Assembly: GCA_950295325.1 (NCBI GenBank) | Contig: OX485803.1 | Location: 67,905,554 to 67,969,553 of the forward strand | Direction: 5' to 3' | Origin: Polytrichum commune | Taxonomy: Eukaryota; Streptophyta; Polytrichopsida; Polytrichales; Polytrichaceae | Length of the DNA stretch: 64,000 nucleotides | In this document: positions 1 to 64,000 of the stretch, piece after piece | Numbering within the stretch: position 1 is the first letter of the stretch | Layout: the number at the start of each line of letters is the position of its first letter | Translations under genes and position numbers: made by a program | The notes under the pieces: generated by a model | What the model saw: only the letters and a program-made list of their open reading frames with translations | What the model was told of the DNA's origin: nothing | Database searches by the model: none

Positions 1-1390
1 CCCCCCCCCCGAGTCCCTAAGACATTAATGTCAAAGCTAAGTGTTCATGCATGTAAATCATTCTCATCTCTAATAACTTATGGAGTTATTTTTATCTCTT
101 TCATGGATTGAATGACCTACGTATTATTCTTCCTCTATTCAATTATATTTCAATATTTCAATTTGAAAGAGTCTCAAGACTTTATGTATTCCTAACCTAC
201 TCCTCGCTAAAGTATCTTTACGAGATTCCACAAACCATTCAATTCATAGAGTACACATGATTTACATGAATTCATTCATTGAAGTGTTTGACCCATTTCC
301 TATTCAAGTTCTCATTTCCGTAAATCTTATGCCATCATTTAGAATTCCCTTTAATCGATGAGGTATGGTTATGGAGATGCAATCTTAATATTGCTCGAGA
401 TTCATGTGGTGCTTGATGTGGCCCACTCGTTGGCCACCTCCTTTGTCATCCTCTCAATATGATTTCGATTCCGATGTCTCCCGCGGCCTTGCATATCACC
501 TTGTACTTCAATATGTTAGTTTCCAAAGTCCTTTCTCTTTAGTTGACCGCTAATTTTGGCTAAGTCCATATGTGTTGCATGCAAAACAACCAACCCCCAC
601 CCAAAAATTTGAGTGGGATAAATGATAACTCTAGTGCCTTTGAGAAGGTCATTCTTGAATTTGTGTTATCGCAAGCATGTGTGTTCATATTAGATGTCGA
701 CTATGAACGTCAAAAATCTTAGCCAATGAAGAGCACATAATGAATCTAGTAATAATATAACTTAAGATACAATTACAAGAATAAACGCTAGGAGAATGAC
801 TTTAAAACCAAGTTATGAAGTGATTCTCAATGCATGGGGGTGAGGGCAAAGCCACAAAGAGATTTATGCTAAAATTGCCTAAATTTTTTTTTATGTTAAA
901 CGATTTATGTTCATTCCTAGTAGTATTTACCTATCCAGTAGGGTTTATTGGGTATGGGAGGTGGGCATGTACCCATTATGCGCGGCAAGTATTATGTGTG
1001 ATGATTTCTAATGGCCAACAACTTTGATGCTTTATAAGTATCCATGGCCGCTTCTTATGTCATGCCATTATTTTCGTTGCCATAATATATGTTATATTTA
1101 AAATTTTGAATTCTTGGAACTCTAATGGTTCATAGTCCAAGAGAAAACAAGAGAACAATCGAACTTGAGTTCATGGGCTAAGGTGAAAGTGGGCCTATTA
1201 TGGATGCTCACGACTTCATCAATAAGGAATTGGAAATCATAGCTATGCTTGATGTCAAGCGCGATTGAGCATCTTACACGCATATTATGAGAATGTGCAA
1301 TTGACTTTGGTATGTTATAATAGGAATCTATGTTACAGAGTAGAATGTTAAAGTATGGAATCTATGTTATAATATGAACCTATTTTAAGC
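1..1390. other. AT-rich intergenic DNA, no gene seen
   Basis: I see no reading frame with recognisable protein features, no RNA gene and no clear repeat structure here. The window opens with a run of ten C. The short open frames present are isolated and have no codon bias or splice context. Confidence 0.6.
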
Positions 1391-1399
1391 ATTATCAAT

Positions 1400-1915
1400 A
1401 CTATTACCATTTATCGATTGAAAGTGATTATTATTATTACTATAAATCACTACTAGTCAGCCATTAGTAATTCATAATTATTAATCACTATTAAAAATTA
1501 TTAATGACTATAATGACCTATGAAGCACTAGCATTCACTATTATTCACTACTAGTCACTATTAGTTACTATTACTGGTAATTACTATTAATCACTATAAA
1601 TCATTTTTACTAATATTACTAATATTACTAATATTAACAATAGAGTGAATATGACAATTTACTAACAATAAAAATAATATCAATCATACTAATATGAGTT
1701 ATCTTAATAAGTACTAATAATGAACTTACTAATATGAGTTATCTTACTAAGTACTGATAATTATCTTACTAATATGCAGTTATCTTACTAATTACTAATA
1801 ATTGTCTTACTAATACTTAGATATCTTACTAAGTACTAATAATTATCTCACTAATACTTAGATATCTTACTAAGTACTAATAATTATCATACCAATAGGG
1901 CGAACCTTACAAAGT
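1400..1915. repeat. AT-rich tandem repeat, about 40-bp unit
   Basis: From about 1620 to 1905 a unit of about 40 bp (TTACTAATATGAGTTATC followed by TTACTAAGTACTGATAATTATC-like sequence) recurs five to six times with small changes. The left part (1400-1620) is a looser run of CACTATTAGT/ACTATTAATC words. It looks like a low-complexity minisatellite and no coding content is seen. Confidence 0.7.
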
Positions 1916-2099
1916 ACCAATAATTTTTTATCGCTACGTCCTAATACCATCATACCGCCCATCCCTCCTCAAAACGTACTTTAGCCGCCAAATCGCATAT
2001 CTCTTCGCGTCCCGAGATTGCCTCCATCATGTCCCTTCGTACTAATGAGGCATTATGTGTCATGCGACTTCCACCCGCTCGTCATTATGGCAACATTTC

Positions 2100-2944
2100 G
2101 CACCCTCTCTCTCCCTCTCTCTCATTCTCCTCTCCCAATTCTTTCTCTCTTTCCTTCACCACTCTCCACTTTTCTGGAATGCTCTTGCAAAACTCTTCTC
2201 CCACAATTCTGAACTTGCTTTGCTTCTCTTCATTCTCTTCATTCTCTTCTCTTCATTCAATTATTGTACTCCTTGTCTTGATTCTCTTCTCAAGAAAACC
2301 CTGGAATAGATTCAGTGTGCATTTTCTTGGAATATGTGATAGTTTCTTGGTGAGCATAGTTGTTTCTTGCTCAATCCAGCATGTGGTAGAGGTGAGATGT
2401 GGAGAAGAGGAAGGCGACCTTGAAGCAAGTGGAGGGAAGTTCCAATCATGAAGAATTGAGAACCCACAAGCTTGTAAGTTTCTGAACTCTTTCAATGTTT
2501 TGCACTCTCTTTCACTCATTTGCTTTCTCTTTCAATTTCATTCTTCCTCTTGCTTGCATTGTTCCTCTTGCATGCATTCTTCCACTTGCTTGCATTTCAA
2601 ATTTCTGGTGCACTAGGGTTTGAATTGCTTGAAGAATTTCAAACCCAGAAATACTAGAGATTTGCATGTGAGTTGTGTGATGCTTGGGTGTGAAGAGTTG
2701 ATTGAAATGTGAGAAAAATGCTCAAATCAGAATGCAAGATGAATGACAAGAGGTTATGTTCATAAAAATGTGAGACCAGATTGCAAGAAGAATGTGAGGG
2801 CAGAATTTACCTATTGAGATGTTTGAGAGTATGAATGTATTGCACATGTAGACATAGTTTGAAACAAATGCTCTTGTGTTTTGTTTTGTGCAGGAAACCA
2901 CATTCGTATTGAAAGAATTTTGACATGGTCCCCCCAAAGAACCC
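2100..2944 (+). promoter_or_regulatory. Candidate leader exons (pyrimidine-rich 5' UTR)
   Basis: A CT-rich tract (about 2100-2290) typical of plant 5' leaders runs into a good donor (AGCTT|GTAAGT at 2475/2476). A second candidate exon starts after TTTGTGCAG (about 2891) and ends at CCCTG|GTGAGT (2944/2945). It contains an ATG (2922) that opens a very short frame. The following interval up to 3776 would be an intron holding the palindrome arrays. This is inference from splice consensus and composition only. Confidence 0.35.
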
Positions 2945-3021
2945 TGGTGAGTGTCCATTACATAAATCCCAGTTTTTCTGTTAGTGTGAACGCGGTTATC
3001 TGAAAGTGGATATTTGAAGTG

Positions 3022-3232
3022 CCCACAGGTGAACACCCGTGGGCTTTTGCACCCACAAGGTGGAGAGGCCCACGGGTGAACACCCGTGGGCCTCTCCCCC
3101 CATCCGGTTGAATGTGCCCACGGGTGTTCACCCGTGGGCTTTTGCACCCACAAGGTGGAGAGGCCCACGGGTGAACACCCGTGGGCCTTTGCACTCACCA
3201 GGTGGAGAGTCCCACGGGTGAACACCCGTGGG
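3022..3232. repeat. Palindrome array 1 (five 22-bp palindromes, 47-48-bp period)
   Basis: Five palindromes start at 3022, 3069, 3117, 3164 and 3211. The arms are CCCACGGGTG and CACCCGTGGG, with centre AA or TT according to orientation; the first has one change (CACAGG). The 25-26-bp spacers are themselves related (CCTTTGCACTCACCAGGTGG-like, plus an inverted version), so this is a minisatellite of palindrome plus spacer. It lies in a probable intron. Confidence 0.9.
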
Positions 3233-3447
3233 CAGTGGTGATTCTTCACAAGGTCCCTAACATGTCCGTGGTCACATGTCGACATCTTTGTTTTTTTCTG
3301 TTCTTTTTTCCTAATTTTGTACCAACTTGAGGGAGACTTAACTTGTATAGATATTACCGGTTTCGGGGCGGGTTGAGATTTTTTCGCCTTTCAATTCAAT
3401 GTTTTTGGACGTGGACGAGCTTAAACTTTGTGAAAAATCAGCCCTCC

Positions 3448-3613
3448 CGTGGGCCTCTCCCCTCATCTGGTTGAAAGTGCCCACGGGTGTTCACCCGTGG
3501 GCCTTTGCACTCACCTGGTTAGGAGTGCCCACGGGTGTTCACCCGTGGGCCTTTGCCCTCACCTGGTTAGGAGTGCCCACGGGTGTTCACCCGTGAGCCT
3601 TTGCACTCACCTG
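3448..3613. repeat. Palindrome array 2 (three full 22-bp palindromes plus a half copy)
   Basis: A half copy at about 3447 is followed by full copies at 3480, 3528 and 3576 (the last has one G-to-A change in the right arm). The spacing is exactly 48 bp. Spacers are near-identical versions of CCTTTGCACTCACCTGG plus TTAGGAGTG. All copies here have the TT centre, unlike the mixed orientation of array 1. Confidence 0.9.
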
Positions 3614-3776
3614 GGTGGGAGATTTTGTTTGATAAATGTCTTTTTGATTTTCTATGTAGACAAATTTGGTGTGTCTCTGTAAGCATTTGAAGGTTTTAGA
3701 CATAAACATGTGATAGACAGTTGGTGTTTCATTCAGGTACATAGAGGTGTCGAAGTGTTCTCTCATTTGAATTGAG

Positions 3777-3978
3777 ATGGCAAGAACTAAGCAAACAACC
3801 CGTAAAGGTATAACCACAATACCTATGTGCACGTCAATGTTATATGAGTTATAGAATCCGTGATAATATTGGGCTATGCTGAGTACTTACATGTGCATTG
3901 TCTTCTGCAGTATCGGGAGGTGTGGGCTGTGAGCCCAAAAGGGTGCCCACATTTAGTCTTAGACCCTTGAAACGTTAG
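3777..3978 (+). CDS. Short two-exon frame encoding a histone H3 tail-like peptide
   Basis: ATG at 3777 opens the frame MARTKQTTRK, which matches the start of the canonical histone H3 tail (M-ARTKQTARK) except for Ala7 to Thr. A donor (AAAG|GTATAA, 3807/3808) and an acceptor (TTCTGCAG, ending 3910) join it in phase to V-SGG-VGCEPKRVPTF and a stop at 3978. This keeps the xxGG spacing of H3 (K-STGG). The rest of H3 is absent, so this is not a histone gene. It may be the first coding exons of a larger gene interrupted downstream, a tail-mimic peptide, or a decayed fragment. Continuity with the gene at 6155 is not shown. Confidence 0.4.
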
Positions 3979-5630
3979 TTGATGCACTTTGAAGTAGCAT
4001 GTTACTTCACAAAAATATAAAAAGAGTGAAATGTTAGTCTTAGAAGTACCATGTTGTAAGAGGCTAGGATGTGAGTTGTTATTGTGTTTTTACCTTCGGA
4101 AGGATTTGAGTGAATGAGGATAGGTAAGGAGAACTTGGATTGAGTAGTTAGTGAGTAGGCTAGTACAAATGGATGGAGACAACCAAAGTGACTCAAGAGG
4201 CAAGTGCATTCGAATTGGGATGAATGGAGGATCACATGGAGCGCACAAGTGGACCACCTCATCATGGCCACTTAATGGGGAAGGCCCAAGGAAGAATGCA
4301 AGGTGGAGGATAAGCAAATTCTCAAAGCACCAATCAAATCACGAGTTAAGCATCGTGGTTTGAATTAAGTGGTGAGCGACGATTTGGAAAAGTAAGGGGA
4401 GAAAGTTATGGCGGCGGAAAGCGAAGGAGGCTAAGTTTGGGTTGAAGCATCCCAAGTTTGGTAAAGTGTGGTAGGTAGAAAGCCAAGGCTAGTTAAATGT
4501 TCGAATTAGGATCCTTGTTGATCATTTGAGGGAGGAAGGCTTAGAAGATAGGATTGGCGCCTACTAAGTAGGAGGAAATCTCAAGGGCTTATCGTGAGCC
4601 TTGAGGGTGCTCACCCCCTCAAGCTTACTATATAATCCCTCATTCTTCCCTCACTCATCCTCTCTTTCCTTTGTGCTCCAAGGCACCCCACGAGTTATAA
4701 GTGTGGGTGTGGGAAGCCATATTGGAGCACATGTGTGTGCTTAGTTTTTAGTTTGAGAGCCAAGGCTTGTTAGCCTTGAAGAGGGCTTGACCTCTTGGTA
4801 GAATTAGTGTTGACGTGAAGGATTTTAAAGTTAATTCATGATTCCAATTTGTGGTACTTAAAGTTCATGTTTTGAATACACGTGGTTGCAAGTTCCATGT
4901 TTAAGAGTTGAGCACTTGATGTTGTGATGAGTGCAAAAATATACTTGTGTGGATTAGTTAGTCTTAGTGAAGTTAGGAAATTCTCTCTCCCCCTCTCCTC
5001 TCTAGGATTTTAGGATTTTAGGATTAGAGAAGAATTGTGTGATTAGAAAGGGGTTGTTAGTAGAATTAGGGAAATTAGGTAGGAAGATTAGTTAAGGGCT
5101 TGAATAATTAGTGAGGTAGTTGGGGATTACAACTACAAAGTTGTGGGTTTATGAAGGAGCTGGGTTTATGAAGGAGCTGGGTTTATGAAGGAGCTGGGTT
5201 TGTTTAGTTAGAAAGTAAAGAGCTGGGTTTATGAAGGACCTGGGTTTGTTTAGTTAGAAGCTAAGGAGCTGGGTTCATGAAGGAGCTGGGTTTATGAAGG
5301 AGCTGGGTTTGTTTAGTTAGAAGCTAAGAAGCTGGGTTTATGAAGGAGCTGGGTTTGTTTAGTTAGAAGCTAAGAAGCTGGGTTTATGAAGGAGCTGGGT
5401 TTATGAAGGAGCTAGGTTTATGTAATTAGAAAGTAAAGAGATGGGTTCATGAAGGAGCTTAGTAGATAGCCTACCTAATTAGCTCATAGACAAGTAGTTA
5501 GTTACATTATGCTAGTTAGTGTTATGTGTGGCTTTCACAAGTAAATGTATTTGAGATTGACTATAGAGAATAGTGTTTTTTTTAACACTTGCATCCTCTC
5601 TTTAAAAATAAACCACGTGCACAAATTAAT
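3979..5630. other. Non-coding stretch with a promoter-like segment
   Basis: No gene is recognised. A TATA-like box (CTATATAATCC, about 4629-4639) is followed by a CT-rich segment and a G-rich leader-like stretch. This is the arrangement of a plant promoter or of a retrotransposon LTR, but I could not find matching LTR ends or a primer-binding site. Confidence 0.35.
5150..5462. repeat. Minisatellite, GAGCTGGGTTTATGAAG units
   Basis: A 17-bp word (GAGCTGGGTTTATGAAG) and a longer variant carrying GTTTGTTTAGTTAGAAGCTAA alternate about a dozen times between 5150 and 5460. The two unit lengths form a higher-order pattern. No coding frame is maintained across it. Confidence 0.85.
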
Positions 5631-5952
5631 GGAGAATGTGGAGCACTCTCGCGATGGCAAGACAAAGGAAGCAAAGACCAAAGGTGCGAGGGAGAGATTG
5701 ACATAAGTCACATAAGTATTTCTTAATACTTAAAGGCTTATGTACGGTATGGAGACACCAAGTGAGACCTCTTATAGTAGCGATACGGAATACACAAGTG
5801 ATAGTTCAAGTGGTAGTATAGAGTCAACGGCACGGACTCCATTTAGGAGAGGGATATCCTTAAGGGCTTGTGTAGCTAAAGCGGCCGGATGGACGTTAGA
5901 AGCAAACAAAGACAAAATAGCACCCGAGCATAAGGAGGTTAAAATAACATAG
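5631..5952 (+). other. Short hypothetical frames, possible upstream exons
   Basis: A 25-codon frame (MENVEHSRDGKTKEAK...) at 5631-5708 is followed by a 70-codon Ser/Thr-rich frame at 5740-5952 (MYGMETPSETSYSSDTEY...) preceded by an AAAG acceptor-like site. Neither resembles a family I know. They could be upstream exons of the gene at 6155, the start of a retrotransposon gag, or chance. Confidence 0.2.
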
Positions 5953-6154
5953 TTAACTTGTGCATTCTCCACATACGTATTGAAATTGTACATTGAGTTG
6001 TTAAAAGTGAAATTCCAGTTAAATCCAAGACCACTTGAAGGGTGAACCTTGCACTATGGACTCATCCAAGTCCAAATCCAATACCGCGGAGGAATGTGAG
6101 CCCAAACCCACTACTCGGACTACGGACGCTTAAGGGTGGGGGGTTTGGCCTCAC

Positions 6155-9100
6155 ATGGGCAGATGGGTGAATTACGATGTTGAAGTTTTGGGCCCAGATT
6201 TGCAATGGTTCATGCAGTATAGTGGTTTCGGAGAGACAACGGTGCTCTCGCTTTATACGAGGACTGGGCCCAATTCTACATGGAGAAAGTACATGAAGGC
6301 AAAACATGTACTGGACATTCAAGCGGATGGGAGCCGGGTATTGATAATGTGCAAGTCGCCTGAACGGAAGAAGGACTTCAAGGTTGCAGCACTCGTGGAG
6401 ACTTTCTCATATGCGGATGTGAATGAAGAGCTCAACAATGAGGGAGAGAACATCCGCTTATTGAACGGTGATTTCCTCACCTATTGTATACTATATTGCG
6501 AGACCAATGTGCACACGAAGTCCGTGGAGGAGAGGTCAGTAATGATCGAGCAGGACTACAAGTCTGCTCTAGCACGAGTGAAGGTTATAGTTGAGGAGGC
6601 AAAGGCGGCAAGGTTGGAAGCATCTTTGAAGAAGAAGGAAATCCGCGATGGCAAGAGGAAGGATCTTGCTGATGTACGTGCCACCTCGTCTAGGAAGAAG
6701 ACGAGACCCGATGAAGGACAACCACTGATTGTCGAAGACACTGACGGCCAGGATGTTGTCTCCAAGAGAGGCAAGAAGAAAACACCCGAGGATAGTCCAT
6801 TTCTTGAACTCGAGAAGATTCCCAAGCGATCAATGCATGGGCCTCCAGACAAATCGGTTGGAGACAGGTTGATGGATATGGAGTTGTTCAAGAACAAGTA
6901 CCAAAGGGTGTGGATATTCGGTGAAGGCGTGAATGGCTATGTCAATATTGACAATATAGAGCGGGAAGATGCAGGGTATAATTGCCGACCCATATCCGAG
7001 GCGCATTTGAAGGAGATCAAGACATGGTTATTCAACTATGCCTTCATTCCGAAGATTCATCCCAACTTCTTGACAATCATTCCTTCGGATAGGTGAACTA
7101 AACCATTCAATTTTGAGGAGGTGAAGGACAAATCGTTCCACGTGGTAAATGGACAGCACACGTTAGCAGCCTGTCTGGAATATGTGAATGACCCTAGCAG
7201 CACAGATGAGGTGAAGAGGTTTTTCTCGAAATGGCCTTGTAATGTGGTCTGGGCCCCTGAAGGTGATGACGACCCTCTGTTCCATCTCTCTGGTGTTCTG
7301 AACCTGGATAGTGAGTACAAGAAGCACTTTCCATCATTTACGGAGTGCATTCAGCACGCTAGGAAGACCTGGATTAGGCGAGGAAGACCTGACCGAACTG
7401 TACGCGAGAAGGCCAGCAACATGGAAGCTTTTAAGAAGTGGAAGGTATTTTTCAAACCTGTGACTTTTGAATTTCTCATTTCTGTGACTCCCACGGGTGT
7501 TCACCCGTGGGCGACTATCATGTTGTTGGTGATTGCTAGAAATACATGGAGGTTTTTTTCATAGAGATTGATACATTGCCGGTGTTTGATACAGGCATTT
7601 ATTACGTGCATCATGTGGACGTTCCGCGTGGAGAAGGAGACCAACCTGATCATGGAGCATGTCTTGCCTGTATTGAGCGATGACATATGGAGGAAGTGGG
7701 AGCGGATATTCAAGGATTACGAGAGTGGTGACTATGTAGACCCGAAGACCGAAGCTCTTATGAAAGAGACAAAGGGGTTTAAGTCGAAGAAGGTGGTCAA
7801 GAACGACCTGAAACAATTTCGGGGCTTGACAGAGATGGAGCTCGACATGGCAGCGAATCAAATCCTCACCACCAGAGATGGAGAGGAGCACCCTCGACAT
7901 ACCTTGAAGACTGTGCGCGATTGGGCGATGAACAGGAAAAAGAAGAATGAAACTTATATCGCGATGGCACAGTGTCTAGACCCGACTCCATTGTACATTG
8001 TCCACGTCGATCAGAAAGAGACCATTGATCGTGATTGTTGGAGAGTATGGAAGTATGCGAATAAGTTTGGTAAACTCCAGCGAGAACGACTTGTAGACTT
8101 GCTTGGAGCGGAGTACCTTCTTGGCGCTATGAACCCCACAAGGAAGAGAGTACCTATTCCGGACCGGTTTAAAGAAGGAGTGAGGAACATTTTAGGTACA
8201 CATAACACCGAGGTTACACCCGAGCATGTCGTGTTGTCTATTGACAACAACTACAAGATCAGTGGTGGGACAGTGCTTGCACCAGTCCTGCACGCGTACA
8301 TGGACACAAGGTTTCTCCCCGGAGTCCAGGCGGGAAAAGACACTGGGGGGCGTGTGAAGGAGTGTATGGATTCCACTCTGCAAGGTCTTCGTCGTGATTT
8401 CCCAGGCATTTTAAACTCCCCCCAATTGTGGACTGTGATTTCAGAATATCCGGATCGGCATTTCATTCACAATGCGCTGAAGGCGCACCTTCCGAGCAAC
8501 GCCAGATTTTGTAACGCCTTATACCATGGCACTAAAGAGGAGAAAATTGCATCTCGCGATTGCTTCTTCGAATCAAATGCTCTTCGGGTTACAAACTGCA
8601 TTTTTCCCAATAGGGGCGAATCAAGTTCGGAGGTGGTTGTGCGGCTCTGTGGAGGCCGGAAGATGTTGGACGTCCATGACCCGGGGCGATATAAACGTTA
8701 TTCAGTGAAAAGGGCGTATTCCAATGAGGAGGCCAAGTGTTTATTCAAGGGGGAGTTGAGGATGCAGACCTACATAGATATCATCAAGCCTTCATGTCTT
8801 GAGGGGTCTTCTTTTCTCAATATTTGTGGAGGCAATAAGGCGCACATAGTGGCACATGTAAGTAATGAGCATATTTTCCCCTAAGTGGTTCTTGAATTTC
8901 TGAATATTATCGTTGGTTTGGATGGTGTTTTGGATAACCTAACCATAAACCAGGTTGGGAGGCCCACGGGTGAACACCCGTGGGCCTAGACATCCACCTG
9001 CTTTATATCCACCTGGTTGATAGCCACCTTCTCGATAGCTTTCCTAACAATTAGTTGGTTGACAAATAGTTGGGACTATTGGTTTAATTCTATTCGCTTT

Positions 9101-12100
9101 TGGATGTAGACTAATTTGATTGAGAAGTTATTTATCTCATGCCTTGGTTTTTGCAGGCATTGGGTATGAAGGTGTTGAATATTGTGCCGGCAGAGATGCT
9201 AGAGGTGGCGAAGACGAAGATGATTGCCGCAGTTGACTGGAGCATACAAAGGTGGAATGATGAAGGAAAATTCGCTGCCCAGGATTTGGAAGAGGAAGAA
9301 GGGCGTATCGATGTGGATTCCATCATTGAGCGCGAGATTGGAAGAAAGCGTGCGAATGACACAAATGAAGAGGACGTAGAAGAGGAGGAGGAGGAAGAGG
9401 TGGAGGAGGAAGATGACCCAGTTGTTGTCCTAGGGGAGTCTGCGGAGGAAGAGGAAGTGGCCGACGAAGAGGAAGAGGAAGAGGAAGAGGAAGAGGAAGA
9501 AGAGGTCATGGACGACGCACTGGCGGAGGCCATGGCTGAGGTCATGGCAGAGGTGGAGGAGGAGGCCTTCAATTACAAGGCGTCAGCCATGGCGGAGGCC
9601 TCTTTGGAGGCCATGTCCCCGGAGCAGGTTCCCCACGGGTGTTCACCCGTGGGGGAGGGGGAGGGGGAGGGGGAGGGTGAGGAGGAGCGGCAAGAGGATG
9701 CTTCCAACTTAGAGGAAGTTGGTCGTCCACAAGCCGAGCACAGTGTCCATCACCCTGTGGGATCTTTCTCGTCTGGGATCCCATCTACACCCGGCCGCGG
9801 GTTTGCACAGTTTGACACATCTAGACGAAGTCAAGAACAACTAGATGTTCAACCTATGGAAGAATATGAGGAGGATGAGCGTCCGCAGTCAGCTAATCCT
9901 GCTGCAAGGTCTGCATCGAAACCGACTGCAAGAAAGAAAATGAAAGCTCCTCGAAGGGGAAGGTCATCTCTACGTCCTGCTAGAGTTGGAGATCACTCGC
10001 GGTCTTCGGAGGCAACGGAGCATTCTGGTCTTTATCGCGAGGTTGAATCTGGCCAAGCGGATGTTCCGCGGGATGCAATCATGTCTGAAGCTGTGCATGT
10101 TGAAGGGACAAACACAGATTTGAACGTCAGCTCACCTGTTGAGGACGTTGCCGCTGCCGTTCTCGAGGTGCTAGGACATGGGCGATCAAATCGTGATTCA
10201 CCTGGTGTTGTGGTTGCAGAAGAGCCTACTGTAGCGGCACCATCCAATGAAGCAGAGGAGGTTATTCGAACCGAAGTCATATGCTTGGATAGTGATGACG
10301 ATGTGCCCGAAAGATGCGTAGAACTAGACGTGAGGGTGAAGGTGAGAGATCGAGTTCCACATCGGGTTCGGGGGACGTTTGCTGACTACATGACGGATGA
10401 TTCCGAGGATGAGGATTATGGGAAGCCTGGGTACAACAGAGTGAAACTCTACTTTGTTGATGACCCTCACCCGGTGTTTGTTGGGAGACCTGACATGGGC
10501 AAGGAATCGGATGGGAAGGACAAGGTGCATTTTGCCCCATTTGTGGACAAATACTTGGTAGATGTGCCCGAGAACGTGCGATTGAATCTTGCGCATTTGT
10601 ACAAGTCGTACGACTATCACAAGATGTTCGCTTATCTCTCCACACCAGCGTTTTGTGAAGCAGTGAAGGTGAAACATATTCTTCATGCCGCTGCATTAAA
10701 GAAAATGAGAAAGAGATGGACAGCGTTCGAAGCTCCCAAACATCGTGATGAACGAGGTCAATTCGCGGGGTCCTCGGCCGCTCAAGCCGGCAGTGTTGTG
10801 GACTCTACGTTGGAGATCATTGACATTACTGGAGTGCCAGAGTCTCCAAGGAGGGAAGTCGATGTTGCAGTTGCGGAGTCCTCAAGCCCTCATGTCGAAC
10901 GTGTTGCTGAGGGTCAACCGGCATCGTCCGAAATGGTAATACATACTCCCTTTCCAATGCTATATTGTGTTTGGCGGTGGAAGCAAACTCGTCAAGATTT
11001 CTAAAAGTGTCTTTGCAACAGGTGTTGGTTGCGGCAGAACGGGATGTCATTCCACCGAGTTCTCATGACGACCCTGCACATGGTGGGGATCCCCCCCTAA
11101 GCCAAGCTCAAGGTATCATATATAGTGTTATTTGAATGCAATTGGTCCCACGGGTGAACACCCGTGGGACCACCTGTTTATACTTTTCAATTTCCATACA
11201 AATTGTTATCTCTCGAGTAATATTTATATAAGGGACTTTTGATATTGTGCCCACGGGTGTTCACCCGTGGGAGATTATGGGTTTGAGCGTGTGGATCTCA
11301 TAAGTCATGTGTGCATGTGGTCACAGGTCATACAGCCACTGCCGGAATACCACCTTCGGTACGATATTTTCCTCGATCTCGCAAAACTAATCCATAAATG
11401 TGGAGGCATTCTTTTATCTTGCATACTCATGTGTACCCAACGTGTTGTTTCATTCGATAAAAATCATGTAGAATATATTTTTTCCTTAGATAGAAATCCT
11501 TTACAATGACTTTCAATTTTGTCATCGCCAGATCCTCACCTCTCCAAACACTGTTGTCCATCGGAGAGAGAAGATATGGTTAGTGCTGGATGTGAACGGG
11601 ATCCTGGTGAGGTCAACAAAGTGCGACAATGTCAACACCAGGAAGACTCTTGAATCACAACATAGCCCTCAGATAACTGGGGAGTTGGCTCCACTCTTTC
11701 TCCCATATAGTGCCCTCATACCTAGGAGAGGACTGGGACGCTTTCTGCGTTTTGTTCTCTCAAACTTCCATGTTGTCATCTGGTCGTCGAAGCTTATGAA
11801 GAATCTTCAGCCAATTGTCCGGCACTTCTTCAATGGTTGTAGACATCCAGAGTATGTGTTTGGGCAAGAATTGTGTCACACTCTGAAGGATGAGAGAGGA
11901 CAAGTTCTTCCTAGTCCTATGAATGCTGATTCAAGCTTCTTCATGAAATACCTGTGCGCATTATTTGAGTGGAGCCGGACGCATCCAGTGCCGCATACGA
12001 AGCAACCCAGTCATAGGACTACATTACTTGTTGATGACTCCCCTTACAAATGCATCCCAAACCCTCCTGGGAGCTACATTAACCCTGTACCATTTATGTC

Positions 12101-12314
12101 AAACCAAAGCTTGGATACTCTGCATAGTTACCTGCAAAGGCTCTTGAGTTCTCAACAGTATGTGCCAGATTTTGTGGGGAGCAACCCTTATCCATCAGGA
12201 CAGGGACCCTTCAATCTAGAGCTGCCAAATTCTCTGATTCAAAAGCAATCATTAGTTAGACATAAAATACTGACTTCTGCCCGTATGGTTCCAGAGGCTC
12301 AAATGTTAATGTAG
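6155..12314 (+). CDS. ParB/sulfiredoxin-like domain - acidic region - NIF/FCP1-type phosphatase fusion protein
   Basis: My spliced model uses exons 6155-7444, 7595-8857, 9157-10935, 11022-11112, 11327-11358 and 11532-12314. All junctions are GT-AG and all phases agree, giving about 1745 residues. From residue about 305 there is a ParB/Srx-like fold (RPISEAHLKEI, then VNGQHTLAAC near 331). Residues about 920-970 are almost all Glu/Asp. VICLDSDDD (about 1225) and LEIIDIT (about 1403) look like SUMO-interacting motifs. The last exon is an FCP1-homology HAD domain: LVLDVNGIL (motif I, Asp about 1505, second Asp replaced by Asn as in some plant members), VVIWSSK, and LLVDDSPYK. A single in-frame TGA (7094-7096) interrupts the ParB part just before FNFEEVKD. 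The gene is therefore a recent pseudogene, needs readthrough, or has a sequence error. An in-frame TAA at 6131 lies between the upstream ATG at 6056 and the chosen start. The organisation is confident; the function is not known. Confidence 0.7.
7490..7511. repeat. 22-bp palindrome in intron 1 of the ParB-NIF gene
   Basis: Perfect copy with TT centre, in a 150-bp intron (7445-7594), 45 bp from the donor. Confidence 0.95.
8963..8984. repeat. 22-bp palindrome in intron 2 of the ParB-NIF gene
   Basis: Perfect copy with AA centre. The palindrome extends to 13-bp arms (AGG...CCT). It is followed by CCACCTGGTTGA-like sequence that also occurs in the spacers of the arrays near 3 kb. Confidence 0.95.
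9632..9653. repeat. 22-bp palindrome inside an exon
   Basis: Perfect copy with TT centre, read in frame as PHGCSPVG within the acidic exon (codons about 1010-1017). It is directly followed by a G-rich GGGGAG tract encoding Gly-Glu repeats. The reading frame stays open through it. Confidence 0.95.
11147..11168. repeat. 22-bp palindrome in intron 4 of the ParB-NIF gene (copy 1)
   Basis: Perfect copy with AA centre, extending to 14-bp perfect arms (TGGT...ACCA). It is in the 11113-11326 intron. Confidence 0.95.
11250..11271. repeat. 22-bp palindrome in intron 4 of the ParB-NIF gene (copy 2)
   Basis: Perfect copy with TT centre, 103 bp after copy 1 in the same intron. The two copies are in opposite orientation. 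Confidence 0.95.
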
Positions 12315-12556
12315 ATTCCCTATTGGGGCCGCCTATAGTGCACATTTGCACTATCGGTACATTGTATTTGAAATGAGTGGATCTGAAACTTTGTTGCCTT
12401 TCAACTTCATTTGAAACTTGTTTTGGTTTTGTGGATTTTCTTCATGCAAACATGTCATGGTCATGAATGTATCTCACTGGGAGTCTACTACTTTGCAACA
12501 CTGCGGTGTTAGAGAATACCCGACTATTTCCGACCACAGTGAATGTCTGGCATTGT

Positions 12557-12577
12557 CCCACGGGTGTTCACCCGTGG
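12557..12577. repeat. 22-bp palindrome downstream of the ParB-NIF gene
   Basis: Copy with TT centre that lacks the last G of the right arm. It lies between the stop codon at 12314 and the next candidate exons. Confidence 0.9.
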
Positions 12578-12798
12578 CAATGTGGTAGTTGATTCAATGA
12601 ATGTATCAGGCCACTTGGACAATGTTAGTTGTGTTTTTGGGAATTATGGTTGTCATAGCGAATTTTAATATGTAGGACTTAGTCGGCTATAATTCATATG
12701 TTTTGAACATGTTCATCTTTACTAAAGGGCAACGGACGGGCTCCTCTTGCACATAATGTCCTTCTTCCATGGACTCTTATGTTATTGTATCCTAACAG

Positions 12799-13383
12799 CA
12801 TTCCCCATTCCAAACGCGACCTAAGAACTATATTGCCAGTCCACCATGTCGACAACGTCCTCCGGATGCTAACGCCGACTTCGCCGAAGTGACATCTCCA
12901 TGCCCTAAGGTAATTCATTTTCCACATGAATCCCAATTTTTTTAGTTGTGTTTCATCCCAGGGATTCTAATATCAATTTGTCGTTTGTTGTGGTAGACAC
13001 ATATGCTCCAAACACACGATGTTGCGCTCGCGGTTGCGGTGGCTGTTCCGGTCGCGGTTGAGGAGGCTGTTCCGGTCGATGTTGCGGGTCCGGTCACACG
13101 CGCTCGGGTGAAGAGACACCTTTCTCTCCAAACCACTCACCCCAGTGAGCCCACGGGCTCGGGAAATAGTTCTGGATGTTGGAGGTGTAGTTCACCCAAT
13201 ACCACCTCATCCATGTCTGATTACGTGGCTGCAAGGGTGAAACAACTTCGAGAAGCTACAGTTTTGATGGAGGAGAAAAAACGGCTTGAAGAAGTCAAGC
13301 GCAAGCAATGTACTATAGCTCAAAGACAACCTCATGACAAGATGTTGAAAATGATTAAGGATTCATACTCCTCTTGTAGATAG
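12799..13383 (+). CDS. Hypothetical coiled-coil protein, two candidate exons
   Basis: A candidate exon 12799-12909 (after TCCTAACAG, ending CCTAAG|GTAATT) joins in phase 0 to 12997-13383 (after GTGGTAG). The second exon encodes an Ala-Val-rich start, a Cys/Ser/Thr-rich middle and a charged C-terminal helix (RVKQLREATVLMEEKKRLEE), likely a coiled coil, ending in a stop at 13381. No upstream start was found, so it may be the 3' end of a gene with more exons, or an extension of the gene before it. I do not recognise a family. Confidence 0.35.
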
Positions 13384-13408
13384 CCGGACCTTTATGGTGA
13401 TAGATTTT

Positions 13409-13428
13409 CCACGGGTGTTCACCCGTGG
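13409..13428. repeat. 22-bp palindrome family, shortened copy
   Basis: Nine-bp perfect arms (CCACGGGTG / CACCCGTGG) with TT centre, 25 bp after the stop codon of the preceding frame. Confidence 0.9.
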
Positions 13429-13592
13429 ATACAACAATTCATATACTTTGTTCACATTTTTTGTGCCCACTGTGGCATCTATGATTCAATCAAATGATTT
13501 TTTGACCCTCATTTGTGTAGTCGGATATGACATGTAGACCTTCCTTCATGTGTTATGGATCTTGCATCGTGTGTTGCATGGCGTTGATTGGT

Positions 13593-13962
13593 CACGGGCG
13601 TTCACTCGTGGTTAGATGTATTTGTATTCTCTGAGTAGTATTAAGTGCCCATGATAGCTTTTATGATTAGACCCATTATATTTGCATACAGTTGTTGACA
13701 TGCGCATGGTTGTTCCTTAGTGGTGTCGACTTATGTTGTATTATGGATATACTAGGCTCATCTGTTGCGGGGTGTTGGTTGGTCACGAGTGAACACCCGT
13801 GGTGACAACTGGGCTAAGTTTTTATGTGGGCTAGAATAAGCATTATTTTAGCTTATATATATACACCAATGTGCATGAAATAGTGCCCTAGTCTATGTTG
13901 ATGACCTTCCTCTTGTTCTAAACCTTGTCAATGATGGCAATTCACGGGTATTTACTCGTGAA
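13593..13962. repeat. Three decayed palindrome copies
   Basis: Copies lie at about 13593-13611, 13783-13801 and 13941-13962. Most differences from the consensus are C-to-T or G-to-A. In the last copy three base pairs changed on both sides (outer CC/GG to TT/AA and inner G/C to A/T), so it still folds. Confidence 0.75.
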
Positions 13963-13964
13963 CC

Positions 13965-14870
13965 ACGTTCCCAATGCACGTTCCCATCGGTACGAATTGT
14001 CTCATAATGGCCCAATTGGCTCATTTTAGTTAATATCCCCATCTGGATACATTGTTGGAATATCTACCCGAGGTGCAAATACATGTAATCTTGCAAGCAA
14101 CCCAGTTGTATGCATTTTCCACAGTAAACTTACAAGTCTTTCATGTCCAATTTTACCTGGCTTCCACCATGATCAGAGACTACAAAATTGTCTCCCATGA
14201 AACTTCTGGCATCTATTGTGACTTGTACACCAAAGATATAACTTCCAAGTTTCTCAATTGTGTAAGAAATTTATTATTCCGTTCTACAAATTTTTACAAC
14301 ACTACCATCTCATGAGATCACATCGAGCAATTTTCCTACCTATCACACCAAATTTCTGTGGGTACTCTCACATGGGATCATTTGTACGAGCAACACTACT
14401 AAGATTGTGGGCATGCACTAGAGCACACGCTGCTTCGACACAAACCGAGTTTGTGTCGATGTAATGGTAAGGGGGGAAGAAGAAGAAGAACTCCGGTCTC
14501 CGGAGGAGGCCGGAGTGAATAGAGTGTCTGTTCGTAAAACACCCTTAGTCACACCCTAGGGCAATGGCGTTAGATGTAGAACTACTTCACCCTTTGTAGG
14601 GAGTAGACACTATATTAGTAGCAAATAGCCGGTTAACCGGTAACCAGTAGTATGTGGTAGTTGTTATTGGTGTTTTCAAGTAAGGTGGCATTATTTTATA
14701 TGGTAAGGTGTACCGGGTTATGAGATAGGTTATTTAGTTGTAAGGGGGGGATTGTTCACTTTAATGCCATAGTCCTTTTGCAATTGCGTGCTTGCTAACG
14801 CTAGATTACCACCCTCTGCCAAACTTACCTTCACCACCAAAGTGATAACATGACTCTTGTGACTACATTG
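13965..14870. other. Intergenic, no gene seen
   Basis: No supported coding sequence. It contains a perfect short hairpin (14435-14459) and a purine-rich patch with CTCCGG words near 14485-14515. Confidence 0.5.
14435..14459. repeat. Perfect hairpin, 11-bp stem and 3-nt loop
   Basis: Stem TCGACACAAAC / GTTTGTGTCGA around the loop CGA. It is not linked to a coding feature. Confidence 0.8.
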
Positions 14871-14872
14871 AT

Positions 14873-15075
14873 TATCCCAATTAGTGTGTGTTACTATTCA
14901 GAGTTACGCAATGCTATAACTATTTAATGAGAATGTAACATTTTACCAAGAAGAGGCATTTATGTTCTATAACGTCTGTAGAACCTGTTGAACTTTCGTT
15001 AGTAAATAATGAACTCATGAGTAAGATGTTATTGCACCGCGTAACTCTGAATAGTGACACACACTAATGAGGATA
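14873..15075. mobile_element. MITE, about 203 bp, 38-bp terminal inverted repeats
   Basis: The left end reads TATCCCAATTAGTGTGTG then TTACTATTCAGAGTTACGC. The right end is its reverse complement with few changes and ends GGATA. It has no coding content. A decayed copy lies at 22646-22842, and related ends occur at 52389-52606. Confidence 0.85.
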
Positions 15076-15101
15076 AACGGTGTAGCGGGGAATGGATTGA
15101 T

Positions 15102-15446
15102 CTACAATAAGTGAATTGTCCACGTCCATCCATTTGACGCTGCTTGCACTAAACTTGGCGTGAATTTAGGTAGTTCTCTTTCATTGCAAATTGGCCCACA
15201 TTTTTTTGGGGGGGGGGGGGGTGGGGTGTTAGGGTTTAGGGGGCATTTAGGAAAACGAGGGAAGCATAGAGCAAAAACTTTGAGAAGGCTTGAGGAACTA
15301 AGATTGTGGAGCCAGGTATGCAACAACATGCTCATGAATTCCATCAGAAAAGCAATCCCCACTTGCTCACGGTGTCTCCTCTCCCTTGGCCATTTTGCCA
15401 CCTCCAACTCCACCTCATCCAAGTAAGCATGCAATAATTCCCTCAT
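15102..15446 (-). other. Hypothetical open frame, possible exon
   Basis: The first 55 codons on the minus strand (MRELLHAYLDEVELEVAKWP...) have a plausible helical, charged composition. They run into a homopolymer-rich stretch (13 C on this strand) encoding polyproline. No family recognised and no partner exons found. Confidence 0.15.
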
Positions 15447-15713
15447 GTTATGTATGCTTCTAGAGTTGGCTTCGGTAAAAAATGAATGTGCGCAACTGCA
15501 GGGTTTTCATACACACGAGCAAACAATTTATGAGGTTCTTAAGAACATGAGTGTAAACAAGGTTGAAGATTGTAAGATGGACGGAGGATCTATTGAAGTC
15601 TTGTGTGGACACATGGATCATTGATGAGATCATTCCTTTTGGGAGTTCTGATAGTTATCCCCTTCTAGATCCTTCAAGTGCCTCAAGTGGTAAAGAAAGA
15701 GGCCCTATAGGGA

Positions 15714-15738
15714 TTAGGATTAGGATTAGGATTAGGGT
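15714..15738 (+). repeat. Short TTAGGA array ending in TTAGGG
   Basis: Four GGATTA/TTAGGA hexamers are followed by one TTAGGG. It resembles telomere-type sequence but is not the plant TTTAGGG unit. It is too short to be called an interstitial telomere. Confidence 0.7.
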
Positions 15739-15759
15739 TGAATGATTGTGTAGGGTTCA

Positions 15760-18700
15760 ACATTAGAATTGCATAAAGTGATGTTTTAACATTAGAACAA
15801 ATCACATTATCTTGAAAAGTAGAATGTGAGGCAAACTCCTCATGTGCTCTCTAAATTATGACCTTGAGGAGAAAATATCAAATTTTGTCAATATCATAAT
15901 TAAGGTTCAACCTTGATATTCGAAATTGCCCCGCCATTTATGTGTAGGCTAATTGGGAGTTTTTGAAAGATTTATTTCAATTTGTGTTGAGGTTTATGTT
16001 TTGCATGTACATTGGAGTCACAATATCTACAAGCTTTATGATAGGACCCATCAACACATGTTCCTCCTTCTTTCCTTTACATTGTTCTTTCTTGCAGACA
16101 TAGCTGCTAGGCGGAACTAAATCTAAGGAGATTGATCTACATGATGCTTTGTGTGTGTTTAGTCAAATTTTTGGAAGGTTCAAGGTACGTAGTTATCCAC
16201 AATTCTAGAAGGTAGTGTAACTTCCATAAGTGTAATTGGGTGCAATCATAGTATAGTAAACAACTCTTGATCCCTGCCAAGATTTAAGTGAAAGTGATTC
16301 AAAACTATATTTGTGAAAAAAATCATAAACATTTTAAAAACATATTAATCAAGAAATTCAAGTTGACAAAAATAATTTCAAAAGAAGTATACATGTTCTA
16401 GAAGATGGTGTAAGTGGTGTGCAAGTAGGTGATACTGAACATGTTTTTATGATTTTTTTTTTAATATTTTATATAATAATATTTTAAACATGTGACACTT
16501 GGCTTTCAAGTGCGCTGATTGATAACTTGGCATGAGTATGTTCAATAATGTTATGAGGTGTATGCTTATTTTACACAATGGTTTACATGTTGATTATTAG
16601 TGTACACAAATGACACTTAGCATTTGTGTGCTCAATAATATCTTCCTCTTTCATATCCAAATGTGAATACATGACACTTGGCATTAATATGCTCAATAAT
16701 ATCATCTTCCCCTTGCATACTAAAATGCAAAACTATCATCTCAAGTATCCCAATATGCTACTCTAAATGTCATGATGTATATAAATTTCACTTAAGAAAG
16801 GTACTTATGCTGACAAATAATGTCATATTAGTAATTAGTGACACTTTAAGACCTCTAGACATCTAGTTTGCACCCTTCACAAATAGTGTATGTGACACTA
16901 AATACCATAATTGGTGTAGCACATCCCAATTTGAGTCCAAAATTATATTATATCCCGTGACCAAGCTTTTAGAAAGTGATGTAGATTTCTCTTTGTCACG
17001 ATTTTCGAGCCACCCACCATGACCACGAGACATTCTTAATCCTCTTTTTATCATCACGAGGGTACAATGGCTTTTAGAGGGCCATGTACAGGTGACGAGT
17101 GGAGATCTACCTCGTTCAAAACAAGAGTGTTGAATATGATCACGAAGTTGTAGTTGGTGTCCAAGGAGGGGACACACCGCACCGCATGCACCAAAATAGG
17201 GTTTGTTATCCCATTGTACGTCGGTTGGTCCCGAATCTATTTTATCCCTTGACCCCCAAGTCTCCAAGATTGACTTAATTCTTGTTCAAGTACACATTCC
17301 CATACCCATGGGCCCATGTTTTTGGGTGGCGGTTCTCGGTCCAACGTGTGGGTATAGGTCCATAAATATTAAGATATGCGAGCTCCAAACAAAACATCAT
17401 TTGAAGGTTTAAACAAATTTTTTACTAGGCAATAACACGTCCATTCATTTTAGAATGCGAATCTAGGACAAACAAAATGCGTGAGCCTAAAACATACATT
17501 GTTGCCTCTAAAGTAGTCACGAGTTTTTTTTGGTTTAATGGGATGGCAAGTTATGTGTCATTGGCATGTTTGGGGAAGTTTGTCTATGAGCCATGATGTC
17601 AGTGATGGGTATTAGCTAGTATGCATAAGGAGGTCAAAACCTAACATTCTTCATAGAAATGAGGTCTATGTTTGCTTCTTGGAGAATCTACAGGGGTAGA
17701 TATGCTAGACAAGCATGTTGAACCTAAGTTTGCAACAAGGGACAAACCAAGTTACAGTATGGATAGAAGGCATCAACGCACATGGCTAGAGAAATTGTTG
17801 TGAAGAGTGTCCTTTCCCACTATTAGGTGTATTTGTTAATATGCACAACTTTGTAAAATTAGTTAATCAAAGGGTCTTAAATTAAGGGAATGTTGGTCTA
17901 ATGAAGAAACCTATAAATGAAAGTTTTGAATGCAACAAAGAATACAATTTAAAGCTTGCAATCATGCCATCAATCTAATATGGGTCGATACTAACATCAA
18001 AACATGAAAAGTGCAAAAGAGATCATTGGGATGATGGTGTTACTGCATCTCTTGAGCAAGATTGCTTTTATTATAATCCTGAAACATTCCTTTACAAGAG
18101 GTCAAGGAAACTCAAAGAACATTGTCTCCTTTTGAAGGTGAACACTTTGGGCTGGATTTAATGAAAGTTTCAACTTGGGATTTTGCACAAGTTGCAGTTA
18201 TCATATATTGCTGAAAGTGTTCACCGACTTCAAGGTTTGAATTGCCTTGTTGGGGATACCACCATCTATTATGAAGGCATGCATGAGTTGAAGTACTTGC
18301 AAATTCTAATGACTAACTTATGCTCCACCTCCCCATTGAGGTCCTCCCATATATTCTAGGATTAGATTGCTAGATCTAATCCTAACCTACGACTAATGGC
18401 ATGTGAAAACCCTTGGTTCCGAATGGATTCCTAAACAATCTCTGCCGTCATTTTTTGCAATATTGTTTTGTAACTGCATATGCAGAGTAACATACGCCTA
18501 GCCACCACTCCCGTTAACGGTGGAGCAAGGATCCACCCCTAGACAGTTGAGAATTGTGAACATGCTTCCTGAAATGATTGGATATAGGATCCTGCAAAAC
18601 ATCATCCTCTGCACCGTAAAGTTTGAAATAGTCGGTCACCCCCTCCAAAGTCCCAACAACTACATCATTTTCCTAGGTGGGGCTAGGTGGAATGGCTAGC

Positions 18701-19730
18701 TGGGACGACGAGTAGTCATCCGATTTCTGAGACAATGGGACATGTTGAGTGGATCATGAAGACTTGGTAAAGGAATCATGCGACCCTAAACCAAATGTCG
18801 GGCACTCTAGATCACCCATGGCGTGATGCATATCCGTGGGAACAACCTAACATTGCATAAGTCTCACAAAGGTGGAGCATGGGAGGGGCCCAATCTAAAT
18901 GGCCTACCTAATATAGGGCAACTAGCTCAGAAGAACCATGTAAATGCAATGTAAACGAAGGTCGTATAGTACAACGTGTATTGGACCTAGTGAAGATAGA
19001 AATCCTAGTCCAAGGAGGGAACGTCAATGAGGCTAATGGCATAGCCCCATATACCAGTACATCATATTTCCAATCCAAGGAGGCAATGTTGGCGAAGGCT
19101 AACGGCTGAGCCCCAAGTTTCAGCACATTGGGTTCCCCATCCCCAACATCGGACATGGTCACCCTGAAACGGAAACACAAGAACAACACATTCCAAATGA
19201 CTCCCATGAACACCAAAACCACCACTAGCTCAAAAAAGTTCCATTCAATTTATCTCTCAAAGGAGAAATCAACCCAATGGGGTAGGCATTTTGTGTTGAA
19301 GCACTTTATAGCCATTCAACAAGGGTTTTTAAGTTGTCACCCCCACCCCAATGCACACAACCATGGCCACTAAAAGTCTCACCCATTCATTGGACATGGC
19401 ATGTAAGAGCAAAGGGAAGCTAAGGCATGAGTGATGGACGGTGAGCGGTGAGCAATAACATGTGAGTGATGAAGCCAAATATAGTAAATATGCATAATCT
19501 TAGGGTCCACACTCTTGAATTTGGCACTCATTTTATTACATTGTTTCCAACAATAAAGTAACAACATTTCAAGATAACAACAGTGAAGGGGGCCTATTAT
19601 TATGGGAACTCCAAGAATCTAAAAATTTATTATTGGTTTTTATTATTAAATTCACACCAATACATGTTACTCACTGACATTTTTAAACATGCAACTGAAC
19701 ACTACACCCTAATCATTACTCACACTTTAC
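15760..19730. other. Long gene-poor stretch
   Basis: No supported gene. Diverged repeats of TGACACTTGGCATTAATATG followed by CTCAATAATATCATCTTCC occur at about 16493, 16610 and 16673. The last of these (16676-16744) is the reverse complement of a segment of the tandem repeats at 28478-28545, so it is a dispersed repeat. The remaining open frames are short and without features. Confidence 0.5.
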
Positions 19731-19734
19731 AACA

Positions 19735-21445
19735 CCGGCAAGCCCAAGTAGTCACATAACCTTGTTGTAGGTGAAAGTTGAAGTGTCAATGAACTTGTCA
19801 CTATCACAACCCACCTTACACAAAATCCTAAAGACATAATACATATGTTTGCAATAAACCCATTTCCCTCTCTTTCCTAAAGCATGGGAGGAAATTTTTA
19901 TGAAGTTCGGGCATGTGCAATGTAGACTATTGCCAATGATGGCATGGTAGGAGTTGTCCTTCTTGGAGACGATGTTGATTATCACTCCAAATCCAGGATG
20001 TGGAATGGCAATGACTCCCAACTACATAGTAACCGTTCATGAGTTGGGTGCTCTCCCATTTGTGATCCAACGCGGGTGTCACTGGATTGCGTCGCATTGT
20101 CTTCCCAAAACTAGAAGTTGGGTGAACGTTTGGGTTTGTTGGAACATATTTTTGCAACCAAGGAATGGAGAGGGTTGCGGTTGTTGAATGCCTATGATGA
20201 GGCAAAAATGCCTCCCTCTGCTGAAGTTAACATCATGTGCCCCCAAGTGCGAACGTCTCCTCCCTTGATAGATTGGTACCTATCTTCACTGGCCAAGTGT
20301 TGGGCACTATAGGCTAATCTAGCACATACTTCGTCTTGATGCCACTCATGCAACGCTTAATGTTGTCATGGTAGAACCAAAACTTGTGCTTCACATTGTT
20401 GGTGAAGCGGAACTATTTTTTCAACCCTTTATAAGTAGGAGCATGTGTGTCATGCTTACCAATAGCAATTTTTGCATTACACAAAATACATGTATTGGTT
20501 TGTGTCGCTCAATACCTTTTGGATGAGTTGAGGGACAATCTAGCAATGTGCCACTAAAAGGCACTGTAGTTGATCTCTAAAACAAATGTTTTATGAGCCA
20601 CACCATTCACAAAATTTGGTGACTCTATGCATGACCTTTTACGCCTAAGTGTTAGGGAATTTGAGTAATTGACTTTGTTAGGTCAATGTGAGTTGCAATC
20701 AACACCAAGTGGCAAGTTGAACTTCCATTTGGTGGACCCAAATAACTCCAAGCCCTCCAAGGCACAATCTCTAGTGTTAATTTTTTTGGCCCCAGGGTAA
20801 GACGTCATGGCATCTGCAAGTACCTTGGATCTCCCCACATGGCAACAACCTTCAAACTCAATGATGCAGAATCATGGCCTTTATCAGTTGTTCCCTCTCT
20901 TCAACCTGAACTTGTAATTTGCAATATGCATGAATACACGTATCAAAGCATCCATTGTTGCTTCATACACGCAAGTCATCTTATTCCTGGATTGTTGAAG
21001 CCACTTGCTGTGCACCGTTTGTGCAAGGTTACACATTGGTATCTCTGAACGTTCATCTATTGTCATATCATGTGAAGACCAAATATTATTATAAATATAC
21101 ATTTATTTCTTATATGTTCCAAATTTTCTTACACACAAGATTATACTTTAGTAATGCACTTATAATAATCATATGACCACCCCATTGTATGTAATGGAAG
21201 TGCTAGAACCACAACCCTTTAGAGGGACCAAAAATGTCTTCTTTAGTGGCAACTTAAGAGGACAACCATCATGAACAAATAACATAATACTTAGTCTTGC
21301 TTCATCCATGATTTGGGCGTCCTTGTATTTCTTGCATATTTTCTTGTGCTGAAATTGCAAGAATGGTGTAATGTACTTTTGCGTCACCTTATCCAAAGAT
21401 AGGGTCTTCTTAATGATGGCATCAAAAAATTGAAGTGATTTCAAA
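19735..21445 (-). pseudogene. Decayed transposon ORF with SWIM-type zinc finger
   Basis: On the minus strand, consecutive fragments in different frames read as one ancestral protein. In order they are IMLFVHDGCPLKLP, DERSEIPMCNLAQTVHSKWL, KINTRDCALEGLELFGSTKW, HPTSSFGKTMRRNP, then TPALDHKWESTQLMNGYYVV, and a SWIM-type finger (HCTCPNF followed by KWVYCKHMYYVF, a C-x-C...C-x-H pattern). Several stops and frameshifts separate them. SWIM fingers are found in plant Mutator-like/FAR1-type transposase relatives. I infer that class but see no DDE motif. Confidence 0.65.
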
Positions 21446-22645
21446 ATAAATTAGGCCCCACACAATATGTGACTTTGAGTTCAAAATAATGTAAGGTGTT
21501 ATAAATTCCATAAAATTAGGTTAATATTATTTCTAAGATACCACGGCCAAAAAATTGCAAAATGGTTAAGTGTATATATTCCCCCGTCCTGACCATAGTG
21601 GATGAAATTTTGTCAATGAATGGAGAAATTGGTTGACGAAAGTTGGGTGGCGGGTTTAGGGAAGCTACGTGGAAGAGATTGGTTTAGGTCATGGCGTTGC
21701 ATTATAAGAGTCTCGAGTTTTGTTAGCATCTACAAACTACATACCTTCTAGTAATTATGTGTTGGTACATATTTATTTATTTTTGCTTTTCTCACATGAA
21801 TAAAATGGCAGCAGGATTTCCATCACTTTGCTTGAGGATATCATCGGTTTATGCTTGTGCAATAAATGCATAACATGTTGCTCATGAGTGCGTATTTATG
21901 TTTTGCATTGTGGCTTTATGAAACTGCTTTAGATGCTAAATTGCATTGCAATAATTATTGGTTCTGCCTTTTGAGATGGTTTTTGAAATGAGTCGAAGTT
22001 TGGCCTTGGTTGGACAACCAACTAGAATTACCCACATGTGGAGAATAATTACAGGGTATAGCACTTATTTGACCAACCACTTCTTAATTTATAATAAACA
22101 TATGATACATGAAATTGACTAACCCCAACCTTTCAAAATCATTGAAAGGTACTACAAAGTATGCACAATTAGAAAACTACCTAATTGAATGGGTCATTTA
22201 ATTGCTTGTGAGCAAGACAATACCCCCCAAAATTATACCCTTAGCATATGTGGTTCCCGTAAGTCACACCAAGTATCAGCCTTGTGGTCCTATCATAATG
22301 TTCTACATTGTCCACTATATGTACTACATGAATAGATTTGTTTCCATCATGCGTCATAGGTGGCCAACAATGAATTTCCTAGTATTTTTGTGAGTGTGTT
22401 AATTTCAACCTGGACAACACGAGCCCCCTTACCACAAGGTCTATTATAAACTCTACCATGTACCAAGGGGACTCTTGAGCAGGGTAAAACCAACATGCTC
22501 GAATTCACGTCGGAATGCCCGACATTGGTTTTTCTTTTCTTTCCTTTTCTTAACCCGGACAAAGGAGTTCGGAAGCTTGAAGTTTAAGTCGACTAGGTAG
22601 TGATTTTGATGATTTCATCCACGTCCATCCTACCACTACATCGAT

Positions 22646-22842
22646 TATCCCAATTAATGCATATTACTATTCAAAGTTACACAATGCTATAACTTTTTTT
22701 TTGGGAGAATGCATTATTTTACCAAGCAAAGTGTATAGTGTCCAAACAACCCGGTGAGCTTGTGTTAATAAAAATTGAGCTTCTGAGGAAGACCTTATTG
22801 CAATTTGAAACTCCAAATAGTAGTACGCACTACATGGGATTA
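22646..22842. mobile_element. MITE, decayed copy of the 14873-15075 family
   Basis: The left end TATCCCAATTAATGCATA plus TTACTATTCAAAGTTAC and the right end TTATTGCAATTTGAAACTCC plus AAATAGTAGTACG line up with both ends of the 14.9-kb element over about 197 bp. Confidence 0.7.
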
Positions 22843-22849
22843 TAAGTGT

Positions 22850-24510
22850 AGTAAAATTAGCCTGTATTTATTTGGGGGTGGAATCTCCGCAGTGTACGGA
22901 GATAGTGGCGTCAAGCCCACATTCCCCCGTGAGTACTCTAGGGTTGTTACTATATTGGAGCCGCTATTTCATGGAATTGAAAAATGAGAATGGGGTGATA
23001 GTGGGGGCTAACCATGATTAATTAGGTCCCTTAATCATGGGCTCCAAGTGATTTGGTCTAAACCGGGAAAGTGGTAGGCTAGGATACCTATGTTTAAACG
23101 ACGCTCATAAAAAGTAAAAGTGATCTTTTGAGGGGATCATGCGGTACTAACTAACCATTACTATGGGAGTGAATAGTTATGGCCATCGTTTTAAATTTGT
23201 AGATAATCCTGTATAAGTTAGTTAATGCATGTTGTTGACCGCAGCTCGGCGTGAAAGGGCATGGAATCAATGGACCCGCGTTGGATTTGCTTATTATCTC
23301 GTGCTTTCAGCTAAAGCTCGACGTATTATAACATTTCCTTTGAACACTTAGAGGAGTTTCCCAGAATGGTTTCACTGAGTGGCCTTTGAAGCGCATAAAT
23401 GGATGAAATTCTCAAGCTTTTTTTTCTAAGGCTTTGTGTTATAAAATTTCCAATCTAAGTGTGTAAGTGGATGAAACATGCATGGGCAAATCTGGAGGCA
23501 TCGTGAAATATTTCCACATGTTCAAATAATTTTAGTGCCATTGATTTGAAATGACTCACAAACCAAAATGGAAAGAAGTCTAGGTTATATGGCATGAGTT
23601 CGAAGTTAATCATCACCATCACAATCGGTTTGGGACATCTTGGTGTCAATGTTCAAATGTTGATAACAAAATCAGGCAATGTCTTTTCGCCATACTAAAG
23701 GTTTCCTTTTATTAGCAACAAGATGTTCTTTGCAGCTATTATCTTTGAGTTAACCTTCAAGTTGATAATCACAATAAATCAATAATGAGGTGCCTCATTA
23801 TGCATCAAGTTGAGGTTTCTAGATTTCTTTGCATTCAACTGCACTATTCAATGGGTATTGCTAAGATTGGTTGTGGCCCACACTAAATACCAAAATCTGC
23901 ATGGCAGGGCCACTACCATTTTTACACAGATGGGGTTATCACATAAGAATGGCAACCATCACATATAATCACATTTGTCAAGTTACAACTTGGGTGAGAT
24001 TATGCTGCCTGGTACATGATTTGAAGTTCATCAAATTTTCTCATATACTCAGCTGCGTGTGAAGATATTTGTATATTTGTCAGCTCAGTGTGTAACATAC
24101 AGCATGAATTTACCACTCTTTCAAATGGCATTGAATCAATAAGAGCCACAGGACTCACTGATTGGAACGAAAGCACAGAAGACAATACTGTTTTTGAGGT
24201 ATAAACCATAGAGTAGTCTAAACCTGGACACGCCTGCATGAATTTTGAGGATAAGACGCATTTGGCAACCAAGGGTACGTTGTTGCCTGTTTCACCTAAA
24301 ATTATAACCATGGGGTAGCTATAAAACATTCGAACTTAGAAAATCCACCACATACACCTGAAAGGTTCATTGCATTTTACAATCTTATGAAGCAGAATAT
24401 TTATGTGAGATGGTTTAATTTATATGTGACAACTGCTCACTGAAAAAGATCGCTAAATTTTACAGTTGTGGGTACTAACACATGGCCTACTGGGACTTTC
24501 AGTCTCACTC
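22850..24510. other. Intergenic, no gene seen
   Basis: No supported coding sequence. A short imperfect palindrome (CCATGATTAATTAGG / CTTAATCATGG) lies at about 23010-23040. The last few hundred bases are the probable 3' flank of the minus-strand gene that follows. Confidence 0.5.
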
Positions 24511-24513
24511 ATC

Positions 24514-27500
24514 TCACTCATCCCATATCTCGTTAACATCCTTAATAGGGCCGTCTATGGGATTGGCAAACGCAGCAGCATCCATGATATGCTTCTTTTC
24601 CTTGATGCCATCAATTGCGTTTATGTCCTCATCAGCAAGATCCCATCCAGAGACATCAAAATTGGTCACCTGCCGGCTATAAGTATAACTGCGTACAATT
24701 GGGACCACTTTCTTTGATATAATCCATCTCAGTATCACCTGCACTCATGTTGCGGCACAAGTATACATTAGACATGCCTGAAATTGAAAGACTCAGATTG
24801 TGAATTCCTGAACAACACTTGAACTTATTACTCTCCAGTAAACAAATGAGGTTCTGAAAACATGCCTTAAATTACAGTCCATGTGGAGGTACTTGTTTTG
24901 AATGTGAGGTAGTCTAGAAGGTGCTGAATTTGTATGAATTTGAGGCTCTGATCTCAACAAAAGAAATTGACATCGGGGTTGTTGACTGACGTGAAATTTT
25001 TCCATGTAGCAAGTACGAACCTGAGCAGGCGTTTTTCCCATCTTCTGAGCTATTTCAGTAATGATAGGATGAGACATGACATCTTCACTTCCATAAAAAG
25101 CTCCTGGGGCTCCAAGTGACATATAAGCACACAAGAGGATGCCCTTGCTCTCACAGTATGCACGCAACGAATTCTGCTGCCATATAGGGTGAAACTCCAC
25201 CTGCAAAACGTTTTCAAATATTATAGTAGACCTTTGGTTCTCACTTGTGGAACAATATACCACTAGGACTGCACTTTGCAAGACAGAATTTAATGTTGGA
25301 AACGACAATTACAACTCACAAATTCAACCCACGCATATAAGTGCACCACCAGATAGAATGCATATACTGCATCATTAGGAGCGCAACATAAATTGTAGGC
25401 GTTTTATCCCAAAGGCTACCAGTTGGGTTCTACCTTAACCCTTCAAGAACCAAGGCTTGAATATACGACCTGTATTCAGATTTTCTAAAACCCTCACCAA
25501 ATCTTATGAAGTTTGTTTGTATTTGTGTTTGTTGGTATGAAAGTACGTTTAGTACATTATCCTACTTTAAGGAGAAAATAAATTTAACATTCATATGTGA
25601 AATTGATGATCAAATACTAAGTATGAATATGCATCCAAGGGCACTCATGTTTGGTATTTGAACCCAAATCTTCAATAACATTAAGGTAATCAACTGATTT
25701 GAAAAATGCACTTAAAGAATAGGTTAGTTTTAGATAGGGCCACTTTTCATACGATTAAGAAAAAATGGGAGTATGTACGTCAAACATACGTTTTTGTGCA
25801 GCAAGAGGCTCGAATTGGGCCTCTTGGATGGTTAGGGGTTACGGTGTGGTTTGAATATGAACCTGATTCACAGCAGGAGGGATATGGGCATGAAGTAGAA
25901 GCTCTTCGAGCTTTTTGATGGACCAATTGCTCACACCAATCGCCTTTGCTAGGCCTGCATTCGCGCATGCCTCCATTGCCTGCCAGAGTTCCTGCCTCTC
26001 TATGGGGCTCATCACTTTGTAGGAACCTTTGCCAACTTGTTCCACAGGCCAATGAACCAGATAGAGATCGACATAGTCCAGCTGCAAATTACTGCACATG
26101 CAATGAAGTACCTGATATACATCAGCAGATGGCTCTGTTTTGCAAGGGTCATTTTGAAAGCAGCTGCATTACAGTTGCATAAATGATAAATAGTACGTTT
26201 TAATCGATCAATAAATTACGATCTGGACAACAAATGCGCCATAGTGGCTAAAACTGTGCTTCTCCATGAGTGCATGCATATTCTCTATCATTTGCTCTTG
26301 CTACTAGAATAGGCATGCCAATTTCGGCTTCTGTCTGGATTTCATTACCAACTTCTGTTATAGACATCTTTTTGTTTTTTTTTGAGACAGAAGGCCAACC
26401 GGGCCAACGCCAAATGAATTGAAACCCTATAGACATTTTTTTTTGAATTGCTCTTGGCAGACTTCCCCTGGCTTAGGACGGCCTGATATCCGCCTGACAT
26501 CAACCTTTGTTTTCCTACCTTCCTTTTGTACCTCGCAGGGAAGTATATGGATTGTATTCTGCCTCAAAAAGAACGTTTTTCAGACGATTTCATGGTTCGA
26601 GTAGACTAGTCATTAGCTATGTCCAGAGTTTTACTGCGATGCGACCTGCTACTCTCCTCTCATCACAACAAATACCTAGTCCGTAGCTGGTGCGAATTCT
26701 TTGCATGTTTAGCATAGACCGGTCTTCACTTTCCAACACCCCCGAAATGTGGACACCCATATTTGAGTGGTGTGTGGTTAGGTGCGGATCTAGGAACGGA
26801 CACCAAAAAGACACATGTTTAAAAAAAATTGGACAATGTGTTAGAAAATGGTAACTATTCTAGGCTCACTAGTCCACATAATTGGGAGGGATCTATATTA
26901 CCATTGAAGGAGCACAAGAATCTCCACTTTGATATTTCATAAGATATTCAAATGAGTTCCAAAAACTATGAGGGAAATGGCCATGTCCACGATTTGGATC
27001 TGCTAATTATGTCTCACTAATTGCGTGTTCAGTATCCTACGACAATTGGGTTTAGAGTGCCCAACCTGAGGCTCTTTTGAAGACTCGGAAGCACGTTGGC
27101 AGGCTGGTTGTCCGCAGGTTGAAGCTTAGTTGTCACAAACACGTCCTCTCTTTTCAACAACCCGCTCTTGAAAGCTAATTGTAGTGCCTCACCCACCGCC
27201 CCTTCTGTGTTGTACATAGTCGCGGTGTCGAATGCTCGGTAGCCGATCTATCCCAGGGAAGCAAGCACGCTTCCCCTCAGTACGTTACTTCCATCACAAA
27301 ATCTTAACAAATATCCCTCATAACACATGTAATCACAATCTCTGCCTCTCTACCCATGCCCGTTTAATGGTAACAATTGCATCAGACTTAATTCCATCCT
27401 GTGCCAGTGCAATTGAAGGATGGCAAATAGCTATAGCCAGGAATTATAGAGGAGCCACGCAAAGAAAATTTCCCCTCATAACGACTGGCAAGGTGGAACA

Positions 27501-27691
27501 CACGAGTCCCTGCGCATTAGTAACCGCTGCTCATGTAGGTTTTGCACATGACTTACCTTGATTGCATTATGGATTGCGTCAAGTACGCGATCATCCTTTG
27601 ATCCTAGACCTAACGCTATCTTAGGCATCACTGCGCCCGTGTTGAGAATCATCATGTTCACCTGCTGTAATTGGGACACTGCACACAACAC
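24514..27691 (-). CDS. NADP-dependent aldo-keto reductase (AKR4-like), five exons
   Basis: Minus-strand exons are 27557-27691, 27066-27247, 25863-26091, 25021-25200 and 24514-24738. All have GT-AG introns and matching phases, giving 316 residues, the usual family length. The catalytic tetrad is present: Asp52 (GYRAFDTA), Tyr57 (MYNTE), Lys86 (VTTK) and His119 (LVHWP). AIGVSNWS and IPPAVNQ-VEFHP are family signatures. The NADP-binding segment near the C terminus reads RSYTYSRQVTN, with Arg where most relatives have Lys. It should reduce carbonyl compounds in the cytosol; the substrate cannot be read from sequence. The start may be MMILNTG (27655) rather than 27691, because an acceptor-like TTACAG lies between. 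Introns of 90 to about 970 bp carry dispersed repeats. Confidence 0.9.
26690..27045. repeat. Dispersed repeat in AKR intron 2
   Basis: This segment (CCCATATTTGAGTGG..., GTGCGGATCTAGGAACGG..., CATAATTGGGAGG..., TAAGATATTCAAATGA...) matches segments at about 56400-57480 upstream of the GDSL gene in the same order and orientation. It has no coding content. Confidence 0.7.
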
Positions 27692-27699
27692 CCATCATC

Positions 27700-28330
27700 C
27701 ATTTCCAGCGTTTAGGAAATCTAGATTCATGTCCATGACTTTTAGTATAATCTCACACCATGTCCAAAATTTGAAGCTGAAAGCTCAGCTGCTTCGAGCG
27801 TGGAAAGACAGTGACCTATGAGACTAAACTCAAGTTATGTACATACTGGACACATTCTTCCAGGATTGATCATCAGACATGAGTGTCTGTGCACGCCCAC
27901 AGGGTTCTGTCATGTGAAGGGAAACAGTTTTGATTCTTGAAGTAGCGTGGCAATAAAGAAACATAGATAAAACTCATTGAATGCAATTACCCTTCACAAG
28001 TAATACTTTAAAACTATGGAGGAGAGCAATCTACAGTAAAGGTGACCCCGAAGGCCTCGAATTGCTCTCCATACCAGTTGAGCTGCACTGAATTGCTGGA
28101 GATTGTCAAAGTGTTGCTCTTCGTCCTTGTGGATGATGTCCAGAGAAAGTTGCAAAGCTTGGTGGGATAATTTCACACAACCCTACAAGCTCCAGCGCAG
28201 AATGACAATCACCCGTGATTATGTACTAGAGAGGTTGGGAAGAACAATTCCACATGTCACATATCAAGGCCTGCTTGTATTGGAATTTTTTTCTCTATAG
28301 ATCTGCAGAAAGTCTGCTTTTCCAACATCC
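27700..28330. other. Probable AKR promoter and spacer before the tRNA gene
   Basis: It lies upstream of the minus-strand AKR start. I see no clear TATA box. A minus-strand frame ending at about 28017 (VQLNWYGEQFEAFG...) was considered as a terminal exon but has no recognisable family. Confidence 0.4.
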
Positions 28331-28335
28331 TCTGA

Positions 28336-28417
28336 GTCGCTTTGGCCGAGTGGTTAAGGCGTGTGCCTGCTAAGTACATGGGGTTTCCCCGCAAGAGTTC
28401 GAATCTCTTAGGCGACG
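28336..28417 (+). tRNA. tRNA-Ser (anticodon GCU)
   Basis: It is 82 nt with a seven-pair acceptor stem (GTCGCTT / AGGCGAC, one G-T pair), an A-box region TGGCCGAGTGG, anticodon GCT in the loop, a long type-II variable arm (ACATGGGGTTTCCCCGC) and a T-arm/B-box GAGTTCGAATCTC. The long variable arm and the anticodon identify serine (AGC/AGU codons). A Pol III stop signal follows 32 nt later. Confidence 0.93.
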
Positions 28418-29290
28418 GATAGTGGTATAGACTATGGCGACTCCTCCCTTTTTATAAGCGGAACACACCATGACACGTGAGATGATAGTTTTGCATTTTA
28501 ATATGCAAGGGGAAGATATTCCTGAGCATACTAATGTCAAGGGTTGTTTGTGTATACTTTAGTCAACTTGAAGATCATTGTGTGTGCTGTGCAACATTTC
28601 CCTCTTGGAGTGGATTCCAAGGTTGTGTACCCTAGGGGTAGTTCGAATCTCTTAGGCAACGGATAGTGGTATAGACTATGGCGACTCCTCCCTTTTTATA
28701 AGCGGAACACACCATGACACGTGAGATGATAGTTTTGCATTTTAATATGCAAGGGGAAGATATTCTTGAGCATACTAATGTCAAGGGTTGTTTGTGTATA
28801 CTTTAGTCAACTTGAAGATCATTGTGTGTGCTGTGCAACATTTCCCTCTTGGAGTGGATTCCAAGGTTGTGTACCCTAGGGGTGGTTGTGGTTGTCAAAG
28901 TACTAGAGGAACACACCATGACACATATTCTTGAGCGTACTGATGTCAAGGGTTGTTTGTGTATACTTTAGTCAACTTGAAGATCATTGTGTGTGTTGTG
29001 CAACATTTCCCTCCTGGAGTGGATTCCAAGGTTGTTTACCGTAGGGGTGGTTGTGGTTGTCAAAGTACTAGAGGAGCACACCATGACACGTGAGATGATA
29101 GTTTTGCATTTCAATATGCAAGGGGAAGATACATTTTAGCATGCAAGGGAAGATATTCTTGAACATACTGATGTCAAGGGTTGTTTGTGTATAGTTTAGT
29201 CAAATTGAAGATCATTGTGTGTGGTGTGCAACATTTCCCTCTTGGAGTGGATTCCAGGGTTGTTTATCCTAGGGGTGGTTGTGGTTGTCA
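28397..29290 (+). repeat. Tandem repeats (244-bp unit) that copied the tRNA 3' half
   Basis: Unit 1 starts inside the tRNA T-arm at 28397 and unit 2 at 28641 (GTTCGAATCTCTTAGGCAACGG), so the period is 244 bp. Unit 2 therefore carries the tRNA 3' end and B-box without the 5' half. Two or three shorter, more diverged units follow (about 28890-29050, 29052-29290), marked by CAAGGGTTGTTTGTGTATAC and GGAGTGGATTCCA. Confidence 0.85.
28449..28453 (+). terminator. Pol III T-run terminator of tRNA-Ser
   Basis: TTTTT, 32 nt after the tRNA 3' end. It is the first run of at least four T downstream. Confidence 0.6.
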
Positions 29291-29299
29291 AAGTAGTAG

Positions 29300-30125
29300 A
29301 GGTTTACTTTCTTCAGTTCTAATTTCATGTAAAAGGCACACTGAATGCTAACAACCGTTACCCTACCAATCTGGGCCCAAGCAAGGAAAAGTGTACAAGA
29401 AAAGTAGTCAAAGTAGTGTTGGAAATGACTACACAATATAAAGTCGATAGTAATGTTGTTTTTGCAAGGGGCGTCTTCATCCATGGTTGGCTATGACATT
29501 GCATTAAAGTAACCATGGTAAATTATGCTTGTATGGGTCTCAAACCATGCCCAAGAGGAGTCAATGCAATAATTATGAACTCCAACATTATTGGTTGCAT
29601 GTTCATTCCAATTTTGTCATCAACTTACTTTGGTTATTTGACCACACTTGGTCTCACCACTACAGTAGTCACCATTGGGGCACCAACATGAATATTAGTT
29701 GGCAACCCATTTCGGGTCCTAGGAGCATTTAGGGGTTAAAGTGATGACTATATGGCATACTAATACCTAGTGCCTTGATGGATCTTGTTAAAAGTAGTTT
29801 CTTCAATTTGTAAGTTTAGCATAGTGAGATCATTAGGTTGGCTGAAGAGTTAAAATACATGTTACTAGTATGTGTCCATGCCAAACCAACCCTTTGCATC
29901 CGTACACATGAAACATCGTTGCCCCCACCTTTCTAGAACAATGGGTAAAGGCAGGGAATGGCAGGGTGATTGCCTCACCACCACCACCACCACCACCACT
30001 TTGTCCATTGTATATAGAGCTATAGTTGCAATTCATGGTCTTTTAATAAATTCTCATAAGGTTCTCCAACTTTGGAACGATGACAAGGCAAGAATTTGAG
30101 CCAATGAATTGGTGAATCGGGGGGG
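29300..30125. other. Intergenic, no gene seen
   Basis: No supported gene. A (CAC)n microsatellite lies near 29979-29999. Confidence 0.5.
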
Positions 30126-30129
30126 ATCA

Positions 30130-30690
30130 CTGGCAAAGATCGTAGAAACAATGTGCAATAAAAAACAAGGTCTAAAATATTCATTGTAGATAAATTTTGC
30201 AAAAACGTACATAAATTATAGGGGGTTTAAAAACAATGAAACATGTTTACATGTAAAATACCATCACATATGATGGCCTCTCCTATCTAGTTAATACATG
30301 TAAAATAGCATGAAAACAATTATTAGGGGTAGCGGGTCTAGGGTAGGGTCTGTGCTAGCAGATGAAAAGAGGTAATTTTTTTTGTTGAAAAAGCTTGGAT
30401 GGATGACTTCGCAAGCTAACTGGCTTGAACGTTACTAAACCAACGTATCCAATGTGGAATTAATGTTCTCTACCTACGTGCCGGGAGGGAAAATTTCAGC
30501 GCTTTATTTGAATTGCAATCTTCTTTCCAATTTTCTTTGGTAGTATAAGTAAAATAGACTATTTTAAAATGATTCCCCCCAAAAGTTATAATTACTAATA
30601 GAGTGTATTAAAATACAAGTTTTTACCTTTATTTTGAAAAATATCATTCCTTATAATCTATTCTGCAAGGTAAATAGCCCCCCTGATAAA
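30130..30690. repeat. Dispersed repeat, copy A
   Basis: It is the reverse complement of 60865-61425 in its outer parts. Shared blocks include TTTACATGTAAAATACCATC, AGCGGGTCTAGGGTAGG and GCAAGGTAAATAGCCCCCC. The middle (about 30420-30540) differs between the copies. No protein frame is shared, so a non-autonomous element is likely; its ends are not defined. Confidence 0.7.
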
Positions 30691-30699
30691 TATGTCATC

Positions 30700-31820
30700 A
30701 GTGCATGTGTATGCATTAATATAAGAGGGAGTGACCCCCCAAGATTGGTGATTAGTATTCTTCTTTTCTTGTTATCATCAATCAAAGTTTCATTGAAATG
30801 CTTGAGTCCTTTCTTGTATTTAATATACTTGAAATACATAAAAATTAATCTATACAATTGGTGTGATGAGTTGCTTAAAGTTTGAAATGTGGATTGGATT
30901 TTTAGGAGAATGAACATACTCACATGTCACAATACATTTTATTTGAACTATTGAGGGTTATCATTTGGAGTTACACAGTGCTTTGAATATTAGATGGTGA
31001 GACATTATTCAACAACTACAACAAAAATAAATTGGTGATATGCACTACATAGAACATAACAAATAAAGCCTTGATGCTAAAGAGCTACAATGTCTCAAAG
31101 GAGTTATAGCACTTTCAAGTACTTCCAAGTCTAACCCCAAGTAATTTAAGTGAATGGTGTAGTGTTATTTTATCGTCTACACATCTACATTGTATTCTTG
31201 TACTTACCTTAGTCCACCCAACTATGGAGGGGGGTCCTTTGGACCTTGTTGTATGGGTACCTCAAAGCCCTTTGGGGGGATACCATGTCCGGTATCTTCA
31301 AGGCACTAGTGGCTAGCTAGGAACTAGTATAGTGTGTCACTATAGTGTTCATCCTCGAAAGGGGAGAGTAGTATTGTCCCAATATCCCCTTGTCCAGTGG
31401 GCATCGGGTCATTGGCATTACGAACGAACACTTTATTCACGCCGGCCCCTTGCTAAAAAGGGACCGGAGTTTCTATCTATCTATCTATTCTTGTACATGC
31501 TTTCTTAATTGAAGCATATAGATTTTCAAGCTCCCATTTTTTATTTTCTATTATTCATAATGATATTTGATGTTTTTTTTTACACTCCTTGATGCAACAA
31601 GAATTTGGTGTTGGCGAGATGACTTCTAAGTGAGCCCCCTTAGTTAGAGGACATGCCAAACTCTCACGAGTTCACGAGCAGGTTTGAACCCATAACCTTG
31701 AACTTGACATCAATACAAAGTCAGATTCTTGCTCTTGGTGTTTTGGACATGCTCACAAAATTTTGTAGATTGCAAGTATGATAAACGTATAAACTCAGCC
31801 ATATTTAAATTTTTGGTCCC
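30700..31820. other. Intergenic with possible retroelement tail
   Basis: No gene seen. GC-richer text at 31210-31470 ends in a short CTAT microsatellite (about 31475-31490), which is compatible with a LINE-type 3' end, though no reverse transcriptase is present. A GAGTTACACAGTGCT block near 30975 resembles the MITE family at 14.9 kb. Confidence 0.35.
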
Positions 31821-31825
31821 TTATG

Positions 31826-32203
31826 GCAAGCCTAGTGACCCTGCACCTGCATTTGCATTTGAGCTTTCTCATCCGCAATGCGGATGCAGATGCAGGATAC
31901 TGGCCCAATCACCCTGCTATACCCTTAAAGTGGATGTAAAATAATACAGGAAGTGCAGAACTCCCTACATTTCGGCGAGATATGCAGGGAACCTACTATC
32001 AGCTAACAACTTCATGTCGGCTTTTAATTAAAGACAACTCAATATGGTAGGGCCGCAGAATACTACAAATCATTTTAGAGGAAATCCATGAGGTAGTAAG
32101 GTAAAATGAGTGGCAGTTTTGCTTGGGTTTGCATCTGCATTCTAGGTGGAGGCCACTTTTCATTCCCGGATGCAAATGCAGATCCAGGAACCACTGGGCT
32201 TGC
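31826..32203. mobile_element. MITE-like element, about 31-bp inverted ends
   Basis: The left end GCAAGCCTAGTGACCCTG plus CACCTGCATTTGC and the right end GCAAATGCAGATCCAGG plus AACCACTGGGCTTGC are reverse complements with a few mismatches. The subterminal TGCATTTGCA/GATGCAGATGCAG words are also inverted. No target duplication was recognised. Confidence 0.7.
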
Positions 32204-32349
32204 TCTTAGCTTGAGAAATAAGTCTATTAAAAGCTCATGTCTGAAATCTAGTTGAAGTCCTTGCCAAGGCGAACTACTAAAGCTTAAGTAGGAGCTCGTG
32301 CATTGACTTTGGAAATTTCCAATGCAAGTCCCCATTCAATATGTCTTGG

Positions 32350-32680
32350 GCTAGATCACATCTTCACTCAACTGGGACCCGTCCTTCCCATGCCTCCTTC
32401 AATGTCCGTATCTACATGGGAAGTCCTCCTCGTTGGGAACCAATGTGACAATACCTGGTCAAAATTAAAAATATTCAAGTTGACATCACTGTCATTACTC
32501 CCAAGTTAATCGATGGAGTGCCTTCACATGCCAAAGGAGCTTAATGACTTAAGCGACCGGGTATTGTCACATTGGTTCCCAATGAGGAAGAGTTCCCTCA
32601 CAAGTGCGGACAGGAAGACCGGGCAGTGAAGGAGGCATGCGAGGGGTAGGGCCGGGCCCAGCCGAATGAAGATGCGATCT
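32350..32680. repeat. Foldback repeat, about 110-bp arms
   Basis: AGATCACATCTTCA...ATGCCTCCTTCA...GGGAACCAATGTGACAATACC on the left pairs with GGTATTGTCACATTGGTTCCC...TGAAGGAGGCATG...TGAAGATGCGATCT on the right. The loop of about 90 bp and the arms carry no recognised gene. Confidence 0.75.
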
Positions 32681-32681
32681 A

Positions 32682-33100
32682 AGGTAGAAATACCATAATC
32701 AGTGAAAACAAGGTGATTCGCATTGAAGATCTGGTCTGACAATCATGAGATAATTTTCCAAGGTAGACGAGAAGGATTCATGGAGAATGCAGGTTGTTTC
32801 ATATTTTTTTGCCCTTTACAAAAATGCTACAATTTTTCAAAGTGGAAAGTTGTCCAAACCCCTACTCATTCACTAGATTCTCCCTACACCGAACACGGTA
32901 ATCCACATTTCTATACAAAACATCGCCTAAATCGGTTACCTCGTGAGTACATTAACACTTGACTCCCATTGGCTACACTAAGTGCACATGCATTGAAGTT
33001 GCCACCGAATCATGATTGGTTTAGAAATGACACTTCACCATTATGACGGTGGTCTAGTGCACGGCTAGAGGGTGGTTAACGGGTTATGGTATTTCTACCT
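32682..33100. mobile_element. MITE, TA target duplication, 17-bp inverted ends
   Basis: The ends AGGTAGAAATACCATAA and TTATGGTATTTCTACCT are perfect inverted repeats flanked by TA on both sides. The TA duplication suggests a Tc1/mariner-type mover. Its left end abuts the foldback repeat at 32680. Non-coding. Confidence 0.8.
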
Positions 33101-33109
33101 TAGCATGGG

Positions 33110-33995
33110 GCATTCAATATTGTCATTCATGATTTTGGAAGTTTCACAATGTAATGTTGAGAAGAAACAAATAGGAATTCCACAAAAGCCACTTATCAAG
33201 GGCTTTGTATGTTTGTGAGAAGCTTCCTCGACTACTTCCTATAGTTACTTGGTAGACAAGGATCTGGTGGGAATGCATAGGCGTCTAGAATGCCCATAAA
33301 TGAACGGGGAAAACCGACCACTAGTTACAGATGGATTGATAGAATTTGAGAAATAACCAGTTGAAGTTCAAGACTTCAGGAAAGTTACCTATCGTTTTAG
33401 AGGAATTTAGAGAATATACTTCAAATTAATGAAGAAAAACTGAAAGATATCAACATGTAACTGATTGGACTCGGAAACACTAGGGTCTTCAACAATTCTG
33501 CCCAAAAGTCTCCTCAGACACAGGTGGTTACTCCTTATTCTTACCAAGACCTATGGTACTAAACTTGAGTGAAAATTTTGCAATAGCCCATATTCCACAT
33601 TTGGACTACACTAATTAATCCATTTAGTGAGGGTGGGCTAATAGTGCGTGTGGGAAATTAGTGAAAGTGATACTAAATTCCTTTACGCTACGAAATTAGT
33701 GTCACAAGAAGATCTAGGGTTTCAGGAGCTCAAAATGCCAAAGTGCCAAAAACTCTCAATGCAAGCTCGTTCAATTTCTCAATGTTAAGATAGGGATTGA
33801 CTGATACCGACGAAGAAGAAGAAGAAGAAGAAGAAGAAGAAGAAGAAGCCTCTTTGAACTCACCAAATAAAATTATGCACTTCACAAACACCTTAGAGCA
33901 CGCACTAATTATCTTGAAATGTATGGTAGATGAGCATGTATTCATGAAATTTGTATCACTCAGTAAAATTCCAAGCCTCATTAATTTTGAGATTT
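33110..33995. other. Intergenic with a GAA microsatellite
   Basis: No gene seen. (GAA)12 lies at 33812-33847 and makes a long Glu run in one frame and a Ser run in the opposite strand, which explains the open frames there. Confidence 0.55.
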
Positions 33996-34002
33996 GGCAA
34001 AA

Positions 34003-34949
34003 TACCGTAGTTTACTAGCAGGTTTGGCAACTTGCTGCCTAATATTTAATTAAAGTTCAAAAATTAGGTTCGGCACCTAAAAATAATATATTCATATTTT
34101 CGGCAATTTTCTCTTTTATTTTTTAAAATTTCGACTTAAATTCATTTATAAATTTCTATTTAAGCTTATATCTTGTACATCTCTCTTGCATTGAATTACA
34201 AGTAAGATGTGAGTGAAGGGTTGAGAATGCTCTGTGCTTTATGCAAGTAGAGTGGAGTTGTGTTCAACAATGCATATGGGATATGTAAACTTTGAGGTGA
34301 AGCACCTAGTTAGACTTCATTTTTATAACACGCATAACTTTTGCATAGAGTCTTCAAATGACATAAAATTTGTTGGAGGTGAAAGATTACTTGATTTCTA
34401 AACTTTTCTTAGACCAACAAAATTCCAAAAAAGTTGATCTTCTATGCACAAATGAGCTCTGAAAAACTGTTATGAACGCATTTTAATTTTTTGATCTTTA
34501 CACGGCTGCAATGTTTTGTCCATATCTTTTGCATAAAGACTTATTTTGACACAAAACTTGTTGGAGGTGGAAGAAGGATTGATTTCTCAACTTTTTTTAG
34601 TTGGACAAAATTCTATAAAACTTCATCTTCTATGCTCAATTGGACTCCAAAAATTTGTGTACAACACATTTGAAAAGCCTCACCTAGAGTCTTGCTACTT
34701 CTTAACCCATATTCTTTGTGGACTAATGTAAGTGAGCTTGATTACAAAAGGAGCACCTTCTCTCCTTCAAAATTCACATATGCTTCCACTATAAGTAAAA
34801 CTCTAGTGAGAAGTAAAAATTTCTTACTTTTCGGCAATTTTGAAAAATAATTAATTTTGTATTCGGCAAAAAATGCCAGTAATATTCCAAAAGTTTAGGC
34901 ATCTATTTTTAGAATTATTTTGTGCCGAACCTGCTATTAAACTACGGTA
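34003..34949. mobile_element. Non-autonomous DNA transposon, about 947 bp, 27-bp inverted ends
   Basis: TACCGTAGTTTACTAGCAGG plus TTTGGCA at the left and TGCCGAACCTGC plus TATTAAACTACGGTA at the right are inverted repeats. TA at each outer edge is compatible with a TA target duplication. Inside, two diverged tandem units of about 185 bp (34320-34690, marked by TTGTTGGAGGTG) occur. No transposase is visible. Confidence 0.8.
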
Positions 34950-34959
34950 GTGGGTGTTT

Positions 34960-35921
34960 TGGGAAATAGTACCACACGCCCTAAGGGGGATAATCAATGT
35001 AGTTTTTTAGTTTATTCTTGAGTTATGTGTGGGTTTATATTGCAGAGAGGGAACTATCCTCTACGTGTACACCTCCCATCCATTAAACATAAAAACTTGA
35101 TCCCCTATAGGTTTGTTGCTAATTCATCTCAAATGACCTCAAGCATATTAATTTGGAATCTTTGTAGCAAATTCTAGTGTCTAATCAATTTAAAAGAGTA
35201 ATCTCTAAGTTGCATACAATTTCAGAGCTTTTATGTTGGATGAATGAGAGGTATGCTTGTATACAATAATACATTTTCTCACTCTCCATTTACATTAGGG
35301 TCTTTGTTCAGAAAACATTGGGTCCAAAACACCCCTTAATTAGTAGACTGTATTTCCGGACTCAAGATTGGACTCAAGCTCGAAGAATCATGGTTTTTGC
35401 AAACTAGTAGGAGTATTATCTTGTGTGGAACTACGAAGATATGGCGGAAAAATGTTGCCACATTAGCACCACTTGATTATCTTGGATCTGAACCCTAGTG
35501 TAAACTCCCTAGGGACAAAAATTTGCTCATGATTAATATAATTGCTTGATTTTGGAGTTTCTTTGGTCTTGGACCTTGGTGTGAGGTTTACATGAGAGAA
35601 ATTGATAAAGTCGATTCACTTGATCAAACATGTTTGAAGCACACATACACATGGAGATCTCTATACGCTAGAAACACCTACAATTATCCTTTCAACCCCT
35701 AAAGGTCAAAACAAAGACTTCCCAAAATTGCATTAAAAAGCAATCCAATTCAACAACTTATTAAAAAACATTACACCTTTAATGATGGATCTAACCATAC
35801 AGATGGCATGTTTGTAAAGTTGGTATTGTTCACACAAGATGTCAGCCATTCACATGTATTAATGCAAAAGATTATAATGCAAAACATGTACGCTAATATG
35901 ATTGGGCATAGATGATTGCCC

Positions 35922-35964
<43 letters not shown>

Positions 35965-36445
35965 ATATTGTGTCTTTGTATGAGGTGGTATGGGTGAAAC
36001 CTCTACTTGGAAGAAATCAAATCTAAAACTTTAGAAAATTCCACCCTCTCCTTTCACCCTCGTGTATGTATGATAATATCATATACAATTAACAACACCA
36101 AGATTTCTATTATTAGAATGTATTAAACTCTATTGGATCTTGCTAGCAATTGCAAGGGGTTTCCAACGCATCTTAGCCTAAATCAGTTGGATATTGTATG
36201 AATAAGTTGTGGATTTTCACAATGTTGCCTGGAAGTGTAACCCAAAACTTTTGATCCTATGCTCTTGACTCTCATGTTATGAACGTGTCCATCATTGTAA
36301 CTAATATGCCGATTTTAGAATTGTGTTGTTGGTCAAATTTCTTCTTGGATCAAGTTTGCTTATGGGCATATCTACCCCACACATTTTTCGGCTATATATG
36401 GATATATTGAGGAGTTTCTCCTTAAAGAAACATTCTTTATTAGCA
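34960..36445. other. Intergenic, no gene seen, with a 35-nt A run
   Basis: No supported gene. A homopolymer of 35 A lies at 35928-35962; it could be a retroposed tail or a slippage tract, but no retroelement body was recognised upstream. Confidence 0.5.
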
Positions 36446-36453
36446 TTGGAATG

Positions 36454-36765
36454 TACACTAAATAGTCCTATTAGTGTGGGTGCAAAACTAGCATAGAAAT
36501 AATTAGTGTGGGCCACATTGATTTTCAAGTTGAAAGGTGGAATTATTGTGGGTCCAAGATCTTGGATGTTTCCTTGAGTCTTTATTGAGACTTCCGACCA
36601 ACACTTTGGACATCAATTTTAAGACAAAAGTAGCACTAAATAAAATAATCACCCACATCAATTTTCTAAGAAAACAATTAATGTCGCCCATGCTAATTGG
36701 ACTAAGAGTTAGCGTGAGCTCTAAGTAATTTATGTGGTCCACCCTAATAGGACTCCTTTAGTGTA
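36454..36765. mobile_element. MITE, TACACTAAAT-ended family, about 312 bp
   Basis: Left end TACACTAAATAGTCCTATT plus AGTGTGG; right end CCACCCTAATAGG plus ACTCCTTTAGTGTA. The left end is nearly identical to that of 52389-52606 and shares its first bases with 52874-53188. Subterminal AATTAGTGTGGGCCACATTG-like words repeat inside. Confidence 0.8.
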
Positions 36766-37133
36766 GCTTCGTATAGAAAGGACAACAATTGTACGAGTCA
36801 CATGCTCAGTGACTTTGCAACATGGTGGTTGAATTTGGGAGTCTTTCATAGCATCACTACCGGTTCGTTGAATCATGGGAGTCTCTTTTCCAACGTGCAT
36901 ATTTTGTGTAAGGTATATTTGTGTGCCTTATGTGGTCATTCTTCTTCATAGGGGCCGGTTCACACGGGGTCCCAAGTCCTAAGTCACTTTACGTAAAGCA
37001 ACATCCAAGTGTTGTAAATTGGGATGTTTGGACATGAAATCGAGCCCTTGTAAAATAAGCAAAACCATGTGCTCTTATTTCACAATGGTCAATCCGTGCA
37101 ATCTCAACCATTAAAAGCATGGAAGTTGGGACT

Positions 37134-37389
37134 TGCATGGGGTCCCAAGTCCCAAGTCCCAAGTCCCAAGTCCCAAGTATGACATGGATGTCTACATGGC
37201 AACACTTTTTGGAGGTAAAGCTTGGGACTCGTGTTGAGAGTTGGGTTGAGCAAAAAGCTAGATCCAACTCTCAACACAAACCCCGAGAATATTTTGCACA
37301 AAATATGCAAGATCTGACTTTAATGATAATTAACCATATTACAACAGTTTCTTGAGGCTCAAAAGTTGGGACTTGGGACCCCATTTGCA
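37134..37389. repeat. Inverted-end repeat with CCAAGTC heptamer array
   Basis: A TGCATGGGGTCCCAAGTCCC-like left end and an inverted GGGACTTGGGACCCCATTTG right end flank it. Five TCCCAAG heptamers run from 37143 to 37177. A similar end (ACGGGGTCCCAAGTCC) stands at about 36965. Confidence 0.6.
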
Positions 37390-37446
37390 TCAGCCTTTAG
37401 TGGAATATGGCAAGGCTTATAAATAATAACAAATGCATGTTAGACT

Positions 37447-37935
37447 GAGATTGGACCATTGTTCTCCCTCTTTATTGAGACACGCTTGGTTGCGCAGAAA
37501 GGTGTCATGTTAGTCAAATGTCATATTCTCAATAATATGACATTTTGGCCTCAAATATCGTGCTATCGAGCTTTTTGCAAGAAAATGGTTTATTTTGATG
37601 TAAAATGTCATTTTGTATACATAATGTAGAAAACATAAGCATGAAAGAACATTTGTATTGAAGAATCTACACATCATTCCCCAAGGTTCCTTGCATGTTC
37701 CAAAGTACTAAATCACATATGAACCGTGAAATACACATGGATCCCACCATGTATGCACATTAACTACCTCTAGTATATGGTTAATTAGGCCTAAAAAATG
37801 TCATATTATGAGCGTTGTTGTTGTAGACTGTATGGAGGTAAGTTAGCACTAGAAAGTTTGGTTGATGGGAAATGGGTCATATAGTCGAGATGTTATATAA
37901 TTGAGGGTCATAATATGGAGGGTAGATTGTATCTT
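37447..37935. repeat. Dispersed repeat related to 59358-60120
   Basis: It shares ATTGTTCTCCCTCTTTA near its start, CATTAACTACCTCT, and repeated TATCGAG/GTCATATT words in the same order and orientation as the copy at 59.4 kb. Non-coding and decayed. Confidence 0.55.
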
Positions 37936-39130
37936 CAAATTTGATAGTTAGTATCTTAATTTCTCCCTGTCAAAATATTAATAGCATAAAATCCAATTCC
38001 AAAAAAACATGCATTGTTGCACCATTTATTTCACCTAAGGTAGACGAGGCTAATTCAGTTAGCTTCTTGAATTGAACACTTAATTCTGGCTCCTAATTGG
38101 TGGTGCGGTCGCTTTAATTTGGTGGGTGATTAATATAGTAGAGGCATCCATAACCAATCACTCAAAAGATTTTGCATAAAATTAGAGAAGTATAAGGTGG
38201 TGCAAATTTTTCCCATGTAGGAAGATAGATATCAAGAGGATTGCAAAAATTGTGGTGATTTGATTCCTTAAATTTGAAAATATTGTGAATTCTTGAAGCC
38301 AAAAGTTGGCCCAAACATATTACCAATGTCCAGAGTCTCCATAACTGCTCATTTGAGCCGCTCACTCCCCCTCACTTTAGCACTCAAAACTAGGATATGT
38401 GTCATAGAATTAGTGGTTCCAGGCTAATCAAAATTCAGTCCCAACCTAATTGAAATTCCAGTACCCTATAAATTGCCGATGGGGTCCTGATCAAGACACG
38501 GATCAAGAATAGGTGCCTCTACTATACATGTTGATTTAGGGTCGCTTTACACTACGGTGGAGAAGTCCACTGGAGAAGAATTCAAGGGGAATTCTAAAAT
38601 TCGATTGGCCGAGAGTGACACTCTTGTCCGGTGGTGGTTTATACTACGGCCAAGAGTCCTTTGGTGGAGAACTTTGTACATGGATGAAAAAATTGACATG
38701 GCTGCCAATGTGGCGACACTTTTTTGAAGGGGAGTTCTCCGGAGGTCAAGTTTCTTGGGCAACCTCAAACCCTCGGACAAGAAACTTGGCCTCTGGAGAA
38801 CCCCAACTTGAATAAAATATTTTTTCCTTAGAGAAATTTGAACTGTTAGATTGAAAGCCTGCCATGTTCAAACCTATTGAGGCGGCTGGTTCTTCCTCTT
38901 TCACTTCAACGCTCTCTTGCTTGGTTGTAGAGGCAAGTTGGAGGTTCATGTGTGAGAAATTTGTGTGTAGATTTTTTTTTTGCAAGATGGTTGGTTACTC
39001 GCATCTTCCGTTTATTTGTAGCCAAGATGAAGACTGCGCTGGTAGTGAGATTTTTTTTTAACAATGAAGTTAGTTTGCAACTAGTGCCTTCAGATCTTAC
39101 AATCCGAATTCTTCTTCAACTACTAGAAAC

Positions 39131-40350
39131 TTGAATGGTGAGTTTGAACCTTGTGAAGACAACATAGATGTTGGAGGAAAAGAAGTAGATGAAGGGAGTG
39201 ACGTGCAAATTGTAGAACCTTCTTCCAAACTCCTAAACAAGAAGAGAGATGCAGTAGGAAAAAAGAAAGCCCTAGCAAAGAAGAGAGTTACAAAGGCGAA
39301 AATGGAAGAAGAAGAAGAAAAAAAAAGGAAAAGAAGAAAAGAAGAAAAATTCGTTGGACAACAAAGTTGAGCGCTTGCTCGCACTTCGAGAGGAAATGCA
39401 GCCGGAGTTTGAGAAGAATGCAAAAAAATAAGGTATATTACCAATCTATTTAATGATTTTTAAAATTTTTAGTTATTATATAGTAGCTGTTTTTAGCAAA
39501 AGACGTATGCCTTTGCCTTCGCTCGCAACCGAGAATGGCCCCGATATGTGCCCCCCTTTTCCCCCCCAATTGAATTTCAAATGGAATGGAATTTTGGTCC
39601 AAACAATGCCACCGAGCATCGAACCATGGACCTCACGACTTTAAAGCCTTATCATTACACTTCACCAACCAACATTTCTTCTCTTTCCTTGATGCTAAAA
39701 GATCCATACATTTTTTTTATATTCATTCTACATAACCCAAGCATGTACTACCCTAAATATTTCAATTTCATTTTTGAAGGTTAAAGACATGTTTTTAAGC
39801 ATTTTAACACAATCCAACACATCATATTGTATAGTAATATAATGTTATAATTCATTTTGAGCAGGAGTTGATACATGGGTTCGACTTCAAGTACGAATGT
39901 TAGGTGCAATCTTTGGATTTTCTCGTACTACTGAAGCATGTTGCAAGAAATTTGAAACTGTTTTTAAGTCATATTAAGAGGACAAACTCGGTAATTCGGT
40001 TTCAGGAAATGATAGGGATGAGTGTAAATTCTATGATTATTTGGATCAGTGGTGATACCAAGCCAGCTCTGTAATGAAGCATGTGAGTGCAACTACAATG
40101 GATACTACAAATGGTGATGCACAAGGCAATTGCGATGATGCAAATCAAGATATATCTCAGGATATACAAATAGACCGATGTTCTCAATCCGAACCGTCAT
40201 CGGCTTGAAAAAAAATTTAAAGACCAAACTTTATTTTATTTCGGGAAGACGGTAGACAATGAAACTACAATATTGGACCATTTTACCAAGACCAATAAAT
40301 TGCTGCAAAAGATAGATTATCAAATGGATCGGCTCATTAACAAGTTCTAG
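39131..40350 (+). pseudogene. Harbinger ORF1 (Myb/trihelix-like) remnant
   Basis: An acidic then Lys-rich N-terminal part (MNGEFEPCEDNIDVGGKEVD, KKRDAVGKKKALAKKRV) is followed from about 39850 by ACCKKFETVFKSY-*-EDK and VSGNDRDECKFYDYLDQW-*, typical of the DNA-binding ORF1 of plant PIF/Harbinger elements. LLQKIDYQMDRLINKF ends it. At least three in-frame stops are visible. The protein normally pairs with the transposase; this copy cannot make it. Confidence 0.65.
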
Positions 40351-40592
40351 TCTTCTTCTATATCAATGCTAGTATCCGTTGGAAATATTTTTTTTGTTTT
40401 TTTTTCTAATTATTCCATGTAATAGTTTTTTGCCAACATCAAATGAACTCGGGTAGATTCTTTTAACATATTTTTGATCTTTTCCTCACGGTCTACTTTT
40501 GTTTAATCAACCTTTTCTTTGGACTGTACAATATCCAAGTTGCTTATATCATTATCTACAGGGTCATTGAATTTTACTTGCACCTCTTCATT

Positions 40593-43500
40593 TTATATCT
40601 TCTTCATCTCGGCTATGCCTGCTTCTAGAATATGAAATGTATCTATATTTATGAGATCACCAAATGTTTTTGATGATGTCTTTTTCATATCTTCTTCTGC
40701 ACACTTTGCCCAATTCAAGTCGAATTCATCATCATGTATGATGCACAAATTGTGGAGGCACAACCAAACTGTAACAATAGGGGTTGTCACAGCGCTCTCC
40801 TCCCATCCTCCGAGGTCGGAGAATGGTGCCGTGGCAGTGTGAGCCAAATTTTTGGTCTTTTAAAAGTTTCACTATAGGCTTATAGCTCTAGAAAGGATGA
40901 AGTCATCCAACCGGATGAACATAGTTAAACAATAGGCCAGTAGGAAGTTATAACTATAGTCACGGCCTTAGGAGGCCCTAGCAGGTAGTTAGGAAAACTA
41001 TCGTCTCCCTCGCCCTGTAAGAGGGGAGGCGCAGAAGGACAGAGCAGACATTTCTTTGATATTTTGAGCGCATTGCTGAAGCTAATAGTTCTATCTCCCT
41101 CAGCACCGTACTCGGGCGAGGATAAATAGTTAAACTATCTTCTAAGTAAAATGGGTGATCACTGCAGTGATTGCAGGACACTGTTTTCTGTGAAGTTTAT
41201 TGTTATTTCTAAAATTTGAGTTATAATGAGAGATTGAGAAGTGGTCGAACTATCGATTGTATGGGAAAACTATTTTCGATGTTTGCAATAGAGATGTATT
41301 GTGGAGAGATCCTGAGCGAGATTGTGTAATGAGTGTGAATGAGAGAATGAACCTGAGTGCGACTACGTGAAGTAGAATGACGAAGAAGAGTGTGTGAAAC
41401 TATCGTCAATTGTTGAGATTGTCATTGGCTGAATTTGCGAGTGAGAACGATACTGATTGAGAGTATGACGTAGAATTTAATGAGAGGATGGAAAGAGAAT
41501 CGAATGAGTGAGAAGTTGAGCAGGTATGAGTTCGAGTAATTTGATGAGGCTAAAATTAAGATAACGATTGTCCGCAAGAGTGGAAATTGAGTGGAGCGTA
41601 AAACTGAGTTGTGAGAAATCTCTGACACTATGAGCGTATGTGAAATCTGTGGCCGAAGAAGGTGAAACCTAAATGAGGGACGTGAGAAGATTATTACCCG
41701 AGATTCAAGCAAGTGCAACTATGGGCCGGTGTCATTGAAGAGCAGAGCCGTGAGTGATCGGGAGTGAAGGACAGTTGAACTATTGTCTGAGGAAACATGA
41801 AGCCTTGTAGAGTGACCCTTGGGTTACCAGTGAGAGAGAGGAAGTCGGGCCAGCCGAGTGTTAGTCGGACTGTAGTGAAACTATGGACTATAGTTAAGTT
41901 TTACTATAGGTTGAGAGGAAGTCGGAAGGCCATGTGTTAGGTTGAGGGTTAAACTAGGGACCATTGTTAGCCTGAGAGAGGCATTGAGAGGAAAGGTGTA
42001 AGGCCAGAGGCCAGCCCATAAGAAAAAATGATTATTGTTAACATGAAGTGAGACAGAGAGGAGTGATGTGATGATAGTGCAGCCAAAAAGAGATCATAGT
42101 TGAACCTGAGATTTAGGCTGATAGAATTATCATTTGAGGAGTGAGTTTAAGGAGAGATTCTCAATCAATTGAAGTGATGAGAAATCACTTCTGATCAATT
42201 GATTAGAGAAGAAATCGAGGGAGGTGAGAGAGATTAAATGAACATAAGATAGAAATAACTTTGGATTATAAAGGAGATATAGGCATAAGTTAATCTAATC
42301 TTAATTAAGTTTTAATTGATAATTAGTCATGAGGATAGATCTTTGAGTATGGAATGTGATTTAATCCTTTCAACTATTGTCTTGTGTGCTACCCTGGTTG
42401 TTGTTGTTGTTGTAGGTTGTGCAGGGCGACCAAGACTATAGCTTGACGGATAATGGTTAATTGCATAAGTTGTGAGTAGAGATTAAATTTGAAGATAAGG
42501 AACAAACAACTGTTTTGCATTGGAATTAACATTGACCAAGTAATGAAGGAGTTGTTTTGAATTGAAGATGCATTGGCCAATGGTTACCAAAGACAATTGT
42601 GTTACTCAAAGACTATTGTTCTCTCTTGACTATTGTTCTACAAAATCTCGTGACGAGATGGTTACCACTGAGACTGACACACATACCCTACTGACTGAGA
42701 AAGAATGAGAGGAAACCCAGAGAGAAAAGGAGAGTAAAAGATATATCAGTCATGTTCTAGAGTAAAGATAGCAAACCTTTGGTCTAATTAATGAATTATG
42801 AAGTGACAAATGCCTGTAATAGACACCAGTTAAGTCTTGAGAGTCTGTACCCTGGTGTTTTGGGTTATTTAAGTGATAGCAAAAACTAACTACATGCAAC
42901 CTCTCCTTGAATGGCGGAGGGCCCATTCTCGGAGAATGGAAACCCTAACTTCTTTTCCTCCATGGGTGAAGAGTGGAGAATTCTCGGAGAATCATTCACC
43001 CAAGGCCTCATGTTTCTCACCCACGGGATTGCTTTTTCATCACAGGAGGTGAACCTCCTTGATTTTCGGTGTTGGTCGCCGACGCGCAGTTGCACCTCAT
43101 CTGCACCTCATGGTGGCAAAATGGTAATTGTCATTCTCCATTCTCCATTCTTCACTCTCCATTCTCTGAGAATGCCACAAAGGGGTGTCACACCTTTCTC
43201 CATGGAGAAGCTATCCTATTGGCTCCTCTTTTTCCTCATTCTCCATTCTCCGACCTCGGAGAAGGTTTGACAACCCCTAATATCTCGGATAGTTCGTAAG
43301 GGCATATCAATTCTTTTCAACAACATTCACCACCTCCCCTTCAAGATACCAAATGCACGTTCAACTACCATCCGAGTGCTTGATTGGATAAAATTCCAGT
43401 ATCATTTTTTTCTTGAAAGACATGTCTTTCCTCCCTTAAAAGATGAATAAAACCAGGGACGCATTGAATATGCAACATCCCCAAAGAGTTTATATGGTTA

Positions 43501-44245
43501 AAAACTCCATTCATGGTTCTTTTTTCAATTTTCAATTTTTGGAATAAAGACCAACCATGTATACTTCCTGCGCAACCGAAATTGTAATCCTAAAATTTGC
43601 ATTGATAATCTACTACACCTTGAAGTAAAATTGAATAAAATCATTTTCTACAATAATATGAAGCAATATCTATACTTGGAGCAGTAATTGGAATGTGGCT
43701 ACCATCTATTGCTTTTCAAATGTATGGAATTCCATGCAAGCTCTCAAATTCTGCAGCTATTTGCTTCATCTTCTCTAGTGTTGGTCTTTGAAAAACCAGT
43801 GGCCCCAATATCTTTTTAATTTTTCTTACAAGTATTTCTAATAATGATCGAAGTACTTGGCCTTGATATACCATACAAATCTGCAAGTGTGCACAAACTC
43901 TCACCGGAACCCAATTAATGAAATGTAATTAAAATTTTAACATCTATTTGGATACAAGGTCTAAACTTCGTATCTTTCTTACTCAAAATGGGTCCAAGCA
44001 AATGACATAAATATGCGAATGTAGGCCTACTCACCCCTAAACGGTCTTGAAACATTCTTGAACTATATGATCCAAGAAGATATTGTGACACATATCCACT
44101 TGGCCGATCGAATTTCTACACCACACTCTCTTTGCTCCCAAATTAAAAAAATGCCATCATCATAAATCGCAACATTATATTGATAAATGACGGTTTTTTG
44201 AACTGCCATAACTGAAACAATAATATGTTTTATAACCATAAAGAT
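40593..44245 (-). pseudogene. Harbinger (HARBI1-like) transposase remnant, split by an insertion
   Basis: On the minus strand, pieces read in order: SQYLLGSYSSRMFQDRF, then RPTFAYLCHLLGPILSKKD, KILGPLVFQRPTLEKMKQI, KAIDGSHIPIT (first catalytic Asp), SIHGWSLFQKLKIEKRTMNG, SSTRMVVERAFGILKGRW and, after the nested element, VTVWLCLHNLCIIHDDEF. TGG-to-stop changes (before KAIDG and after LKGRW) and frameshifts make it inactive. These are DDE_Tnp_4 family hallmarks. Confidence 0.8.
40779..43278. mobile_element. 2.5-kb non-autonomous element nested in the transposase
   Basis: Ends AGGGGTTGTCA and TGACAACCCCT are inverted repeats flanked by the 3-bp duplication AAT (40776-40778 and 43279-43281). Removing it with one AAT restores the transposase frame exactly (RTIRDI-VTVWLC). 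Subterminal palindromic words of the type TTCTCGGAGAA and CCGAGGTCGGAGAATGG occur near both ends. The interior (about 41160-42360) is strikingly purine-rich on the plus strand. No transposase frame is present. Confidence 0.85.
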
Positions 44246-44249
44246 CCCA

Positions 44250-47150
44250 AGAGATCCTAGAGTCTCCGATTACCCATGATTGAAATCAATGTAAAAGGGA
44301 GAGAAATTAAAGAAGACGATTAAAAGTAATGTGTGTATTATATAGTGGAGAAGAGTAAATTAATACTTCTTACAATATATATGTGATTTTTCCTCCACTC
44401 CTAAAAGACCATAACTATGTTCTCCAATAACCCCTTAAAATTTGCCTTACAAGTACAAATAACAAAACCGGAGAAAAATATACAGGCCATATAATTTCCA
44501 ACCATAAGATCTTGTTTTGGATTTTTGAACACATCCATGGAACTTTTTTACCGTATGAATTAGAAGATTATAACAATTAAAGTGAACACAATTACATTTT
44601 TGGACCATTTTTTACAAGGTCATGATAGAAATTCTAAAACATTGTCATATACATTTTTTTTTTCAATATAATTTTTTAGATTTCCATACAATGGTCATAA
44701 TAATTTCATTTTAAGGAAAAAAATTACCAAAACGTAACTATGGGTTCATTGAAACGTAAGAAAAGAAATGGTTGACTCACCTTCAAACCTCTCTTGGTAC
44801 AATGACCTTCTTCATAATTACTCATGAAGCATTCCAGAAATTGTTCACTTACAACAATCAACTCAAAATTGTATTCATTAGCCCTCTCCAATCCCTCCCA
44901 TGCCAATTGGCATTTTTTTAACAAAATCTGAAAAAGAATAAGTCAAAACCAAGAGTTACATATCCCAACAGAAGTAAAGTATCCCATGGGCACATGCATG
45001 ACTCAATTACAAACTTGTGATTGCAAATCTAGTGCAAAGCAGCAGTTCTCTTGAAGAAGCACTTTGGTCTCGTACATGCGTGCAGCCAACTCTCTCATAT
45101 CTCAAGCATCTAATTGGTGTGATGACTAGTCTACTTCCTTCCAACTCACGGAACCTCCTTGAAGTGTTGTGATGACAAACCTACTTGAAAGTAGGTATCC
45201 TCACATGGTACAAACAAATCTCCACATAACATTGGTTTTAATTCACCTGCAACAACACGTCTTCCATGTGATTCACATGAAAAACAAAACAAAAATTTAA
45301 AATAAAATAAAATAAGCATTGTTGGCTTTCTTCGTGAAGTTATGAACATTACTGGTCAAATTCTGAAGTTCTGCACAGAACCTTTTGCATGATTTAGCCT
45401 ATTTTTGGATTAAACTTGGCTTAAACGTGGTAGAAATAGAATAATGTAAAACAAATTGCACGTCATATGAATGTGCAACAAATTTTTGAAGTCACTTAGC
45501 CCTAGCTTCTCAAACCACCCCCGCACTGAAACCAACACTCCACCCAATCAAAAATTTGAGCCCTTATAAGTTATGCATATGGGAAATTGATAAAACATAT
45601 AGATAACTCAACCTTCGCCTCATCCCGACACTCACCCAAATCTAATCCCAGTTTCGCCCAAAACAAACCCCACATTCTCCCACAATTGCCCCACTTTTCA
45701 CCCAAATCCACCCCCGCTTTGCACCAGAGGCGTCTGGACGGTTCAAGGTGTGCTTCGTTTATGGGTTTAGGAGGCGTGCATAAGGGACAATCTTAGGAAG
45801 GGATTGGAATTAGCACCCTCTACCTTAAAGAGGCAACCTATTCACGAAGGCAACCTAATTGCACATATAAGTGTACATAGACAAGACATGCAAATTCAGT
45901 CATGCACCAATGAACCTCGACACACATTCAATGCACAATCGTAGGAAACTCTGGATAAGGAACACAAAACAAACCAGGTTGAGAAGGTTTGAAAACAGCT
46001 TCAAATTTCGTGCCATATGTATATCCTGTCAACATGTGGTTGCATTAGCCAGGTGGGGAGAGCAGGGGTGCCAAAACATTCAAGAAAAGAATACACAAGA
46101 TACCCACATCGAGTGAACTTCACACCTTCATACATAATATCTGCTTGAAAGTTTTGACATTCAAACAACACCTAAAGATAAAGGTATCCAGTAAAGTATA
46201 TAATGCGCATCAAGATGGAGAGTTAGTGCAAAGCTTTTAGATTGCAAAAGGAACCAAGATAAGAGTACAGTGAAGTAGAAAACAAAAACAAAAAGATAAT
46301 CCACACATGCGACAATAGTGTTATGGTAGTAATCTGCTATCAAAGAAGCCACCTTTCACAACACCCCCACTGACTTCATCAGTTCCTCACTGTAAATCCT
46401 TGTCTTGAGTTTCTGCTATTATTCTCCAGAGATAACAAGAAGACTCAAATTTATAGCATGCGTACTAAGAGTTCAATTTCGAGAAAGGAAACAGGAGAGA
46501 TGCGACCAAACCCTAAAATAAGAAAAACAAATCAAAAGCCAAAAGCTTCGTTCAAGAGAATATTCTATATTTGCTTTCCCACCCTTTTTACAGAAAACGT
46601 TACCTTAGTAAATTTACATTGAGCCTGGGCTCCATCTCCATGTCTCATTCCTAAGTGACTGACAACTGCTACTCTATATAGTTCCTGCAACAACATTGCA
46701 ACACAGACAATTGACAGCACAGGAACTAAGATACATCAAGAACCTCTACTCACCTCTTATTCTAGAGAAATCAAATCTGTTAACACATATGTCTAAGTAG
46801 TAATTGTCGAAAGCTGAGGGAATGATTTGCTGCAAGACCTGTATTCACAACAACAGAGTAAACCACCCGAAGCCAAAGCAGAATCATCAGAACACAAAAC
46901 TGGCACACTCTTCATGCCAAACCTGTGCATCGAGTCGTCGAAGTGTTGGAGTGGGTCATAAAAGTGCCTGCCAGGGATTAGGGTTCAGTATAAACACAGG
47001 GCACCGTAGCTGAGTGAACTTGAAATGCTTGCATGCCACAGAACCTAACCACTCGCCTTTTCCACAAAACAAGATTGCGTTTGATTGTTGTTTGGATCCA
47101 CCCATGACTATGACATGATCGTGAATCCTGTAACGAAGACAAAAACTTTG
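44250..47150. other. Intergenic, no gene seen
   Basis: No supported gene. A minus-strand frame at 44724-44924 could be an upstream part of the Harbinger region but shows no motif. The words GGCAACCTATTCACGAAGGC near 45835 recur at about 60220, marking a dispersed repeat. The last kilobase is the likely 3' flank of the next gene. Confidence 0.45.
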
Positions 47151-47158
47151 GCAATTTT

Positions 47159-48055
47159 TTACTTCAGACGATTGCCTGCAATTCTGAGATTAGCAAGAAC
47201 AGCAGGAGCTCCAATCACAGGCTCGCCATGGCCGACCAAGATGCACTCCAATTGCATTTTTGAAGCGGTGTCTGGAAGAGATGCAACCCATCTTTTCAAA
47301 GATGGCAGGTCATCAGCTAGAACAACACCTAGTTTGGTCACTCCGAAGCCATTCGCACTTCCAATCAGCCATGTCACAAAATCAGCAGTCTTGGGATCCA
47401 GGTTGAAGAAGATATCGTTGCAGACTAAGGCAGTTGCATCGGGGTTACTCCCGCCTTCTAATTTAAGGATATAAACTAGTTCGAGACGCTCGTCTGCAAT
47501 TTTCATGTACGAAACCCCTGGCATTTTCGTGAAGCAATCGGTGCCTTCGGAGTATTCGTCCATAAGATCTTCGCAATTCTGATCAACAGGTACCCGGAAC
47601 TCGATCTTCTCACGAGCGAATGATGGACACGTCACCATGGCGTCGGGGTACCGCTCCGCCCATGCCTTGGCATTCAGTCTATGACCTCGATTTGGCACAA
47701 TAATATAGGTAACGGTTCCAAGACTATCTATCTGTTTTGCAACCTCTTCCCCCACGCAAATCACAGAATGCACAAGGAGTTGAGACGTCCCTGGAAGCTT
47801 GTAGATGACCATAATTCGTGGTAGCCTCGGTCCATTCTTCGGTAATGTCCCCCGAATGATCCAGAGATTATCGAACAACTGCTCCAGGCCGGAATGTGGC
47901 AACACTTGTTCTGCGTAGGATCTTGGTTTCGGGACTTCTTTATCCATACGATCGAACATGGATAATATGAACCAACGCTTGGCGGAGCGTGGCGAGAAGT
48001 AGATGGCAGTCATAACCCCAACCATGACCATGACACATCCTGATATGAATCCCAT
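47159..48055 (-). CDS. DUF4336 family protein with N-terminal membrane anchor
   Basis: This is an intact single-exon frame of 298 residues. Residues 2-21 (GFISGCVMVMVGVMTAIYFS) form a likely signal anchor. The rest matches the DUF4336 family, whose fold is related to metallo-beta-lactamases: LWIIRGTLP, PRIMVIYKLPG, VPNRGHRLNAKAWAERYPDA, ALVCNDIFFNL and CILVGHGEPV. The classic HxHxDH metal motif of active hydrolases is not present; PNRGH and the late HGE are the conserved positions of this subfamily. The biochemical role of the family is not established. The start chosen is the first ATG, directly before the hydrophobic segment. A telo-box lies about 50 bp upstream. Confidence 0.88.
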   Translation of the reverse strand: MGFISGCVMVMVGVMTAIYFSPRSAKRWFILSMFDRMDKEVPKPRSYAEQVLPHSGLEQLFDNLWIIRGTLPKNGPRLPRIMVIYKLPGTSQLLVHSVICVGEEVAKQIDSLGTVTYIIVPNRGHRLNAKAWAERYPDAMVTCPSFAREKIEFRVPVDQNCEDLMDEYSEGTDCFTKMPGVSYMKIADERLELVYILKLEGGSNPDATALVCNDIFFNLDPKTADFVTWLIGSANGFGVTKLGVVLADDLPSLKRWVASLPDTASKMQLECILVGHGEPVIGAPAVLANLRIAGNRLK

Positions 48056-48105
48056 GGCGGCAAGACTTCCTCGTACTCTGAAAGTTGTGGACCGGTCAAG
48101 TAGCG

Positions 48106-48122
48106 TTTAGGGTTTAGGGTTT
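48106..48122 (-). promoter_or_regulatory. Telo-box (double AAACCCTAA on the gene strand)
   Basis: TTTAGGGTTTAGGG on the plus strand is AAACCCTAAACCC on the strand of the DUF4336 gene, 51 bp upstream of its start codon. Plant telo-boxes sit near transcription starts of growth-related genes and bind telobox Myb factors. Confidence 0.5.
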
Positions 48123-48179
48123 CAGACTTCGATCAAGAACAACATACAAGAACATAGCAATGGCGATGACCAAGGCACA

Positions 48180-50370
48180 ACAACGATAGGACCTGAATTC
48201 AGACGAGAAAATAGGGGATCAAGAACACATGATGCGAGGAACCGACAGCATCATATCCCCGACGAGAAGACAGCAAGCTGCGCGAGAGAAAGATCAGATG
48301 GCTGGACTCCACATGACCAGGAGACATACAGACAGACAGACAGAAACCCTAAGCATGTGAGCTTCCTACAAAGACATGATGGTGATCTTGAGTAATTAGG
48401 GAAGATGAGCACAAGGGCATATTTAAACTTACCAATTACTACGAACACAACAACTCCCCAATCACACCAAACTTTCCGTCCGCTTCTAGCCGTGAAATTG
48501 CTGGAGATTGTGTTGAGAAATAGATGGTGGCCCACCACTTTTCACACTATTACATCTCCGATGGTGCTAGTAGTTGCCGGTGTGATCAGCGTCAAGGGAA
48601 ACACCACCGCCAACCTAAATGCTTCTGCGGACGGAAGCGAGCAGTGGAAGATGGATGTGAACAGTCCGGAACAGTTCCAGCTGATCCCGACTTCCCAGCT
48701 ACTTCAATAATTTGAACTTGATATTTACATGATTTTAGTGCAGAGAGGTTAGAAAATCTTCATCTTCGAGATCAATGCAGATGAAATCAACATTTTCGGA
48801 TCGAGCATGTAAACCCTAAGTTAATACTGAAGCTTCCTGTAAGAACATCACGATTGACCTCTAGGTGAGCAGACGAACACATAAATATTCCTTACCAACG
48901 ATCGCAATAACTTCCTTCTCACCCATGACGAAGATATCACCAACGTAATGCTTCTGTGGACGGATGTGAGCAGTACCAGATGGATGGGAGCAGTCCTGAG
49001 ACAGTTCCACCGATGACTTTACTATTTCCAAAAATATATTTTTCAAACATGCACTCCGCATTAAATTCTTCTGCTTAAGTCTTCTGCTTCTCCGTGTCTA
49101 ATGTCTCCCACCTCTCGCAGTAATGACCGATGTTCAATTTACCTTTTCCACTGACAAATGTGTGAACATTACTTTTAATGCAGGGTAGCGATTAGAAAAT
49201 CTTCCTTTACATTCTTAACCCGCCTATGTAGGTTCCGATGCAAATAGAATGATTCTTAGGTCATGCGGATAACCTAAGAATGATTCCATTTGGGACACAC
49301 CTATTCAACTGAATCTTGGGAAATGGAAGAAGGCTCCGTATCCCCCGATAGGCAACAATGAGGCATCGACTAATCAGAGCTTGCCACTTGACTATGCTCC
49401 TTGGCCTTCGTACATGTACTCAAGGACCTCGGTTTTTGAAATTTTGTTCTCGAAGCTAGAAACGAAAGAGAAAGTCATTACACATGCTTAAGATTGCTTT
49501 GTCCTCTTCAAGATCAACGAAGACGAAATCAACATTATCGTATCGACCTTAAACCCTAACCCTGAAGCTGCCCATAAGGACCACGATTACCACGATCAGA
49601 ACAACTTTCTTCTCACCGATACTAAAAGTTTCATCCAGATCATTTTTAATCTTGTTGTAGTATAATGTCATTTAGGGGCAATTTAGTGTGCGCTTCCCAT
49701 AGCGCATCCGGAGATGAAGAAATTACCAGAATCTGATGAGATCTGTCACCAGCCCGCAGCCTTCTACCCTCCAACCCATGCATGAGTGCATCGTTTTTTG
49801 TGGCACAAAAAGAATACTTGATTGCAAGTGGAAATCAGAACAAACACATGCATGAATTTGGACCTGCTTGACCTTGATGTTGTCTTCAAAACCAGTGAAA
49901 ATTCTCAACCCCATGTCAAAACTGTGGACCAAATTTTCTCAGCTTCCGTATTCATTGCAAACCAATGTTGCCACACGTTCTTCACATGCAACAATCTTTC
50001 AGATTTTTTGATATTCTTCTATTGATTTGCTACCATTTTTTAAAAGATTGACGGTTTAAACGTATTTCTCTTTCTTGCTGTACATCCGAGGGCGTAACAT
50101 TCCATTCCCATTTCTAATCCCAGGACAACCTCTCAAAACATTGTAGCTTGACTAACATGTGTTCCACCAGTGTTCACCTTTAGATCCTCTTATGAACCCC
50201 CAAGATGCTCTACTTGAATGCTATATTTCGAGATTCAACCCAGAAACTGATTTTGAGGAATATCCTCTTACTATTGTCAGAATATTCCCCTCAATTATTC
50301 TCCATGTTAGATAGTAAACAGACCTGTGTGATAAAAATTACGGTAAATGTCATCATACGAATATAGCATC
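48180..50370. repeat. Promoter flank and degenerate tandem repeats, no gene seen
   Basis: Two diverged copies of one segment are visible. ATGCTTCTGCGGACGG with GAGCAGTGGAAGATGGATG at about 48618 recurs with changes at about 48948. AGATGAAATCAACATTTTCG near 48779 recurs as GACGAAATCAACATTATCG near 49519, followed each time by ACCCTAA words. No protein frame continues across the copies. Confidence 0.5.
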
Positions 50371-50373
50371 CCG

Positions 50374-53300
50374 TCAAATATGATGTTTCTTTTTCCACAT
50401 ATTAAGCTTTGGACCTTGTGCAGTGTAGCCTGTGATTGCTGCATACAAATTTACAATGGCTTTCCAACCAGCTTGAGAAGGATGAATAAAATCAAATACG
50501 AGTGATTTCGTTGGGTCAGCGCAGACTTCCCACAACGATGTGTTTTGATTTCCACACAGTCCACTGCAACATGGTTTGAAGGGCTCCACAAAACCTGCAT
50601 CAATGAAGTGTAGTCAATCTTGAAGATCTGTAACCACAATGTGCTATTCTAACTGCTCGCATTAGGACTCTTACCAAGCAAAGAGGAGATAAAGTAAAGA
50701 CGAATCGAGGCATTCACCCTTCAAGGTCCAAGAGGCTCCTTAAAGGGCTTTAAGATGTTGTATCGAGATGTTTAAGACACGGGGAGGTCACTTCATTGTC
50801 AAGTTGACACCACATGCGGACAAAGTTTGCTACCCCTATATTACATGCCATATATAGTTTTAAAATTTATGATATTTTTTCTACATATACATAACCAGTG
50901 ATAGTATCTTTTGTATATTTTTTTGAAATGTTTAGTCATCTTTATCTTTTTTTAGTAATTGGTTTAGTTCAATTATGTGTCATTCTAGTTAGAAACGGTA
51001 TGTTTTATGAAAAAAACAAATCATCAAATTTAGTTATCACTTTTAACTATGTCATAGGTACTGTGTATATCTACTCATGAAAAAAAATTGATAAAATTTT
51101 GACCCATTTTGGTGGTGTAACTTATCAAAAGAAGATTTTTTTTGGTCGCACGTGGTGTTCAACTTGACAATGGAGTGATCTCCCCGTGGTTTAAGATTAT
51201 TTATAGTGTTTTAGAGCTAAGAATATCAAAAGCAACCTCAACTTTTGGATGATCTATTTAGAAACTGCATTCCTCCATTTTGGAGAAACATACACAACCT
51301 GTATGTAAAAAGAATTCATGAGATTTGGATTTTTATGAAACACTCAGAAAACATATTATGTTTATTTCATCATTGCTTATGTAAGGTTGTATTTTCTCTT
51401 CTTCTTTGTATTAAGTTGTGTTGAACATAGTATCAACCTCGGGCCCTATGAAATTTAAGTTCAATATGTGTTGGGTTCGTATAAACTATTGTATATACAC
51501 TAGTCCCTTCTATGGGTTAAACATGTGAACAAATCTACTGGAAGGGTTGGATAACAATGACAATATATAATTGCAAGGACAATTACAAAAGAAATGGCAC
51601 CCAATCGATATCAAAGAAATGACAAGCGTGTTTAGTAATTGACCATCGCAGTCATCACATGAGGCCTCACCATATTTTCCACCATTGTAAAAAAGTTCTT
51701 GAAAAGCTTTGGTCATATTGACAATGATGATGTCAGCTCCATGTAGGCCAAGTCTATTGAGGAGTTTCACACGGTCTTCAAGCAAAGAGTTGTGCAACAT
51801 AGTCTGAGTGTTGATGGTGTCATTTGTGATACATGTAGTGGAGTTGTTAACTAGCAAGGTGCTATACGGCATGCATGCCCCAGGAGCTATGTTGGCCACC
51901 ACTATATGTCGGATGCCAAGCCTTTGGATTCGCAACATGTTGATTGCAATTCCATCCACCACAGTTGCAACAATTGCATCCATCGCCTACAATTGTAGAT
52001 CATGCGTTCCAATTTAGGGCTTAAAACAATGTTGTGCAAGTATATATATAGGGCCTATGTGAGAACATGGCACCCAATTGATATCAAAACTATAATAAAA
52101 TTATTTTTAAATGGTGAGGGTTAGGATTAAACTCACCTTGTAATCTTATGTTGGGAACATGGTTCTATTTCTATCAAGCATGACACTCATGTCTTTGATG
52201 ACTCGAATAGACACATGAGCAAATTCTCAATATGTTTATTCTTGGAGTCTTTGTGACATGGTATATGGTAACATTCTTAAAGGTCGGGGTTAATGTTGGC
52301 CTTGGCTTTGAAAGTAGGAGGATTCTTTTGCAGCTAACACATGTAGTCAAGATACCAAGTCGAACCTAGTACTACATTGTTCACAACTACACTAAATTGT
52401 CCTATTAATGTGGGTTTCTATTTGGAGTTACATGTTACTATAACTATTTACTGATGTTATCCTTTTCTTTTTTATTAAGTAAGTCATATCATGTTCATTG
52501 ATGTGCATATTAACTCTTTATGTAGCGTGAGTAAAAAATCGTACCCTCAGTTATAGCAATATGTAACTCCAAATGGTAACCCACACTGATAGGACAATTC
52601 AATGTACCTTTAAAGAATTATAACTTTCACCCCATAAAAAGATTAGTTACCAATCCGGCATCATGAGATTCAATACTCTTATACTAAACTCAAGATTTGG
52701 GTCCATGCCAAATAGTTACATGTGCAATTTGGCCTAAGGTGTTGAGTTCATTACATGGTACATGTAGGTACCCAAATAGGACTAGAACTGTTGTCTTTCT
52801 TAAAACACTACTTATATACAAATGATATCAAGAAAAAAGAAATCAACCAAAGAAGATGATACCCACACAACACTACACTAAATAGGATATTTAGTGTTTG
52901 ATTATATTTGATGTTGTTACCACTCTACCATGTTCAACACTGGTTTTCAATTCTTTGACAATTAGTGTTAGAAGATATGCTAGAATTCTCAGGGTTTTTT
53001 TTTTTTTTTTTTTCTTTCCCATATCCTTACTAACACTAAATTCAAACATGTAACTTCCACATATTACCATAGTTGATATTAAATGTTTGAGTTTACATTT
53101 CGTGTTACTTACTTTCATAGGGTTATTGATATTTAGTGTATGTGTTTGTATTTAGTGTATCAAACACTAAATATCTTATTTAGTGTGGTTAAAGAAGAAC
53201 AGAAAGCTCATTGGTATGAACACAAAAGTCGTAAACCACATAGATAAGCTTGCTCTTTTTCACAAAGTCATGACCTTCAAAAACCCCTCTCTCTGCAAGT

Positions 53301-56094
53301 TCACATGAGCATGGGTAGAAGGTGATGAATAGACATCACATGTCATTCTGTTATAATGATGTTCATTTTTGTTATTCTTATTCTTATTCTTATTTGTTTT
53401 CACAAAATCCTATGATGAAAGTGATTATGTGATATGGTGGTACACTGAATATTACCTCAGGTGCACCATAAATGTTGTAGAATGTGTAGTCATTGATCCC
53501 GATTGAAACCAATGCAATAGAGTTTCGAAGATGTGCTTGTGTCCACAGCCGACCCTTGGAAAGTTTTGTAAATTTATTCACTTGTGCATCAAGAGTTCCG
53601 TGCCCATATGCATACGTCACACTTGCACCCGCCAATCCAAAGTTGATGCCACCATTGTTTGTTGTGTTATGTTTGTCCAATCGTTCCCACGGTGTAGGAG
53701 TTGGGACATCAAACAACTCCGCTACCACCACTCCATAACTTAGGATCACTTACACTTATGGTGACCTCATGCACTCCTTCTAAATCACTTGATCTTTATT
53801 CTTCTAGCACGAATTCATGAATTGTTATCTCATGAAGAAGTCTAGCAATATCCTTTAGAAGAGGGCATTAAGATGACTCCCATTATACCACTTGTGCAGA
53901 CTTTGAAAAGTTCAATACACTTTCAAACATTGTTTTTGAAACAATCAGGATTCATTTATCTAGAACAAAAATCACCATCTAGACCTCCTAGGTTTACAAA
54001 ATTTTCCCTTCTAAAAAACCTGTGAATCGTCTTAAAACTTTCTAATCTTGGAAATTCTTGTCAGTTATACCAAAGCATAAAACAAAACAAGCAAAAAAAT
54101 GCATCTTAGAAATGTTTTTGCAACTCCGAATCGTGTTTTGAACACGGAGACGAGGTTGAGATTTGTACCAAAGTAGTCGACTTCGTTGCGGCCATCACTT
54201 GATCTATTTCCCAATCCGGGGACACCCGGCCAAGTCATTCCATAAGGTGGTGGTGCACTTTCACCTGTGTCTGTGTATGAGTCTCCAAATACAAACAAGC
54301 CACGTGCTCCTCCTTCCACACCACCTGGAAGGAAGCCCATGCCAACAAAATCCTCAAGACTTAGGGCCGCTTTACACCTAGAGGCCGGGCCAATTCCCAT
54401 TGAGGCCGATTGCATGAAATTTCAGCCCCTTTTGGGTTGGAGGCCGGTCTCAACTACACATTATGATAAGATTATAATGGGGGTCAATTTTTCCATATGT
54501 AAAGGCCTTAGGGCCAAGAAGCTAGGCCGATTCAATAAATCTAGTAGTTACCAACGGATCTAGCATAATCTAGCATAGCGCCATTCATATTTCCACATAA
54601 TCCAATGAATATAGTTTGTTAAAAATAAAAATAATAATTAATTTTTTTATTGACATGTGACATTGGCCCCGAGACCAAGAATTGGTCCTCCATTTTGGGT
54701 GCACCCGATTCAACGAGCTTGGGCCGTGTCATATCATGTATTTTTTGATTAAAATTTTCATGTAACCAAATCGGCCCAGCCTCTAGGTGTAAAGGGGATG
54801 GGACCGATTTCAGCCTTTTGGCCAATCACAAGTGAGGATTTCAAGCCTCTTACACAACAAATTGGCCCGGCCTCTAAGTGTAAAGCGGCCCTTAATTGCT
54901 AGCCTTCAAAATGCATTTCATCAGTTCAGTAAACTAGAGGATTGTTTCTAGATTTGTAACTGAATGCAGGTGAAAAATTGGATCGAGATCCACACAGAAG
55001 ATTTAGAATTGCTGCATAGATTTGTTCCCAAGGTTTTGGAAGTGGATTGGTTCAGGCCGAGCCTTAAGCATTTATGGGGTTTAAATGGATTTCCGGAAAT
55101 GAGTCCCATGTCTTTGTGGGTTCATCAGCAACTGTGATAACTTCTACTACTCAACCCCTAACTTTCCACGCCCAATTTCTCTCAAATTTGTCAAGAAAAT
55201 GTGACCTCAATTTCAACAACCGTAGCTGAAGATCTGAAGCTTTTTTTTGACAAATCCAACTGTGTAGATGTTTGGAGGTTAGAGGTGACTACTCACAGTC
55301 CAAATTTTGAGCGTTGAGTTCTGTTAAGTAGGAGATTATAATAGGAATGTCAATAGTGGTCTTGAGAGGCAGCAATTTAGAGATTATATTAGGGTTGGTT
55401 TTTTGATCGAACCTCCACTCAAATCATCTTCAAATGACAACATGTTACGCTCATTTAAAAGAAGGGCAATAAACCTACTCAAATCGACTCACAAACCTTG
55501 AGACCATTATTTTGTGATTTTTTGAAAAGCTTTGCAATTTGAGGCAACAATGCCACAATTGTGCACCTCCCACATGGATTTACACCCACCAACACATGTC
55601 CGATTAAAAATTCCAACGGTAAATGTTTAGGATATGTTGTGTTTGGATGGTATGCAAATTTTCATATCTATTGGGAATCATTTGTGCATAGGGATCAACA
55701 AAAAACATGTTTGAGACATGCTGCCCCTAAACCACGGACGTGACAAATGTCAAGTTTTGGTTCATGAACCAGTTCCATTGTAAACCAGTTGAGAGCACAC
55801 TCCCATATTTGAATTAATCCAAAATAATTAACTATGTTGAATCAAAATTATTACGTGATAGAACATAGCAGACTTCACACATGAACAAGAAGAGTAGTTG
55901 AAATAATAAAAAACCATCCAATGGGTCAGAACGAATTGATGACGACCAAATCATAGTTGCATAGGACATTAGAGGTTAACAAAGGCGATGGTTGCCTTAC
56001 CCACGTTATAACCCAAGTGAAACAGTGTAAAACAGAATATTATTGATGCAGCTGCTGCGATAATTCTCTCCATGCTTTGGCACCCATTCTCCAT
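50374..56094 (-). CDS. GDSL esterase/lipase, secreted, five exons
   Basis: Minus-strand exons are 56001-56094, 54169-54324, 53456-53721, 51671-51986 and 50374-50594. All phases agree and give 350 residues, normal for plant GDSL (SGNH) lipases. Residues 10-31 (RIIAAAASIIFCFTLFHLGYNV) form a signal peptide. Block I is FVFGDSYTDTGE with Ser47, followed by PYGMTWPG and a DYFAELF junction. Block II is NFGLAGAS, block III is SIGINDY, and block V is VFDFIHPSQAGW with the catalytic Asp-x-x-His. All catalytic positions are present. It should hydrolyse esters or lipids outside the cell or in the vacuole/ER; the substrate is unknown. Introns of about 135 to 1676 bp contain three MITEs. The exons themselves show no damage. 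Confidence 0.9.
52389..52606. mobile_element. MITE in GDSL intron 3, 48-bp inverted ends
   Basis: TACACTAAATTGTCCTATT then AATGTGGGTTTCTATTTGG and AGTTACATGTTACTATAAC at the left; the right end is its reverse complement with about eight changes. TA at both edges may be the target duplication. It shares ends with 36454-36765 and inner TIR sequence with 14873-15075. Confidence 0.85.
52874..53188. mobile_element. Second MITE in GDSL intron 3, about 315 bp
   Basis: Left end TACACTAAATAGGATATTTA plus GTGTTTGAT; right end CAAACACTAAATATC plus TTATTTAGTGTGG. Further ATTTAGTGT words lie next to the right end. A 19-nt T run (about 52995-53013) is inside. Confidence 0.8.
54364..54891. mobile_element. 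Harbinger-type MITE in GDSL intron 1, TTA target duplication
   Basis: GGGCCGCTTTACACCTAGAG plus GCCGGGCCAATT at the left and its inverse at the right bound 528 bp. TTA at 54361-54363 and 54892-54894 is the 3-bp duplication typical of PIF/Harbinger. Its left edge is 39 bp from the acceptor of exon 2 (minus strand), so the branch point and pyrimidine tract lie in or just outside it. Confidence 0.88.
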
Positions 56095-56099
56095 GATCC

Positions 56100-58085
56100 A
56101 AACAACTCTACACAATATAACTCCAATTTGATCAGGATCCTCCATGGAATTTGATCAGTAGAGTTTTATATGAGATCCACATTCAACCTCTATCAGTGCG
56201 ATGATCACCGATTAATCCCAGATTCTGACTGTCGACATCTTTCAGCAACATTCAACCTTGAACACTGATTCCGAATTGCAAGGATGCCCCTGTTTTGCTT
56301 CAAGATGGAGCACAAGTTGCAACATGATAACTTAGCCCACTAGCTAGGGAGCATGGATTATGTGGGCCTGATGTGGTCACTTTTCTTCACTAGCTTAGCA
56401 CCCACATTTGAGTGGTCTATAGCAAGGTTGGGTGTCAAGAACGGACTCCAAAAAGACATGTACAATAATGAGATTAGGAAGACTGAGTGCTCAAATCATA
56501 CCAGTCATTTTTAAATCGAACAGTTAGCACAATTGGGAAGCCTTTGTGAGGGCTTACAGAGAAAGAGAATCCTCATGGTGACCTCTACAAGTCTTGCACC
56601 TCAAATTTGGTTCAAAGTCTTGAAATGAGAATCTGTGTGATTAAGAATTGCTAATCGGATGAGCCAATTCCCGAGGTGATCTAACGGTCGGAGTGAAATG
56701 TATGACATGGAGTTGGAAGCGTCCTTAGGTTGTTTGCTGAAGGATGTTGAGTTGCATCGGCAACTCAGGTGTGTGGACCTTATGAGGTCATTTGCCTTAA
56801 TTGGACACTAATATAGTAGAGTGGTGCATGGCAAGGATTTTAATTAAGAATAGATATCAAACAATTATGTGTTATGATGAGATCAGACTATATGCACAAA
56901 ACATATTAACCAATATTGGACACAATTGGGAGGGCCTAGTATACATAATCATTTAGAGAGAGAGAGAGAGAGAGATCACTTGCATGGACTCTCATAACTT
57001 TTGCATCTCTCCTCCGATTCCAAAACTTGAAATGACAGTTATTTGTGATTCGCAATTTCTAACCACATTAGACAATTTCCAAGCCAATCCAACAATCAAA
57101 AATGTTGTGAAACTATAAGTACCCACAATGAAGCCACATATGGTAGACGTGCCTATATCCAACATAGCAATTAATTTGGAAACATGTATTTGAATGGCAT
57201 GTGGTTAGATGCGGATTTAAGACTCGACACACAAAAAAGACAAATGTTAAATGAAGAGTGGACTACATGCTTAAAATATGCTAAACATGCAAAGCTCAAT
57301 AGTCAACATAATTGGGGAGGAGGACCTATATGACCATCTAGTGAGCACGAGAAGCATTGACTTCGATAATTAAGAAGATATTCATATGATCTCCAAAAAT
57401 CATGAGACAGACAACTACTGGCATGATATGGATTTGCTAATCATCTTGCGCGAATTGCGTGTTTCGTATCTCAGAAGAAGTGAGTTCAGAGAGAAAGAAA
57501 GCACCTGAATAACACGACCTATATGACCATCTAGTGAGCACAAGAAGCATTCACATTGATAATTAAGAAGATATTCATATGATCTCCAAAAACCATGAAG
57601 CGAACGGCTACAGCCACGCTGTGGATTTGCTAATCATCTTGGGCTAATACCGTGTTTCGTATATTTGAAAGAAGTGAGTTCAGAGAGAAAAGAAAGCACC
57701 TGAACAACACACGCGTCTGCCTTACATACCTTGCAACATAGACTAATCCTCCACTTCACAAAATACAGAAACCTGATGCCTGATGCACGATGACATCAAG
57801 ATTCTCCCCTCACTGCAATGTCAAGTGCCGCATCGGTATGAGTGCAATGTAGACTCCCACGATTGCCCATAACTTAAGGTAACTTGTTTCAAGTGGAGCT
57901 CGACCGACATGCGATGAAAAGGCAGCAGCATTGGAGATGGCATGATTCCATGCGCACAGTGCGTGTCCCTAGAATTGTGGTCTGTACAGGTCCACGAATA
58001 TAAGGTGATGAGCACAGACCACACACATACCTGAATTGGAGAGTCCGCCTGTTATGGGTGCTTTTGGGGCTTCAGCACAATATAT
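56100..58085. repeat. Upstream of GDSL: dispersed repeats and a 193-bp tandem duplication
   Basis: Three diverged copies (about 56395-56700, 56805-57110, 57160-57480) share ATTTGAGTGG..., GATGCGGATTTAAGAC..., CATAATTGGGGAGG and AAGATATTCATATGATCTCC with each other and with the AKR intron repeat at 26690. GACCTATATGACCATCTAG at 57323 recurs at 57516, a tandem duplication with a 193-bp period. An (AG)n run lies at about 56954-56974. No gene is seen. Confidence 0.7.
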
Positions 58086-58092
58086 ACACTGA

Positions 58093-59273
58093 GGGCCACT
58101 TCACACACGAGCCGAGAGCCGTGACCATGAAATTGTGAGAGCCCAAAAGAAAGTGTCCAAAGGCCGTCCCAACACACCTCCAAAATCATGGAGTGTGGTC
58201 ACGGACCCTCAAGTGTAGTGTGAAGTCATGTGTAACCGGGCCCTCCACCAAATGCTATTACAATGAATTTCTATCCATGCGGGTCCTCACACATGATAAA
58301 ATAGAATAAATCAACGGTTGTGAGCGTTCGGAGTACCATATATAGTCTCCCGGTTTTGTGTTAGACCTACCTCCAAGAGGTGGTTTTTGAAATGGCCCAT
58401 GCCACACAAGAGCCAGAGGAAGTTTCACAACTTCCTCCAACATGGCACTTTGCTTTTGAAAAGTCTCCTTTTCCTTGTTTTTCTCCTTATATTGTGGAAT
58501 TCCAAGCACTAGTGCCTGGTAGTATTGAACTACATTTAATGTGCCATGTCACTCTACTTTATTGCCAAGTAGATCCCGAAGCAATATCCGAAGCAAAATC
58601 CAAAGCTAAAAAGTCATTGTTGCCACTCCCCATACTTCCTCTCATGTGGCAACCACTTTCTCATTTGAACCAATGCTATTCATCCAACTCACTGCTGTTC
58701 ATGCAAGTTTCCTCCCGTGTGGTTCCCACCTTAGGCCCAAACCACACGGGAGGAAACTTGCATGAACAGCAGTGAGTTGGATGAATAGCATTGGTTCAAA
58801 TGAGCAAGTGGTTGCCACATGAGAGGAAGTATGGGGAGTGGCAACAATGACTTTTTAGCTTTGGATTTTGCTTTGGATATTGCTTCGAGATCTACTTGGC
58901 AATAAAGTAGAGTGACATGACACAATAAATGTAGTTCAATACTACCATGCACTAGTGCTTGGAATTCCACAGTATAAGGAGAAAAACAAGGAAAATGAGA
59001 CTTTTCAAAAGCAAAGTGCCATGTTGGAGGAAGTTGTGAAACTTCCTCTGGCTCTCGTGTGGCATGGGCCTTAGTCCAAGTGACCGTGAAACATGATCCA
59101 TTTGATGCCATGTAGGAATCCATGTAGACTTTACATCCATCTTGCATTCGCATACTCCGTTGGTCCCTCAAGCGTAGTGTGAAGTGAACTTGGACCGGCT
59201 CCGCCTTTTCCACCAATGAGAGTGCTTGAAGTGTAATGGTCACGGGCTCCCAGTCTCGTGTGTGAAGTGGCCC
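58093..59273. mobile_element. Foldback Harbinger-type element with about 330-bp inverted arms
   Basis: Ends GGGCCACTTCACACACGAG and its inverse are flanked by TGA on both sides (58090-58092, 59274-59276). Inside, 58395-58726 and 58738-59070 are inverted copies with roughly 96% identity around an 11-bp centre. Both arms keep the same open frame (HATxEPEEVSQLPPTWHFAF...). On the minus strand the frame stays open for 184 codons from the right terminus (WEPVTITLQALSLVEKAEPV...). I do not recognise the protein; it may be a captured host gene fragment. Confidence 0.88.
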
Positions 59274-59357
59274 TGATATGTGCATGCTAATTAGGTTACC
59301 CCATGCTAATTTATCGACATTCCACCCTATTCTGAGTATTTGTTGTCACAGTGACAC

Positions 59358-60120
59358 AACATTGTTCTCCCTCTTTAGTATGACATGTTTGGGAAACACA
59401 AAAAAAGTTGTATTATCGAGGTGTCGTCTTCTCATGAATATGACAAATGGCGTAAAGTTGTCGTATTATTGAGGGAATACAAAAAACAAAAGTAATATGA
59501 GCTTAAAAATGTATACAACGAGTTTAAGCAATATAGATGGTATGAAATAATAATTCATGACTCCAAACAAATACAAATATTCTTAAGAACTCTTGAAATA
59601 GGAGTCCAAAGATCTCTAGTGTTGCCTACCCAAGTTAGCAACTGTCATCTTATCTATATTCCCTACTAACTTTTGAAAACTAATGATATCAGTAACAACA
59701 AAATATAATGAGTTTTCTAATGAGAAACTAGACAACAATGATGCATGACGTTTAGCATCAAAATACTGGTGATACTATATCACCTGTGTACAAGGCAACA
59801 TACTAAGCAAGAGGCCACTCTAACTTTAAATATGTCCATTCTACAATAGTAACCCTAATTATCATTAAGTTCCCAATGATAAGTGAAGTTCCCAAGTAGT
59901 TCCCAAGTGAAAATGGATGTATTCTAGATGTACATAACATAGATAGCATTAACTACCTCTTGAATATGACAAAACGGAGATTCTAAATGTCGCATTATCG
60001 AGTGTTGTAGTCGTATAAAAGAGGGAGTTTTGAACTAAAAAGTTTGGTCTCGCAAAAATGTGTTGTAATATCGAGGGTGTCGTATAAATGAGTGTCGTAT
60101 TAACGAGGTTAGACTCTACT
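59358..60120. repeat. Dispersed repeat related to 37447-37935
   Basis: It starts CATTGTTCTCCCTCTTTAG and carries repeated TATTATCGAG / GTCGTATT words, ending near TATTAACGAGGTTAGACTC. It shares order and orientation with the 37.4-kb copy. No gene. Confidence 0.55.
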
Positions 60121-60864
60121 GGAAATGTGTTTTTACTATGGTTGCCATTAGGTTAATGAATAGAGATGTAGGTTTTTGTGATATGATTTTGACCTGAAGT
60201 AATTTGCATGGGTAAAGAGGCAACGTATTCACAAAGGCAACTTAATTGAACAGGGTTTAGGGTTTAAGTTAATCTTCTAGGTTACTAGGTACATTATTTA
60301 AATTAGTATATTCTTCACACAACAAGTTGTTGTTGAAGAATTGTGGGCTCTTAGAACTTCTTGAATCACGTGTAGTGTGTTGAAAATGACAACAAGAAGA
60401 TATAAGTGTGTGCATTTTGCATAAGGGTATTCTATTTTGCTTTAACTGATTCAAAACTCAATGCCAAGACTCAAAACTACCATATGCTCATTTTCATTAG
60501 CTAAAGTCTGCTAAAGTTATCAATATGGAGGCATATAGCAGGGGGGCTCTGCAACTATGAGAACATTCAATGAAATGATTATTGGAAGATATTACAAAAT
60601 GAAACAAAGGATTGTAAGTTTTGTTTAAATTGCCACAATAGGTCTATATGTTGCATTCTTGCTCTTGTTTTGATATAATAAACCTAAATTATCAATTGTT
60701 CAAGTCAATTCTAATGTTCATGCTTTCACTCATCAAATCTTCTTATTAAGGTAGAGGGTGCTAAAACTCTGGGGCACTCCATGCCAAGGTCTCTAAAGTG
60801 TGGCTCTGAGGGGGTTTACTGCCTCTTATATTTTGCATATTATATGTGCGCTTAGGACCTATTT

Positions 60865-61425
60865 ATTGGGGGGTTATTTACCTTGCAGTAAAGATTATAA
60901 GGTATGGTATTTTTCAAAATAAAGATGAATGCTTGTATTTTAATACACCCTATCAATAATTATATTTTTTGGGGGAATCATTTTAAAATACCTTGTTTTA
61001 CTTATACTGCATTTTTTTCTTTATACCCCAAGTAACTAATTTTTCTGACTATCCCCCATTTTTTTCTTTTCTTGGAGCTCAATTGTTGTCCATTTTTTTC
61101 TTACACCCCATTTTTTTTTGGTTATGTAAGCGAGTGTTTTTTTTCATGAAGGACATTTCTCTTCTTACAACAGAACATTACCTCTTTTCATCCACTAGCA
61201 CAGATCCTACCCTAGACCCACTACCCCTAGTAATTGTTTCCATGTTATTTTACATGTACAGACTAGATAAAAGAGGCCATTATATGTGATGGTATTTTAC
61301 ATGTGATCATGTTTCATTATTTTTTAAAGCCCCCTATATTATATGTATGTTTTTTTTTTTGCAAAATTTATCTACAATGAATACATTAGACCCTATTTTT
61401 TTTATCACGTTATTTCTACGGTTTT
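60865..61425. repeat. Dispersed repeat, copy B (inverted relative to 30130-30690)
   Basis: It matches copy A in reverse complement at both ends (GGGGGGTTATTTACCTTGC; CACTACCCCTAGTAATTG; GATGGTATTTTACATGTG; TGCAAAATTTATCTACAATG). The central part is T-rich and differs. Confidence 0.7.
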
Positions 61426-61429
61426 CGCC

Positions 61430-62590
61430 AATAACCCTCCCAAGGTGTGGCTAAGTCCATGGCCAACTAGCCCCTAAACCATGAGATAGGATTTTGGCAC
61501 TCATTAGGCATAGACAACAATGGTTAACTTAATGGGAACTTCGGGTGAACTTGGGTAATCGTGTTTAAATTGCATGTAATCAAATTCACATTAATACGTG
61601 ACTGGCAATTAGGCTCCTACCATTGTACTAAACATAAACAATTGGTGGTATCTTATGGCTCTTTGAAGCATACTTCGATAAATTACCAACTAGTTAATGG
61701 AGTTGCACACAAACTTGGATATGGGCAACCAATATACGTTGCTAGCATTTTAAATTAGCGGGAGAGCATGCATATGCAGATGGTAATAGGTGCCATTGTG
61801 ATGGTGTATGGGGCACCTTTGAGCACTAAAATACTTTTTTGTAGTTGTTTAGCAGTCTTGAGGGTCCACTTGCTTTTCTCTTGTGCATAGAATGAGTGCC
61901 AATGATATTGGGATTGCAATCAAGCTCCTGAGAACCTGGAAGGGAATGAAATGGAATTCCTATGGATATGCTCCAAAGGAAAGGAAAAAAAGTCGTGACT
62001 TTCTTCTATCCGCTCCACATTTTTCTACGAAAATACGTCTTCAAAAAGGTTTGAGGCTTCAAGGATTTGGTCAGTCTATGATTCGAACGATTGGAAATTG
62101 GCATGATTTGGGCCCATGACATGGTTTGCTCTAGGATCTGATGTTGAAGAGCAATGGACATGAAGAGCAAGAACCTGACATAAGAATTCAAGAGGTTCTA
62201 GGCAAGGTGATCCCCTCTACATAGGAGGGCCCATGATAATATTATGTTGTTGTTTTTTTTTTTTTTGGGCACAAATTGAGAAAATCAATTACAAAGGAAT
62301 TCAAAATACAACCAACCTGGGCGAGCCAGCGCAACCCGAGTGGAAATCAAGAAATGGTGCATGGTATTATGTTGTGATAGATGTAGATGACAAGAATGAT
62401 GCAAAGGAAGCAAGGAGGTTGGGGTGGATGGCCCAGAGAATGAGCAAGATGAAACCATTGAATCCATTGGCAAGGAGGAGTTTGAGCACTGATAGGGAAA
62501 TGAAGGCGAAGGATATGAGAATCAAATTGCAAGAAGGGCGACGTCCTCCCCTTCTTGCAAGCTTCTTTACATTGATTCCTCGTGGTCCAC
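61430..62590. other. Intergenic, hypothetical frames only
   Basis: Two frames (61883-62119 and 62233-62607, plus strand) have mixed composition but no recognised motif or splice partner. I do not support them as genes. Confidence 0.4.
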
Positions 62591-62593
62591 ATT

Positions 62594-62711
62594 CGGCTTA
62601 CACCTAGTGAGGGGTCCAAAGACTTTGTAAATTGTTTTTCAAAGAAATCAGACCATGGAAAAAGACCATCCTCCATGGTTCGACTTCATGGTCCATGGTG
62701 TAAACCGGCCC
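62594..62711. mobile_element. Possible short Harbinger-type MITE
   Basis: The right end CCATGGTGTAAACCGGCCC is followed by TCA and is the inverse of GGGCCGGTTTACACC, close to the termini at 54364 and 58093. The left end (CGGCTTACACC) is decayed, so the element boundary is uncertain. Confidence 0.4.
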
Positions 62712-62714
62712 TCA

Positions 62715-64000
62715 CCTTGGAAAAAGATGAATTCTCCACCACAACTTACCTAAAACAAGGTTAAGACTTGGACAAGCCCAAAAGGTCAAAATAGCCCCCT
62801 AAAGAAGATCTCTCCACAAATACTATTGGCCAATTGAGGGGAAAATGTACCCATGGATTTCAGTTTATCATAATTCTCTCATATTGAAAAACCTGACTGT
62901 GCTATTGCTTCCTACCCTACAGTCAACATGCAATTTTGGGAGCTTTGGCAGCATGCCACAAACATGCAAAGAAATTGTTATTAATGCGCATGACATCATC
63001 TTTGCCATGAAATAATCCATAATACAACACACATAACTCAATTGTCCACAATATTACTCAATTGATGAGTTGTGTTCAGCTGCCCTTACTTCTGATCAAT
63101 ATGAAGCATTGGGATTTTGGCATCTAAAGACTTTGTTCTTGAATCTACTGCGGGGCCCATGAACACAACTCATCAACTAAGTAATGTTATGTCAAATAAG
63201 TATTTCACTCATTCTTATGTGAAGTCTGCACGTCTTTCAACGGAGTCTCGGTCATTGTTCTTTGATAGAAATGCACGCATATCATGTAGAATCTACCATA
63301 GTCAACGTAAAGTATGTGTGGCCCTAGTAATTTGTGGGCATTTCCAATTCCCTATTCAATTTGACTATTGGATCAAATCGGGAATCTTCTCGTCTAGTTA
63401 GCAATTGTTTGCACCACTCAATTTGTTATTTCAAATTTCAGGTTGGGGTTGAGATGCGAAAGCTTTAGGTTGTCAAGTGAAGATTCTATTCCGCTCAATC
63501 ACACATTAGGCCCTCTCAATGTGTTAAAACCTGTTATGAAGTATGGCCACATAAGGGTCACAAACTTTAGTGACAATAATTATTTTAAAATCTTAAACAT
63601 AAGAATTTTTATAGTTGTTGACAACTTTATCATCAACCGTTTGACATTTAGAGAAATAATTTGTTTCTTCTTAAAATAGCGCTATCCTTCTAATGAGATT
63701 CACCAATTCAATTAATAAGTTGAAATGAGGACTATTCCAAATGGTCATCTATGTGAAGGAGTCCAACATGATACAAATCTATGCAATATTCAATACTTTG
63801 AACCACCATTTAAGCATATGGTTGTAATTTTTCTTTCTATCAATTGTATTATCCACAATTGAGACATAGATGTTGTGTTGTCCACAATTGGACATAGATG
63901 AGAATATGTATCTGACACATCAATTTGAGCCTTGGTTTTTATACACAAATACCTTGCTAACGTACTTCAATGAATATCTGCAATCAAAGTCATGAATTGG
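62715..64000. other. Intergenic, no gene seen
   Basis: No supported coding, RNA or repeat feature. Short frames at 63117 and 63443 (plus strand) show no motif. Confidence 0.5.

Follow-up and report, generated by a model that had tools for sequence, protein, structure and literature searches.

What is a cluster of GC-rich 22-bp palindromes doing in a plant nuclear genome? The window, that is, the whole analyzed stretch of 64,000 nucleotides of Polytrichum commune DNA, contains 32 half-sites with at most one mismatch, all at 3022–13803. With one decayed site, they make up 17 full, half, or decayed palindromes, nine of them in or beside arrays of 47- and 48-bp repeats at 3021–3621 and eight standing singly. 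No half-site of this kind was found elsewhere in the 64 kb, and the stretch 14043–64000 had neither an exact half-site nor a full site at up to three mismatches. Shuffling the window 100 times gave a mean of 1.55 half-sites and a maximum of 6; chance origin was rejected, since both the shuffled window and the reversed genome control fell far below the observed numbers. The sites are as follows (no strand is assigned).

3022–3232: first array, 47-bp repeat holding five palindromes, CCCACGGGTG-NN-CACCCGTGGG (one mismatch at 3022; exact at 3069, 3117, 3164, and 3211)
3444–3597: second array, 48-bp repeat (half-site at 3444; exact at 3480 and 3528; one mismatch at 3576)
7490–7511: exact palindrome in the ORF1/ORF2 gap of the ParB-like gene, inferred intron
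8963–8984: exact palindrome in the ORF2/ORF3 gap of the ParB-like gene, inferred intron
9632–9653: exact palindrome inside the reading frame of ORF3 (acidic), where it reads PHGCSPVG
11147–11168: exact palindrome in the gap between ORF3 and the NIF ORF, inferred intron
11250–11271: exact palindrome in the same gap, inferred intron
12557–12578: palindrome with one mismatch, 3' flank
13408–13429: palindrome with the outermost base of both arms symmetrically changed, 3' flank
13782–13803: decayed palindrome with four mismatches, 3' flank

The initial annotation had described a cluster of about 17 palindromes absent from the other 50 kb, lacking inner sequence and lying in introns, arrays, and flanks in both orientations. 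All of this is borne out, with the two orientations having AA or TT as centre, the introns inferred, intron and flank placement being read from the window using the ORF map of a second copy, and with one site (9632) in an open frame.

The palindromes are carried by a DNA transposon of about 25 kb, the right half of which lies in the window. The left end of this copy is at C1:67891906, 13,648 bases ahead of window base 1, and the copy is ~98.9% identical over long aligned stretches to copy B (C1:48452758–48477718). The element has terminal inverted repeats, and a perfect 4-bp target duplication was recognized by eye in 11 of 12 copies. Sola transposons also have a 4-bp target duplication. On opposite strands, the element encodes a DUF7869 ORF (PF25273, E 2.4e-46), which is taken as the transposase, and a gene with a ParB-like fold and a NIF phosphatase domain. 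DUF7869 was not mentioned in the literature searched, which was thin on subscription journals. The features of the element in the window are listed below.

1–14042, plus strand: right half of the transposon copy, by alignment to copy B
6164–7444, plus strand: ParB-like gene, ORF1, following the insertion; TGA at 7094–7096
6842–7384, plus strand: ParB/sulfiredoxin-fold domain with VVNGQHTLAA, from the fold matches of the homologous L015 domain
7595–8860, plus strand: ParB-like gene, ORF2, without a Pfam match
9157–10934, plus strand: ORF3, acidic and of low complexity
11532–12311, plus strand: NIF (FCP1/SCP-like) phosphatase domain (Pfam PF03031, E 1.9e-10)
12997–13380, plus strand: small ORF, also in L012 and L013
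14012–14042, minus strand: right terminal inverted repeat, end ...TTAATATCCCCAT, followed by the target duplication CTGG at 14043–14046

In copy B, 15 of the 16 palindromes are outside the mapped ORFs, the exception being inside ORF3. The tie of the palindromes to the ParB-NIF gene and its paralogues holds, the NIF part by Pfam and the ParB fold by structure comparison only.

The palindromes had been thought confined to one locus, as independent hairpins spreading there. This part of the earlier interpretation fails, as the exact window palindrome has 644 copies in the 408-Mb genome (0 for the reversed-pattern control) and belongs to a dispersed element. Placement was judged from the first 50 matches listed, all on C1. 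By position, 36 of these are in four element copies with an ORF2 match, one is beside a DUF7869 match, and one is in an element fragment (38 in all); a further nine are in a second repeat, which contains both T- and C-type palindromes (types defined below). These 50 matches gave no picture of even scatter without regard to the gene family. Nor did they show dispersal independent of a larger element, as in MITEs or mobile GC-rich hairpins, since 47 of the 50 were assignable to larger repeats and none of the 47 was free-standing.

Four transposon clades in this genome each have a 22-bp palindrome of their own, CCCACGGGTG, CCCACGGGCG, GTTTGGGTCG, and TTTACGGACG, all with 10-bp arms and a 2-bp centre; exact copies number 644, 177, 9231, and 1147. 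The types are here called T (that of the window), C, G, and A. Exact half-sites were tallied in ten stretches. The three T stretches had 30, 36, and 27 of type T, the three G stretches had 34, 93, and 15 of type G, and the single A stretch had 24 of type A, in each case with no other type; the three C stretches had 18, 26, and 34 of type C, with two T and one G as the only strays. The fourth clade was set as a test: the 17 kb beside its transposase proved to carry a ParB-NIF gene together with a further palindrome, arranged as in the other clades. In types T, G, and A, the transposase and the ParB-like gene lie on opposite strands. No convincing terminal repeats were found for the G-type element. 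A DUF7869 locus 26% identical to the window-type transposase (L021) had no palindromes of the four types, and two loci picked by guessed distance from a transposase (L022 and L025) had neither gene nor palindrome. As separate observations, L024 has two G-type palindromes but not the gene, and the relics L017 and L028 carry remnants of the gene but no clear palindromes. No prior report of a plant transposon with clade-specific palindromes was found in our literature search, again thin on subscription journals.

Half-site likeness, compared by eye, drops as ORF2 identity drops. T and C agree at 9 of 10 half-site bases (ORF2 66% identical) and G and A at 6 of 10 (37%); the other pairs (C–A, 6; T–A, 5; C–G, 4; T–G, 3) have ORF2 identities of 24–29% over 103–203 aligned residues. 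GG at arm positions 6–7 and G at position 10 are common to all four. The palindrome type also tracks the protein tree, on which three labels need only the minimum of two changes, a number as low being reached in none of 200 shuffles; the T rows do not come out as a separate supported group. This co-divergence cannot single out the ParB-like protein, because the transposase also differs between the clades (40–51% identity of the DUF7869 ORF between T and G copies).

Against a relative of 84% identity, 199 of 206 aligned palindrome bases were identical (96.6%; the motif itself may aid the aligner), compared with 4603 of 5364 in exons (85.8%) and 1928 of 2515 at other non-coding positions, although gaps were commoner in palindromes (14 of 220 bases) than in exons (2.4%). 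Palindromes are largely kept between copies differing by 14% in their exons. Tiny mobile or self-copying units, such as GC clusters or hairpins, in a susceptible locus could account for many near-identical palindromic copies in both orientations, some arrayed, and for their occurrence in the second repeat. The absence of lone T-type sites among the 47 assigned matches, the persistence across 14% exon divergence, and the private sequence of each clade, which self-spreading does not predict, make this highly improbable. The persistence and the related clades with other palindromes in the same layout lead us to regard the independent-hairpin reading as wrong.

Imperfect sites mostly decay on one side: one-sided versus symmetric double changes numbered 17 and 4 in type T, 33 and 1 in C, and 31 and 0 in G. 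On the transcribed strand, the one-sided changes gave 19 G.U, 21 A.C, and 24 other mismatches. An RNA role of intron hairpins, in splicing, termination, or small-RNA production, is suggested by the palindromic form and by the location of most copy B sites outside ORFs, but the lack of preference for G.U over A.C and the presence of palindromes near both divergently transcribed genes render it very improbable. The centre of type G, with ten different dinucleotides among 62 exact sites, argues in the same direction, and such freedom fits two half-sites read by a dimer. In types T and C, the centre is limited to AA, TT, or AT.

The element protein with the predicted ParB-like fold is the candidate binder. 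In a Foldseek search of the PDB with the L015 domain model, ranks 1–13 were all ParB, Noc, PadC, KorB, or sulfiredoxin; these are modest matches (lowest E 0.011, with prob 0.98; TM 0.28–0.40 by query length), and the model, built from nine input rows including the L037:7266-7841 ORF, has a middling pLDDT of 68.8. The best BFVD match was a chromosome partitioning protein (E 5e-4). A full-length structure model had a pLDDT of 35.5. Sequence methods did not detect ParB: Pfam gave no match, NCBIfam and PDB profile searches gave nothing relevant, hhalign against three ParBs gave 0.1%, and PDB sequence searches gave no useful match. PHROGs matches were all weak: for ORF2, a “transposase” family (E 0.078); for ORF1, two at 0.15–0.16; and for the acidic ORF3, one family of unknown function (8.8e-4). 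None of 60 pattern stretches in viral contigs was confirmed as a relative. A link of the GAGGCCTCGG repeat with the ParB-like ORF at L037:7266-7841 (minus strand) was rejected, its motif being seen by eye only and the profile comparison giving 1.1%. Also discarded was the assignment to this repeat of the MULE-like-looking ORF beside it, which has no Pfam match and recurs away from the repeat.

Here, we propose that the palindromes serve the giant transposon as cis-recognition sites specific to each clade, bound by a candidate element protein in the service of anti-silencing, an explanation that we hold, on balance, to be probable. In its favor are the near-exclusive palindrome types and their common design, the half-site likeness that follows ORF2 identity, the high identity of aligned palindrome bases, the outcome of the fourth-clade test, the fold matches, and the fit to the protein tree. 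Weighing against it are the failure of sequence methods to detect ParB, the modest fold match, the divergence of the transposase between clades, the gaps in palindromes, their mostly one-sided decay, the signs of methylation, the lack of a supported T group, and the relics with no clear palindromes. The element-encoded protein, most likely the one with the ParB/sulfiredoxin fold, would act as a symmetric dimer that binds the palindromes at numerous non-coding positions of the element. Recognizing only the palindrome of its own clade, it would mark its own copies, which may then be kept or made open, allowing expression of the transposase and ParB-NIF genes. We infer binding by a protein, the choice of the ParB-like protein over the transposase, and the anti-silencing outcome; each clade probably finds, and perhaps switches on, only its own copies, as a self-recognition system. 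A loading-and-sliding clamp of the ParB type and a tethered NIF phosphatase are guesses. We regard as doubtful the fullest version, a eukaryotic parS/ParB-like self-recognition with at least four mutually exclusive pairs of palindrome and ParB-fold protein, each private to one giant DUF7869 clade, in which a nucleotide-gated clamp would load, spread, clear silent chromatin, and bring the NIF-type phosphatase to RNA polymerase II.

Instead, the palindromes may be sites for the DUF7869 transposase, or for a replication factor, with a role in transposition akin to that of the subterminal repeats of other DNA transposons. The transposase is encoded within the same element and has diverged between clades, some palindromes are near the ends (at 1327 and 24327 within the 24961 bases of copy B), and one G copy has an array of 19 just upstream of the transposase ORF. 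However, most copy B sites are far from the ends, with the main array lying 16 kb inward of the left end and 8 kb inward of the right end and others in the gaps separating the ParB-NIF ORFs, and we consider this function rather unlikely. The TnpA protein of En/Spm (CACTA) binds a 12-bp, subterminal, non-palindromic motif and has an epigenetic role. The moss element resembles that system in its repeated private motifs and in the proposed epigenetic role of an element-encoded protein but differs in its palindromic sites and transposase class. Tandem arrays with periods of ~47, 48, 78, 95, and 135 bp across the elements could also point to host-silencing baits or boundary sites amplified by tandem duplication; a host factor leaves the clade-by-clade palindromes and their identity above that of exons unexplained, and we think this very improbable.

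The means by which transposons recognize themselves and evade silencing are far from settled. VANC is the one well-studied case of such self-recognition known to us; its VANDAL transposons are MULEs. For the clade-specific palindromes, our proposal would make an apparent second, independent solution, with four clades, four palindromes, and thousands of sites. Motif binding and anti-silencing by VANC have been demonstrated in Arabidopsis (PMC5735166; see also PMC10398659). In the parts of these reports considered, the motifs, as in moss, are short, differ between related families, and are concentrated in the non-coding DNA of introns, intergenic stretches, and termini; expansion through tandem repeats, a one-base “T-type/C-type” split (PMC5735166), and motifs common to an unrelated repeat (AT9TSD1 in Arabidopsis, the GAGGCCTCGG repeat in moss) are further likenesses. 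VANC motifs are of 8–9 bases, those of VANC21 in one orientation, whereas the moss sites are 22-bp palindromes, the candidate binder has a predicted ParB fold, and the DUF7869 transposase with its 4-bp duplication is not of the MULE type. The VANC domains DUF1985 and DUF287 had no Pfam match in the subset of moss-element ORFs scanned.

In the algal giant DNA transposon Sola1-1_Ec32 (21.5 kb), a ParB-like gene is likewise opposite the transposase strand, and the authors suggest that algal ParB-methyltransferase proteins bind the element that encodes them and mark it (PMC12477816). A methyltransferase is present there, a NIF phosphatase domain in the moss element, whose scanned ORFs (excluding the small post-transposase ORF and the element middle) had no DNA methyltransferase match. 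Cis binding sites are not mentioned in the passages of that report considered, and its main text has no occurrence of “palindrom”; the moss palindromes could supply the missing cis half for such ParB-like genes. The four natural candidate DNA–protein specificity pairs are swappable, may reveal a binding code, and are possible tools for targeted epigenome editing.

In bacteria, the ParB fold forms clamps that load at palindromes, and parS and Noc sites are palindromic. The moss system is like ParB–parS, Noc, and VirB in its palindromic sites and, by structure match, its ParB fold. It is unlike them in having 22-bp sites, many per element, in a eukaryotic transposon, and sequence-level homology was not found. 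By eye, the region aligned to the CTP motif (GERRxRA-like) reads GQHTLAA or GQHSVEA, with GERR replaced by GQHT or GQHS; G and A are kept, and the arginines are lost. VirB, an anti-silencing protein of the ParB superfamily, requires CTP (PMC10653881, in the part considered), and we count VANC and VirB as precedents that support the anti-silencing reading.

CpG transitions between two T copies (0.0264) exceeded those at other C/G sites (0.0085) ~3-fold, and in a G pair the values were 0.0111 and 0.0074, both measured without a control family; of four such comparisons, one was limited to ~800 sites and another used a copy pair already compared. This excess suggests that element copies are methylated at least part-time. 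The CpG observed/expected ratio is 0.60–0.86 in the elements versus 0.47–0.48 in the copy B flanks and the rest of the window; the raised ratio could come from youth or coding content, and L023, which lacks these palindromes, has a ratio of 0.75.

The palindrome CCCACGGGTG-NN-CACCCGTGGG (type T; 10-bp arms around a 2-bp centre) is represented in the window by 32 half-sites with up to one mismatch, all within 3022–13803, compared with an average of 1.55 over 100 shuffled sequences; none was found in the remaining 50 kb. Two arrays, with repeat units of 47 and 48 bp, account for nine of the sites, which are located within or next to them. The clustering described in the initial annotation was thus borne out, but the proposed confinement to one locus was not, as 644 exact type T sites were counted in the 407.8-Mb genome (control, 0). 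The inner spacings of the sites (1473, 669–680, 1502–1609, and 103 bases) are nearly constant between the window and the listed genomic places, which is the mark of a repeated element. Among the first 50 listed sites, 47 were assigned: 38 to this element family, either by position or from reading the stretch, and nine to another repeat. The idea of hairpins spreading within a locus is unsound, and the palindromes belong instead to clades of giant transposons.

The element was delimited by aligning the window and 20 kb of upstream sequence against copy B, a second copy of this transposon (C1:48452758–48477718). It is 24,961 bases long, and the two copies are ~98.9% identical over two long aligned stretches. 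The features are as follows.

Start 13.6 kb before the window, end at 14042: window copy of the element, from the alignment with copy B
Left end of the element, minus strand: ORF of 692 aa with a DUF7869 domain match (E 2.4e-46), taken to be the transposase
Right side of the element, plus strand: ParB-NIF gene, consisting of ORF1 and ORF2 (ParB-like), acidic ORF3, and an ORF with a NIF phosphatase domain
3928–6155: 2.2-kb insertion near the beginning of ORF1; its ends read TGTGAG/CTCACA, and the duplication, by eye, is 5 bp (TGGGC)

Terminal inverted repeats of 31 bp (90% matched) begin with ATGGGGATATTAACTAAAATGAG at both ends. The target duplication is CTGG at the window copy and ATCC at copy B; a perfect 4-bp duplication was seen by eye in nine of 10 further copies examined at both ends and was lacking in one, giving 11 of 12 in total. 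The genome contains at least 150 DUF7869 matches (150 of 1,491 candidates scored) and at least 102 matches to ORF2 (99 of 858 candidates scored), and DUF7869 was not found in 14 control genomes. The window copy is broken by the 2.2-kb insertion, which also holds GAGCTGGGTTTATGAAGG repeats at 5154–5459, and by a TGA at 7094–7096; the ORFs of copy B are open at both places. The middle of copy B (element positions about 4425–15248, ~11 kb) has no ORF longer than 125 aa and only scattered repeats of about 90–220 bp in both orientations. Outside the element, the window has tandem duplications at 28396–29089 (periods 244 and 165; 98% and 95%) and 57323–57710 (period 193; 86%).

The ORF2 matches drop in identity stepwise. 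L012, a stretch with an 84% relative, has the type T palindrome, as in the window. The stretches with 66–70% relatives (L013, L014, and L015) carry CCCACGGGCG-NN-CGCCCGTGGG (type C), in which the change from type T in one arm is mirrored in the other, and their type T half-sites number 0, 0, and 2, respectively. Those with relatives of about 30% (L016, L018–20, and L026) carry GTTTGGGTCG-NN-CGACCCAAAC (type G). As a test, one more DUF7869 match (C7:5155765) was taken, and the 17 kb between it and L023 was examined because L023, ~18 kb away, had a transposase yet no T, C, or G palindromes. This stretch contains the start of the first of these transposases, which shares 38% identity with the window type over 301 residues, as well as a NIF domain and a ParB gene whose identity to the two ORFs of L016 is 33% and 37%. 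In line with the idea under test, it also carries a palindrome, the new TTTACGGACG-NN-CGTCCGTAAA (type A; nine exact sites, 17 with up to three mismatches). The sites form arrays next to the transposase and ahead of ORF1 and are also found just after ORF1 and ORF2. Exact sites of types T, C, G, and A number 644, 177, 9231, and 1147 genome-wide, with all controls at 0. The half-site table over ten element stretches is nearly diagonal, the only strays being the two T in L015 and one G in L013. An ORF2 tree of 11 rows, built prior to the discovery of type A, supported the C rows (93/100) and the G rows (100/100) and gave no supported grouping of the T rows. The T, C, and G labels require only two changes on it, the lowest possible number, a clustering that near-identical copies favour. 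The relic L027, which retains two C half-sites, was placed with type C on a long and unsure branch. Overall, the giant transposons form a set of clades, each with a palindrome of its own.

Between copy B and L012, 199 of 206 aligned palindrome bases are identical (96.6%, somewhat flattered since the motif itself may assist the aligner), with 14 more gapped. The corresponding values are 4603/5364 (85.8%; 2.4% gapped) for exons and 1928/2515 (76.7%; 27% gapped) for other non-coding DNA. Of the 16 sites in copy B (up to six mismatches), 15 are outside the mapped ORFs. In acidic ORF3 of L014 (5446–5659), a coding repeat of 48 bp (HGRSPVG) that holds the palindrome in frame occurs five times, indicating that the site is kept even within an open frame. 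Changes in imperfect type T sites are concentrated at the outermost arm base, and those in all types mostly affect one arm without a compensating change in the other. Any centre dinucleotide seems to be tolerated in type G, where 62 exact sites show 10 kinds, whereas types T and C have only AA, TT, or AT. The palindromes are private to each clade, highly identical, and found again and again in spacers, arrays, and probable introns, as would be expected of binding sites of an element-encoded dimer, which they probably are.

The ParB-like protein is the candidate binder. It has no Pfam match, and its window-type and G-type domains are mutually related (hhalign 86.8%, E 4e-6). A structure model of the L015 domain (pLDDT 68.8, pTM 0.66) matched only ParB-superfamily proteins (PadC, Myxococcus ParB with nucleotides, Caulobacter ParB, Noc, and KorB) or Arabidopsis sulfiredoxin at PDB ranks 1–13 (best E 0.011, probability 0.98), and other folds among the best 50 matches never exceeded a probability of 0.08. 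The TM-scores were low (0.28–0.40 by query length); comparison with a viral structure library agreed with the PDB result. Because sequence profile searches (PDB profiles, NCBIfam, and hhalign against three ParBs) did not support the relationship and the CTP-site arginines of ParB are missing, the predicted ParB likeness is a claim on fold only. The catalytic motif used for comparison of the NIF domain (window 11532–12311; L016:6897–7739) has two Asp residues. The first is kept and the second is Asn (LDVNG, LDLNG), so that phosphatase activity is uncertain.

Here, we favour a mechanism in which the ParB-fold protein, as a dimer, would bind the palindromes of its own clade and the bound protein would counteract silencing of the element. 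The precedents are as follows. VANC21 and VANC6 of Arabidopsis VANDAL elements bind different short motifs massed in the non-coding parts of their own elements, and these motifs expand through tandem duplication (PMC5735166); the mechanism proposed here would share this logic. VirB is described as a bacterial anti-silencing protein of the ParB superfamily (PMC10653881), and algal giant transposons carry ParB-like genes with methyltransferases, whose ParB-like products were suggested to mark the element that encodes them by binding to it (PMC12477816). As read here, the private palindromes are a new variant of transposon self-recognition. Some results fit badly with the favoured mechanism: CpG transitions between two T copies are raised about threefold, suggesting that silencing does reach them, and the elements have an elevated CpG content, but so does one stretch lacking these palindromes. 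A further such result is that the transposase likewise differs among clades.

The other repeat, which holds nine of the first 50 listed type T sites, has as its main palindrome a fifth one, GAGGCCTCGG-AT-CCGAGGCCTC, of which the genome contains 1917 exact sites. L029 and L030 (C1:28.02 Mb and 47.96 Mb) together have 52 such sites plus three T and two C palindromes. One unrelated Arabidopsis element with a VANC motif is affected too (PMC5735166); as AT9TSD1 may exploit VANC6, this repeat may make use of proteins from the T and C clades and is a possible hitchhiker on the putative binders. Two features lie near it in the stretch L037.

L037:7266–7841, minus strand: ORF with RPISEVEV...FFVWEGNHRLTAWW, beside the GAGGCCTCGG repeat; it resembles the ParB-like motif, and profile comparison gave no support
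L037:461–1885: transposase of CACTA type (Transposase_21, E 4.8e-63), separated by some kilobases from the GAGGCCTCGG repeat
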